Positions 1 through 64,000 of a DNA stretch of 64,000 nucleotides are shown here, piece after piece. The stretch spans positions 434,001 to 498,000 of the forward strand of contig KV419395.1 of assembly GCA_001630475.1 (NCBI GenBank), given 5' to 3'. This DNA comes from Sistotremastrum niveocremeum HHB9708 (Eukaryota; Basidiomycota; Agaricomycetes; Sistotremastrales; Sistotremastraceae). Each line of letters opens with the position of its first letter. Within the stretch, counting starts at the first letter, position 1. Below the pieces are notes generated by a model. The model made no database searches, was not told the DNA's origin, and worked only from the letters and a program-made list of their open reading frames with translations. The translations under genes and the position numbers were made by a program.

Positions 1-2064
1 TATCCCAAAGGGCTTTACCCAACTTCCATCGGATCCTCGCCCGAACGATGTCGAGATGGAGGTAATCATCATCGATAGCTTTGATCACCTCGCGTAGAAT
101 GTCAGTCCCCTCTTGCACCTCTCCGAGTTGGATCATAGCCCAGGCTTCGCCCTCCCGGGCCTCGAGGGCGACTTCACCGACGGATTGGATCCTCGAGAAA
201 TAATTTCGTGCGACATCCCATTGAGAGGCTGCCTGTGCTATATAGGCCCTTCCCAAGAGAGCCTTTGAATTTAGAGGGTCGGAATCCAACACCTCTGATA
301 CCAGTCGAAGGGCGCGGGTATGGTGTTTGGGAGGATAGAGGTGGACCAAAGCGGTTGCTAAGACCAGATTGAAGCCTTGGTGGACCCTGTCAAGATCTAT
401 GAGAAAAGTTCATTGAACAACAATCAACGTCTTACAAAGGCAACACAACTCCCAAATCTTTCTCAGTTTGACTGACGATGTTTAAACCAGTCTCGGCGGT
501 GTTTATTGCATCTTGATATTCTTCTCGGTCCAAATATAGGTCTGCGAGCACCCGGTGGGCAAATATCGAAGTTTTCAGATTCGACATACCCTCCTAGGGA
601 CGGACTTGAGCGCAAATATCAAGGGCGGCGGTCTAACTCTCACCAGTAATGAGTCCAAAGGATCGTCTTCATCTTCTTGGGTCTCTTCCACGTTCTCTTT
701 CTTTTCGTCCGTGACCTCGCTGAATCCAATTAGTCGAAAGTAGCCTTGGATGACCAAAGCCAACGGGGATGTGGGGAAGATATTTTTGAAACGTATAAGA
801 GTTTGCACGTCGTATTTCCCTGAAAAACACGTTAGACGCATCTTCGGGACTATGAGATCCGACGTACCTGGTATTTCGACATTGTATGCATCGATCACTA
901 GATGCCAAGCAAGCTCATCTGGGATACCCAGCAGTACTACTCCCTTAGTCATCCTATCAACCTCCGTTCGCACATCTGCTTTCAATTGCACAGATTCTGG
1001 GGTCGAGGGAATAGCTTGCAGGTACCTGTACTTGTAGCGCAACAATTTTGCCTCTACAAGGCGGCGGAGCTCATCCGAAGTATTGGCATGATTGATGATT
1101 TCTTCGTAGAGGCCAGGTAGCTGCCACCGCCATTAGTGGGTGTCCTTGGATAATCACTAAAGTCCAAACCTGTGAGGAAGCCCAGATATCGCGTCCAACC
1201 TCGTTGGTCAGCTGCTCCTTGCTCTGACCGCTACTAGTCAGACGCATTCGCCTTCTCTCCACCTCTTTAGTCACTTGATCCGACTCTTGTTTCTCGAGAA
1301 TTTCGACCATCTCTTCGATGATCGGAAGAGAATTATGCACGGCAACCGTCACGTCATGTGCTGCATTCGAGTGAGCCTGCTGGGGATCGGGTTCTGGGAG
1401 GGACGATAAAATTGGGAAGAAAGGAGAGTTGGGAAGAACAAGAGATAGTGCTGTCAGTAGGGATGACTTGGTGCCATGTTGACGTTCCAGCTGTATCCTC
1501 CGCTGTATGGTTTCGGCACATTTTTGAGCGTCCTCTCTGGAGAAACATTGTCAGATACATCGTGATAGGAGAGATGGTTACAGACGCACTGTTTCTGGTA
1601 TAGTCTGGTTAATCCGTCCAATGTTTCCTTGAGTTTATCCCACTGTTCGAAACGTTCATAGAATTTGCATAGTCCCTGCGCAATTATTGAGACGTGTCAG
1701 AAGTCAACAAACGAGATTACATACCTGCCACGCAAGGTTCTGTTCTGGTGCTAAGGCGATTGCTTTCTGATACGCCTACAGTGATCCCTGTTCAATATTC
1801 GCAGATGAGTTGCGCAACTCCAAGAATTACTTGCTCGCTGTCGCCGTGCTGTCCCAATTCCAAGGAAGCTAGACCAAGAAAGACAAGGCTTGCAGTCGGC
1901 GATATCAGCCACTTCTTTTAGGGATTGCGGCGGACGACTCACGCATTGTAGTTTGAAGCTTCGAAAGACAGCACTTGTTTCGCAGCATCCTGAGCCGCGG
2001 TCCAATCTTTCTTTGAGATTGCCTCTCTTGCTGATTTAAGTTTGGACTTGAGAAAAGCTGCCAT
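1..2064 (-). CDS. SKI3: Ski3-like TPR protein of the Ski complex (3'-truncated by window edge)
   Basis: The ATG at 2064-2062 opens a protein starting MAAFLKSKLKSAREAISKKD. This is followed by TPR-like text (residues WTAAQDAAKQVL, then LVFLGLASLELGQHGDSE, AYQKAIALAPEQNLAWQ) spread over many short exons. The start and helical spacing match what I recall of fungal Ski3/TTC37, the TPR scaffold that joins the Ski2 helicase to the cytoplasmic exosome in 3'-5' mRNA decay. At the window edge the reading is still TPR-like (ALLGRAYIAQAASQWDVARN, then WKLGKALWD), so the C-terminus lies outside. The first intron, near 1889-1945, joins N-A to L-V-F-L. The gene is head to head with the LETM1 gene, with 191 bp between start codons. 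Another long TPR protein is possible, but the N-terminus favours Ski3. Confidence 0.75.
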
Positions 2065-2255
2065 TGGATGTCACCAAGATAGAGACTTCTGAATGTCCCC
2101 GCCCGCGAGAGAATTCAATGAAGTGTCGAGGCTAGGGTCAGCCTGTGATCAATCTAGGAATCATGATCATGATCACAACAACAAGCGCTCCGATCGCCGT
2201 CGCCGAAAGACACACGCAAGGTTCGGCTCTCTCTTTGACGGTCTTGCTGCATCTC

Positions 2256-3735
2256 ATGCAGTCATTTCTATCAAGAGGGACTCGGACAGCTCTCTCGCTC
2301 ACTGAAAGGTTCAGTCTTTGGATCCAATCTGTTCACCTAGCTAATGTCTTGTTAGATCTCCTCAGAAATTGGTATTGCGAAACCGCACAGTGGTCTACTA
2401 TGCTCCTATAAGCCACTTCGACCGGAGACATCTGCATGACAAGTCTCTTAGTGGACGAACTTGGCTGTTGACTACAGGTCATGCTTCGTATAGCACGAAT
2501 ATACCTGTCAAGGAAGATTCGTCAAGTGCTGCAACGAAAGCTCCACCGATTGTCCCCACACCATCCCGAAAGCCTGTGGCATTACACCCCAGTCCCAAAA
2601 AATTTAATTCCCAAGCCACTCAAGCTCCTCAGTCACAATCATCGGAAAAGCAAACGCCTTCATCACCTTCGTCGCAGAGCACGCTCAAGAATGAGCTGCC
2701 AACCACATCAACTTCTTCTTCAGAACAAATGGCAGTAGACCACGCCAAACATGGAAAGCCTTTGGGCCCGATAGATATGGCAAAAGAGGATATCCAAAAT
2801 GCTGTTGAGCATGGAATTTTAATGCCACCGCGTCCCAATGCGTCCTTGCCTCGAAGATTATTTCACCAAGCAAAGGAATTGTTCAAGTTTTACTGGAGTG
2901 GTCTCAAGATGATTTTCTCAAATCGAAAGCACGCCAATCTCATTCTGTCGCGAGCACGAGAGGCAGGGAGACCCCTCACAAGATGGGAAACGAGATTTAT
3001 CGCTACATCACACGCTGATACAGTCAAGTTGGTACTCTTTTTTCTATATGTTTCCATTTTTATCTGACGCTGCTTGCAGGCTCATTCCTTTCGTTCTTGT
3101 ATTACTTATTTTGGAAGAAGCCCTTCCATTCTTTGTGCTCTACGCTCCCTTCCTCCTTCCTTCAACCTGTCTCTTAGTTTCCCAACGCCTTCGTATCGCA
3201 GAACAAGGCGCTAAGAAACGCCTCGAATCTGTTCGCGCGAACTACGAAATTCTTCGTCCATTGGCAGATGCTTCTTCAAGCCCGGACTCTGCTGGCTGGA
3301 AAGCAATCTGCAGGTTCGTCGTTGCATTGTGAGATATCTACTTAACCTGACCATGATATCTTAGCACTCTCTCCTTATCAAAGATCGGGCCTCAAGCTCT
3401 TCTTAAACGTCGAGTGTCTAAACATCTGTCGAGCGTCAAGGCAGATGATGCCCTCCTTATCTTCGAGGCGGGGGGAAATCCCGCCGGTATTGCCGCCAAC
3501 CTTTCGGAAGAAGAATTGAGACAAGTTTTGGTCGAGCGTGGATTGTAAGTATTTGCTATATATACCCTGCCAGCCCATCTAATATTTTTCCAGCATTACA
3601 TCCAACGTCCCTACTGCTCAGATGGCGAAAGAAGTCGAATGGTGGTTCAATCAACTGCACGATCCCTCAATGGATCGTATCCCTCTGGTGGCTCAGGCTG
3701 CACTACGGACGTCTCGCAGCGGATTAAGCTCTTAG
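2256..3735 (+). CDS. LETM1-domain inner mitochondrial membrane protein
   Basis: I model five exons: 2256-2308, 2356-3027, 3080-3313, 3365-3544 and 3594-3735, giving 426 aa. Exon 1 encodes MQSFLSRGTRTALSLTER, an arginine/serine-rich helix without acidic residues until its end, as expected for a mitochondrial presequence. A low-complexity Ser/Pro/Gln linker follows (about 50-130). Then come the LETM1 core (FKFYWSGLKMIF, LTRWETRFI), a hydrophobic proline-bearing membrane segment (LIPFVLVLLILEEALPFFVL) and a ribosome-binding-like helical C-terminus. LETM1/Mdm38 proteins sit in the mitochondrial inner membrane and act in K+/H+ homeostasis and ribosome docking. At about 426 aa this looks like a short family member. 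The large exon has no usable ATG of its own in frame; the upstream mini-exon supplies it. Confidence 0.82.
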
Positions 3736-4049
3736 ACAGTCTCGCTCTGGTTACATCGCTCTATTATATATGATAATGCATCTCAACTCATACTTGTAAC
3801 AAGAAATAATCCGATATTATGATATAATCTGAAGGACCTGGGGATACATACTGGGATAGAAAGAAGAAATTACTAGTACACTTGCACTTAAATGTATGAT
3901 GCGCCAAGATGCATTTATAGGGTCCTCTGGCAGGAATAGAAAGGGATCGGGATGAGATGAGATGAAATGTGGGGTGGGAAAAATGAATGGGGAAGGATGG
4001 GTTCGATCGTCGCGAGATAAACAGGAAAAAGACGAGGAAAAGAAAGGAA
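3736..4049. other. Convergent 3' intergenic region
   Basis: This 314 bp stretch lies between two stop codons facing each other. It is AT-rich at first, then purine-rich with GATGAGATGAGATG runs near 3950-3970. I see no ORF worth calling. It probably holds both 3' UTRs. Confidence 0.6.
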
Positions 4050-5681
4050 TTACGCTTTAGCGCCTACGGTGATTTTCAGGGGCAGAACTTCGCTGGGCCC
4101 TATGGCAGGCGACCTTGTTCTTGGTAGGGGAAGACCGGGGCTATTGGAACGAGGTCGGTAAGAGCGATATCGGCGGTCACGAAAGTCAGCCTTAATCGTC
4201 TCATCGTTCGCATCTGCAGGTCGGCGACGGTGAGATGATGGACAAATGGAGCGAAATAATGACGTATACCTTTACTGGCGTTAGAGTTCCGACCAGCGGA
4301 AGAGTTGCGGAGTTTGCCCCCTTCTGTCGTAGAAGAGGCCCTGGACGGTTCTCGTGCTGGAAGGTCATGATCTATAGCCGACGGTCAGCGATCTAATGAA
4401 CAAGATTTAATGCATGCTTTTACCTTTGGTCGCTTCGCCGACATCTTCAATAGAGTTCGTAGCCCCGGCCACGTCATATTGGGCGGCTGATTCGGTCGAT
4501 TCAGAGGAATGGATCATTTCGGATTCGTTCGTGCCAACAACGCCATTTCGGGCATCTGAAGACGCATGCACGTCGCGTTCTGATCCTTCCGGAACAGGGT
4601 CGAAAAGAATGTGCGAACTCGCATTCACCTCCGTATGTGATAGTGATAAAGGGACGTGCGATGACGATGCCTGCGAGCGCTGGTCCAGCTCGTCATCGCC
4701 CCCCGGCGAAACGGAACGCGGGACGCTGCCTTTGTCGGAGACGCTCAGTCCGCTGCGGCGCGTTACCATCCGTTCAACAGGCCGTACATGAGTCTTTGGT
4801 TGTCGCGGTTTTCGTTTCACTTTGGCTTTCGGAGGAGAAGGGGTTTCCGTAGCCTCAACCGTATCCGACGTCCCATACTGTTGTTGGATAATTGGTTGTA
4901 CCACCGTCTCCGGTTGCTCTATATGATCTCTTTTTCTTTTCTTCGACTGCGAAGTAGATGCATCAAGCCTAGCAGGAATAGACTCGGGAGTGGTGAGGTG
5001 GGCAGCGAAATCCATTTTGAGGGGACTGGGTTGGTAAGGTTGGTGAGCTCGAGGCTTTTTGGGTGAGCGTGCCTTGCCAGACGTGGGTGGAAGAGAGGTG
5101 GGGAGCGAGACTGCTTCTTCGTCTGGCAAAGGAAGAGCAGGGGCTGGAGTGGATTCCTGGGCTTTCGCCCTACCTCCTCTTTTTGCTTTTCTCTTACCCC
5201 CCGCTGATCTCACGTGTCGAGCGTTGGCTGCTGGTGTCGCTGCAGCAGGTAGTGGCAGATGTGGGACTGGATCTGGGGCAGCATTCCTGGGATGGACTGG
5301 ACGACGAGGGTCATAGATATTGTACGGAGCGCGATGCACTGGTTGGAATGATGAGTGTCTTGGCTTCGCTTGAGTCTGAGAAGAAGACGAGTCTTCTCGT
5401 ATCTGCTGCAAAGGCGAGCGAGCAGGCGTTAGGGGAGACACTCGAGAAGTGTAAGCGTGGTTGGAAGGCCAACGAAAGGCAGCGATACCAGCGTCACCAC
5501 CATCGCGGGAGCCAGAGGGAGAGGGTTGGGCCACAAAACCCCTTCGTCTCTTCCTCGGAGGCTCGACGTCGCTATTCGTCGGCATCGTCGTGCGTTGCGA
5601 GGCGGTCGAAGACGACGGGGCGTCCTCAACGATGATGTAGGAGGAGGTCTGGGTGATTGGCCTCAAGATTGTGAACGGCAT
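4050..5681 (-). CDS. Uncharacterised, largely disordered basic nuclear-type protein
   Basis: Three exons (5681-4424, 4371-4270, 4213-4050) sum to 1524 nt, 507 aa, with phases that close properly. The protein is Pro/Ser/Ala-rich with several basic clusters that could be nuclear localisation signals: PPRKRRRG near residue 42, GGKRKAKRGGRAK near 160, KKRKRDH near 245 and KAKVKRKPRQPK near 285. The C-terminus is Arg/Ser/Tyr-rich (FRDRRYRSYRPRSNSPG) and ends LPLKITVGAKA. I recognise no domain. Composition suggests a chromatin- or RNA-associated protein, which is inference only. Its start codon lies 91 bp from that of the divergent glycosylase gene. Confidence 0.7.
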
Positions 5682-5772
5682 CGCGCAAGAAAGAACAACG
5701 CCAGTGAGCGGAGGCGGGAAGCATATGCGTGTGGGAATCTGTAGCCTCTTTCAGTTTGCTCTTTCAACTCTC
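5682..5772. promoter_or_regulatory. Short divergent promoter
   Basis: Only 91 bp separate the start codons of the disordered protein (-) and the DNA glycosylase (+), so both promoters must share or overlap this stretch. I see no clear TATA box. Confidence 0.55.
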
Positions 5773-7431
5773 ATGCCGGCGACTCGCTCTGCCACAAGAG
5801 CTGTCTCGTCTGCAATTGCGCAGAGCCCGGGCTCTTTGAAAAGGAAGGCATCGCCGTCTCCTGTCCCATCACCCAAGAAAACTAGGACAAAAGCCGCGCC
5901 AAAGGACGAGGCACCGAGTGCACCGCAGGTCACCGGCCCACTTGAGAGAGGCAAAGAACCAGTTCTGCTTCCAGCTTCGCTCAGCTTTTCCTTTGAGGAT
6001 GCAAGGTCTCATTTGTCCTCGGTCGATGCACGCTTCAGTGATCTGTTCGACCGCTTGAAATGCAAGCCATTCCAGTTGCTAGAGCCTGTTGATCCTTTCA
6101 AGTACGTCTCCCTCTCATTCCGGGTGCGTCAATCAAACTGATCAACAGAACTCTCGTCACTTCTATCCTTGGACAACAAATTTCATGGCTCGCAGCGCGT
6201 TCGATCACCCATCGTTTTGTACGCCTGTATGACCCATCGTTGCCCGAGAAAGTTGCCGACATGCCGGCTGGGTAAGATAATGTCACTGCGAACGTTCCAC
6301 CCAAATCCTTAACCATATTTCTAGCAAAGAAACACTCTTTCCGACACCAGATCAAGTGTCGAATACTGATATTGCAACACTACGGTCTGCTGGACTCTCC
6401 GGACGAAAAGCCGAGTACGGTACGGCACCGCTCGGTTGACTCAGCTTAGCAATGTTTCTCACAGCTGTTTACTGTACTAGTGAAAGACATTGCCGCAAGG
6501 TTCGCCGATGGTAGACTGTCGACAGAGAAGCTGTCGACGGTCAGTGATGAAGAATTATATGAACTTTTAATCGACGTTCGAGGAGTTGGTCCCGTATGTT
6601 TTACCTCATTTCCACAAAAGTTTCACTCAACAGTCCTTAGTGGACAGGTACAGCCGCAATCATTAACCTCGCGCATCAATAATCACTTACCCTTACACAG
6701 TACACATGTTTTCTATCTTCACGCTGCGTCGTCCGAACATTCTCCCCGTTGGTATGCCACACATGCTTTCCACAGAAAGCTGCAATCAATATTTCCGCTT
6801 TATAGGCGACCTAGGTGTACAGCGTGGTGTACTCCGATGGTTCTATTATTGGCATAACCCAAGCACGACTTCCAGCCCCGTCAAGATTCATCCAGAGAAA
6901 CTGCCAAAGTCCCTAACACCGGGAGGTGATGTTGAAGAAACAGCGGCCCAACCCGGTGCAGATGAAGTAGACATTCCAAAAGAGGAAGAACCTAGTCCAG
7001 CCGCAGGAGCATCAGCCGTCCTTCCTGCGCCGCCTGTTACGCCTAAGAAAGGCGGAGCTGCACATGATACGAACTGTGATTTCCCCGAAGCGTTCACGCC
7101 TTCCATCAAGAGAACTTTGGCTTCTCAAGAGCTGAATAGAGTCACCCCTCCACCTCCGCTTCCTAAGGGACTTTCTGTCTCTGAGCTCAAAAGTCGTCTC
7201 GATGGAAAGAAAAAACAAAAGTGCGCCACTGTCCATAATTGAAAGAATCATTCTGACAGGATGTATCAGAGGAGCCTTTCTGACGCCTGCCGAGATGGAA
7301 GAGTTGACCGAGTGTTGGAAACCCTACAGAAGTTTAGGTATGTTTTGTTCAATACAATCAGTTCCGCCTGCTGATCGCTCTAAACTTGAGGTGTCTATTA
7401 TATGTGGGCCCTGTCGGAGGAGAAAGAATGA
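5773..7431 (+). CDS. MAG1: DNA-3-methyladenine glycosylase II (AlkA/Mag1, HhH-GPD family)
   Basis: Nine exons give 413 aa: 5773-6101, 6149-6271, 6325-6419, 6481-6593, 6641-6647, 6701-6751, 6806-7220, 7270-7337, 7391-7431. A basic Ser/Pro tail with KRKASPSPVPSPKKTRTK (likely nuclear signal) precedes the fold. The helix-hairpin-helix reads DVRGVGPWTVHMF and the catalytic aspartate is in PVGDLGVQRG. LGQQIS and LTPAEMEELTECWKPYRSLG with YYMWAL are further family landmarks. The enzyme removes alkylated purines in base excision repair. An acidic/proline-rich insert of about 120 aa (residues about 260-375) lies between the catalytic loop and the last helices. ATG 5773 is preferred; an in-frame ATG at 5653 would lie within the divergent gene. 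Exon 5 is only 7 nt. Confidence 0.9.
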
Positions 7432-7615
7432 GCCATTCATACTGCTATTTCTTGGATATCTTGTAAATAAGTGAAACTTGTACACAAACTAAAAAAAACC
7501 TTTACGACTCGATCGAGTCTTCTTGCCGAATAAGGCACGTCGCAACAGACGCCCGTAGACGTTTCCAAGAAATGCACCCGCTCAGTCTTTATCTCACATT
7601 CCGAAAGTACACATC

Positions 7616-9379
7616 ATGCATCGTCTAGGACATCTTCCAGCTACAGTAGCACTGAGCGCAGCAGCTTCAGCGTCGTCAGTTTCTCTACCAGCTTCAACAC
7701 TGGGAACAGCACCCTTACTTTCACTCGGTTCTTCGGACAATCGTCAGCCTTGCCCTGATTCACGACTTACACGAAATCTCACGAGCGATATAGCATGGCA
7801 GATTTTACACGTTTATGTGTTACCCTTATTCAATGGCGAGCCGCTTAGCATGCCAATGTGTGCACACTCTCCCGTTGACTAGGCGAAACGCCGCGAAAGT
7901 GGCATGTCTAACAGCTCCTGTCTTCTAGAGAAGATTTGAACCAATTGGTTCGACGACACATCCAAGGCGTCATCTCACGAGGATTTTCAAGAGCTATTGC
8001 GGCTTTGGAGACTGATGTCAAGGAGCTCATTGCAACTGGGATGTTGACCCTCAATACTAAGCTTCAGCACTTGGACGATGAGAGGCTTCTCCCTCGTCTG
8101 GTGGATATCTGGGTCAATTTCTTTGACCAGATCTTGCCCTACATTGAAGGAGTTGGTAACTTTTCAAGAATATCTCTAAATCAGTAAATGACAGGCCCTG
8201 CTTAGGTTTTACTCCCTGTTCATACGGATAAATTACTACTGGGGCTACACCGATCGAAACCGACTCGCCCAACGTCTCCTTCCCTCGCAGAAACATCTCC
8301 CAGCATGTCATCAATGCACCAAATAGATGTCAGGCGAATTGCCCTCCTGTCATTTCGCGATTCGATTATTCTGCCAATACACGACCGTCTCCTCAGTCGG
8401 ATAGGGACCCCCACCACAGACTCCTTCTCAGACGGCGCAGATCAGCATCAACCACGTTTACAACAAATGTCAGCATAATCTCGTCTTCCTTGACGATAAG
8501 AAAATTTATCTTCTTCGAAACATAGGCTTCTAGTGCTCTCTTCCAGCGTCCAGCACACAACCTCCATCCCGGGCTTCACCATAACTCCAGGTGAAGACGC
8601 AGTAACATCGCTCCTTCGTGCCGTCCGAAAGCCGCGCCATCCGCACCTCCAAGCCCATACTAGCATAACCCGACTACCCTCCTTCCTCTCAGGGGGCGGT
8701 CCACGAGACAGACGAGGACGTATCGCCCGAAAATCGCTACACATCCGCAGTGCAACAAATGACACCATCATGGATGATCTCAATGGAAACGGAGGTAATG
8801 CTAGTGGCAGCGGAGGTATAGGGGATGAAACGCCGCGTTCGGGGATGGATAGTTTTGCGCGTCGAAGGGAGAGAGAATGGCTTGCTTCTCTAAGGTCGGT
8901 TAGATCCGCCTATCTTTTCCTTGTCTTGTCTTCGCTCGTTCGATCATCTTTTCGCGCTCGTGCTGGTGCTCGTGGTTGTTGTGCGCCTGCGTCTGCTTAT
9001 TTCCACGTGTTCTCACGATCACTGATAACGCACCCGCGCTCCGTCGTGTCCCTTACTCTTCTCTACTACGCCCTCTGTTGCATGATCGACTTCTCACACG
9101 TATACGCTTAGGAGCCCAGATCTCGAAGAGACTCGTGCAGGGATGGGTGGGTGGGGACTGGGAGTCGGTGCGGAAGAGCCGATGAGGTACGAGGATGAGG
9201 AAGATCTTGACGAAAGAGAGAGCATAAAATGGGATGCCGATACAAGAGTACGTTTGCTCATTTCACAAGTCCCTGCACATGAGTAACTATCTCGCCAGAA
9301 CCAGAACGGCACATCGGATCGACCACCGGCAATAAAGCCACTCGATGTATCGGCATTAGGTCGTGCTAACAAGATTTGA
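7616..9379 (+). CDS. HbrB-like protein, putative TORC2 subunit (Bit61/PRR5 family)
   Basis: After a Ser/Ala-rich N-terminus the protein shows the HbrB/PRR5 signature: AWQILHVYVLPLFNGEPL, IEDLNQLVRRHIQ, a helix with ALETDVKELIATGMLTLNTK, then LPRLVDIWVNFFDQILPYIEGV and LLPVHTD. HbrB/Bit61/Protor proteins bind TOR complex 2, which signals to AGC kinases for membrane and actin control. Downstream are RRIALLSFRDSIILPIHDRL and a loose basic/Gly-rich region. An unusually long intron (8895-9111, 217 nt) precedes the last acidic exons (RYEDEEDLDERESIKWDADTR). The end LGRANKI-stop is at 9377-9379. The N-terminal 60 residues are not conserved, so the start is less certain than the core. Confidence 0.8.
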
Positions 9380-9562
9380 TTTGATTCTGAACGCATCGGT
9401 GTCACTGCTAACCTAAAAGACAAACTTGTATGTCATCAGCGTTCAATTATCCCACATTCCCTAGTAGTAGTACACCATATCCTGTATGTAAAAGCCCCGC
9501 AAATTACTTGTACAACCATCTCCATTCCTTATCTGTATTCCATACTTAGGCTCTAGGGAGTA

Positions 9563-11073
9563 TTATATAGAGTTGACCATAGACCACGAAGACAAATTGG
9601 GTGGTTCGTCTTCTCTCTTGACCGACAATTTCGGCGGCGGACGTTTAGTGGACCAAAGCGCAGGGTTAGTACTAAGATCGCCCGACGCCGAGTTCTTCTG
9701 TGTCCCTAGGAATAAATCTCCCCAGGGAGTATCCGAGAGCTTAACGCGGCGCTTGAGGTCAAGAAGGCTTTCAACGGTGTCATCGAGCGAATCTTGCCAG
9801 GAGATAAGATCTTCCTCTTTCATCCCAAGAAGCTTGCGCGATAATTCCATGTCAAACGTGCATACGGGCCCTGGGAGGGGCTTGGGTTTACCGGCTTCGG
9901 GGAGGAGTTTTTGGATAGAGGAAGCGTGGCGCGATTTAGAGAGGTGTTCGACTGCTTGGGTTTGGGTGAAATGTCCTGCGCAGAGGAGGATGCGCTTTCG
10001 GTAGCGTTTGGGAGGACATTCAAGAGCGCGGACGTGGGCTTTTGCGACGTCGCGAACGTCGCAGAATAATGGACGAGGAGGGACTGGCGGTAAAGAACGA
10101 CCGATGGGGCCTGAGATTAGAGCTAGGACCATGACGTTTGTGCTAAGGTCGCTTGTGCTCGTGATGGGTTGTTCTCTGGTAAATGGACCGTGAAGTCGGG
10201 GTGGAATAACTAGACCGCAGACATGTTATGAGTAATACTTTGCGAATCGAGGATAGACTTACTAGTCGTCAGATCAAGATCGGAATGTTGTTCAGCAAAG
10301 TTCCACGCAGACTGTTCCGCGAGCGTCTTTGCAGCTCCGTAGATGAACATGGGATCTTGAGGCCCATTGATGACTTCCTTGAACTTGATATCACTCCAAT
10401 CTAGACGCACGCTCATTAGCCAGTATTGATAATCAGAGAAAATGATCGAACCGCTGGGAGTGATTTTAGTGCCTGTGAAAAGCAAGTCTTCGTAAGGCCC
10501 TACGACCGAACCAGAACTGCCGGTAACCACGAATTTTTTAATGCCGCATGTATAACCTTGCCGGAGGACGTTTAATGTGCCTTCGATTGCCCCCTGTAGA
10601 TCAGGTAATCAGCTGCTTGAATTTATTGAACGCCGGAAAACACACTCGGAGAATTTCACGGGCAGAACCTTTGGCGGGTAATGGTGATGCAACGTGGATA
10701 ACGCTTGTTACACCTGTGATTGGAGTGAGCATATATGGTATCACTTGACGAGTGTATGCACCTCTTAACACAGGTCTGAGGTCGCTGTGGGCGATGTCGT
10801 CGACCGCTACGACTTGAACCTTGTTGCCGTAACTAGCGTACGCCTCTTGCATCTGAGCCAGTTTTGGTCGCCTGACAACTCTGCAAAGGAATAAGAAAAG
10901 ATCAAAGTGCATTTATGTGAACGTACGCTCGGACTGGATAATCAGCCTGCAGGAGTTGTTGGACGACATGGGAGCCCAAAAAGCCAGAGGCCCCTGTGAC
11001 CTGAGCGGTGGATAAGCAGGCGAGAAGCGGAAAGCGGAAAGAGGCCTACTAGAACGAGCTTGTCTGCAGACAT
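9563..11073 (-). CDS. NAD(P)-dependent epimerase/dihydroflavonol reductase-like (extended SDR)
   Basis: The ATG at 11073-11071 opens MSADKLVL, then after an intron VTGASGFLGSHVVQQLL, the GxxGxxG nucleotide-binding loop of an extended short-chain dehydrogenase. VIHVASPLP is the usual NAD-fold turn. The catalytic YxxxK is YGAAK within FIYGAAKTLAEQSAW. A PRPLFCDVRDVAKAHVRALE segment matches the dihydroflavonol-4-reductase/epimerase branch. Five exons are read. Substrate cannot be told from sequence; fungal members reduce ketones or aldehydes. The C-terminus carries about 60 extra residues (KRRVKLSDTPWGDLFLG to SWSMVNSI) beyond the fold. A TATA-like TATAAA on the minus strand (11132-11127) sits about 54 bp before the start. 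Confidence 0.83.
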
Positions 11074-12193
11074 GGTAAGAAAAGGAGAAGAGCAGGCTGG
11101 TGTGGTGGTGGGTCGGTGGGCGAGGCTTTATAGGAGAAGTGGGTTGGTCGCAGGAAAGGGCTAGGATGAATATGCAGCAAGTTCATCTCAGACGAAAGTG
11201 ATCCGTTAGAATCGGTTACTCTAAATTTCAAGTCTTGCTCTAACACGTCATTAGGCTTTTCCGTGCCTCCCTCGCCCGGAATTTGCGGACACTACCTCCG
11301 GGCCTGTCTGTGTCTTTGCTCTGCAAGTGTACACTTTGTTGACGATATATCGACGTAGAGAGTGTCAGAGCCATCAACTGAGACGAGTGCGGAGGTGGAG
11401 AGACCTCGCGGCTGGGAAGAACTGCGAGTCCGAGAAAGACGGGAAACACCTCGAGGTCGGCTGGATCCAGAAAGAATCGTGGCTGGATATTCAGAGCACG
11501 ACCACTGCTCTCCTTTGCCATCGGGTCAACACTTGACTAGTTGCAGATGCTAGCTAACATGGTCTGCATTGTGGGATGAATGTCACAGCGTCAGTTCGCC
11601 GTCAGCCGTGTGCCGAGCCGGTGACAGGTCGGCACGGTTTCATCGTCAGTCGAGTGGCCGCTAGTGCTAGTGTTGGCTGTTATGCAGACCATGACGTCGA
11701 GACAAGGCGCAGAGGTCGTGTACGCTGGAGTGGTCGAGCGCCGTAGTGTCGGCGGTGTGAAGAGCAGGGGTGCAACGTGTGCATGCCGGTGGGCGGCTCG
11801 GGTGCCGGGTTGTTGGCGGGTGGCATCCGGAGATGGTGCAGATATAATTGAGATAATTGTTCAAGGTTCAGGAGATAAGAAAACGGCGAAACGGGGGCAG
11901 GACCTCGAAGATGATCGAGAAGCTTAGCGGGAGCCCCAAAGAGCTGGACGTCCGAGCTCGCATCGCACGCGCTCTGTTGATGATTCGGGGTGCTCCTATA
12001 TACGACAACATCGATAAGATTGGACCCGTTCGGGCGCCTCTCTTGCCATCATTCTGCCCGAAAGCCGTCGCTCCCTGAATCGCTAAACACTCGGCTTTCT
12101 CCGGCTAACTCCTCAAATATTCCCTGCTCTCATCCCCTTCCAGCCCCTCCACCTTCTTAACGACCAGCATCTCCTGCTCTCTCTGCTATAGCC
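11074..12193. other. 1.1 kb divergent intergenic region upstream of the Mga2-like gene
   Basis: Several ORFs of 60-95 codons occur on both strands but none shows recognisable text or consistent exon structure. The part from 12061 is C/T-rich, as in many basidiomycete promoters and 5' leaders. The length is large for this window and may reflect complex regulation of the membrane-lipid regulator. One TATA-like site (11132-11127, minus) belongs to the reductase gene. Confidence 0.5.
11127..11132 (-). promoter_or_regulatory. TATA-like box of the epimerase/reductase gene
   Basis: The minus strand reads CTATAAAGC about 54 bp before the start codon at 11073. Confidence 0.45.
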
Positions 12194-15100
12194 ATGGCTG
12201 CGCTCGACAGCGAGTACGCCTCTGCCTCTCGTTCATCCCGCTCCTCGTCCCCAGCCACACCCTCGTCGTCGTCGTCTCAGGCTCTTTCCCCCGACCCACT
12301 TGCTCTCCTCAAGAACCCTGCTATCTGGCACACAGAGCCTCTCGTCGTTCAGAAAACCGACCCCTGGGCTGCCTACGACGACGGTGAAGACAGAAAGCCA
12401 GCCGACTCTGGCCTCCTCTTTGATGACCTCATCCATGAGGCTGCATTCGAGTGCGTTTTTTCCTTTCTCCTTGTCAGAGCGCTGGTTGACATCATACCAG
12501 CCCTGCTCCTAGCCTCGATCATTCGACTTCGTCCCCCGTTTCCTTTGGCTATCTGGGGACGCCTTCTTCAATGATTGACCAGGAGATCATATCCACAAAT
12601 TCCCCACAGTCCCATCTCTTTTCCCAGCCCGCCAACAACAACCAATGTCTTCCAACTTCGTTTTTCATGTCCACCCCCCAGTCCCAGACCCAACCACAAC
12701 CCCCGCCTGCCGTCACCTCCATTTCTGTTCGCCCACGCAAGCGCGACACCGAGCCGGAAATGGCCGTCGTTACCCCAGCCAAAGAGGCCTGCGTAAAGTA
12801 CGTGTCTTTACTTCCTGCGCAGCGGCCGCATACTAATTTATTGCAGTCTCCCCATATTTTTCCCCAACATTCCATCATCTGGAACCAAATCTCGCGTCGA
12901 GACCCAAGTCCGTCTTGCCTTGGATTTGGCCCACCTCCCGCTCCTGCCCTCTTCCTCCGCTGGAAACTACGCTCCTCACCCCGACCGCTATGACAAAGTG
13001 GGTTCTTGGAAGTGGTTGCGCCTTCCTCAAGGAACTGCCACAAGACGCAGACCACGTAAGGATGCGAAGCAAGGTTCGTGATCTTCGGCCCAAAGGAGCT
13101 TAGTATATCACTCATTCGCTGCCGCATTATCTCAGAAGTCGTGCCTGAAGATACGCTCTACATGCAAGTGGACGTGACGTGCTCGACCGCTCCGCATCTG
13201 CGAGTCGTAGCTTGCTCATCATGCCAGCAACGTGAAGCAAAGCGAACTGCACGTAAACTCGCGTCACGTGTGAGACCCGCACGTTCCGACTCCGAAGAGG
13301 CACCCATTCCTCAACCACTCCAAACCAATGACGATCCTACTTTCGGCAATGGAATCGTCCAGTTCAACTGCCCCGACGTGTTGGAATTTGGGACTGGTAG
13401 CACCGTCCTGCCCCTGAGAATTACCTGCTATTGCCGCCATCACCGGGAAAAGAATGGCTTCCGGTTCGTTCCTTTTTCTTCTTTGATTCCACGGGTATTG
13501 ACTTTTCCATTCTTAGCGTAACTTTCACTCTATCTGACCTCAACGGCCGATGTGTCGCGACGGGCGTGACGCCCCCTATCATGATCACGGATGATCACAA
13601 GTCCTTCGTCAAGAATCCTGCTTCCGCTGATGCAGAAGCTGATCCACATCGTGCGGCGCCTGATGTCGAAGGCAGTCATCTCGCCCAGCGTGGAACTGGT
13701 GTCGACACCAGGTCCAAACGAAAGCCCAAAGCAAAGCCTTACGACGGCGCTCGTCCCTCTGCTACACGAACAGCGCGCTCGACACCAGGCCCGGAACGGA
13801 ACGGCGGCTCGCCAGCGCCTTCGTATCCTGGTCCTCCTTCGCCAGTGACCACAGACAACAGTAACGCACCCAGTCCAGGGCACGCATACACGAATAACGG
13901 AGATGTGAGCATGAGCGAAGCCGTCTCTCCGGACTTCTTCCATTCCTTGAACGCCGCCACGGGAATCTCAGACTTCCAATCGTTCCTCCCAACCGCGCCG
14001 CCCTCTCCGACAATGAACTCCAACATCTCAGCCATTCCTTCCGATCTATTGGACCAGGTGTCCAACATCACATTACCTTATCCGATCGTGCCTAATACTC
14101 ACGAAGCGCCAAAAATTCATAGACTCATTCCTGGCTCTGGACCTACACACGGAGGAATTGAAGTGACGATTCTCGGCGCCAATTTCTATGCTTCGCATAA
14201 TTTGCAGGTGGTGTTTGGAGAGAACAAGTCGAGTGCGACGACGAGGTGGAGTGATAATACACTTGTGTGTATCTTGCCTCCACGCGTATGTGCGGGCATT
14301 GTTGGTGTTGGGTTTGAAGGGTGGAAGGAGGAATTGGATGGGGGTGGCACGCCTACTTTGTTCAACTATACAGACGAAAGTGATCGTGCACTGTGAGTCT
14401 TGTTCTTTGTATTTCTGTGCTTAAAATACTCATTCGTCGTCGTAGGATGGAGTTAGCGTTGCAAGTTGTCGGATTGAAGATGACCGGAAAGATTGAAGAA
14501 GCGAAGAATGTCGCTATCCGCATCGTTGGGAATCCAACTGGCAACTCGTCCTCTCCGACACTCGACGCATCCGATATCATGCATCTGACATACGGCATTG
14601 CTGGTCCCCTCGATCTTGAATCCCTCGTGTTGAAACTTCTTTCACTCCTGGACATCAGCGTCGAGACGACGTCGACTATCGCGAAACAGACTGCGCTGGC
14701 GCTTTGTTCCAAGCCACAGCAAACGCTGCTGCATCTTTCGTGCCACCTGAAATTCCCTGCTCTGACTTCTTTCTTGATTCGGCATGGAGTTGATGTGGAC
14801 GCGAGAGATCGCAATGGCTTCACGGCCCTGCACTTTGCTTGCTTGCACGGCTGGCAAGAAGGTCTGCATGTTCTTCTGAACGCGGGAGCAAGCACCTCTA
14901 TTGTTGACGCTATGGGACGAACTGCTATCGAATGTGCTCCAGAAGGTCTCTCCCTCCCTCCCCTTCCCACCACCATCGAACGAGAATCATCAGAGGACCG
15001 TTCGACCGACTATCAGGGAGTCACTGATAACGACGCAGATGTCGAAGACGAGGTCGACGTTCCGAAACGCCGTACGATGTCTCGTAGATCGTCGCGTGCG

Positions 15101-16180
15101 TTTAACCGTTTATCGGGAGGTGCTCAGACACCTTCCCGGTTGTCGATCAGTCGCCCGACAAGTCGGCCTACAACCCGGCCCCCCAGTCCGACAACCGTGC
15201 TTTCTCAGGTTCTCCCCTCTTTCCCCTCACCGCACGAGGTCGGGAACATGTCCCATGCTTCTCACTCAAACGCTAAGTTGGCTGAGAAGTCCGCGAGGGA
15301 CGAGAAGCATCCTCCAGCGCAGCCGACAACCGCCGATATCGTCAATTGGCTTCGAGATTCGCTTTCCACTCTACAAGCAGGAAGCATACCGAACATGCCA
15401 CCTGTACCTTCAAGCTGGGCGATGCCACAACTTCCCCATATGCCTCAACTGCCCCATATGCCGCAATTACCAAATATGCCGGCGCTTCCTCTACCCCACT
15501 TGCCGCATTTGCCAGACATGCAGGCTCTCTCTCAAATTCCTATGGTATTCCCGATCTACGTTCCGCTACCTACGTGGGCGCCGTTTCAATGGCCTCAGCC
15601 CAATACTGATCGCGCGTCCGCGGAGGATAAGGGTGAAGATAATGAGGGCCATCTTGATAAGGCGCCGACCGGCTATGACCTCAATACTTTCAAGGCGGCT
15701 TGGGAGAAATGGATGGCTCAGACGACGTTGACACTGCAGAATCTTCCTGGGACTTCTGTCGATCCTCCTCCCCTCTACTCCGAAGCCCTGTCCACCACCG
15801 AAGAAAAGGTTAATCAAGAGCAGAAGGTAGTCGAAGCAAGTTCATCACGAGCTTCGTCTTCCTCTGTGTCATTCGCGCCTTCGGAGGGACAGGTCCAGAG
15901 AAGGGGTGATCATCAACGCTCCAAGGTCGCTTCGCGCGAAGCTGCTTCCTTTGCTTACCGACCGAAAGTCAAAACTCAAAAGCAAAAAGCGCAGAATGAC
16001 CGCATGTTGTTTTGGTTCTGGCTGCCCACGTTGATTTGTGAGTAGCACTTCTATCTTATCAGTTACACTTTGCTCATTATTGCGTCAGTGGGTTTCATAT
16101 GGGCGCTGGTTACTTCTGTCCCTTTGGCGTTCGCCGCGCTAGGCGACATGATTCCCCTTCGAGGACTATTGCCTTGGTAA
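12194..16180 (+). CDS. MGA2: Mga2/Spt23-like ER membrane-tethered transcription regulator (IPT/TIG, ankyrin, C-terminal TM)
   Basis: The N-terminus is Ser/Pro-rich. A conserved pre-IPT domain follows (LPIFFPNIPSSGTKSRVETQ, WKWLRLPQGTATRRRPRKD, then CSSCQQREAKRTARKLASRV). An IPT/TIG fold comes next (IHRLIPGSGPTHGGIEVTIL, LQVVFGENKSS). Ankyrin repeats then read TLLHLSCHLKFPALTSFLIR and NGFTALHFACLHGWQEGLHV. The tail ends in a single hydrophobic segment (MLFWFWLPTLI, then LGFIWALVTSVPLAFAAL). This order is that of yeast Mga2/Spt23, ER-anchored precursors cut by the proteasome to activate OLE1 desaturase when unsaturated lipid is low. A His/Pro/Met-rich repeat lies at 15422-15530. An intron near 13075-13135 joins K-Q to EVVPEDTLYMQ. 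Confidence 0.88.
15422..15530 (+). repeat. MPxLPH tandem peptide repeat in the Mga2-like protein
   Basis: About 36 codons repeat a hexapeptide close to MPQLPH/MPQLPN/MPALPL. The underlying DNA repeats as near copies of cttccccatatgcctcaa. It lies between the ankyrin repeats and the membrane anchor, where the family is expected to be flexible. Confidence 0.75.
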
Positions 16181-16302
16181 TCTGTTTCTGTTTCGGATCG
16201 ATCACGAGAACAAGAGAATTGGAATTGTATATTTTTTGGAATTTAGAGTTTATGGATTATCTTATACCACAAATTTGCAATGAAATCTTGTTTATCAACC
16301 AT

Positions 16303-17736
16303 CTAAAGCCCAACAAATCCCCGAACTTTCCACAACGTGTCGACTTTTTGAAGAAAATCTGTAAAGCCCGGCTCTTGGACTATGGTAGACACGAGGCTTT
16401 CAAGTTCGTCAGTCGGCAGTTTGTAAAGCTGGCTCAGAGTTTGGATCAGAGGACCGCTTGTTGGCGGAGTAGCCACGCTGGAACTGCTATACGATGACAT
16501 GATGAATAGCACGCCAGAAGACAAAATTCTTACCCAATATGCGTAAGTGGAGCTGCTACTGCGTGAGTGCTCGCGCTCGAAGGAGGTAGTTCCTGGATGA
16601 TTTGTGAGAAGTTGGACGCTTGCTCAATTTGCATGGGAGTTTCAATCGATAAACGTGCAGGTACTTGTGGTACTGCTGTCTTTTGCGAAGCCTGTGGTTG
16701 CGAGGAGACTGGTGGTGTTTGTACGGTAGGAATGCTGCCGTCGAACAGGTTTGTGCTGACAAGCTCTGATACATTCGAGGGTTTCAAAATCGGAATAACA
16801 ACAGATGAAGGTGTGATGAGCTCATTGAGCAAACTAAGACTCTGGCCTGAATTGATGACGGGTCTCTGAGTTTGTGACGATTCCTGGGGCTGGCGAATTT
16901 CGACCGAAGGACTGGGTTGGATAAGCTTGCGAGGAGTGTTAGTGCCATTTCGTGAAATATGTGGAGATGAGACAACTTGGCTCTCGGTGCCATGGCTAGT
17001 CTTCGTTCGTTTCGCGGGTGGCCTGTCCTTCTTTGGTTTAGGTTTCGTCTTGGTGGTCGGGGAGATCGCAGGAGAACTGTCGATTTGAGAATATTGAGTA
17101 GATGAAGGCGGAGGAGGGTTGAAGCCCGCCGGAGTTGATGCGACAGCTTTCGTTTGCATGGCACTTTGACATGGGCAGACGGGTCCAATGGCAGCAATGA
17201 AGGACAGAGCGGCCTGCGCGTCTGAAAAAATAATCTGGATTCGACGAAAATCCTAGAGGGAGATCTCAATAAAATTGAGCGTCGCTCGGAACGCACGAAC
17301 AGGAGTGGCATTGGAGGGCAATGCTAGGTTCAGATATTTGAGCCCGACAGTATTGTCTTTGTAAAGTGCTCTTATAGGCAGGGATCTGGAGGCAGTATTG
17401 AGATTCGGGAAGGACCTCTTCGAATATTCCAACAGATCAATGTCTTCCTGGAAATAGAAATAAATCCTGGCAAGAAATATGTCAGGGAATCAGATTCGGT
17501 CTGCTCACGAAGACAATCTCATTCTGATTGCCCTGCCCGTCTTGGATTTGCCAGAGTATACGAAGACGGATGGAAGGTAGGGCAGTGTTTTCGGTCTCGG
17601 TCTGCTCCAATAAAACCCGTATTGGAGGTGTGTCATATTGGTAGTGTTGCCAGGCACCATCAGTAACCTCAGGATATGAACGAGAATATCTCGAGACGAT
17701 CCAAACGTTCTGTTTTGTCGTCTGAACTTGCGACAT
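16303..17736 (-). CDS. REC114: Rec114-like meiotic double-strand-break protein
   Basis: The start codon at 17736-17734 begins MSQVQTTKQNVWIVSRYSRS. The first 170 residues look like a PH-type beta fold: RLRILWQIQ, DLLEYSKRSF and RRIQIIFSDAQAALSFIAAI. A long disordered Ser/Pro/Lys/Gln region follows (KPKPKKDRPPAKRTK, a likely nuclear signal). The last 50 residues form a helical end (LYKLPTDELESLVSTIVQEP, then GFTDFLQKVDTLWKV). A PH-like head, disordered middle and short C-terminal helical motif of the form F-x2-F/L-V/L-x2-V are what I recall of Rec114/Rec7, which recruits Spo11 partners via Mei4. An intron (gttcgtgcg to ccctctag) removes an apparent in-frame TAG. An upstream in-frame ATG at 17796 is possible. 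Identity is inferred from motifs, without an alignment. Confidence 0.6.
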
Positions 17737-17939
17737 CCTGAAGCTTGAACTGAACGTTGTCGTCGCGGCGGAGGCGACGCGGCTGCAACCGCCCAAGGAT
17801 ATGGATGTGCATAGGCTGTGCGGGAATCATCATACTCGTTGCAAGGTTCTCCTGACATCAATTCTGACCCCTCTGTCCATCGCCCTATGAACACGCTACG
17901 CAGGCGTAGTGCACGTTCCCCACATTGAACTCATCCGCG

Positions 17940-19889
17940 ATGCCTACATACAATGTTACTGGTGAGTCTACATGCACTTGCACTCTCCTCCATGGTCTCT
18001 CATCATAAGGTTCAATGATAATAGCGCAGGACGTCAGTCCTTTAATAGCATACTCCGCAGGTTGGGTTGACTCCAATCACGGTGACGCTCTCTGGGCCAA
18101 CTACAGCGGAGGCACATTTCACGCCACACAAAGTCCTGTGAGCTGGATGAACAACTATGACGCCGTCATCTGTTACTGACTTTCCTGTAGGGTGCTTCTG
18201 CAGAGATCACATTCTTTGGCACTGCATATTGGGTCTTTGGGGCTAAACGAGGCAACCATGGGTCCTTCACTGTAACTCTGAACAACACGGACCAATTCAC
18301 GGGCTCAGGTTTCTCCGCGAACGATGAATTTCAGACTCTTCTCCACAGCAATACCACCCTCCCAATAGGAACCCATGTCCTCACCATCGCAAACGGCAAC
18401 GATCCGACTAAGTTCGTCGACATTGATTGGATAACATTCACAGGAGGCGACGGTAATCCATCGTGAGTATCAAATTGTCACCCTTACAATGCACTCAATC
18501 TTAATTGTGAGCAGGAGCGCAGGAGTCACAACGACACTTGACGATGCCACGAGCAATTTCACTTATCTTCCCTCAACGGATGCCTGGCCATCTCAGACTA
18601 ACAATGGCCTGGCGCCACAATATTTCAATTCAACATTACAGTATGTGCCGTTCATGACGTCTCACGACCCGAAGTACTTAAACGACTCGCAAGTGCAACG
18701 AATGAACACGACGCTCAAGCTTTGGTTTCATTTGAAGGTCAGTCTTATTGCGCTTAACATCCGTTTCACGCTGATACTGACTGTCCAGTCCAGGCGACGC
18801 CATCTATCTCTATGGCGCGACGAGTGGAAACCACGGAACCTTTTCAGTACAGATTGACGACGGTCCGATTTATAATTTAAATGGGTCGGCCCCTGCGTTT
18901 CGTCCTCGAACACTGCTCGTGCGTTATCCAGATATTAGTGAAGTGCCTGCTGCAGTATAATTGAGCATGCTTTTTTTATAGTGGTACCAAGGCGGCTTAA
19001 AGCCGGGCGCGCATAACCTAACAATGACAAACACCGGGACCTCCTTGTTGGCGAACAACGTGAGCACCTTGATCCGCGCTCTCTTTGCTGGCTTCACGTA
19101 CTCATTCTTTGCAGTACATGGATGTCGACTATGTCGTCACTGAATCCTTTGCTTCCCCTCCAGCGACTAGCAGTCAGGGTAGCAAAGCCAAGACGCCAAT
19201 TATAGCGGGTGTGGTGTCGGGCGTGGGCATTCTGCTTATCTGGATCATCGCCGGTCTCATATTTTGGTCGAAACGAAAGAAACGTCGATCTCGCTTTGCC
19301 ATGGAAGAGGGCCGGGCTTTTCATTCGAACGTTCCTCCACCAGACCCTGTCATTATCCCTCCCGACCCGGCAGTTGTCGACGGCTCGTGTCCACCAGGGC
19401 CCTTACGATCCAATTCAACGCCCACACCAAACTTTGCTATTGGACGTGACGGGAAGAGGAGACCGGATATGGGAAGAGCGCTCACGACTCCTGGCACGTT
19501 CAACGAAGTTGCTTCGTCTCACAATCCAACACTTTCCGACGATGAAGCGCCCGGACCCTTACCATCAACTCCGCCGACTCTCCCTGCAGCCAAGAAAGTC
19601 AGGAAACCTTTGCAACTTCACAGTCCCCTCGGATCCACTGATCAGCCTTCGCCGACGACGCCCTTACTGAATCAGGGCTCAAATACTGGCCAATCAATTA
19701 CTTCACCTATTTTAAATTCGCCGTCAAATTCCCAGTTGGGCGCCCCGATACGCGAGCAGTAAGTTCATATTCTGCTTAATCTCTCTGTACTAAGCTTGCC
19801 ATAGGGACTGGGGTCCGGTTGAGATGGCGACGTTACCTCCCGATTATCAGCAAGCCACCGAACGAAGAAACCCTGCTGTAAATCACTAG
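17940..19889 (+). CDS. Single-pass membrane protein with two beta-rich ectodomain repeats and disordered cytoplasmic tail
   Basis: From ATG 17940, MPTYNVTAQDVSPLIAYSAG joins over a 65-nt intron. Two related extracellular-type repeats follow: NYSGGTFHATQSPGASAEIT, FFGTAYWVFGAKRGNHGSFT, then FNSTLHATNEHDAQALVSFE, GDAIYLYGATSGNHGTFSVQ. Both carry the same G-A-x3-G-N-H-G turn, so the region is an internal duplication. A clear transmembrane helix reads IIAGVVSGVGILLIWIIAGL followed by the stop-transfer WSKRKKRRSR. The remaining 200 residues are Pro/Ser-rich. Many N-glycosylation sequons lie before the helix. This layout is common in agaricomycete membrane proteins of unknown function. No signal peptide is visible, so topology (N-out) is inferred from sequons and positive-inside charge. 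Confidence 0.8.
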
Positions 19890-20906
19890 AAACCCGTTTG
19901 TCTTGTTAGCGCGGACTGATCGAGATCAAACACCAGCTTGGAGTGTTACATCTTTTCATCTTATTCGTAGAATGTACATAGGATTATCTGACATATATAT
20001 CAACCGGTTGGATCAGTATTCGCTCTCATGCATCATGCATCTCATGATCAGTCTTGCTGACAAATCAAGCTGCTAGCGCTGGTCAATTTGCTTCCGTCTA
20101 TCCGACAACACGCTCTGGATCACAAGGCTCGCTTCCAAGCAAGGTCAAGTTGAATGGTCATTCACCTCTAGCCACAGTCAATTTTGCCAGGTAGTATCTT
20201 TATAACGCTCGCTGCCCAATTTTTCCTTGTTATGGAGAACTGTTATCGACGACTTGGCACTTGCCATTACAGATATATCAACTCACAAGTCCAATATGCA
20301 TATGGTGATGCTCATCTGAGTGGTGTCCCCAGACTGCGCTACGCATCATTTGTCCCCCGTGCTGCCAGAGTTTAATAACTATCTGTTCCCAGTGTTTCCT
20401 CCGTCAGGAGACCACCCTCGAGACCGATGTCTCTCAATCGTTTTCCTTAACACTCCAGCACCTGCAAGAGGGTTAGAAAGAAATGAGGGTCGCGTTTGAT
20501 AGGGGCCCATATCACAATCGTTGATGGACTCTAGTTCTTGTGGCTCGGACACCCCGGATTTTTCAGGTAAATTTTGCAGCTTATCATTAGTATATGCACG
20601 CTGTGCCAGCATCTGCATACCATGAGAACTACGATGACCATGAGTTTTTCTTTTCAGGTGATGGAGACAATCAGCTGTAAGCACGTGATCGATTTCAAAA
20701 TTTACTAGTGATTAAGTGAATGCTGATTTTTCCAACTACACTTTACCAAGACCTACAAACGGAACACAAAATCGATGACACGATAGCGACGTTATGTTCA
20801 AGTATATTCGCGACATGCAAGATTTTCGAGCAAAAGGAATCATGTAAGTACACCACAATCACGAAGAATGTCCTGAAGTGAAGCCACGACTGAGTTGACG
20901 AAGAGC
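19890..20906. other. 1.0 kb convergent intergenic region
   Basis: Small ORFs of 60-100 codons occur (for example 20379-20684, minus) but show no recognisable protein text or exon continuity. Base composition is AT-richer than the flanking genes. I see no repeat family or RNA gene. Confidence 0.5.
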
Positions 20907-22113
20907 TTAGAGCCCGAGCTGCTCGAAAGTGATTACGTGGGAACCACCGTCGCACCTATAAATTCTTTCGGATTCAATGCGCTTAAATCCATAGCCTGAA
21001 GAGCAAGGTTGGATATTCAACTCTTGCATTCTTTCCTTGATTAAATCCTGCACAGCGGCGTCAGCAACGCTACCGTCTGTCGCCTTGGCGGCAGCCGCAC
21101 GGGCAGCGGCTTTCTTCTTATTCCCATCGTCCTTGGCCTTGCGAGCCTTCTCTAAAGCAGCCTGTTCGGCGGCCTTGCGGGCTTCTTCTTCCTGGCGAGC
21201 CTTCTCTAAAGCGGCCGCCTCCTCGGCGGCTTTGCGGGCTTCAACGTCTTCTAGCCAGGTGGAAGCTACCTCGACAGCTAGGCAGCGTAAGGTCTGGGCC
21301 ATAGGATACTCGCACACCTGAAAGCTAAGGTAGAGACCAGCTTCGGACCCGCCGGCAGCGAGATCGCCTGGGAGGCGGATGTTCGGGAAGAGACGCTGGT
21401 GGTCAAGGTAGTGGCTCCACTGTGCGCCGCCGGCATTGCTCTTAATACCGAGGACTGAAGAGAGGCATGTTGCCTGAGCCTCATCTACAACCTGCGGACT
21501 ATAGCCCAGGGCACCAGTATTGGAGTAGAGCCCTGCGGGAGCCTCCAAACTGATACCTTCAGTAATGAACGCTGTAACAATACATAATGATCAGTGAGCA
21601 TGCTTGTAGTGTTTATCTGTGGTTGATGTGCTTACCTTTGGGAGTAATCACGACATCAGCTTGAACAGTCGCGTCCCCATTATCAAAGGTCGAAGCATAT
21701 TTGATGATGTAGGTCAAAGAGTGAAGGGTGGGGTTGTAAACATCTTTGGGAACTGGGATAGAGAGATTGAGGATCCAATTCCCATGCTCTCGCTGAGTGA
21801 GTTCTGGGATGGGTTGTTGGTGATAAGAGGAGTAGGTCCTGATAACCCCCTCGGTGGTCAATGGCGCATAATTCACTGGAATGGTCGCTTGAGAATCTGA
21901 GACCACAGCAGGGAGGACATGGCTGGCCGCTCCGACGGTAGTGGGAAGTTTGAGCAAAAGCGAAGGCCCAGTCGAAGTGTGCGGCACCACCTTCGACTGG
22001 GTGACACCTTGGGATGCGAGTGACGGATAGGTCTGATTGTTACTGATCGAAAGGTGAGACAATGCCAGAGGAAGGTAGGAATAGGTGCTGGATATAGGTA
22101 GAGCAGACATCAT
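20907..22113 (-). CDS. Unrecognised two-exon protein with Ala/Lys/Glu coiled coil and conserved-looking Cys tail
   Basis: The two exons join at TPK-AFITEG (minus-strand intron between about 21568 and 21641). The first 165 residues look like a beta-rich domain (GNWILNLSIPVPKDVYNPTL, HSLTYIIKYASTFDNGDATV). The second part reads GLYLSFQVCEYPMAQTLRCL and then a roughly 65-residue coiled coil of KAAEEAAALEKARQEEEARK type, ending near NKKKAAARAAAAKA. The tail has CSSGYGFKRIESERIYRCDG and ends GSHVITFEQLGL. I recognise no family. Intact frame, clean splice sites and a TATA-like box about 49 bp upstream argue for a live gene. No transmembrane segment or signal peptide is evident. Confidence 0.7.
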
Positions 22114-22161
22114 AAGATGAGGCGGACTGCAGGTGATGCATCTCGTTCGCTCGTATGGTGC

Positions 22162-22167
22162 TTTATA
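22162..22167 (-). promoter_or_regulatory. TATA-like box of the orphan coiled-coil gene
   Basis: The minus strand reads CTCTATAAAGC about 49 bp upstream of the start codon at 22113. Confidence 0.45.
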
Positions 22168-22326
22168 GAGATAGGGAGGGCAAAATCCATTTTTTCATCG
22201 TGAAAGCAAGCTCTCACCCGCAGTTCCTATTGTGGCCCCGAGGTATGATTCGCTCAGTTGGCACACCCGCAAACGTTTCATTTCCGATCTTCTGAAAGGT
22301 ACAGCATGTATGTTTTTCCCCAGGTA

Positions 22327-22890
22327 TCAATGTAAACATCGATGGCGCCACAGCAGCAAGCAAATTTTGACATCTAAGCTCTCACAAGGGGGCCATGGCC
22401 CTGGGTCTCGGCTAACTGTGGGATTGTCACTGTCCTCCTTCGATTTATACCCATTGGTTGTTACTCCTTGCCGCCATTCCTGTTGCTGTATCTCTGGATT
22501 CTCATTTTCTGGGAGATGTAGGGTCGGAAATTGAGAGTCTTTGAGAGAGGCAGAGGACAACTCCCAGCATGTCGATCGATGTAGCCAAGTCCCAGGATCC
22601 GGAAACTGATACGTCCGCCACTCCAGCCACTTCGAACTCCCAGGTCCCAAGATCTGGCCTATTGTAGCGCTCATACCCATGTAATATGATCCATGAGGGC
22701 GGCCGTTGATTGCAGGACCTTGCCATTGGTCACTAAACTGAACACCGGATTGATCCACTGCTTTTCTTTCTCTTCTCATGCTCCTATCAAGCCACCCAGG
22801 ACCCCATGGTTCATGGGCTTTGCTGCGCCGCAAACTCGTATCATTGTCCTCGAACCCTGATGTAAGGCTCAATCGGGAGAAAGAACTCAA
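22327..22890 (-). CDS. Possible hypothetical ORF, 187 codons, doubtful
   Basis: This open frame runs 187 codons, the longest in a 2.2 kb gap, but begins with TTG rather than ATG. Its text has protein-like composition (GPGSSKWLEWRTYQFPDPGT, LKDSQFPTLHLPENENPEIQ). Just upstream on the same strand (about 22920-23050) another open stretch ends in an acidic run, MPRVDVGDEDDSDSGDDLSN. I could not join the two with an intron in matching phase. It may be a diverged or decayed gene, or chance. No family recognised. Confidence 0.25.
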   Translation of the reverse strand: MSSFSRLSLTSGFEDNDTSLRRSKAHEPWGPGWLDRSMRRERKAVDQSGVQFSDQWQGPAINGRPHGSYYMGMSATIGQILGPGSSKWLEWRTYQFPDPGTWLHRSTCWELSSASLKDSQFPTLHLPENENPEIQQQEWRQGVTTNGYKSKEDSDNPTVSRDPGPWPPCESLDVKICLLLWRHRCLH

Positions 22891-23983
22891 TGCAGGCCTT
22901 CAGAATTGTACAGTCCTCATACACATCACTAGATATTACTCAGATCATCGCCCGAGTCCGAGTCGTCCTCGTCGCCAACATCGACACGAGGCATTTCGTC
23001 TCCTGTCTTTATCTCAGTTCTCGCCTTATCATGATGATGCCTGAGAATCGTTTGGCTTAGATGATGAAAGGAAGATCTCAATACATTTGACTATGAGATC
23101 CGTGAAGATGAGTGCAGCAACTGCCTCATGGAAGGCCACATGATTACTACAGCCTGGTAAAACCCGATTCTGATGTACCCTAAAAGCTGTTCTTATAGAC
23201 TACGGCGGTGTGGTTTCCCCGTGAAATGGTCTTGTGTAAGTTTAATTCTGGACTATCTTAGTTTTTCGCTCTGTTTACACCGATCTGCGCTTACCCCCGT
23301 GAGAGCCGGCATACTATCAAGTATCCGCTGCCCAGCAACAAGGGAGACGTAACCCTTACAGGCTTTCCGGTCTTATTGTATCGTTTTATTGATTGTCTGC
23401 AACGTTATACATCCTTCTGTTCCTAAGACCCTGAAGCTGATAAACAGAAGGTAGACCAATAAGATCCCGGAGAGACGAGGCCGACTATTCTGAAATTGTA
23501 TCCCTTCATCACGGTCGTTACGAATGAAAAAGGGAACACTCTTGAAATGGTGGCAGTGATAAATAGTATATTGTAATCCTACTAATTTTACCGGAGTTTC
23601 CTGATGAGAAAATCATCGGCGAGGGAAATGACCACAAGGTCAGAGTCGGACAAATCTCGATGACGTATCTGTGTCTCTTTCGCCGCCGTGTCCTATGTTC
23701 GGACAAGAATGCACGAGGAGATCAAATGATACCCCTATGAATGCGTCGAAGAAACACGCAAAGACACAGCTCCAGTAATCCGAATCATGTCACTAATGTA
23801 GGGTATTATATCACCACTGGTATGCATAGTATTTGCGCCCGAATTCGCCCATATATAGCCTCATTGCTGAGTATTACTGGTCTTGACCTCTATTAGCGCT
23901 GTAATACCTTGTTCTGATGTTGCCCCGCCTTCACTCTCTATGAGGAATAGCTTTCAATAAAGCATATCTTAGAGTTTGATTTC

Positions 23984-24012
23984 TGTCACAGAGTGTCACA
24001 GAGCGTGACAGG
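23984..24012. repeat. Short direct repeat, three near copies of about 10 bp
   Basis: The bases run as gtcacagagt, gtcacagagc, gtgacagga. The array is too short to assign to any element. Confidence 0.4.
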
Positions 24013-24330
24013 AAGGCGTCCAACCGTAGCCGAGGGGCCGGCTGTAAGTCGTCATGACTCGACAACTACAGTACATCCACAGTCAGATTGTGGCTCGAGT
24101 GTTTATTGGCTTTGCGCATTTTAGTGGTCACAGCTCCTTTACTTCTGGATACACTTCTCCTTACCATGCATCGAGTTACTGCTCAGGGGTTGTAGCCGTA
24201 CAAATATATGACCCGATGCAATTGTCTCGTTGTTTAGATGCGAATAGTCTTGGATTGCATTCAATGATTCATGTTATGCTCATTTCTCAGGAAGATGCAT
24301 GTATTTTCTGCTGTAAACATCATTCCCACT

Positions 24331-27300
24331 TTAATCGCAGTATGCACCAACGTTTGCGGGCTGTATGTTCTGGTCAGTAATCGCGTGTCGCTTCTGAGGG
24401 ACGAACTTACAGCGACATCCCTGGCATACCGATACAGGACGCCTCGTTTCACTTTGAAGGGTCTCGTTCCGCCTTGTTCCCATTTAGCCCTTCTCTGCTG
24501 CTGGGTTTCTTCGTCAACAAGCCAATCAATAGATCGCTTCTCGGCATCGATCACGATTCGATCCCCATCTTCAACCAATGCAATCGGCCCTCCCAAAAGT
24601 GCCTCAGGAACAACGTGCCCTGTTCGACAATCAGTGATTTGGCTGATGACAAGGAGCAGACGACTCACCAACAATGAAACCGCGGCTAGCTCCGGAGAAC
24701 CGACCATCGGTTATCAGTGCAGTCGAATTGCCCAGGCCAGCTCCAATGATGGCGGCGGTCGGCCCCAGCATCTGTCTCGCATAATGAGGGTCTGTCCACA
24801 GGGGATGTGCCATCGATCATGAAGCACGAACCTCTGGCATTCCCGGAGCACCTTTCGGGCCTTGATACCGGAAGATAAGGACAGAACCCTGTAACAATGA
24901 TCTTATCACGATTGCGGAAAGTCCTCGAATTGTGCACACGTACAGGCTTTACTTTGCCGGCTTTCAGGGCAGGGGTGATTTCATCCTCACTGAAGACACA
25001 ATTTAGAAGAGCAGCAGGGAAATCGACAAGAGAACGCACTTATCAAAACACAAGGCCGTTCCCTAGCTCAGGCATGAGTGAGCAGCCAATTTCGATACCC
25101 AACCAAATCTTACCTCAAACCGAGTACCCTCCTTACCAGTAATCTTGGCCACGGCAGACCCCGGGGCCAGATTGCCTTTGAGGATGGTGAGATGCCCTGT
25201 CTTTTTGATAGGATTCTCAAGCGGGAAGATGACTTTCTGATGCTCGAACTCCAATTCTTGCACGTTGGCTAAGTTTTCGGCAATGGTTTTTCCAGTCACA
25301 GTCAATTGAGACCCATCGATCAGATCAGTATGATTCAAAAGGTATTTCAGCAGTGCCGGGATGCCCCCGATTTTGTGCACGTCCTCGAAATAGTACCGCC
25401 CCGATGGTCTAAGATCTGCCAGGCACGGCGTTTTATTTGCGACTTCTTGGAAATCATCGACAGTCAGATCTACGTTGGCGGCTCTCGCGATTGCGAGCAA
25501 ATGGAGCACCTAGGATCATCAGCTGGAGAAGGCGAATAGAAAGTAACAACGTACCGCATTCGTGGAACCACCAAGGATGTTGACGACGACGATGGCGTTC
25601 AGGAACGCCTGCCGCGTCATAATATCCCTGGAAATAATTGAATAATCTGCTAGGGCAAGCTGGGCGGGGTCAAACTCACGTTGGCTTAATGTCGAGCGCG
25701 ATAAGGTTTTTCAAATACTTCGCGGCACGCAAGCACTCCTGCTTCTTCTCTTTTACAGATTGGCGTCAGTTGGAAATGGAATACACATCTGTGCGCAAGG
25801 ACAACCAACCGGGATAAATGGCAGGTGTTGTCGCGGAATAAGGTAATGACTACGATGAGGGAAAATCAGAAAGTGGCGAGTGCTTGACATTTAGCTACAT
25901 GCCATTCCCATGACTTCTAGGACAGAACTCATTGTGTTGGCCCTATGACGGTGTATGAGCCTTACAATTTCTGAAGTCAATTAAAACGAGTCGGACTCAC
26001 GTATACATTCCACCGCAGGCACCGGCTCCCGGACAGGCATGTCTGATGATGTCCATTCGTTCGGCTTCACCAATCTTTCCAGTGACGTACGACCCTTTAT
26101 GTATGTGAGAGGCCAATAGGTGGTAAAATAGCAGTGTGTGTACCCCATGACTCAAGAACATCGCTGATATTTACTTCATCTCCAGCTTTGAAGCCCATAC
26201 CGGGACAGTCAAGTTTTCGAATACCGGATTGTATAGTACCTGAAATCAATAGGAGATCAGAATCGAACTGAATCCTGTGTTATTCGCGCGACGAACCGCC
26301 ATAGACAACAATTGTCGGTCTGTTATAACGAGCCGCAGCGATCAAACATCCAGGCACTTTGCTGTGTGAGATATATATCATACACGTCGTAAGGCTCACT
26401 GTTTTTGTCACAGCCTTCAGAGTATTATCAGTCAAAGAATCTGCTACCGAAGAGAAAGCAACATACCGGGGACACTTATGCAAGCGTCATAGTATTGTCC
26501 CTATAGTAGGATTAACGAGTAATTCTGCCTATGCCAGAATGTGTGTACCATGACAACCTAGTCGAGCATCTCAGGTCACAGCCAATAACATCTATAAAAT
26601 GACTCTCACCGACTCGATCGAATCCGCGATCAAATCTCGACTCGGTAATCTGTTGACTGGGTGAGATGCCAACAGCAAGAGAATCCTTAAATCTCACGAA
26701 TAACGCATTCCTAAGCGTTGAAGTTTCGATCATCAGTGAGAGCTTAAATACAGTCCAGAGTGAGTTCACGTACCTTCAGTACCCATTGTAATAGCATCAG
26801 AGATGCCAATAGTATTGAAGATCAATCCGACGAGCTCCTCTGATTCACATCCCTCCTTGATCTTCTTGGCTAAATCGAGCTATTGAGCAGTCTGAGGATC
26901 GTTAATCATAACTGGACAATGCAGTTTGCGGCGTACGAGATGGACATTGCAAGGATTCCCTGCATCATTTATGAGCCCCAAGTCACTGACAGGAAAGACA
27001 GCTAGCGTTCGCTCACCTTCCCACCAAATACTAGCAATGCCAATTTGAGGCCTTCCCATATCCTGCTCCTTCAAGCCCGCCCCATAAACTGGGCCATGAT
27101 CTCAGCATTGCGCAGATAATCGTGAAATAACGGTTGCGTACGCATGGCTACCGCAGCCCCTCCATTCTGCAGAGATGTGGATAAGTACCGAAATTCAGGA
27201 AATTGGTGACGATCGGTGCACCTTTTCCTCTGTAATATGTGCAGAGATTTTGTTCAGTTTGACGCCCTTGGGAATGGCGATATCTTCAGCTTTCGGAACA

Positions 27301-27380
27301 GCATATCTGCTCGCCAAATCAGTATCTCAATGCTCCTTAAAGAGAAATCGATCGTACATTTGAACTTCACCGGGAGCCAT
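24331..27380 (-). CDS. ILV3: Dihydroxy-acid dehydratase (IlvD/Edd family), possibly non-mitochondrial paralogue
   Basis: Many short exons assemble into a full IlvD-type protein: [13 protein letters not shown], then [139 protein letters not shown] and [18 protein letters not shown]. The cysteines in PGCDKN and GACGG match ligands of the Fe-S cluster. The enzyme makes 2-keto acids for valine/isoleucine. The N-terminus [20 protein letters not shown] lacks an obvious mitochondrial presequence, unlike the classical fungal enzyme, so this may be a cytosolic or sugar-acid-specific paralogue; a missed upstream exon cannot be excluded. It ends [11 protein letters not shown]. Exons of 9 nt (26549-26557) and 15 nt (26400-26414) are needed. 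Confidence 0.85.
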
Positions 27381-27763
27381 TGCTATAGAGTCGAGCAGAA
27401 AGAATGACCGTTACAGATCCCACCATTGGCTCTTAAGGACATGTATTTAGCATTCAGGATAAAGTCACGAGTCGATTGCAAGCCGCAAAAGGCTCTCCGT
27501 CCGGGCCAGGACTGGCAGGAGGAAGCATGGCCCCCCGCATCCGGCACGTCGGCAGATGGAACGTGACTGAAAATCTTTCCACGTGACACGCGCTCCCTCG
27601 GCGATCCGATCCGAGGTGCCGAGCATCCCTTCCAGCTTTGACCTTTTGTCACATTATATTGGAATTACTACAGTGTGGATGTATGATACAAATGAAGGCA
27701 AACCAGAGAAATCCAGAGTGGTGTGTCAAAGACTCTAAATCAATCAGTATGGACAACCAACGC
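27381..27763. other. Tandem intergenic region, dehydratase promoter and Chs4 3' UTR
   Basis: The stretch is 383 bp with no gene. A short ORF on the minus strand (27652-27383) overlaps it but has no recognisable text. If the dehydratase has an upstream presequence exon, it would lie here. Confidence 0.45.
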
Positions 27764-30219
27764 TCACATCACCCGACATTCTTTCTCTTCCATCTTCTGA
27801 CTCTGGAATCCCATCTCCTGGAATGTCGCAGGTCCCTTCGTGGATGCAGGAATAGGTATGACTGAGTTAGAATGAACCGGACGAGGAGGATGAGGACCTC
27901 CAGATGGTCGTGATTGAGGCGATTGATTTCTATAGCGGTTTGAAGGCGATTGTCGACTGTCAGGCGGAGGCGGAACGAAACCCGGGTCCACCAGACTCTG
28001 ACCTCGACTATGCCTCACTGGTGCGTTCTGAGTCTGTGGACGAGTTTGTGGAGGTGGCTGTGCGACAGGAGGAGGAGGTCCATTGCCAGCCAGTGTTGGA
28101 CGTCGAGCTCCAGGAGGCAACTCGTTTGGGGTAGTGGGTCCAGACGGAGGTCCGTAGGTGCTTTGAGGCAGGGGCACCTGTTGCGGTTGTTGTGGTTGTT
28201 GATGAAGGGAGTTCTTTCGAATAGCATTGACAACGGCCTCAGCACCTGGTCCGCTGATCGCTCCACGACCTGAAGCCACAGCTTCATTGCGTGCTTGAGT
28301 TCGCTTTCTCACCAACTTATTGTTAGTGATTGCCTCATGTTCCTCGCGAGACAATAAATTGGGTGAAGGATGTGACAGCGCTCTTAGGCGTTCAGGGGCG
28401 TCCTCATTTCCGTGTTGAGCGGCCTGATGACAGAATGAGCTTTCTGGGCTATTGAAAAGGGACCTTGACACGTACCCTGGTATACCACTTTACAGCGGCA
28501 TCAACGTCCTTAATGCCACCTACGCCGACCTCGAGGTAATAGCCCATTGCGAACTCAGCGCTCGGCAAGCCTTTGCGAGCCGCTTTCTCTGCGAAAGTAT
28601 AGGCCAATCGCTCATCTTTATCAAACGACCCTTCAGCGCCGCACAGGAACCATTTCGACAGAGCCATATCTGCCTCGACTTCCCCTTGTTGAGATGCCAG
28701 CGAATAATACTGCACTGAAAGAAGAGGGTCGAAAGGAAATGGAGGGTCGGCATATTCATAGGCGTGCCCCAGCTTGTACTGAGCTGGCGAGAACCCTAGA
28801 TATGCGGCACGTTCAACGAACTTGCGTGATTCAGTTTGGAGAGTCGCACTGGGGCCCGGCAGGAAAGGATTGAACAATGCCGGTGGGATGGAGACATGGG
28901 AGAACTCAGACAGCAACAACAGGCCGTACACGTACGCCGGTTGAGGCACCTCGATTGATGCCAGTGTCGCGGCGCGATGAAGTAAAGGAAGCGCTTTAAC
29001 AGGATCGATCGGAAGATCCAGCTGCCCTAATAGATTGGCCATCCCCAATCGCTGATTGTAGATGCATGATTAGAATAGATGAAAATCTGAGGAAGAAAAT
29101 AACCCACATAGCAGCATGACTCGACCCCTGCCTTGGCACCGCGTTCAAAACAATCCCGGGCTCTTGGTAAATCACCAACGCCCTCATAGTCTCGGCCTAA
29201 TTGAAACCATGCAGGACCATATCCAGCCCTAGCACTGGCCTCGAAATCACGGAAAGCGGTTCGAGGGTTTGACGGGATCAGCTCGGGGAAAGAGCCAGAG
29301 GTGGCAAGCTTTCCTCGCAAACAGACTGCTTCCGCCAAATGAGGAGGCGCCTGGGCGGGAAGCGGTGGGTGTGGTGCAAGCGCCAAGATGGTCTGGACGG
29401 CGGTTCCTGCCAGATCGTAAAGAGCTGGGTCTGTGATCTTGGCAGGTCCGACGTTGGATGAGGTGCCACCTGCGCCTTGCGAGCGGTCAACCAGGTACAA
29501 CACGTCTTTCGCCCAGGCGATTCGCTGAGCGGGATCGGTCACGCCCTGAGTATCTGATAGGCTCTGGACGGTTGGGAGGTTGGCGGTCAATGCTGGTTGA
29601 CCTTGCGCATTCATTCGAGGCGGCGATGGTTGTGGTCTCGGGGGCGGAGGTGGTTGGCCACGAGGAGGATCTTGAAATGTCAGATTTTGGAACGATTGGT
29701 TCAAGGCCAATGTATCATGTCGAGGACTACTGTTGTAGTTAGGTTGAGGTGGAACGGGAGGTGGTGAGCTGTAAAGTGACGTTCGAGGGTTGTTCCATGA
29801 AGTGGGTGGAGATCCTGGGATGCCTGGTGAATAGGCACCAGGGGGAGGTCCATATCGTGATGAATCGGCGGCGCCTGAAGCGCGACGATTACCTGGCATT
29901 GCGACAGGCAGTGAGATTGGAGGCTGGTTCATCGAGAATGCTTGATCGTCCAGAGAAAGGGCCATCTAGTCAAATCAGCTGCCAGTCCATAATGACACGG
30001 ACGTAAGACGCTCACATCAGATGGAACGTTGGATGTTAATTTCTGAGGGCGTGGCGCCACTAGAGGGTCTGCGAAATGAGGCGCAGGGTAGTCCTGAGGA
30101 TCTGGTCTAAAGTTGGGAGGGAGAGGCGGAACTGGGGGTGGCAGCGACGACTTGCGAGGCTGCTGGTACTGATTTGAATTATAATCGTAGGGTCGGGGTG
30201 GGAGAGGAGGAGTGGCCAT
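27764..30219 (-). CDS. CHS4: Chitin synthase activator Chs4/Skt5-like, Sel1 repeats, CaaX end
   Basis: The start MATPPLPPRPYDYNSNQY leads a proline-rich N-terminus of about 200 residues. A run of Sel1-like repeats follows (ARAGYGPAWFQLGRDYEGVG, RLGMANLLGQLDLPIDPVKA, AAYLGFSPAQYKLGHAYEYA, AARKGLPSAEFAMGYYLEVG, WYTRAAQHGNEDAPERL). The tail is again Pro/Gln-rich and ends in CRVM, a CaaX prenylation box. Yeast Chs4/Skt5 ends in a prenylated CaaX box too and links Chs3 to the septin/bud neck. An N-terminal donor joins SNVPSD to MALSLDDQ. Three main coding exons are visible. Membrane attachment by farnesyl is inferred from the CaaX. Confidence 0.88.
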
Positions 30220-30544
30220 TAACGTCACGGTGTGGTTGGGACGAATATAAACTACTGAGTACGAATCGGCTTGGGGATGCTCATCAGCGAACCAGGGCAG
30301 TAACCGCACAGCTCTTCGGAGCGAGGCTGTGTATATGCAGTGCCGTCTGGTGCATCTAAGACAATATTACCCTAATAGTCCGCAGTTTGAGTCATTGACT
30401 TGTCTCTAGTGTTGAGTATTGAATATTCGCTTGAGTTGTGCGAACAAGGAGGCGGGTCTATCTCCGCTTACGGTGGCTCCATCATTTCTCGGGTACTGTA
30501 CACAAAATACAAAGGTATACCGGTAACAAGCACTGATACTCGAC
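30220..30544. other. Tandem intergenic region
   Basis: The 325 bp between the Chs4-like start and the BCAS3-like stop hold no recognisable ORF; they likely contain the Chs4 promoter. Confidence 0.5.
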
Positions 30545-33500
30545 TCAAACACCACCATCTCTTCTCTTTCTGTGCACCCCAAGCTCATGCACTCCATGCG
30601 TTTGTTCCTCGTCCATCGTTCCTGCTGGATAAATCTCGTCAAACCTCTCTGCCTCCTCAACAGCCTCTCTGTCCTCTTCCGCCCAGCCATCCCACGCATC
30701 TTCCGCTCCATCAGGAGTGGCGATGGATGCGCCAGAATGTGAATCGCCGCCGCTTGTCATGCGTGATTCCGCGTCGTCAGGCCGATCAAGCATCTCTTCC
30801 TGTTCATCAAATTCCAATGGAATGCTCGACACTCCCATTGCATGCAATTGATCGTCCGTCCTGGCAGCGAGCCGAGGGCTCCTGACTTTGCCAATCTCTC
30901 TGCGCAGTCTTCCCAAACCTTCTCCGACACCCTCCGTTATCCCCACCGCCAGTTGAGCACTGCGGCGTAGCGGGATCGCGTCGAGCAGATGCCGGTGACT
31001 GTTGGACGGCCCGTTGGGCAACATCGGGTAGGCGGGGGAGGCTGGATTCATGTAGTCCAAGTCGTCTGAGATCGCTTTCGCGATAGGCTCGTCAACGCTG
31101 TTCCGATGTCTTCGTCGCTTCGCCCCGGCACTGTTAGTTCCCATGTCCATGGATTGCAGGAACTCATCGCTCGATCCAGAGGTATAAGCTGAGATCTGAA
31201 CTTCTTTACGCACCGTCACCACAGAGGTAGGGACGTTGAAGTGCGCATTCCGAAGTAGCGCATGATAGTCTTCCGTGAGTGCGTGGAAAGTAAATTGATG
31301 GGACAGATAGACCGATGGAGGAAGGATTTCAGAGGAACGGGACGATGTTGACAACTCCGCTTGTGATAACCAACTAGGACATGTGTTAGACTGATGCTGG
31401 ACCTCACCAAAATAAGGGACGTACTGGTTCCCGGGGTTCTTCGCTTTCGTGGGTACTTCACGTTCCAGTTCAACGAAAGTCGGATGAACTTCACCCCAAA
31501 GTTCCGAACGTTGTAGATGCCAGGTCGCCAAACAGATATCTTTCGCTTGCAGGGTACCACCGAGACTGCGAGTTCTATCCATCAAGCGACTCAAGGCTGA
31601 TCCTTGATTTCCTTGAGCCGATTGTTCTGGAGTAGGTGCAGAACGGGGACCGGTTGTCTTTTGAGTTGACGGAGTCGAGCGTCCTCTGGGTGATGTCGAT
31701 AATGATGTGTTTGATGAACTACGCGTTCTTGACATTTCCGCGGAACGAGGAAGCGATGACGGTCCAGAATGATCAACTGAATCCACAAGAATGCGCCAGA
31801 GCTCAAGTGATCCGAGATGAGGGTTGAATACGAGAAGATCCTGGAAAGGGCTGGTAGAAGGTTGTTGTCCAGTCGGACCTAACAGAGGACTCGTCGTGTT
31901 CGAGGCTTCTCCACCCTTTCGTCTTCTCAGCGAGACAGCGGTAGACTCAGGAAGGCTATCAGATTCCTCTGATGACAAGAATTTGATAGCAAGTGGGGTC
32001 GACTCTCCGTCTCCGGGTCTCTGAGGTCGAGATGAAGGTTTCAGTCTAACCAATGGCGTCACAGAAGTAGACAAAGGTTGCTGCAATGAATTATGAGTCA
32101 TCTTCAGTCGGCGGACAGAATGCATACTCACTAGCTCAGAAGGATTCTGAACACGGCCCTCAATATGACTGGATATATGGGCGGGTCCCCCATAGGGATT
32201 AATTGCAAATACATCTATATTCCACTTTTTAGTTCTAGGCTTATACTAGAGGAAATGAGACCCACGTATTGTGCCTCGGTGAGTACCAGCGGCCATCCAT
32301 CGCCCGTCGATACTGGAACTCAGCGTCATTATGGAAGCGGTTGTATGGCCACGGCGTAAATCATAAAGATGCCAAGGCAATCCATCTTGTCGTTCACGCT
32401 TGGGTTTAGTCTTCGTTTGAGGCGAAGACAAAGACTGAGTATTAAATGAAGGTTTGGGACGGATCGCATAGATCATCACGGCCTGACCCTCGGCAAGAGA
32501 GCAGCTAAGAAGAGTCCCGCTCGAATCCCATGCAAGATTATGAATCGATTGATTCCCTTCAGCCACACTGAAGCGGTGAACTTCGCGCGGTGCCTGGAAG
32601 GTACCCGAAGAGAGATCGAGGATCGAGATCCAGTTGCCGCTACGCTCTTCCCCACCTAAAAAGGCCGGGGATATGGGAGGTATAGCATGACTAGAATCAC
32701 GTCTTCTGATAGCCCGTGTAGGAGGCGAAGGAGAAGATCCTAGCGTGGATGACAAAGGAGATTCAGCAGGCGCACTTCGAGAGAACCATTGGCCTAGACC
32801 ACTCGTACGCTCTGAGGCTTCACCAGATTTACCAGCGGCCACAGCGAGAGCGATCCCACCCAGGGTCTTCACCCCGCTGAGGAGACCCTGACCGGCCCGA
32901 ACAGCGGTGTCCAAAGCCGGTGACGTAGTGGACGAGTTGCGACTCATTACAGAGGGATTGTTAAATAAATGTCTTTCATGCTGAAGCGGTGGAAGAGACG
33001 TAAATGCAAGCAGTCGCCCTGAAAGAGAAAAGATAGGCGACGCCGAGACCGTTGTTATGGTGTGGCAAAGCTCAAGAGTACGAGCTGAGAAGATATACAA
33101 TGTTGGTGGGTTAATGGATGACTGAAGGAAGAGATTTAGCTTTGTCAAGACGTCCCAGATGGAGACACATACAATAATAATGAAGTCCTTGTTGGCCTCT
33201 AGTTTGGTTGACCATGGAATGGAAGATCGTTTGACAACAGCACGCGAAGAAAGAGAATAAGCAAGGAATTCCGTTGCAGATGTTCCCTTAGCGCCAATAA
33301 GGATAGCTATGTATGAGGTCTGGGGGTCGTTGGCACTGTTCGGGTTGGTGAATTCCCGAGAGACCACTGACGCGCATACAACGGGTTGATCCGAGAGAGA
33401 GGTGTCCTTCAGGTTCAGAATCTCTTGCACATTAGCAAGAGAGGAGATATCCCAAAGCTGAAGCCCTCTCTCATATCCGATCAGAAGAAGGTTCTTTTGG

Positions 33501-34204
33501 GAGCTTGATCCGACGTGCAGTGTCTCCCAAGATGTGAATACGATCTTCTCCATGGGATCGGGTGCAGATAGGACGTCAGCCTCCATTATATCCTCATCTA
33601 GTATCGGATGTCCCAGATCATGCGCTCCAGATGCGCCCACATTGACCGGCATCAGAAGAGGACTAAGTGTCCCGACACCGAGAGACGAATTAGAGCTATC
33701 TCGCCTAGACGTTCTCGAGTTTCCGATGAAATTGCCGAAATTTGTAGGCCTCCACCTGGGAGGTGAGTTAGGGACTGAAATCGGGTTAGATCCAGGATAG
33801 TATGATCGAACAGTTCGAGCCAACTGCTCTATCATACTCGGCTCCCTGGAGGTCGAGGGTTCGGCACAATTAGAGTGTTTGTCTATGAGACATGCAGCTA
33901 TGGGTACTCACGGAACAACAATGGGATTCACAGTATGGGGTTGTCCGCTCAGTTGTATCTTCATTACCGTCTGCTGGGCAGTCTTGGGAGCGATCCCCGA
34001 CGTCATGCCCAGATCGTCAGGCGGGGCGTTGAGGTCGAGCGCCGATGGCGGTCTGTCAAAAGCCTGAAAGGTGTGTTGTTCGTGGATGGTCGTGCCCTCG
34101 TCAAGCATGAGTAAGGGAGGGGTGGTAGATAAGTGGTCATTGGGGGCGACGGCAGGGGAGCTCTTCTTTGAACGAGATCGAGGTCCATTGCGACGCGATT
34201 GCAT
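30545..34204 (-). CDS. BCAS3-like WD40/BCAS3-domain protein
   Basis: The N-terminus (MQSRRNGPRSRSKKSSPAVA) is basic and disordered. A PROPPIN-like WD40 region follows: KIVFTSWETLHVGSSSQKNL, LLIGYERGLQLWDISSLANV, TLYIFSARTLELCHTITTVS, NWISILDLSSG, IHNLAWDSSGTLLSCSLAEG, IMTLSSSIDGRWMAAGTHRG. Then come HVFAINPYGG and a BCAS3-type C-terminal domain (LVRLKP, ICLATWHLQRSELWGE) ending in acidic text EDAWDGWAEEDREAVEEAER. This combination matches BCAS3/Rudhira, which in animals binds phosphoinositides at the phagophore with PHAF1. Fungal function is poorly known. Long serine-rich linkers separate the blades. An alternative is another Atg18-fold protein, but the second half supports BCAS3. Confidence 0.75.
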
Positions 34205-34455
34205 GAAAGAAAGGCTAAGAGTACGCGACGTATAGAGAAATTACCAGCAGAAATTACATGAGCAGCCCTAGTCAAAGGGCTGAGGGGAGTTGAAGAGAGA
34301 GACAAGTGCTAGAACGAGTCAAGCGTATATGAAGTAAGACCCCCTGATTTAGGCAATCCAACTGCGGCCACATAAGTCCGAACATTTCATCCAGTATCCG
34401 ATGACTCAAAGCCAAATAGGCAATATATTTCGATTTCTATATCCATCTCGCCATC

Positions 34456-36854
<2,399 letters not shown>

Positions 36855-36968
36855 CAAAAACCTCCCAAGTGCCGAAAACTCAAGACTCTCCACGTGATAC
36901 AAAGCAGATCTCCGGTTTCCGCTGGCGCTTCCTTCGAGTTCCGATGGACGACTCTAAATTCGCCGATC

Positions 36969-38665
36969 ATGTCGAACTTGCCATCCACTCACAAAGTCGT
37001 TCGTCTGCATCCGCCAGGACGCGACATTAGAGTAGAACACATCCCGAGTCCATCGTAACTGGATTTCAACTCTCTCGGATGGTTATTGATGTCTGACGTC
37101 CACCAGAATAGAGCACCCTGACGATGTTATCGTGAAGGCAAGTGTGGCATCATGCACAAGCATACGACATGGTACTAATATAGTATGGGCAGGTTAAACT
37201 AGCAGGTCTGATTATTTATTTGTGCCTCTTCGATCGCTGAACTGCATTGTAGGCCTGTGTGGCAGCGATTTGCATACATATCGTGGTCACGACATGCCTC
37301 CAGGTCCATTCGTGATGGGCCATGAATTCGTTGGAGAAGTTGTCGCTCTTGGATCCAGTTATGGCCTCAAGGAGACGGGCAACAGACGATCGGAACTATA
37401 TAGCACATTAAAAGTGGGAGACAAGGTCGTTTCGCCATTCACAACTTCTTGCGGAGAATGCCAGTGCGTCGTCTCACGAACTTTGTTTCATCGTCCAAGG
37501 TCTCACGGCAATGATGCTTCCTACTTTCCTCTAGCTTCTGTCGTATTGGTTTCACGTCACGCTGTGTACATTCTCTTCTATTCGGCCACACTCGTCTCCC
37601 TGGAGGACAAGCACAATACGTTCGCGTGCCTCATGGCGGCGGAACTCTATTCAAAATTCCTCCAGATCATACCACAGAAGAAGTCGATGCAGACCGATGG
37701 CTGCGGCTCGCTGACGAATCTCTGATATTATTGGCTGATATCCTTCCTACGGGATGCTTTGCCGCCCTGCAAGCTTTGCAACATGCAAATTTACTTCCTA
37801 TTTTGCGGTCTCGCCCTTATCCTTGGAGCTCGGGGCTCTTTTCTGATGACCCATCTACGGATCTTTTGGCTACGACACACTCAAGACTCCCTCTGGCTTA
37901 CGAAGATAATGTTCTGACCTTTGCAGTAGTTGGTTTAGGTCCGGTGGGATTGGTAAGGCACCGATCTTCTTCGATTGTTCGATGCATCCATTTCTGACTC
38001 GTCGTAGTGTGCCCTTGTTGCACTGATTCATTTACTGGAGCAGCGGAACGTCGAATATAGAATCGCAGCCATTGACCTCAACCGTGGACGGCAACTGAAA
38101 GCAGCCAAAATTATTGAAAAGATCGGACTCAAATCCGGCGTTGCCGAAGCTGGGTCCATCGAGGAAGGCACAGCTCTTGTCAAACAATGGACGTCTCACG
38201 TTGGTTGCAATGCCGTGCTGGAGGTCTGTCAGTATTATGTCAAACAATGTAACACGACTCATTTCTTTTGATAGGTGGTCGGCCATAACAGTGCAGTTCG
38301 CCTGGCATACGAGCTGATCCGACCGTTTGGTGTGATTTCCTCGGTCGGGGTGCATCAGAATGTCCAAGTGCCTTTAAACGTTCGTTCAGTCTGCATGCCG
38401 CTCAAAGACCGCATTAATAGTTCTTCAGGGAGAAGAGTTGTATGACAAGAACGTCTCGCTCGCATTCGGCCGGTGTCCCGTCCGGGCTATGTTCCCCATA
38501 GCTCTCGATGTTCTGCTCCACCGACAGGATGTTTTCGCAGGTGTGGGTCAGGACGTCAGTCTTGTTGAGCAGGTAGTGGGAATGGATGATGCAACCGCAC
38601 AGCAGGCATACGTTCAGTTTGACACTGGAGCCTCTGGGAAAATTCTTTTTGATCCATGGCTGTAG
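36969..38665 (+). CDS. Zinc-dependent alcohol dehydrogenase, MDR superfamily
   Basis: MSNLPSTHKVVRLHPPGRDI starts the GroES-like domain. LCGSDLHTYRGHD and GHEFVGEVVALG provide the catalytic zinc ligands (Cys, His, Glu). The structural zinc cysteines are in SCGECHFCRIGFTSRCVHS once a 70-nt intron is removed. The Rossmann turn is AVVGLGPVGL. The closing part reads VVGHNSAVRLAYELIRPFGV and ends GKILFDPWL. It resembles fungal glutathione-independent formaldehyde/sorbitol-dehydrogenase-type MDR enzymes; substrate unknown. An intron at 37138-37192 uses a GC donor (AAG|gcaagt) with a tactaat branch site. The N-terminal exon is joined by K-V-K-L-A-G-L-C-G. Confidence 0.87.
37138..37192 (+). other. 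GC-AG intron in the alcohol dehydrogenase gene
   Basis: The exon ends GTG AAG and the intron starts gcaagt, with a tactaat branch site and gggcag acceptor. Splicing joins IVK to VKLAG and keeps the frame. No GT donor nearby gives the conserved product. Confidence 0.75.
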
Positions 38666-38885
38666 AAATAGGTGGGACTTGATTTGAGGAACACCAACGG
38701 AGTAGCGGTATTGGTGCATGTGTGTGTAAGGCAAATAACTATTAGTGGAATGACTCTAGTAAGACGGAACGAAAACCGAAGGTCCGATAGTGTCCGACTC
38801 CGGAGACTTGAGCTCGCTCGGCAAAAGTTTTAGATCAATCTAATCCATCTCCCCACTTTGTTTCACTCATCCAGACTCACACATC

Positions 38886-40520
38886 ATGGGCGTTCTCGAC
38901 ATCGTACCTGTATGCTCTCATGGCATGAACACTGTCTCGCATACACTGAGTCAATGCTCTAGGCTGGCGTTCTGACCGGCGATAATGTTCGAAAGCTTTT
39001 CGAATATGCTAAAGAAAATAATGCAAGTCATCTGGCTACTTGATTGCCTGGTGCTGACCTCGTTGAAATAGTTCGCTATTCCTGTAAGTTTTCTATACAA
39101 CATGGCAAGGTTTCGAAAAACAAAGCAGTTGTGCTATGATAGGCTATAGTGAGTCGAACTTTCTACCAATCCCTTCGGATTCTGATCCGAGTCATAGAAT
39201 TGCACGTCTTCCTCCACTGTCAATGCAGTCCTCGAGGCAGCTCGGTAACGTCAACAACGAATAAACGACCTATCTATATTGAGCTCATCATTGCAGGGAC
39301 ATCAAGGCCCCCATTATCATCCAAGCTTCCCAAGGAGGTAGTGCGTACTTTGCAGGCAAGGGTTTGGCGAACGATAAGCAACAAGCCTCGATCATCGGTG
39401 CCGTTGCGGCCGCTCACCATGTCAGGACCGTCGCCAAGGCCTACGGAGTGTATGTCTCAATCGTCTACCAGTTGGACCTGAACTTACGCCCTGCAGGCCC
39501 GTTGTCTTGCACTCCGACCATTGCGCGCACAAACTCTTGCCATGGTTCGATGGCATGTTAGAAGCAGACGAAGCATACTTCAAGGAACACGGCGAGCCTT
39601 TGTTCTCTTCCCACATGTTGGATCTTTCGGAGGAGCCCAAAGAAGAGAATATTGCCACCTGCGCAAAGTATTTCGAGCGAATGGCAAAGATCGGACTTTG
39701 GCTTGAGATGGAGATCGGAATCACCGGTGGTGAAGAAGATGGTGTCGACAACACTGGAGTGGACAACAACAGCTTGTACACTCAACCTGAGGATATCTGG
39801 GACGTCTACAGTGCCCTCAGCAAGATCAGCCCCAATTTCAGCATTGCGGCTGCATTCGGAAACGTGCATGGCGTTTACAAACCCGGAAACGTCCGTCTTC
39901 GTCCCGACCTCTTGGGAAAGCACCAAGCACATGTTTCTCAACAACTGGGCGGTAAAGCCTCGAAGCCCTGGTACGCTTCTCAGTGATCACGTTCGTCCGC
40001 ATGATAGAACTCCCCATAGCTTCCTCGTCTTCCATGGTGGTTCCGGATCCACGAAAGAGGAAATCAAGACTGCCGTTGAGAATGGAGTGGTCAAGATGAA
40101 CGTTGACACCGGTGGGACGAAGTCGATAGTCTCTCGAAGTTCTTGCTCACAGTTTGTAGATACTCAATTTGCCTATTTGGCTGGAATCAGGGTAAGTCGC
40201 CCACGCATTACATGTTATCCTTCCGCCTCACGATCACCCCTAGGACTTCGTTGAAAAGAAGAAGGGATACCTCCAAACACAAGTCGGCAACCCCGAGGGT
40301 GCCGACAAGCCCAACAAGAAGGTAACTTATTTTGTTATCTGTGTTTCGACGTATCTCATATAAATTCCTAGTACTATGACCCCCGTGTTTGGGTCCGTGA
40401 GGGTGAGAAGACTTTGACTGAACGTGTCAAGGAGGCTTGCCGCGATCTCGGTAACGTTGGTATGTGATTTGCTCTTTTTCTTCCGACATACATTTACGCG
40501 CTCTCGCAGATCGTTTGTAA
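38886..40520 (+). CDS. FBA1: Class II fructose-bisphosphate aldolase
   Basis: From ATG 38886 the exons 24, 60, 12, 6 and 47 nt long read MGVLDIVP, AGVLTGDNVRKLFEYAKENN, FAIP, AI, NCTSSSTVNAVLEAAR. Then follow DIKAPIIIQASQGGSAYFAG, VPVVLHSDHCAHKLLPWFDG (zinc/catalytic region SDHC), LWLEMEIGITGGEEDG, AAFGNVHGVYKPGNVRL, FLVFHGGSGSTKEEIKTAVE, NGVVKMNVDTDTQFAYLAGI and the end LTERVKEACRDLGNVDRL. These match the Fba1-type zinc aldolase of fungi, which splits fructose-1,6-bisphosphate in glycolysis. The intron after ...KENN (39023-39071) is GC-AG. The early cluster of tiny exons is near the start, as is common in highly expressed fungal genes. Confidence 0.95.
39023..39071 (+). other. GC-AG intron in FBA1
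   Basis: The exon ends GAA AAT AAT and the intron starts gcaagt. The acceptor gaaatag precedes TTC GCT ATT CCT (FAIP), the residues expected in the family. Confidence 0.75.
39072..39148 (+). other. Consecutive 12-nt and 6-nt micro-exons of FBA1
   Basis: 39072-39083 encodes FAIP and 39143-39148 encodes AI. The flanking introns (39084-39142 and 39149-39197) both have GT-AG ends. Together they complete the conserved FAIPAINxTSSS motif of the aldolase. Confidence 0.8.
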
Positions 40521-40758
40521 ACATCGAAGAGGAGGTTTTAGAAGGACGTGCAAGTTTCGAAATGAAGATAACGAATATGTAACTCATACTAGCGTAACGT
40601 GTCTCGGGTCCCATAAATGCAATGGAACGAAAAGGAACATCACTTGGCGAGGACTTAGCATACTGTGCTCTGGATCTTGGAACCGGAATATTGCTCGTTG
40701 ATCAGGCCTCGATCAGGCCTGACAACAGCTCTGGCAACCTAAAAGTGGTAGCTCGCAC

Positions 40759-42839
40759 TCACGCTAGAATGCCTTTCCGATCCTCGGGACGCTTGAACGA
40801 GGTTGTCAGCTGCTGAGGACACTGCAATCGAGAGAAACTTTACCATTCTAACGCCGTGGCTCAGCGCAAGATATAGAACAAATAGCCTCTGACACTCTTC
40901 ATCGCCTTGGAATGGATATTTTGCGCCAAGACGATAAGCAGCGGCGAATCCGGAGGTCACAGCAAGTTCATGCATATTGAGGACGCTCCAAGCTCCAGCG
41001 AAGCTACAGGCCCTAAACCTTAGAGCGATTGCGAGCAGCATAAATTTACATACTGTGTATGGTTTTTCCCATTGATGAACATCATCCACGGCACAACTTT
41101 GGCGTAATGTTGCCAGCGGTGACTTTGTTGCTTCCACCACTTCTCATAGATTCGATGTTCAGGCTTGATCTCATCCCATGTCCAGAGGTCTTGAGAGCCG
41201 TCTCGATCAAGGAAGATAGTTTGGAACACATGGCGATCCAGAGGCGGTTCTGCTGTACCGTCGGGTGCTGCGCCCTTGCGTGCCTCTTCTCCCGCTTTCG
41301 CAAGTGAGGGATCCTGAGCTGAATTTGATGCACCTTTAGAAGAGTCGACGGGTCCCGCTGGTTTCTCTCCACGAAATTGTGGTTGATAGTGCGTCAAGTC
41401 TATCGACATTGGACTTTCTCATCATACACGAGCAACGATGGACATACCAAAACTCATTTCGATCCTGCTTTTATCCTGAGGGTATTGCAAAGTGTAGTAA
41501 AGTGGTCGGAAGTTCTTTTGAGCAAAATCTGCTGAGTCTGGGTCTTGTTGAGAATCTGCGTGGAGGGAGGGCTTGTACTCCGTTTCATAATGCTATTACC
41601 TTTGAGGTGGTATTCCAGGACATCAATTCCGAAAATACCTTCTGCATATAGCCTAGATCATTATGTGTAATTGTCACATCGTATCTTAGAGAAGTGTCAG
41701 AAACTCGGCGAACACAAAGGATAAATCCACTAACAAATATTTGACACTTCCCAAAACTTTCTTTTCCTTCCACGTAGCAGTTTTTCCCAGAAGCTTCAAT
41801 GCGCTGTCGGCATCTATAACCATGATTCACATGCGATGAAAAATCACACGAGAAAAAACATCCTTACCGCAAGCTAGGATTATCTCATCAAAGCTTTCTT
41901 GGTGAAGCTCGCCATTTGGGTCTTTGTATTCAACTATAACTCCACCTTTATTTGCCGCTTTTCTTTGAACGACGCCATGGACTTCATGGCCCAGCTTGAA
42001 GGTTACATTCCCCGCTTCGGTTATCCGCGTTTTCCATGTCTGGTATACGTCATGCAGTTTCGGGAAGCCAAGCATTGTTGGGATGCTCGCTAGCAGCGAT
42101 TTGTCGTTAAATTCGAAGAGGCGCATAGAAGGGTCCATGAAAACACGCTCCAATATCGTCGAAGCAATATAAGGAGTTTGATTCCCGGTACCTTGGTATG
42201 TTTCAGCTGGGCCCCGGCCCCCGGGAGAGGATACATGAACATACCAAAAAACAGGGCAACGAGCGGATAGACCATTTTATCGCCAAAGTCGCGAGAGAAT
42301 CGAAACAACCGAAGCATGATTCGGACAGGAATAAAAGTGAACATTATTTCGAAAGCTTTGATGATGCGCAAGACCCTGCCAAACTTCTTGATGTCGTCTT
42401 GAAATTGTTGTGTTAGGCTTGAGGGAAAGACATTCGACCAGAAGTCCTCTCCCTTCCCAAAGCTAATTCTGAGGGGCGCATATATAGAGTCTATGTCAAG
42501 GCGAACGAAAAGAATACGCACTGCATGCCGACCTCCGTGGCTGCAAATCCCAGTTCTTTGAACATCCTGATAGTGTTTGCGAACGCGGGGGAGCATCCTT
42601 GAACACCCTAGAACACAATGAGCACAGAACATAGAGGACTTTAAAAAACTTACATCGTTTATGTAGGAAGCGCCGTATTTTGCAGCATCAATGTCTATCG
42701 ACGTAGCCATGCCTCCAGCGACAGCTTCCTTGTCAAAGACTGTAACTTCGAACTCATCTGGATGGCGAGACAGTGCGTATGCTGCTGATGAGCCTGACGC
42801 GCCAGCGCCGACGATGCAGACTCTCTTGCGTGCGTGCAT
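40759..42839 (-). CDS. FAD/NAD(P)-binding oxidoreductase, amine-oxidase-like
   Basis: The protein starts MHARKRVCIVGAGASGSSAA with the Rossmann GxGxxG dinucleotide loop, then FDKEAVAGGMATSIDIDAAK. A middle reads LFEFNDKSLLASIPTMLGFP, GGVIVEYKDPNGELHQESFD and EIILACGADSALKLL (second FAD contact). The C-terminus has VPWMMFINGKNHTQY, AGAWSVLNMHELAVTSGFAA and AYRLGAKYPFQGDEECQRLF, then RPEDRKGILA. This is the widespread fungal FAD-dependent oxidoreductase family related to flavin monoamine oxidases; I cannot name a substrate. Several introns are inferred. Its start is 319 bp from the divergent amylase start. The insert DSSKGASNSAQDPSLAKAGE is low complexity and unlike the fold. Confidence 0.78.
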
Positions 42840-43158
42840 GCCAACAGAGTAGAGAGCAACCTCTTGAATGCCTGTCCAACTGTCCAACACACTCAGCCAT
42901 CGCAATCGAAGTGAAGACAGATCGGATGACGTCACGTGTAGGGGACTGTAACATGTCACGCATCACAGAAAGTCACGCCTTGGCGGCCGCGTACGTAAGC
43001 CGCTCTGGGCCGCAGGCACGACGGAAGGAGACCGAGCCAATGAGGGTTCCTCGCGGCAGGGCAGATGCCGTCCAACAGGTTTCGCTGTAGTTTTCGAGGT
43101 GATATGGCCTTGACACCGCTTTCTCGCTCTTCTGAGCACCTCTTGTCTTCCGACTCCC
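42840..43158. promoter_or_regulatory. Divergent promoter region
   Basis: A 319 bp stretch separates the start codons of the oxidoreductase (-) and amylase (+). ORFs on the minus strand here overlap but show no known text. No strong TATA box was seen. Confidence 0.4.
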
Positions 43159-45192
43159 ATGCATCTCTTTTGTACACCTTCAATTCTTAAATGCCTAGCA
43201 TTCTTGTCGCTCTTTAACGTTGCCTTGGCCGCCAGTGCCACAGACTGGCTTTCGCGTTCTATATATCAGGTGCGATAGGAAAAAGGGCTGGAAGCATACA
43301 GCGGCTGCTTATTTTTACACCTCGCAGGTTTTGACCGACCGTTTCGCGCTCACCGATGATGCTGGCACTCCTTGTGACACAGCTCCTCAATTGTACTGCA
43401 ATGGCACTTTCAAAGGCATCGTAAACCACCTGGAATACATCCAGGCCATGGGCTTCGATGCCATTTGGATCTCGCCTGTTGTCACCAACTTGGAGGGTAA
43501 CAGCGCTGGCGAAGGTGATGCCTACCACGGATATTGGACTCAGGACATCACCACCATCAATAAGCACTTTGGCACCTCCGACGACCTCAAAGCACTAAGC
43601 AAGGCCCTTCATTCGAGAGGAATGTACCTTATGCTCGACGTCGTCATCAACCACTTTGCAAGCTTCGGTCTTCCCAATGACACCACTATCTCCGCCTATG
43701 GCACATTCAACGCTCCAGACCTCTTTCATCCGCAATGCTTCATTTCAGACTACAACAACCAGACCAACGTTGAGCAGTGCTGGCTCGGCGACACCACAGT
43801 CGCTTTGGCAGATCTCAATACAGAGTCTCAAACGGTCATCGACGGCTGGAACAAGTGGATCACCGGCATGGTTTCTGAATACTCCCTCGACGGACTTCGG
43901 ATTGACACCTTGAAGCACGTCCGGAAGCCGTTCTGGCCCGCGTTTCAGCAGGCTGCCGGTGTATATGCCGTCGGAGAAGTGCTGATTAATGACACTTCTT
44001 ATGCAAGCGATTATTCCAGTAAGTTGAATCTCTATCCTATTTCCTGTACGTTACGCCTGACTTCCTTCAGATTTTATCGATGGAGTTCTGGACTATCCGG
44101 GTTACTACGCCTTGACACAGGCCTTGTAAGTTACTTATACCACAAAGTCTGCCGGCAGATTGAATGATTCCTGTTCAGTTCCAGCACATCTGGCAACATG
44201 TCTCTTCTCCTGGAAACGTCACACCAAACACAATCTCTATACAAGGTATGCAGATTTACCCCGCATATACACCTTACTTATACAGCCAAAGAACGGAGCC
44301 TTCTCCACGGCAGCGTTCCTCGAGAACCACGATCAACCTCGTTTCCAGAGCACAGTGCATGATCAGTCGGTATGATATGCCCATACTTTGAGTGAATCGA
44401 CAAATTTTGATTCTGGCACCTCGTTAGCTGGTCAAGAACGCGATGACTTGGTCTTTCGTGACTGATGCTATTCCAATTCTTTATCAAGGTTGGTTTCGAT
44501 TAGCTACTACGACGATCTGTCGTACTTATTATTCGTAAAGGTCAGGAGCAAGGATATGGCGGTGGAAATGTACCCGCCAACCGTGAGGCGTACGTTGGCT
44601 TCATTCTTTGGTCGCATGTTCCTCATTGTCCCGCTGGCTAGATTGTGGCTTTCCGCTTATGTCACTAGCAACACCCTTCACGGCCATGTCACAAGTCTGA
44701 ACTCTGCAAGAAAGGCAGCCATTGCGGCCAATTCCAGCTACACTAGTGTCCCGATGGTCGTTTCATCGCCTTCTGAGTCTACGATCCTAGTCTCTAAACT
44801 CCCTATGCTCGCTTTCATGTCGAACGTTGGAGCCTTTGGGTCGTATAATGCCGTCGGAGGAGGGTATCAGCCGAACGAAGCTCTGGTCGAAACCCTGAGT
44901 TGTAAAACCCTTAACGCGGATGGTAATGGTAACATCAACTTCGCCTCCACCGATGGTTTACCCATGGTATGTGAATTTCTTTGAGCGGAAATTTGTCAAG
45001 ATGTTTACGTTGGGCCTGAAGGTGTTTTTGCCGCAAGCTCTCCTCAAGAACACTTCACTTTGTGGAAACAACGGCACCACGACTTCAAGCGGACAAGGTT
45101 CTAAGAGCAATGCCCTTTCGTTGCGTCCTTCATTGTTCGCGGTAACATTGGGGTGTCTTGGTGTTGTAGCAGGATTATTTGCTTCTCTTTAG
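43159..45192 (+). CDS. GPI-anchored alpha-amylase-like enzyme, GH13
   Basis: The ATG at 43159 starts MHLFCTPSILKCLAFLSLFN, then VALAASATDWLSRSIYQ, a signal peptide. GH13 regions follow in order: DVVINHFASFG (I), GLRIDTLKHV with the nucleophile Asp (II), GVYAVGEVL with the acid/base Glu (III) and FLENHDQPRF with the transition-state Asp (IV). Later REALWLSAYVTSNTL matches Taka-type amylases. There is no starch-binding domain. The C-terminus has NNGTTTSSGQGSKSNALS followed by a hydrophobic tail (LFAVTLGCLGVVAGLFASL), the shape of a GPI-attachment signal. Ascomycete GPI-anchored amylases of this type act in cell-wall alpha-glucan synthesis rather than starch use; that role here is inference. Several introns are read. 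Confidence 0.87.
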
Positions 45193-45571
45193 ACTTTATT
45201 AGACTGGACTATCCGCGCTCCTCGGACATAGTATATAATCGTTAATTCATTCGATATGCATCATGTGCTAGTGAGAACGCCATGGGTAGAGCGAAGCTAT
45301 ATCGAGTTCGACCGTGTACTTCCTTCGGCGTCATCCATACGCACTATCGTTCGCGCACTCTGCGTTCGCCGCGGAGCGCATATGACTGAAACACTGCACG
45401 TCATCCTATCTCCCTATTCAACGAGTCTCACTTGTCTTTGAGGGGGATCCGGCCGTAATTGGTTGCGCGTCTTTACCAGATCTGTTAGGAGACGCTAGTG
45501 AATCTGGATCGAGCTAAGCGCATATAAGACGCGACTCCTAGCCGTTGGCGTCCGAGGCCTTTGAAGAGAAC
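45193..45571. other. Tandem intergenic region with CYP promoter
   Basis: The 379 bp between the amylase stop and the P450 start contain no recognisable gene. A TATA-like site lies near its end. Confidence 0.5.
45523..45528 (+). promoter_or_regulatory. TATA-like box of the P450 gene
   Basis: The sequence catataagac lies about 49 bp before ATG 45572. Confidence 0.5.
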
Positions 45572-47527
45572 ATGGCCATCGTAGACCTTTTTCTGTCTCA
45601 TCCAGGCTATATTGCCGCTTCAATCCCAGTTCTGGTTTTACTGGTACACATTGTGCCATGGCTCGTGGACTCCCATTCCATACGTGACATCAAAGGACCT
45701 TGGCTCGCCAAATTCAGTGACTTTTGGTTAGGATACTGGGCGGCTCAAGGGAAGAGAAGTGAACATGTTCACGAAATGCATAAGAAATACGGTATGTGAA
45801 TGTCTCCAGCTCGTGCTTTCACACTGCTCACTTTTCAGCAGGCACCTTCGTACGACTCGCGCCTAACCATGTCTCAATTGCTGATTCGGAAGCATTGCAA
45901 ACCGTGTACGCTCATGGTAACGGCACCCTTAAATCAAATTTCTATGATGCGTATGTAGCTGTCTTCGCATCCCGACTTTTTTATTCATAAGTATCGCCGT
46001 AGATTCGTATCGCTACGTAGGGGACTATTCAATACCCGTTCTCGCCCCGAGCACACCCGAAAGCGCAAGATCGTTTCTCATATCTTCTCCCAGAAGAATG
46101 TCCTGGAATTCGAAGTCAACGTGAAGCAAGCGCTTCTGAATCTGACTAAACAGTGGGATCGACTCTGTGAAGGAGGAGTGAAAGGCATTTCGGGCGATGA
46201 GGGTGAAGGAGGATGGAAGGGGCACGACGGGAGAGTCTGGTTTGACTGTCTACCTTGTGCGCTTCCTCATCTCCAGTGCTTTCCTTCGCTGACAGATTCG
46301 TAGGGTTCAATTACCTGGCGTTCGATATCATCGGCGATCTTGCATTCGGCGCACCCTTTGGAATGCTGGATGCATGTGCTGATTCTGCCCCAGTAGCAAT
46401 CAACAATGAGGCAATGATGGCTCAGTATGGGTCGACAAAACCAGACGCTGAAGCAAAGGAACCAGAAGTGATGCATGTGCCTGCAATTCAGATTCTCAAC
46501 TCTCGAGGAGAATTTTCTGCTTCTATGGGTGTCTTACCTCCGTGGATTCGGCCTTTGGTAAAGAAGATACCTTGGTATGCTAAAGGGAACCAAGCTGTCA
46601 AGAACCTTGCGGGAATCGCTGTTGCTGCCGTTGCAAAGCGCTTGGCAGCGGATGCGCAGGGCGAAAAGAGCGAGCGGGTTGACTTACTGAGACGGCTACA
46701 AGAATCTCGTGATGATGAAGGCAAACGCATGGGAAAAGAAGAACTCACCGCAGAGGCGCTCACTCAGCTCATCGCTGGTAGCGACACCACTTCCAAGTTC
46801 GTTCCTGTCATTCGTCAATGAGGGGTTTGTCTGATCAGGAGCTTTGCAGTTCTTCTTGTGCAATCACTTATCATCTCGCTCATAACCCAGCTGTTCAACA
46901 CAAACTGCAGAAGGAACTTGATGATGCTCTGGGTCTCGATGATTCTCCCGTTCTTTCTTACGAGCAAATCAAGTCTTTGCCTTATCTCGACGCTGTAATC
47001 AATGAGGGCCTCCGAGTGCACTCAACATCAGCAATGGGTCTACCACGTCTGGTCCCCGAGGGAGGAATTACAGTCCTCGATAGATTCTTCCCAGAAGGAA
47101 CTGTCCTCAGTGTACCGAGCTATACCATTCATCGAGAAAAGAGAACATGGGGAGAGGATTGCGATGAATTCAGGCCAGAGCGCTGGTTCGAACGGGACCA
47201 AACAGACATCCAGAGATGCTTCAATCCATTCAGCTATGGACCAAGGTGAGCCACAGTCTACGGGTTCATTGTTCTCGATTTCACTCTTGCCAGGGCTTGT
47301 GTTGGCAAAAATCTCGCGACGATGGAGTTGTTTATGATCATGGCTACTGTGATGCGACGATATGAATTCGTTTTGGAGAACTTTGATGCTCCGGTTTGTC
47401 TTCTTACTTAATCCTGTACGATCCATCTCTGACTTGTTTTCTACAGTTTGAAACCAGAGAAGGCTTCCTCAGAAAACCTCTTGGCTGTCGAGTTGGTGTG
47501 CGGCGTAGGAATTTGGATCCTTTGTAA
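45572..47527 (+). CDS. Cytochrome P450, CYP53-like (benzoate 4-hydroxylase type)
   Basis: MAIVDLFLSHPGYIAASIPV and VLVLLVHIVPWLV form the N-terminal membrane anchor. IKGPWLAKFSDFWLGYWAAQ, KYGTFVRLAPNHVSIADSEA, SNFYDAFVSLRRGLFNTRSR, EHTRKRKIVSHIFSQKNVLE and FNYLAFDIIGDLAFGAPFGM are near-textbook CYP53 text. The I-helix reads LIAGSDTTSN, the ExxR site INEGLRVHS, and the heme loop FNPFSYGPRACVG with the cysteine ligand. CYP53 enzymes hydroxylate benzoate at the para position in aromatic detoxification. It ends REGFLRKPLGCRVGVRRRNL. The exon start at ATG 45572 is used because the upstream in-frame triplet at 45545 is TTG. A TATA-like site sits about 49 bp upstream. Confidence 0.9.
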
Positions 47528-47705
47528 CTGCAAGGGGGTTGCGTACATGGTCTCGGTAGTGGTGTAATATATTAATTGATATCATTTTGGTTAGCGACGT
47601 GGATTATCGCATTTGCCGGAAGTGTGGAGAAAAGCTGAAGCCTTTGGGTTTGTTGTGTGATGTATGCGTATGACCTCATTGAGTGACGCGGGCTCATTCG
47701 CTGTG

Positions 47706-47711
47706 TATAAA
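47706..47711 (+). promoter_or_regulatory. TATA-like box of the OM14-like gene
   Basis: The sequence gtgtataaagcg lies about 60 bp before ATG 47770. Confidence 0.45.
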
Positions 47712-47769
47712 GCGAGGCCACCCATTTGCAACATGAGTAGCCCCTGTCCTTTCTTCGTCCCTCCCTATA

Positions 47770-48782
47770 ATGTCGTACGCCTCTGTCGCTTCGCACAACG
47801 CGCCTCCTCCTTCTCAACAGGTCAGTTTCATCTCTTTCTTTGATCAGTGCAATTTTGACGCCATTTCCATCCCCAGCCACATCCTGATCACGGTCTCCTG
47901 AATACTCAGCGAGAAACTCCCGGTCTAGTTGACGATACGACCAAAGTCAACATGGCGCCTAGAGATTTCAAAAGCAACCCTCACGTATGTACACGCCGAG
48001 TCATAATGTCTATTTTCTAACATGTGGACAATGCAGACCACCACTTCAGAACAAGTCATCATCGAGCAATATCCTGAATCTGATGAACATGAAGCTGCTC
48101 CCAGTTCATCCAAGAAGAAGGCCGACCGCAAGCTTAAGGCCAAGGAAACGCTTGGAGAGGCTGAAAAGGAGGGGCTTCATCTTTGGGAAGTCGCGAAAGA
48201 CCGCCTGTTGCGTCCTGGTGTTGCTGGTGGTCTTATGGGAATCAGTGCGCAAAGCAGTATCACCAAAGACACCTGATGGCTAATTTCGTTTTCTAGTCAA
48301 CGTTGGCTTGATCGCAACAGCTGGATATCAGTTCTACACGAAGCCAAGTCTCCGCTCAGACTACAGACTCATCGGTGGCTTGACTGCTGGATCCCTGGCA
48401 CTTCTCGGAGCAGAGGGCTACGCTGCTGAATCCTATCGCCAGACGGCCGAAGGACAAGAAGAAGAACGTCGGGCCCGTAAAGAGGGAGCGGTCATTTATC
48501 GTCAATCAAAGGAGATTGTTTTACGTCCCGGCGTTCTGGGAGGCCTTGTTGGTGCGCTAAACCTAGGCGTGCTGGGCACAGTTGGTTACTTTGCATACAC
48601 CAACTGGGATCACCCTCACTGGGATCGCCGGACTGTGTCCGCCGTCACAGTTGGTCTTGTGTCGTTGTGGGCTGGTGAAGGGTGAGTCGTCTTCAAAACA
48701 ACTTGTGCAAGTCTAATGTTTCCATCCATTCAGCTTCTTGGCCGAACAATATAAAGAGAAAGAATACCCTAAGAGGAAGTAA
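47770..48782 (+). CDS. OM14-like membrane protein with a tandem duplication
   Basis: The first part is hydrophilic (MSYASVASHNAPPPSQQ then PHPDHGLLNTQRETPGLVDD) with a Lys/Glu-rich helix (SSSKKKADRKLKAKETLGEA). Two homologous membrane repeats follow: LRPGVAGGLMGI-INVGLIATAGY with LIGGLTAGSLALLGAEGYAA, and LRPGVLGGLVGALNLGVLGT with SAVTVGLVSLWAGEGFLAEQ. Each repeat is two hydrophobic segments followed by an E-Y/Q-Y-containing turn. Pattern and size resemble yeast OM14, a mitochondrial outer membrane protein with N-P-V-x-L and E-G-x-x-x-x-x-Y motifs, but here in two copies. Assignment to OM14 is by recalled motif; mitochondrial location is inference. It ends EYPKRK. Confidence 0.65.
48208..48770 (+). 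repeat. Tandem duplicated two-helix unit within the OM14-like gene
   Basis: Copy one starts near 48208 and copy two near 48531. Both begin with LRPGVxGGL, continue with a first helix ending in GY, and close with a second helix followed by EGY/EGF and a short charged tail. The copies are diverged at DNA level, so the duplication is old. Confidence 0.75.
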
Positions 48783-49069
48783 ACTGCCCGGACTTCCACT
48801 ATCAGTTGTAAAGGACGCTCCCCTTCGTATATTATCATAAGATTGTATAACCACTACTACATTTTAATATCATGATATAAACTTGTCTTATGTGGTGTCT
48901 CCTGCAACCCCGGTACTCTACAATAGTGGAGCGACTTCGTTTGTCGTTGTTTGACAAGGGCCTCTGGAGGCTGTCTTGATGCTACCGTCACCTTGATCGC
49001 CGCTCACAATAGGTTCCGCACTTTCAATAAACTCTAGATTCGACAAGGCATACCGCTGTATCTCTGAAG

Positions 49070-52000
49070 ATGAACGCAGCAGCGGAGCGTGTAAAGGTAG
49101 TTGTATATTGCTTGAGTGAACCTTGCGTCACTGACATTTCTTCGTTCGTTTGCGCTCTTGCGACTATCGATAGGCCGACCAACTCGCGGCCTTGAGAGAT
49201 TCAATGAAGGCCAAAGCCCTCGTCAATGGATCCGTTCCAAACATGAACCATGGGCAAACCAACGGGGTCCTTGCAGCAGAAAGGCTTGCCGTTCCAACAC
49301 AGTCTCGTGATGGTTCCAAGAGATCCAGATACATACCTCCCCCTCCTCCCCCTCGTACCTCCACAATCATTGTTCCAGACTCGAGCCCGTCCAGTCAATC
49401 CATCGGCATCAGGCCAACGGGCCCCTCTCCAGCCCTCCCCTCATTTGTCTCGAATCCTTCTCTCCGACAGTCCCAATACTTCGAGGATCCATTAAGTGCA
49501 TCTAGCGGTTTTATGAGGTCTTCCGCACCGATGCCAACAAATCCATCGTCTCCTTTTTCCAATCATACACGTGTCATACGCGTAAACGGGACTGCCAACG
49601 ATCGCGACGTTTCATTGAAGCGGGACTTCTCAGAAAGTAATGGACCGCCTTCTTCTAGCAATGGTATGGTGAGCGATTCATCTCCAGAGATACGGCGCTT
49701 TGGAAAGAGGCGAAGAGTAAATGGAATCACTATTGATTCCGATGAATCTTCTGGAGAAACACCATCTCTCGATGGTCAAGTTCATCAGACGTCGCGGATT
49801 ATTCGAAAGGTTGCTACACCATCATCGGACTCTCCAAAGCCACCGGTGAACGGTGTGAAGTTACAGACTTGGTTGATTACCAACCCAACGGAATCTCGAG
49901 AACGAGCTACCGCAGCATTTGAACGCACTGGAGGGGATGTAAACGCTGCACGTGCTTTACTCAATGATCCCTCTTTCTATATCGCAACTCCCCGCCCTCC
50001 TCCATTGTCGGAACATCCCTCGAGCTCCCAAGATGCCACAAATGCCGCTCGAGCTCAAGAGCGAGCTTTAGCGAGGGAAAAAGCTGCCAAATCTTCCATT
50101 TATGCGAGACGGAAGACGCTGGGCGACACCCAGCAACCTGTGGAACCCATTATAGTTCCTTCATCACCTCCCAGTCCCCTGACCGTACCTCGCCCAGTAC
50201 CTGGTCGTCGAAAAGCGAAGAAGATGTTGGTTGATTCAGAGTCTGAAGCGGAATGGGAACAGGATCCGAGTAGTGACATTGAAATGATTGAATCGAATAA
50301 TGCACGTAGTCAGCCTAAAGAAGACAGTAACTACGAAGACCAGGCACTCAAGTGGTTCAACAGAAAGGATCCCCAAAGTATTATGGAAATGACAGGTGAG
50401 TTACGCAGTCTTCATTGCCGCGAATTATCCTTACTGTCAAATTCCAGGATGCACCCGGGTACAGGCGGATGCTATCTGTGCAAGACAGCCCTACACTTCC
50501 GTTGCCGACCTTAAGACGAAGCTTGGTCAAGGCAAAAAGAAGGCAGGACCTCAGGGCATCAGTCCGAACTTATTCGACGAATGCGTTTTGGTTTTCGCAG
50601 GATACGGAGCTGTCGATATGATGCTCGATGGTTGTGAACGGATTGGGAGTGATCTGGACCGTGTCATCAAGCGTTGGACAACCCCTGACGAAACTAAAGG
50701 CAAACAGAAGGAGGGTGCCCTTGAAGATAATGGGGAAGGTGCACTTTCTCTTGTTAGCCTGCCCACCGAGAATGTTCCAACGCGGAAAGGATACATCCGC
50801 CAGCAACCTAAGCTACTCTCCGATACGATCAAGCTGAAAGACTACCAACTCACTGGTATCAACTGGCTTAACCTGTTACATTCCAAACACCACAGCTGTA
50901 TATTAGCGGATGAAATGGGTGGGTTCTGAAAGTTTGTCGAAATCGGATACTGACTGCAATCAAGGTCTGGGTAAAACCGTTCAGGTCATTGCGTTTCTGG
51001 CACACCTGAAAGAACAGGGGATGAAAGGCCCTTATCTCGTTGTTGTCCCGTAAGTGCTTCCCAATGCTATATCATGCACAAGCTGATGGATAGACAGTTC
51101 TTCTACGCTGGAGAATTGGTGTAGAGAGTTTGAACGATTTGCACCCAGTATCGCCGTTCAGACATATTACGCCGGCAAGAACGAGCGGCCCGAACTACGA
51201 GAAAAGCTTCGAGAAACTCAACCAGGCAGAGCGAAGGATTGCTGGGAAGTATTGATCACGACCTACAATCTGGTTCAAGGTGATGAGAAAGATCTTAAGT
51301 TTTTCAGAAGAATACACTGGGAGGTACGTGAGGCCTTGTCATTCAATCCAGGACAGCCCTTTGATGACCTCTAGGTCTGTGTGTTCGATGAGGGCCATAT
51401 CCTGAAGAACTTCCAAAGCAAACGTTATACGTCACTGATGAAGATATCATCGAAATGGCGGCTCTTGCTTACCGGTACACCTTTACAAAACAATCTGCAA
51501 GAGCTGGTCGTAAGTGATTCTTCTCCTGAAGAATTCTCAAATATTGACAGTCATGTTGTAGTCCGTGATGAACTTTGCCCTTCCGGACCTGTTCGATACG
51601 GAAGGTGTTACGGAAGGACTTCGAACAATCTTTAATGTTAAAGCCGATTCTGAAACGAGTTTCTTATCGCGAGAACGTGTCTCTCGAGCCAAGAAGATGA
51701 TGACGCCGTTCGTCTTGCGACGGCGAAAGGATCAGGTACGCATCTTTATCAAGCAGTACGATGCCATAATAATCCGCGCGAAAGGTTCTCAAAGATCTCC
51801 CTAATAAGTTCGAACGAATCGAATGGTGTGAGATGACACCAATGCAAAAATCGATCTATCGGGAGAGCTTGAAGCGATCTCGCAAGGTGCTTCTCGAATC
51901 TCAACCCGAAGACGAGGCAGCTGCCAACGGAGTCGATGGCCCTGCCAAAAAATCCAAACCCGTAACAAAGGCCAAAGCCAAATTGGCTTCGGATTCCTCA

Positions 52001-52970
52001 ACAAACGTGTTGATGGACCTCCGGAAGGCTGCGTCTCATCCGATGCTCTTCCGTCGCATGTTCAATGACGATGAAGTTTTGGCGATGGCCAAGCGGCTCG
52101 TGAACGAACCGGAATATCGAAAACGAGGAGCGCTTCTCGACCTGGTGCGGGAGGACATGGAAGTGATGACCGATTCAGAATTACAAGCCTTTTGCGAGCA
52201 AACGAAGGTATGCCGTCGCCCTGTCGTTGGGGTCCAATCATAACCTTTATTATTAGTGTATCCGCAAGTTTGCAAAACCGGGAGATCTGTATCTTGAAGC
52301 CGGCAAGATCACCACACTATTAAAGCTTCTTGAAAAATATCAACAAGAAGGCCGGAGGGTCCTTATTTTTTCTCAGGTAGGCTATTATCTCTTTTCTCCA
52401 AGTTTGTTGCCGCGTCTGACCTCGATATCAGTTCACACAAGTCTTGGACATTCTCAAGGCGGTCTTGCGATACAAGTCTACCAAGTTTCTTGTATTGACG
52501 GGATCCACTGCAGTGGACGTGCGACAATCACTCGTGGATGAGTTCAACGAGGATGACACCATCCCTATCTTCCTCTTGTCTACAAAAGCCGGCGGCATGG
52601 GCATCAACTTGACAGCTGCCAGCGTTGTCATTCTCTTTGATCAGGACTTCAACCCCCATAATGATCGGCAAGCAGCTGATCGGGCGTATCGAATAGGGCA
52701 AACAAGAGATGTGGACGTTGTCAAATTGATTACGAAGAGCACCATTGAGGTATGTAGAGAATTTTCATGCCTGTTCCACAGCTCAAACAACATTTATAGG
52801 AGGACATGTTAAAGTTGGGTCAAACAAAGCTTGCTTTGGACGAAGCAGTTGCGGGAGAGGACAACGAAAGGGGCGAGAGTAACGCCGAGAAGATCATGAA
52901 ATCTACGCTCATGAACACTCTTCGACAGCAACTGGCTGAGGAAGAGAAGAACGATGAAATCGCACAATAA
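49070..52970 (+). CDS. FUN30: Fun30/SMARCAD1-like SNF2 chromatin remodeller
   Basis: The start MNAAAERVK is joined by an intron to ADQLAALRDSMKAKAL. The N-terminal 400 residues are Ser/Pro-rich with a CUE-like ubiquitin-binding helix (LQTWLITNPTESRERATAAF, ERTGGDVNAARALLNDPSF). The ATPase follows: KDYQLTGINWLNLLHSKHHS, CILADEMG-LGKTVQVIAFLA (Walker A), VFDEGHILKN (DEGH Walker B), LLTGTPLQNN and ADRAYRIGQTRDVDVVKLI (motif VI). A CUE element followed by SNF2 ATPase with DEGH is typical of Fun30, which acts in DNA-end resection and silencing. Helicase C reads GGMGINLTAASVVILFDQDF. Multiple introns split the helicase lobes. Confidence 0.87.
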
Positions 52971-53137
52971 ATCACAAGTCAATGGGCCTCAAGAGATCAG
53001 CTATCATATCATATCATTATAATTGTCTGGATGCATCGCTTTCGTTCGCTGTTGTTTTATATCATACAATGTAGAGCTGCTATTACCGTTTTGTCTATAG
53101 AAATCATCGAACTTCCATGGTATGACTCCACCGGTCC

Positions 53138-53887
53138 TTAAGAGAAGACTGAGACGTTTCGAACCAGTCGATCTGTACTGAGACGGAACAACTCATTATC
53201 AATGCCTCGTTCCTTCGAGTCCATGGATACGAGAGGGTTTTTGACAACGTATTCCAGAAACGGGCCCGCGTAAATTTGTCGAAGAATAAACCGCAGGGAG
53301 TCAGTGTTTGGATCGGACAGCATCACAAATTTGAATCCGGATACAGTTTCGAAGAGATGGAGTTTGTATGTTGAGGTGCGATAATTGACGAACTGCTCGT
53401 CTCTGTAAAGCAAGATGTCCGTTGAGTTTGCAGGCTCAGAACAGAGTACGAAGAATGGCGGACCGTCCTGAAAGCTTCTTTATCAGATTTCGAAGAGACA
53501 GGATCACTCCATAGACAAGTTTGGCCTCTTCGTCGAATGAGAGACTGGATGTTGTGGCTTGGGTGGCTGTTTGGGTAGCTACCGTGGCTGGTGTCGGCGG
53601 AGGCTGCTCGTTCACGGCAACCACGATACCCGTGCTAGAGCTCAGAGCTAGTCTAGAGCCAGGGTAACTGGGCGTAGGAGTACCAGACACGTCTCCTTCT
53701 GTCGGTTTGGAATAAACTTCATGCGATACGGCTGGTAGGATGTTGCCTTCCGTAGCGACTTTGGCTCGTAATGATCGATGCCAGTCGTGATAATAGACAC
53801 ATGAGCAGTGTCTAAATGTCGTTAGTGCACGCTCATATTGATCTATTCAACGAACCTGTCAAATATGTAGAGACTGTAGATGGTCAT
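53138..53887 (-). CDS. BET5: TRAPP complex subunit Bet5/TRAPPC1 (sybindin family)
   Basis: The start MTIYSLYIFDRHCSCVYYHD gives the longin-like N-terminal fold. An insert rich in Thr/Pro/Ala (about residues 50-95) separates it from VYGVILSLRNLIKKLSG, then TSTYKLHLFETVSGFKFVML, SDPNTDSLRFILRQIYAGPF, LEYVVKNPLVSMDSKERGID. The latter motif is diagnostic of Bet5/TRAPPC1, a core subunit of the Rab1/Ypt1 exchange complex in ER-Golgi traffic. The N-terminal exon (ATG 53887) and an intron of about 45 nt supply the beginning. The insert is longer than in yeast Bet5. It shares its 5' side with the mitochondrial carrier gene in tandem. Confidence 0.92.
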
Positions 53888-54073
53888 AACCGCGACCAAA
53901 GCAGCGGGTACAGGAAGCGAACGAGGCCTCGGTCGCATTTACGGTCCTCAATCAAACTAAACTTGGATACACATGCATCGAATTACAGAATTATCCACAA
54001 TTAAATACACAAATCACACCTGGATTGCTATGTTGTGGCTACGAGCCTATACTCACAGCGACAGGAATGTCGA

Positions 54074-55146
54074 TCATGAAAAGGCACTTGAAAGCGCCGT
54101 CAAGAAGGTCAACCACCAAGCTCTGTACAAAACCCATACACCTTCCTCATTCACGATCCTCTTGTAGCAGTCGACGAAGCCAAGATAGGGATCTTCTTCG
54201 CTTCTCAGGCCAACGACATCTTCGTTCTGGCCGATGAATTCCACCCCGTCTTCTGGTTCTTCGGTCGGAACTGGAGCCGACCCTGCGTGATTTCGCTGCA
54301 GTGAAAGTCTAGTCGCAATGACCTCCAAGGGGCATAGCACGATTACTGAGATCATTACGCAAATGACATAAATGCCAAGGCGCAAAGGTGTGAAATTCTG
54401 CGGTATTTCTTGTCCGGGCTGGATGTCGGACAAGGAGGGAAGAATCAGCAATCGCACGCCATGAAGGACGACGACGCCATAGAGGATGTGCAGGACCTGC
54501 GCCACTACAAACCCTGGAGTCGTGTACAGTTTCCAAGGGCGAGCACGCTCTGTTGGCGTCAACAAGACGTGGAAGGAGGTGAGGGGATTTAGCCATGGTA
54601 ACCTTCGAGGGGTGGTAATGGCCCTGTTCGTGATGATCGTGAATGGAATGGTCAGAAGAGTAAGAACCAGAGTCCATTCGAGAAGCTCCAGTATGCCAGA
54701 AGCGGGAACGTTGTATCGACCCGGGGAACGAGGGTTGGCGAACGACGTGTCCATCACCAGGGTTGCAAACAGAGTGAGGAAGGCTGATCCCAGCATAATG
54801 GGCACTGGAAGTATGGCATGAGCACTAAATCAAGGAGCAGCCGCCCAAATCGAGCTCACTGGATCCCTTGTACAAGCCCTGCCATCCCTGAACAAGAGTT
54901 AGGAGACATCCAGATAGCGTATAGACCTCGATTCACCTCGATTCTCTTCACCCGCAACAGCATGGCAAAGTAACTCGTCACCACAGGTCCAACATGGGCT
55001 TCCGCACCGCCTTCTTGGTCCAGTTGAAGGCCTTTCGGGGTGTAATTTGCACGAAAGCGCACCAATGTACCAATGAGTGGCACGGCTATTAGACTAGACA
55101 GGAAAATAGAAAATACAAAGCCTAGAACGAAGAGGATTAGTCCCAT
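54074..55146 (-). CDS. Divergent mitochondrial carrier family protein (SLC25-like)
   Basis: MGLILFVLGFVFSIFLSSLI opens a hydrophobic N-terminus. GPVVTSYFAMLLRVKRIE then GWQGLYKGSMPIMLGSAF is the R-x-E-G-x-x-G-L-Y-K-G carrier motif. A second half includes PLEVIATRLSLQRN (P-x-[DE]-x2-[KR]-type signature) and YLGFVDCYKRIVNEEGVWVL followed by YRAWWLT. Several hydrophobic helices lie between. It ends TALSSAFS. Carriers of this divergent kind exist in mitochondrial inner or outer membranes; transported substrate unknown. Two introns near 54805-54955 are required, the second supplying the Met of SMPIM. Its start codon is only 55 bp from the divergent PRKRIP1 start. Confidence 0.72.
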
Positions 55147-55201
55147 GCTGAAGGTAGATGAGACTGCGAGTATGCGCTTATGTAAGCTGCATCAAACCGC
55201 C
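55147..55201. promoter_or_regulatory. Ultra-short head-to-head start-codon spacing
   Basis: Only 55 bp separate the start codons of the carrier (-, 55146) and PRKRIP1-like gene (+, 55202), so 5' UTRs and promoters must overlap or extend into the neighbouring gene. Confidence 0.6.
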
Positions 55202-55948
55202 ATGTCCGCCACCAACGAAGCCGCAGCATCGACAACTACTGTCCCTGCAACCAGTAAACATGCGACTACTGCCTTGGACAAGCAGAGAAATCAGTTGGCT
55301 AGACTACTCAAAGATCCAGCTAAGCCTGCTTTCATTCCGCCACCGCCGAAAGAGAAGACGATACGACCGGCACGAGATATGATCAAGAACGTTCAGGGCT
55401 CCAGTGCCGGAGCAGGCAGTGGAGAATTCCACGTTTACAAAGCTAACCGTCGGCGGGAATATGAAAGGCTCAAGATCATGGAGGAAGAAGCACAGAAGGT
55501 ATGTGAAGTCAATTCAAGATGTGGCCAATGTGGCTGATCATCGATAATCTCGCAGGAAGCTGAAACGCTTGCATTTGAAAAAGCGAAAAGGGAGCGCGAA
55601 GAAGCTGCTGAAGCTAAGACTGCGAAGAATCGGGCTCGTAGACAAAAGAAAAAGGAGCGCGGAGCCCATGGTGGAGAGAAGAAAGCTGGGTCACCAGCGA
55701 GTACCTCTCAAGCCACCACGGATGCGCCAATCAAAAAGCGGAGACTTATCAACGGAAAAGAGATCATATTCAAACTGCCTGGTGAAGACGACTCGTCCGG
55801 GGACGAAGACAACTCCGCTTCTCGACCTGCCCCTCCCGAAAACATCGAGTCACATTCACCAACGTCGCAGCCACCCGAGGCAAGCGCGTCGGAACTCTCT
55901 TCTGTCGCACAATCTCACGCGCCAAAAATCACGATTATCGAGGACTGA
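55202..55948 (+). CDS. PRKRIP1 (DUF1168) family protein
   Basis: Two exons give a highly charged protein. LARLLKDPAKPAFIPPPPKE, SGEFHVYKANRRREYERLKI and MEEEAQK-EAETLAFEKAKR are the family landmarks: a short N-terminal motif followed by a long coiled Lys/Glu helix (AKTAKNRARRQKKKERGA). The tail is acidic with PIKKRRLINGKEIIFKLPGE and ends KITIIED. PRKRIP1 binds the spliceosome (a long helix in post-catalytic complexes in animals). Start ATG 55202 is used; an ORF extension upstream to 55073 would cross the divergent gene. Stop 55946-55948 abuts the stop of a minus-strand ORF inside a TGATCA palindrome. Confidence 0.87.
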
Positions 55949-56296
55949 TCAATTGCCTCGATTTATCGTCATGCTTAGCTGATGTTGCCTTCTTCGTACC
56001 CCGAAATCGAGCGCTTCGAGACTTTCCATGGCCTGCCTTTCTCGAATATCTCGAAGTTGTTGCCGCCATGTATTGTCCTCGGCGTCGTCTGCGAACATTT
56101 GTTCCTCGGTCTCTCCGAGCTGCGTTGAATAATACGTCATCATATTGGCTTCACTCACGGGAGTGTCCATACGCTGCTCTTCCGAGCCCGCAATGTATTC
56201 TCTACCGCCAGACTTGCCTGAGGCAATAATTACACATCGTTCTCCAGCTGTGCACATTCTAGCGCTGTCGATCCCCGTCGTTGAAAGGCCTTCCAA
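55949..56296 (-). CDS. Doubtful hypothetical ORF, 115 codons
   Basis: The frame runs MEGLSTTGIDSARMCTAGER to QLSMTINRGN. Its second half looks protein-like (acidic, MMTYYSTQLGETEEQMFADD, then AEDNTWRQQLRDIRERQAME), but I recognise no family. Upstream (56313-56582) there is another open stretch in a different frame that I could not join. It might be a 3' exon of a longer gene on the minus strand. Confidence 0.4.
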   Translation of the reverse strand: MEGLSTTGIDSARMCTAGERCVIIASGKSGGREYIAGSEEQRMDTPVSEANMMTYYSTQLGETEEQMFADDAEDNTWRQQLRDIRERQAMESLEALDFGVRRRQHQLSMTINRGN

Positions 56297-57469
56297 TCAG
56301 TCGTTCGAAGCATCATCGAAAATCCCGATCTCCGCCACTCAGCGTCGCTCGAGGCCTCATGGGTGGTAATGCACAAAACCTTGGGCGGGGGGAAGACTTG
56401 CCTCTGCTGACGTCTTCAGCCCCGCAAAGGATCGATACTCCACACAAGTCATCGGACCGATATCCTGCGAAGCCTCTTCCGAGGAGTGGTATACCGATTG
56501 ACAAGTTCTTGACCTCACTTTTGCCTCTTTTGTGAAGCCCTGGACGATGGCGGCACGAGAGTCGTAGGAAACCGAATGACATGGTCCAGGTGTGGCCGTC
56601 TAAGCGGCGACAATGGCTTTGTGGCGGGAGTAGAGAGACGGACCTGAAAGATATAATGATGAGTTGTCAAGCATGTCAAGGCCAACCAATGGCCATGTCG
56701 TCCCCTGGGTGAAAAGCAGCCTCACCTCACGTTCATAAGCTGTCAAGCTGAGCTATAGATGTCTGATAGGACTTGGCGGAGGCGACAGTAGTTGCCTCGT
56801 GACATAGAGAGCTAGTACGAGAGTAGAGCAAAGATTCTGGAAAACGTCCGTGGATGCACCGCCTTCAGGACTCGACCACCTTGGCAATTTACTTATAAGA
56901 GAGTTCGGGTGAGAAGGTCAGGATCTCGGAAGTCCGACGAGGATAACGGAGCCGCCGGAATTTATGCTATCGAGGGAAGCCCGCGATGTTGATCATTTTC
57001 ACTTGGCTCTGAATCTCTCAGATGCCCCGGGAGCTCTCTTCGCAGCTGCTCGCCAAGATCTTCGTCTGGTCCTGCAATCGGTCCGTGCGATCCCATATTA
57101 ACTGTCAACTCTTCTTGTAGCTTGTCTACCGCTTCGAATCTCCAACATACTCGGCTCGGCTCTTCTCTTCTTTGCCAGTGCCAGTTCTGGAGGGTCCCAT
57201 CTTTTCTCCGCTGGGCAAACTGCATTTTTTGGTCTTCTGGTCCAATCACCAAGCATCAAACTTTTTTAGAATTCTTTGCGTGCTTCCAATTCCATGGGCT
57301 GTGCCTCTTGTTTAGGACTGTGTTCTACACATAGTATCGGCGGAGGTCATCCGAAACTCGTGCAGATCACCAAATTTCCACACTCGTCATATTTTTGTCA
57401 CTTGTATAAAGTATTCGTATGCGATCTTGTTTACCATTGTGTCCAATCCCTCAACACTTGCATTGCGCT
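56297..57469. other. 1.2 kb region upstream of the Zn2Cys6 gene
   Basis: It holds the possible upstream exon stretch for the minus-strand ORF and otherwise only short frames. The part next to the transcription-factor start is C/T-rich. No convincing gene was seen. Confidence 0.45.
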
Positions 57470-58958
57470 ATGGCTCCCTCACGAGTTACTCCTGCTCGCT
57501 CCCAGAAATCCCCGTCCGACACTGCAGATCCTGCTTCTTCTTCGACCCCCGCAGAGATGGATCATCGAAAACGTCGTCGCAATCGACTTTCTGTCAGTTG
57601 TGTAAACTGCCACCAGTCAAAGCGAATGGTACGATCATGAATTTCCGTCAAATATGTCGACTAACTGAACCAATTGGTCAGTGCGACAGGTATGCTCGCT
57701 AATCTACGTCGTGTCTTGGCAGCGGCTGATCGTCTGCGGGAAGAAAACGACCCTGCTCGCGGTAAAGCCGGTTTCAGATCTTCCTACGCGCGCGCATACT
57801 CACGCCATATCTAGATGCGTACAGTTAGGACTGGTAAATCGGTTAAACACACTAGCCCTCTGCTGCAAGACTAAAACTCATGTTAGACTGGACTGTGTAT
57901 ATATGAAGTCGACGAGAAGGCAGCGGCAAGGTGGGGAAATCGGCCCCTTTATGTGGTTCATCCTCATTTTCTTCTGTAAGCAGCGGAACCCAAGGACACG
58001 AAGAGAACCTGCGCCTGAGAAAGCGCATCGCCGAGCTCGAGAGCGTAGTAAGAGAGCTCAAGCAGAAACCACATCCCCGCTGGGTCGCGGGACTACCTGA
58101 GCGTCCAGAGGGATGGCAGTCACGATCGGGGCAAGACAAGTCAGTCGACAGCTCGTCAGCGTCGTCGCCTGGGAATCCCAGCGAGATACCTGCCCCTGAA
58201 CCATCCGCCGTGGTACCTCTGGAACTGCATCAGCCCAGTATAAATTTCCAACAACCGCCCTCCTTTGTCGACCTCACCGAACTCATGACTGATAATCTTT
58301 TCTCTCCTCCTGGATCGGATGACACCTCTATCTTCTATCAACAAACCCCATCTTCGGCACCAACCATTCCAGTTCGTCCAGTAGCCCGGCGAGCCGAGTC
58401 TTCTCCGACTACTTTCTCTTCTATGGCGTTCGGCGGAGGCCTAACAGATCGTTTTATGCAGCGGATGGTCACGGAATCTCGAGCTACTACGACCAGTCAT
58501 TGCACTTCCTGCTTGGGATTCACTAATCCTGTGTGCGAAGCCTGTCAGAACAGTGCAACTTGCATCCTTCAAGGATTCTGTGCCCACACCATCAACAACA
58601 CTTGCCAATGTCATATGCGTCACCCTTCGTCTACTCATATGGGCCCCTCCAAGTAAGTGTTTGCGGTTCTGGTTATGATTTTTTTTAAGTCTGACATCAC
58701 CGCAGGGAACATTTTGGCCAAGTGTTAGGCTCTTCCTATTCATCACTTCCTCCCGACCTCTCTCTGTTTGGGCAGCCTTCAGCGACTTTCGCCTCAGAGG
58801 AGGTTGGAATGTCCCCTATCTCAGAATTTCCGTGGCATCCTTCAGAGAATGGCCATATGATGGGATCGGATTTGTTGCCCTGGGAGGCTTCACTTCAAGA
58901 AGCGTTGTCCAACAACAACTCGAGTTCCACCGCACAAAGCACATTTCACTGGCCATAA
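57470..58958 (+). CDS. Zn2Cys6 transcription factor, domain assembled from micro-exons
   Basis: Exons 57470-57628, 57682-57689 (8 nt), 57744-57761 (18 nt), 57815-57833 (19 nt), 57887-57930 and 57981 onward join in phase. They give RKRRRNRLSVSCVNCHQSKR, then M-CDRKRPCSRCVQLGLTGLC and IYEVDEKAAASS. This is a C-x2-C-x6-C, C-x2-C-x8-C binuclear zinc cluster. A leucine-zipper-like helix follows (ENLRLRKRIAELESVVRELK). The middle is Ser/Pro-rich, and near the end a cysteine-rich stretch (SHCTSCLGFTNPVCEACQNS, then ATCILQGFCAHTINNTCQCH) could bind more metal. A last intron near 58656-58706 precedes the terminal exon. Target genes unknown. No fungal-specific middle-homology domain is evident. Confidence 0.83.
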
Positions 58959-59629
58959 CTTTCGAGAGTACTTGAACATCGATGTACGATGACTTGAAGC
59001 TCTGTAGAATTATCTAAATCATGTTTTTTTCTTGGCTGCATGGATTCCAGTCTGTATCACATTGTCGGGCTCACGGTTGTCCTTTCATAGATAATTGGGA
59101 ATGAAATAGGGCCCCACCCGATAGAGAGGGCGTGTTATTGATCTACGGATGCATAAATAGCGAGAATGCTGTGTTAATTTAGGGGGCTTACCAGAAGGCC
59201 GGTCCTCCTGACCCCATGCATTTCTGAATCAGCACTTAGGAGCAACTAACACAGTCCCGTGCCGGGAGAACTATTGACGAAATCAAGGAAGAAGCTTCTG
59301 TATATAAATCTGAGTGGAGATCGGGTGGCTCTTGTATGATGAGGGGTACATCTTGATGCCTGTCGATGAGTGGCAGACAGGGTGGCGGACGTGATGTGAA
59401 CTGCGAAATCCGATCAAGCCGGAAGGGGTTTGTGCAAGGGGTCGGGACATTCGCGGGGAATTTAAATTTTCTTTCTAGAACAAAAGAGAGACCGTCGCTC
59501 TCGAGCCAAAGAGAAAACAAAACAAGTAACAAATAGTAAGACTGTTTGTGGGCGATCGCATCGGGATAACCCGAGCAAGAGTTTCCGAAGGCGCTTAAAT
59601 TTCCTAATCTCGGGCTTCAGGCTGTGGGA
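58959..59629. other. Tandem intergenic region
   Basis: This 671 bp stretch holds the 3' UTR of the zinc-cluster gene and the promoter of TRM112. A minus-strand ORF (59532-59236) has no recognisable text. I see no repeat or RNA gene. Confidence 0.5.
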
Positions 59630-60159
59630 ATGGTGCGGTTGATCACTCACAATTTGCTGGCATGTCATGCCAAGGGCTGCACTACAAACAACTTTCCTCT
59701 CGTCTTCAAAGATGTCCAGCTTGAAATTCGCGAATCTGAAATGAACCCTGAGTTTTTGCGCAACTTCTACCCAAAACTCGAATGGGACGCTTTGGTCAAA
59801 ACAGCTGAGCAGGTGGGCCCCGCCGACCTATCCTGACCAGTCGTGCTTGTTACTACGTCTTGTCATAGCTTGGCGACACTTCATTGCCCAAAACGCAGCC
59901 GCCCATCGAGTCAGTCGATGAGGAATTCTTGAAGGCTCTGCATCACGTTCTTCTTGAAGTAAGCACTCGGCCCATTCGGATTTCACTACGGGTTTAACAG
60001 GAGATAGATCCATGTAGAGGAAGGGGCAATGACCTGCCCCAACTGTGAGCACCGTTATGGAATCGTGAGCGGCATCCCCAACATGGTGAGTGTCTTGTAC
60101 TGGCTATAAATACACGCACTCAAGCCTCAAAGCTTCTTGCCGAGCACGAAGTTGCATGA
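59630..60159 (+). CDS. TRM112: Trm112, methyltransferase activator
   Basis: MVRLITHNLLACHAKGC begins the family with the first Cys pair, followed by FPLVFKDVQLEIRESEMNPE, FLRNFYPKLEWDALVKTAEQ, LGDTSLPKTQPPIESVDEEF, LKALHHVLLE, IHVEEGAMTCPNCEHRYGIV and SGIPNM-LLAEHEVA. The two Cys pairs (CHAKGC and CPNC) form the zinc site. Trm112 is the obligate partner of Bud23, Trm9, Trm11 and Mtq2 methyltransferases in translation. Four exons with GT-AG introns are read, with ATG 59630 preferred. It is convergent with ALG14, 312 bp apart. Confidence 0.96.
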
Positions 60160-60471
60160 TTTCGAAGTGTATATGAGGGTCTCCTATATCCATCATCCCT
60201 CAATCCACTACCTATCTAAGCGCTTTGAATAATTGGGGATCCTAATGGTTCTGTCGACAAACATCATTCCCTTCACGAACGGCGATCCCCAGCTCCGTTG
60301 CAACGAGAAGACGAGCTTTAGACGTCATCCATCATGAGATCTTAAGTCCCAAGGGCGCTCCGAGCGTCCCAGATGGAGCGGAGAGGTCTAAAGCCATTCG
60401 GAGAGAAATATCACAAAAGCGGCCTCTTTCGAAAAGATTCCCAGAAATTCGATATTCGGTACCCGCGGCTA
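60160..60471. other. Convergent 3' intergenic region of TRM112 and ALG14
   Basis: The 312 bp hold both 3' ends. A minus-strand ORF reading into it (60547-60332) is a read-through in another frame beyond the ALG14 stop. No gene. Confidence 0.5.
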
Positions 60472-61348
60472 TCAGACCAGCCACCCTCTGTGTTCGCTTC
60501 TTGGAGCTTCCTTCAATAGGTGTGGCCACTGTACGATGAATCTGCATGTTTGAATTAAATAGGGTGACGCAAACGAGAGAAAAATCAATTCACCTATCGA
60601 CAAAAGGGCGAAGCAACTTCCCCGATAATGAGAGTGATGAAACCCGGGCAAATGATTCCACGTAAATCATCCTGGGTGACTTGAGACCGCAAACCTGCAC
60701 TTGATGACGAGGTGCTCAGGTGTTCGAGGCGAATTGCGTACCCGTGCAATATATATAGCCAGACATATCATAACACAAGTTCCGGGTCCATTCAGAATGA
60801 CGACTTCGGTGAAGGGTTTGCCTGACAGCAGGGGGCCAATAACGCAGAGATCAAGACATGACCAAAGAGACACCAAAGCCGAGAAGGGGGTTGACAGAAG
60901 TGACTGATGCACTTTTCGTGCACGGGGAATGAATTTAACATAATAATCAGGGCCCGTCGACTGAAGACACGTTTAGGAGGCGGTTCCCATATGCATGCGT
61001 AAGATGTGCTCACTTGCGACCTTGATTCGAAGGCGTAAGCTTTGTCCGCGCTAAGTGTATCCCCTTCGCTAACCAGGTATAGCCGAGGCTTATAACGCTG
61101 CACGTCGAGAGCAGATATCATGGCAAACATCTCGGAAGTATGCCCTCCTACAAAGGTTTTCTGAGATTGGATGTATCAACCACTACCTCAATTGGCGTAC
61201 CTGATCCTAAGAAGAACGTAATTGAGCATGTGTCTTTTTCTGATCTTCGCATCGTTGGCTTCGAGCTACGAGGGAACACGACAACATAGAAGATGCGCAC
61301 GCCAAGGGCGACAAGAGAGAGCCATAGTAGCCACAGTGGCCATAGCAT
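60472..61348 (-). CDS. ALG14: Alg14, membrane subunit of UDP-GlcNAc transferase
   Basis: MLWPLWLLWLSLVALGVRIF and YVVV form an N-terminal membrane anchor. ITFFLGSG-GHTSEMFAMISA, LDVQRYKPRLYLVSEGDTLS and ADKAYAFE follow: the LGSGGHT motif is diagnostic of Alg14. Later exons read STGPDYYVKFIPRARKVHQS, LLSTPFSALVSLWSCLDLCV, VVILNGPGTCVMICLAIYIA, CGLKSPRMIYVESFARVSSL, SLSGKLLRPFVDR and FIVQWPHLLKEAPRSEHRGW ending in LV. Alg14 anchors catalytic Alg13 to the ER for the second GlcNAc of the dolichol-linked oligosaccharide. Five exons fit with GT-AG introns. It is convergent with TRM112 and in tandem after CDC23. Confidence 0.94.
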
Positions 61349-61466
61349 TTCTCGGCGCCTGTTTTGGCGGTCTGATCTTGGTGTGGGTTATTCAGGGTAT
61401 GGTTTTACTCGATCAAAAGAGAAAAAAATACATAAACATAGTAAGGCTAGTACTAGTACAAGGCCA

Positions 61467-63766
61467 TCAAAAGCCGCCTAATAAAGCGATACGCTCTTTG
61501 ACCTTCCTTATCATATCCTGCGCGGCTGCCCCTTCTTCCGTGTGACTATTGACGACAATTTCAAGGTATTCTAACGCCAGTACGACGTTTGGCCGACGAA
61601 CTTGACGTTCCCCGGGACTTTGCGCTACAAAAGCTTCAAGTAAACGAAATTCGTGACTTGCCACATAAAAGCAGCTCTTTGCATATTCCAGGACACTCCT
61701 TTTCTCTGTAGACAAAGTTAGTCCGGGTCGAATGTTCCTAACACACAACGTACCATCAGCTCGAGCGACTTCAACAATATGCTGATGATATGCTGCTGCT
61801 TGAGAGCCGTCTCCTATAGCTTCGTATAAGGCTGCAATTTTCCCATTAATCGTGATTTCCTGGGGATCGGCCCCTATCAGAGCACGTTTGTAACAGTCAA
61901 TGGCTTCCTGGGCCCTGAGATCATAATCAGCGCCATGAGCAGCGCAAAGACAGTATTGAGGCCAACCTGCCCAGATCCGCATAACATTTCGCCATCGCAT
62001 TCCATATTCGAACATCGTACGGCCTTGAGAAGTCGTTCGTTGGTGGATCAAGCGAACATTGAACGGTGTTACGTACCTTAGTGCGGTCGCTCGCTGGTAG
62101 TAATGTAGTGCATATTGATGCATGCTTAGGAGTTCGTAAGCCTGTCCCAGACCAAACCAAGCACGATAGTCTCGCCGGTTGACATCTGTGCAAACTCAGT
62201 TATGCGGGATGAATACCGTACAACATGCTCCGTACCAACTGCCCGCCGATAAGCCTCGATAGCTGCTTGTGAGTTTTTCATCTCTATATACTCATGACCC
62301 ATTAATGTCCAAGCCGACAGGCAAGTTCTGTCGAGTTGGACTGCTCGTCTGAAATATCGGATCGCCTTATCGTGTTCAGCTCTCAGACTGTAGTGGTTGC
62401 CTGTGCATGAATGGTGAGAAGGAATGTAACATCATTGGACCTAAGAAATTGCCTACCAACGAAACAGCATACTTCAGGCCGGTCTTTATCCAGAGCCAAG
62501 AAGTTGTGAGCCAACTTTGACAACTTGGTCCGGTTTCCTGTGACGTAGAGGATGTCGGAGAAGATATGAATATCGTCTATTCGATATGGGTCCGTTTTGA
62601 TGATATCGTCATAAATCTGTTCTGCGGCTTGGAAGTCTGTCCAGGAATCGTATGAGCCTTCAAAGTGGACGACACCGGCGAGAAAGTCTATGCACCTCTC
62701 TGGAGATATAGTATGTGGGCTTTTTGGCTCAACAAATAAAGGGAAGTTGGAAATCGCTCCAGTAATTTATCGACCATTTCAAGCTCTTCTTCGCTAGGTG
62801 AGTGCATCTCAATCATGATGCGAATTAAGAACATTTGTGTGGCGGGATGGTCGGGAAGGAGAGGTTGGATGCCGGCACACTAAAAAGAACGTACGGTCAA
62901 CGAATGGAAGATATTCACAACGAGACAGCCAAACCTCTTCGGCATCTTCGAGGCATTGTGAGAGTTGAATCCACGCCGACCAATTCCACGAGTAAGCAGT
63001 AACAGAACGAATCAGACATTCGATTGCCTCCGCGCGTCGCTTTAGTCGGTATAATAAAGTTCCCTTCCTAGGAGACGATCAGAATTGGGTGGCATGACGT
63101 TCGGTAGGCGGATTACAAGAATAGTAGAAAGGGGTCTAGTGGCTCCTGCAAGTCTCTCAGAATGTCAGATAGGTCGTGGTTGACGGGTGTAGGAGGCTGC
63201 TGTCGGGTACCTGTACCTTCTGTTTCAGCAATACACCAGAAATCGGGGAGAAGAGCTCACTGTCTAATGCATTCCATTCGTCCAATGCCTTCCTTTCTGT
63301 GGACTGGCTGCTCGTGTTAGTCGTTCAAAGCCACATCTACCACGTGAAACTCACCAAAAACTGAGCGTACGACCTCACGAATCTTGCTTTTGGGCTACGA
63401 CACGACTTCAACGTGAATGTTGTTCTCTCCAGCTCCCTCGAATCAAAGTAACAGCGCGCTATTCGAAAGGCGTCTTCCTCCTCTTCCGATATATCCTCTT
63501 CCGGCGTGGTGTCCATCTCAAAGGACATCGAGGGTCGCGGTTGTGCCGTTCTGGCAGGCGTCGAGGTCATGAAATGTGATGCGGGTTGGGTTCGAGTATT
63601 TGTCGGGCGAGTGGATGCGAATAATTCGGCGGCCCTGAAATCAAACCGTCAGATCAAGCAAAGGACACGTCTGAAACAGGAGAGACCATTTGGTAGCAGA
63701 ATATAATCCACGGTCCGAGCAGTCTTTGATTGCCTGTTTGAGAGCTGAACGGTCTGCAGCGTTCAT
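61467..63766 (-). CDS. CDC23: Cdc23/APC8, anaphase-promoting complex TPR subunit
   Basis: The start [20 protein letters not shown] gives the APC8-type N-terminus (LYSATKW, then AAELFASTR). TPR repeats follow: [120 protein letters not shown] and [20 protein letters not shown]. This block is the conserved APC8 core. The subunit forms part of the TPR lobe that holds coactivator and platform. It ends with [11 protein letters not shown]. An in-frame ATG at 63841 would extend the N-terminus; the conserved helix supports 63766. Many small introns; the first large exons are split. Confidence 0.93.
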
Positions 63767-64000
63767 GTTGAGATCGCGTATCGGCTGTCGGAAACTACGA
63801 CGATCAATGGAGAGTATACATGCATATATGCCACCTTCCAAAGATGAATGGCCAGTTTCTAGCGGTCAGCGTGAACACTCAAATCCAATGCATATCAATC
63901 AGTCCGAATTTATGACTTGGAAGTCCATAATATTAATGTACATGAACAATGATGACGAGACCCTATCTCTTTTCAACAGAAAATATAAGCTAATTTTCTG
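63767..64000. other. 5' flank of CDC23
   Basis: No recognisable gene is seen up to the window edge. An in-frame upstream extension of CDC23 to 63841 is possible. Confidence 0.4.

What the first reader, a model, noticed from the sequence alone, without database searches (positions are those of the whole stretch)
57470..57980. Zn2Cys6 DNA-binding domain assembled from five exons including 8, 18 and 19 nt micro-exons
The third cysteine comes from the 8-nt exon TGCGACAG and the fourth and fifth from the 18- and 19-nt exons. All phases close to give C-x2-C-x6-C-x6-C-x2-C-x8-C. Skipping any one would remove DNA binding, so regulated splicing could switch the factor on or off.
Basis: partly seen in the sequence, partly recalled or inferred. 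Interest (0 to 1): 0.75.

Follow-up and report, generated by a model that had tools for sequence, protein, structure and literature searches.

The report
Zinc-cluster gene split by three micro-exons
A fungal gene-control protein has its DNA-binding domain pieced together from unusually tiny exons; the pieces look real and needed, but nothing in the sequence shows that they act as an on/off switch.

Summary
An ATG at 57470 opens a seven-exon gene whose Zn2Cys6 domain is joined from exons of 159, 8, 18, 19 and 44 nt by introns of 53-54 nt. Within the limits searched (up to four introns of 40-300 nt), every path giving six correctly spaced cysteines uses the same 8- and 18-nt exons. The 45 micro-exon bases encode what an intron-free paralogue encodes in one exon: score 83, best of 1500 shuffles 12. 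One detail is wrong: the third gap is x5, not x6.

The switch idea is untested. Losing any micro-exon would break the cluster; three of seven skipping combinations keep the frame. Published fungal surveys mostly rank exon skipping far below intron retention, though one junction count is less lopsided. I favour constitutive splicing, intron by intron, with intron retention as the likeliest leak or control. A paralogue on C14 has one 48-nt exon between the same outer introns, so two extra introns account for the micro-exons (gain more likely than loss). Trichoderma Xlr2, with a 20-nt microexon in its Zn2Cys6 domain, is the direct precedent.

The parts
57470..57628 (+). exon 1: start codon, basic RKRRRNR stretch, C1 and C2 (CVNC), ends after KRM, phase 0
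   Evidence: Pfam Zn_clus; same intron position and phase in C14 paralogue
57629..57681 (+). intron 1, 53 nt, GTACGA..CTAAC..CAG
   Evidence: position shared with C14 paralogue (52-nt intron)
57682..57689 (+). exon 2, 8-nt micro-exon TGCGACAG: C3, D and two bases of R
57690..57743 (+). intron 2, 54 nt, GTATGC..CTGAT..AAG (minority acceptor); not in either paralogue
57744..57761 (+). exon 3, 18-nt micro-exon: last base of R, KRP, C4, S and two bases of R
57762..57814 (+). intron 3, 53 nt, GTAAAG..TAG; not in either paralogue
57815..57833 (+). exon 4, 19-nt micro-exon: last base of R, C5, VQLGL
   Evidence: one of the alternatives listed
57834..57886 (+). intron 4, 53 nt, GTAAAT..TAG
   Evidence: position and phase shared with C14 paralogue (54-nt intron)
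57887..57930 (+). exon 5, 44 nt: TGL, C6, IYEVDEKAAA
   Evidence: also 44 nt in C14 paralogue
57931..57983 (+). intron 5, GTGGGG donor; tandem acceptor TAAG|CAG at 57980 or 57983 (one Ser more or less)
   Evidence: position and phase shared with C14 paralogue
57981..58652 (+). exon 6 (from 57981 or 57984): coiled-coil-like LRKRIAELESVVRELKQKPHPRW, middle part, Cys-rich segment about 58498-58614
   Evidence: first part conserved in paralogues
58653..58705 (+). intron 6, 53 nt, GTAAGT..CAG
58706..58958 (+). exon 7: C-terminal end and stop codon

Best explanation
The region is the DNA-binding domain of a Zn2Cys6 transcription factor of a basidiomycete-like fungus; among solved structures its DNA-binding part and following helix are most like yeast Hap1/Cyp1. 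Two extra short introns cut an ordinary exon of about 45-48 nt that carries C3-C5 into exons of 8, 18 and 19 nt. Each ~53-nt intron is recognised as a unit (intron definition), and the introns beside the 8-nt exon are probably removed one after the other, because both splice sites of so short an exon can hardly be occupied at once. The micro-exons are included as a rule, since only the full set gives a working protein; the commonest faulty product is expected to be an intron-retaining mRNA with an early stop. Shown: exon anatomy, coding homology, coding consequences of skipping and retention. Inferred: inclusion in mRNA, sequential removal, DNA binding, intron gain.
For: The cluster core has one solution within the limits searched; shuffle test 83 against 12. 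Spliced core CDRKRPCSRCVQLGL against CDRKRPCTRCIQLGL in the C18 paralogue, which has no intron from C1 to C6; over 57 nt (45 of the micro-exons plus 12 of exon 5) the differences by codon position are 4, 0 and 12. The C14 paralogue has introns 1, 4 and 5 at the same positions and phases and one 48-nt exon in place of the three micro-exons. Intron-like sets in this genome peak near 48-56 nt. Retaining any one of introns 1-5 stops the protein at 56-112 aa. Hap1/Cyp1 chains match residues 35-111, best E 2.8e-07. Intron retention is the main fungal event type; 50 of 69 constitutively spliced microexons in a plant RNA set had a flanking intron with delayed splicing.
Against: No RNA evidence. Intron 2 (AAG) and intron 5 (GTGGGG) have weak sites, so inefficient or regulated splicing is plausible. 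A Zn2Cys6 microexon switch has been reported (Xlr2). In S. commune a junction count gives 1,527 coding-region skipping events against 7,851 alternative-site events. No orthologue outside this genome was found, so conservation of the junctions is untested and gain cannot be told from loss with certainty.
Confidence: 0.6

Rival explanations
1. Control by intron retention or delayed splicing: the run of micro-exons slows splicing, part of the transcript keeps intron 2 (AAG acceptor) or another intron, and the amount of full-length factor is set by how fully it is spliced.
For: Retention of any of introns 1-5 gives a stop. Intron retention is the main fungal type. In S. commune hom1 the most abundant transcript retains an intron and loses the homeobox. 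50 of 69 constitutively spliced microexons in a plant set have a flanking intron with delayed splicing. AAG acceptors are a minority here.
Against: Sequence alone cannot show it; sites that look weak may be spliced well.
Confidence: 0.25
2. Regulated micro-exon skipping: in some condition the 18-nt exon, or exons 2+4 or 2-4 together, are left out in frame, giving a protein without a complete DNA-binding domain that acts as an inactive or dominant-negative form.
For: Skipping 3, 2+4 or 2+3+4 gives 384, 381 or 375 aa in frame. Xlr2 of Trichoderma virens loses its GAL4-like domain when a 20-nt microexon is not expressed. Transcription factors are among the alternatively spliced genes of S. commune, and its junction analysis counts 1,527 skipping events in coding regions.
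Against: Needs excision units of 115-258 nt where introns are about 53 nt. Skipping is 1% of coding events in the main S. commune analysis and 3% over 23 fungi. No RNA data.
Confidence: 0.09
3. Alternative 3' splice site of intron 2: the CAG at 57720-57722 competes with the AAG at 57741-57743 and diverts transcripts to an in-frame TGA.
For: CAG is the preferred acceptor class and lies 21 nt upstream; the product stops at 57 aa.
Against: It would make a 33-nt intron, below the length peak of intron-like sets here (which counted 40 nt and more only).
Confidence: 0.03
4. The gene is a decaying pseudogene and the apparent micro-exons are remnants.
For: Odd splice sites at introns 2 and 5.
Against: A 390-aa frame closes over seven exons; differences from C18 fall at codon positions 4/0/12; the core is retained.
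Confidence: 0.03

Closest known systems
Trichoderma virens Xlr2 (PMC11121469; abstract, passages and section 2.5 seen)
   Same: A microexon (20 nt, encoding PCRRCE with two of the cysteines) inside a fungal Zn2Cys6 domain; without it the DNA-binding domain is lost.
   Different: One microexon, not three; ascomycete, XlnR-like protein with a fungal transcription factor domain; glucose dependence was shown there by RNA-seq and RT-PCR, nothing comparable here.
Micro-exons of Phanerochaete chrysosporium P450 genes (PMC1184071; passages seen) and the 1-nt exon of Fusarium CYP621A (PMC12940212; passages seen)
   Same: Very short exons (down to 6 bp) in a basidiomycete with frequent 45-55-bp introns; PMC12940212 cites an 8-nt exon in a conserved P450 motif and argues from an intronless relative, as done here.
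   Different: Enzymes, not DNA-binding domains.
Plant AP2 9-nt microexons (PMC8831610; passages seen)
   Same: Microexon in the core of a DNA-binding domain, often missed by annotation.
   Different: Conserved across plants; here conservation beyond the genome is untested.
Hap1/Cyp1 DNA-binding domain of yeast (1hwt, 2hap, 1qp9, 1pyc)
   Same: Basic RKRNR stretch, Zn2Cys6 cluster and the helix after it align over residues 35-111.
   Different: The solved chains are DNA-binding constructs only; membership of a Hap1 orthologous group was not tested.

Membership tests
Zn2Cys6 (Zn_clus, PF00172) transcription factors | Six cysteines as C-x2-C-x6-C-x5..12-C-x2-C-x6..8-C | tested here: met
   Spliced protein has C-x2-C-x6-C-x5-C-x2-C-x8-C; spacing rule as stated in PMC7295025
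Zn2Cys6 (Zn_clus, PF00172) transcription factors | Profile match above the curated cut-off | tested here: met
   30.9 bits, cut-off 21
Zn2Cys6 (Zn_clus, PF00172) transcription factors | Coiled-coil dimerisation element after the cluster (common, not universal) | tested here: inconclusive
   Hap1/Cyp1 chains align through this part to residue 111 and it is conserved in paralogues, but no coiled-coil program was run
Zn2Cys6 (Zn_clus, PF00172) transcription factors | Zinc and DNA binding | not testable with these tools
   needs the protein
Micro-exon (30 nt or less) genes | Internal exons of 30 nt or less with GT-AG introns and coding constraint | tested here: met
   8, 18 and 19 nt
Micro-exon (30 nt or less) genes | Presence of the exons in mature mRNA | not testable with these tools
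   no transcript data
Xlr2-type switch-like microexon | Condition-dependent omission giving a form without DNA-binding domain | not testable with these tools
   no transcript data; only the coding consequence was computed
Xlr2-type switch-like microexon | Fungal transcription factor domain as in Xlr2 | tested here: not met
   Only Zn_clus found in Pfam at E up to 1

The most novel reading that the evidence does not exclude
The three consecutive micro-exons, whose total of 45 nt keeps the frame between phase-0 junctions, form a splicing-controlled module: under some condition exons 2-4 (or exon 3) are removed together, or intron 2 is held back, so that the same gene makes an active factor or a DNA-binding-dead partner. 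No such multi-micro-exon module in a basidiomycete appeared in the listings of my paper searches.
Probability: 0.09. Interest if true: 0.65.

Novelty: new member of a known kind. Interest (0 to 1): 0.3.

Why it matters
Automatic annotation often misses exons this small (PMC12940212, PMC8831610, passages seen), and here that would hide the DNA-binding domain and so the transcription factor itself. The pair C14 paralogue / window gene shows how two extra introns can turn an ordinary 48-nt exon into three micro-exons inside an invariant metal site, a natural test of intron-defined splicing of very short exons. If alternative inclusion were found, it would be a further fungal case beside Xlr2.

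Tried and rejected
Simpler exon structure: GT-AG (then GT/GC-AG) paths of up to four introns of 40-300 nt from C1; every solution contains the same 8- and 18-nt exons, so rejected for a Zn2Cys6 product within those limits. Chance assembly: rejected by shuffles. Mobile intron origin: introns 2 and 3 with flanks matched only themselves in the genome (the tool skips common words, so this does not prove that they are unique), and one search found only one imperfect 10-nt direct repeat and three short inverted repeats. A second gene with the same intron-1 / 8-nt-exon pattern: one match, the window itself (a narrow pattern). Relatives elsewhere: viral contigs and genome contigs gave none; these are viral and prokaryote collections, so this says nothing about fungal orthologues. 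Splice-site matrix: searches failed because runs of N were counted as codons; the repaired script trained on 5 introns only and was not used. Searches replaced it with counts against the reversed sequence. In one search (46-60 nt), the base before AG was C 59, T 37, A 15, G 12 (control C 8, T 9, A 10, G 4) with 120-nt flanks, and C 27, T 21, A 8, G 6 (control C 1, T 1, A 2, G 0) with 180-nt flanks: AAG is a minority but probably used. One search was off by one at the start codon and is superseded. One search was given 24 entries (23 distinct loci; L001 and L012 are the same place): the window and 22 others, of which 6 gave no path (L004, L006, L008, L046, L048, L052). For L013 the script read through intron 4 and misplaced the sixth cysteine (corrected); the other paths are best-scoring heuristics that I did not check one by one. 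The 22 cover 21 of the 34 distinct places (37 matches) plus C14. That list is biased: it needs a contiguous Zn_clus match, and it missed the window gene and C14 themselves, so other clusters split by micro-exons would be missed too. One search translated exon 6 in the wrong frame and told nothing. Paper searches: 9 of 9 listed; 20 of 576; 15 of 416; 15 of 73; 12 of 34; 10 of 28; 10 of 179; only the listed rows were seen, and the library lacks most subscription journals.

Full report
What was claimed and what is there. Reading the sequence and splicing it in a script confirms this: exons 57470-57628, 57682-57689, 57744-57761, 57815-57833 and 57887-57930, followed by exons 57981 (or 57984)-58652 and 58706-58958. 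Introns are 53, 54, 53, 53, 50/53 and 53 nt. The product has 390 (389) residues and one Pfam match at E up to 1, Zn_clus, 30.9 bits against a cut-off of 21.

Is it more than chance? Starting at the first cysteine I enumerated paths with up to four GT-AG introns (region 57560-58020, gaps x5-12 and x6-9, no extra cysteine inside). With introns of 40-75 nt there are two solutions with six correctly spaced cysteines, with 40-300 nt five, and the same five when GC donors and exons of 1 nt are allowed. Each uses four introns and contains the same first three introns and the 8-nt and 18-nt exons; they differ in how the last cysteine is reached, so the 19-nt exon rests on the paralogue comparison.

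Relatives in the same genome. The window lies in a 34.7-Mb genome of 111 contigs; that it is a basidiomycete is my inference from intron density and gene content. A search with the spliced protein finds two clear paralogues. C14 shares intron 1 (after KRM, phase 0), intron 4 (before SGLC/TGLC, phase 0) and intron 5 (phase 2), but has a single 48-nt exon where the window gene has 8+18+19 nt; its exon 5 is also 44 nt. C18 has no intron between C1 and C6. Introns 2 and 3 are therefore peculiar to the window gene among the three. Gain in this lineage is the simplest reading, but without outgroups loss is not excluded. Over 57 nt (the 45 of the micro-exons plus 12 of exon 5) the differences from C18 fall 4, 0 and 12 on codon positions one, two and three, as expected under coding constraint.

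Other zinc clusters. Of 22 other distinct loci given to a splice-path script, 16 could be resolved: 5 with no intron in the cluster, 9 with one, and C14 and L005 with two, with internal exons of 48 and 59 nt. None shows an exon under 30 nt. This survey covers 21 of the 34 distinct Zn_clus places, its paths are heuristic, and it is biased against split clusters, since one search missed the window gene and C14 themselves. So it shows that micro-exons are not the rule here, not that this gene is unique.

Splice sites. Intron-like GT-branch-AG sets in 264 kb (window plus twenty 10-kb stretches, 11.5 kb of it N) show a length peak near 48-56 nt and a preference for C or T before the acceptor AG; A is at or modestly above control (24 against 27; 15 against 10 and 8 against 2). 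So introns 1, 3 and 4 have acceptors of the common classes, while intron 2 (AAG) belongs to a minority. The nearer CAG at 57722 would leave a 33-nt intron and a TGA, so AAG is the only acceptor that gives the cluster. Intron 5 has a GTGGGG donor and a tandem acceptor that changes one serine.

What omission would do. Skipping 2, 4, 2+3 or 3+4 shifts the frame (stops at 65-88 aa); skipping 3, 2+4 or 2+3+4 keeps the frame with an incomplete cluster (384, 381, 375 aa). Retaining any of introns 1-5 stops the protein at 56-112 aa; retaining intron 6 at 307 aa. So the statement that skipping removes DNA binding is sound on paper.

How it most likely works. Skipped exons are 3% of events averaged over 23 fungi, with intron retention 61% (PMC3925392, passages). 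In Schizophyllum commune they are 1% of coding-region events against 43-44% intron retention, but 21% of all primitive events, and a separate junction analysis in the same paper counts 1,527 skipping events against 7,851 alternative sites in coding regions (PMC5034255, abstract and passages). An 8-nt exon leaves little room for both splice-site complexes, so one neighbour intron is probably removed before the other; this is inference, in line with the delayed flanking introns of 50 of 69 constitutively spliced plant microexons (PMC8831610, passages). I therefore expect regular inclusion with some intron retention, and rank regulated skipping low but not nil. Among solved structures the closest is the Hap1/Cyp1 DNA-binding domain, including the basic RKRNR lead.

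Precedents. Xlr2 of Trichoderma virens has a 20-nt microexon coding for PCRRCE in its Zn2Cys6 domain, and glucose changes its transcripts (PMC11121469, abstract, passages and section 2.5). Phanerochaete P450 genes have exons down to 6 bp (PMC1184071, passages); Fusarium CYP621A has a 1-nt exon, and the same paper cites an 8-nt exon in a conserved P450 motif (PMC12940212, passages). One group of Pleurotus zinc-cluster genes has many exons under 50 bp (PMC7295025, passages). The present case, three micro-exons in a row holding C3, C4 and C5, is striking but not a new kind of thing. The rows listed by my searches showed no report of such a triple in a Zn2Cys6 domain, in a library that lacks most subscription journals.

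Limits. No RNA, no orthologues from other fungi, no protein data. The switch claim is neither shown nor excluded.

Noticed in passing
own genome G000:C10:389526-390245 (-), locus L003 487-2004 (-): One 505-aa open frame holds five Zn2Cys6-like clusters in a row by eye (translation; four separate Zn_clus matches). Zinc-cluster proteins usually have one (recalled); a poly-Zn2Cys6 protein deserves its own look.
   Followed up: partly
window about 58498-58614 (+): Cys-rich segment (8 Cys, HCTSC..VCEAC..C..C..CQCH) in the C-terminal half of the same protein, without a Pfam match at E up to 1; could be a metal or redox sensing part. No Cys-Pro haem motif seen by eye.
   Followed up: no
window 57978-57983 (+): Tandem acceptor AAGCAG at the end of intron 5, which would give isoforms with or without one serine.
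   Followed up: no
window about 59630-60090 (+) and 61467-62766 (-): Neighbours read by eye as a Trm112-like gene and a TPR protein like Cdc23 (translations; not searched).
   Followed up: no
window 13401-16045 (+): Open frames with what looks like an IPT/TIG part and ankyrin repeats, as in Mga2/Spt23-type regulators (by eye; not searched).
   Followed up: no
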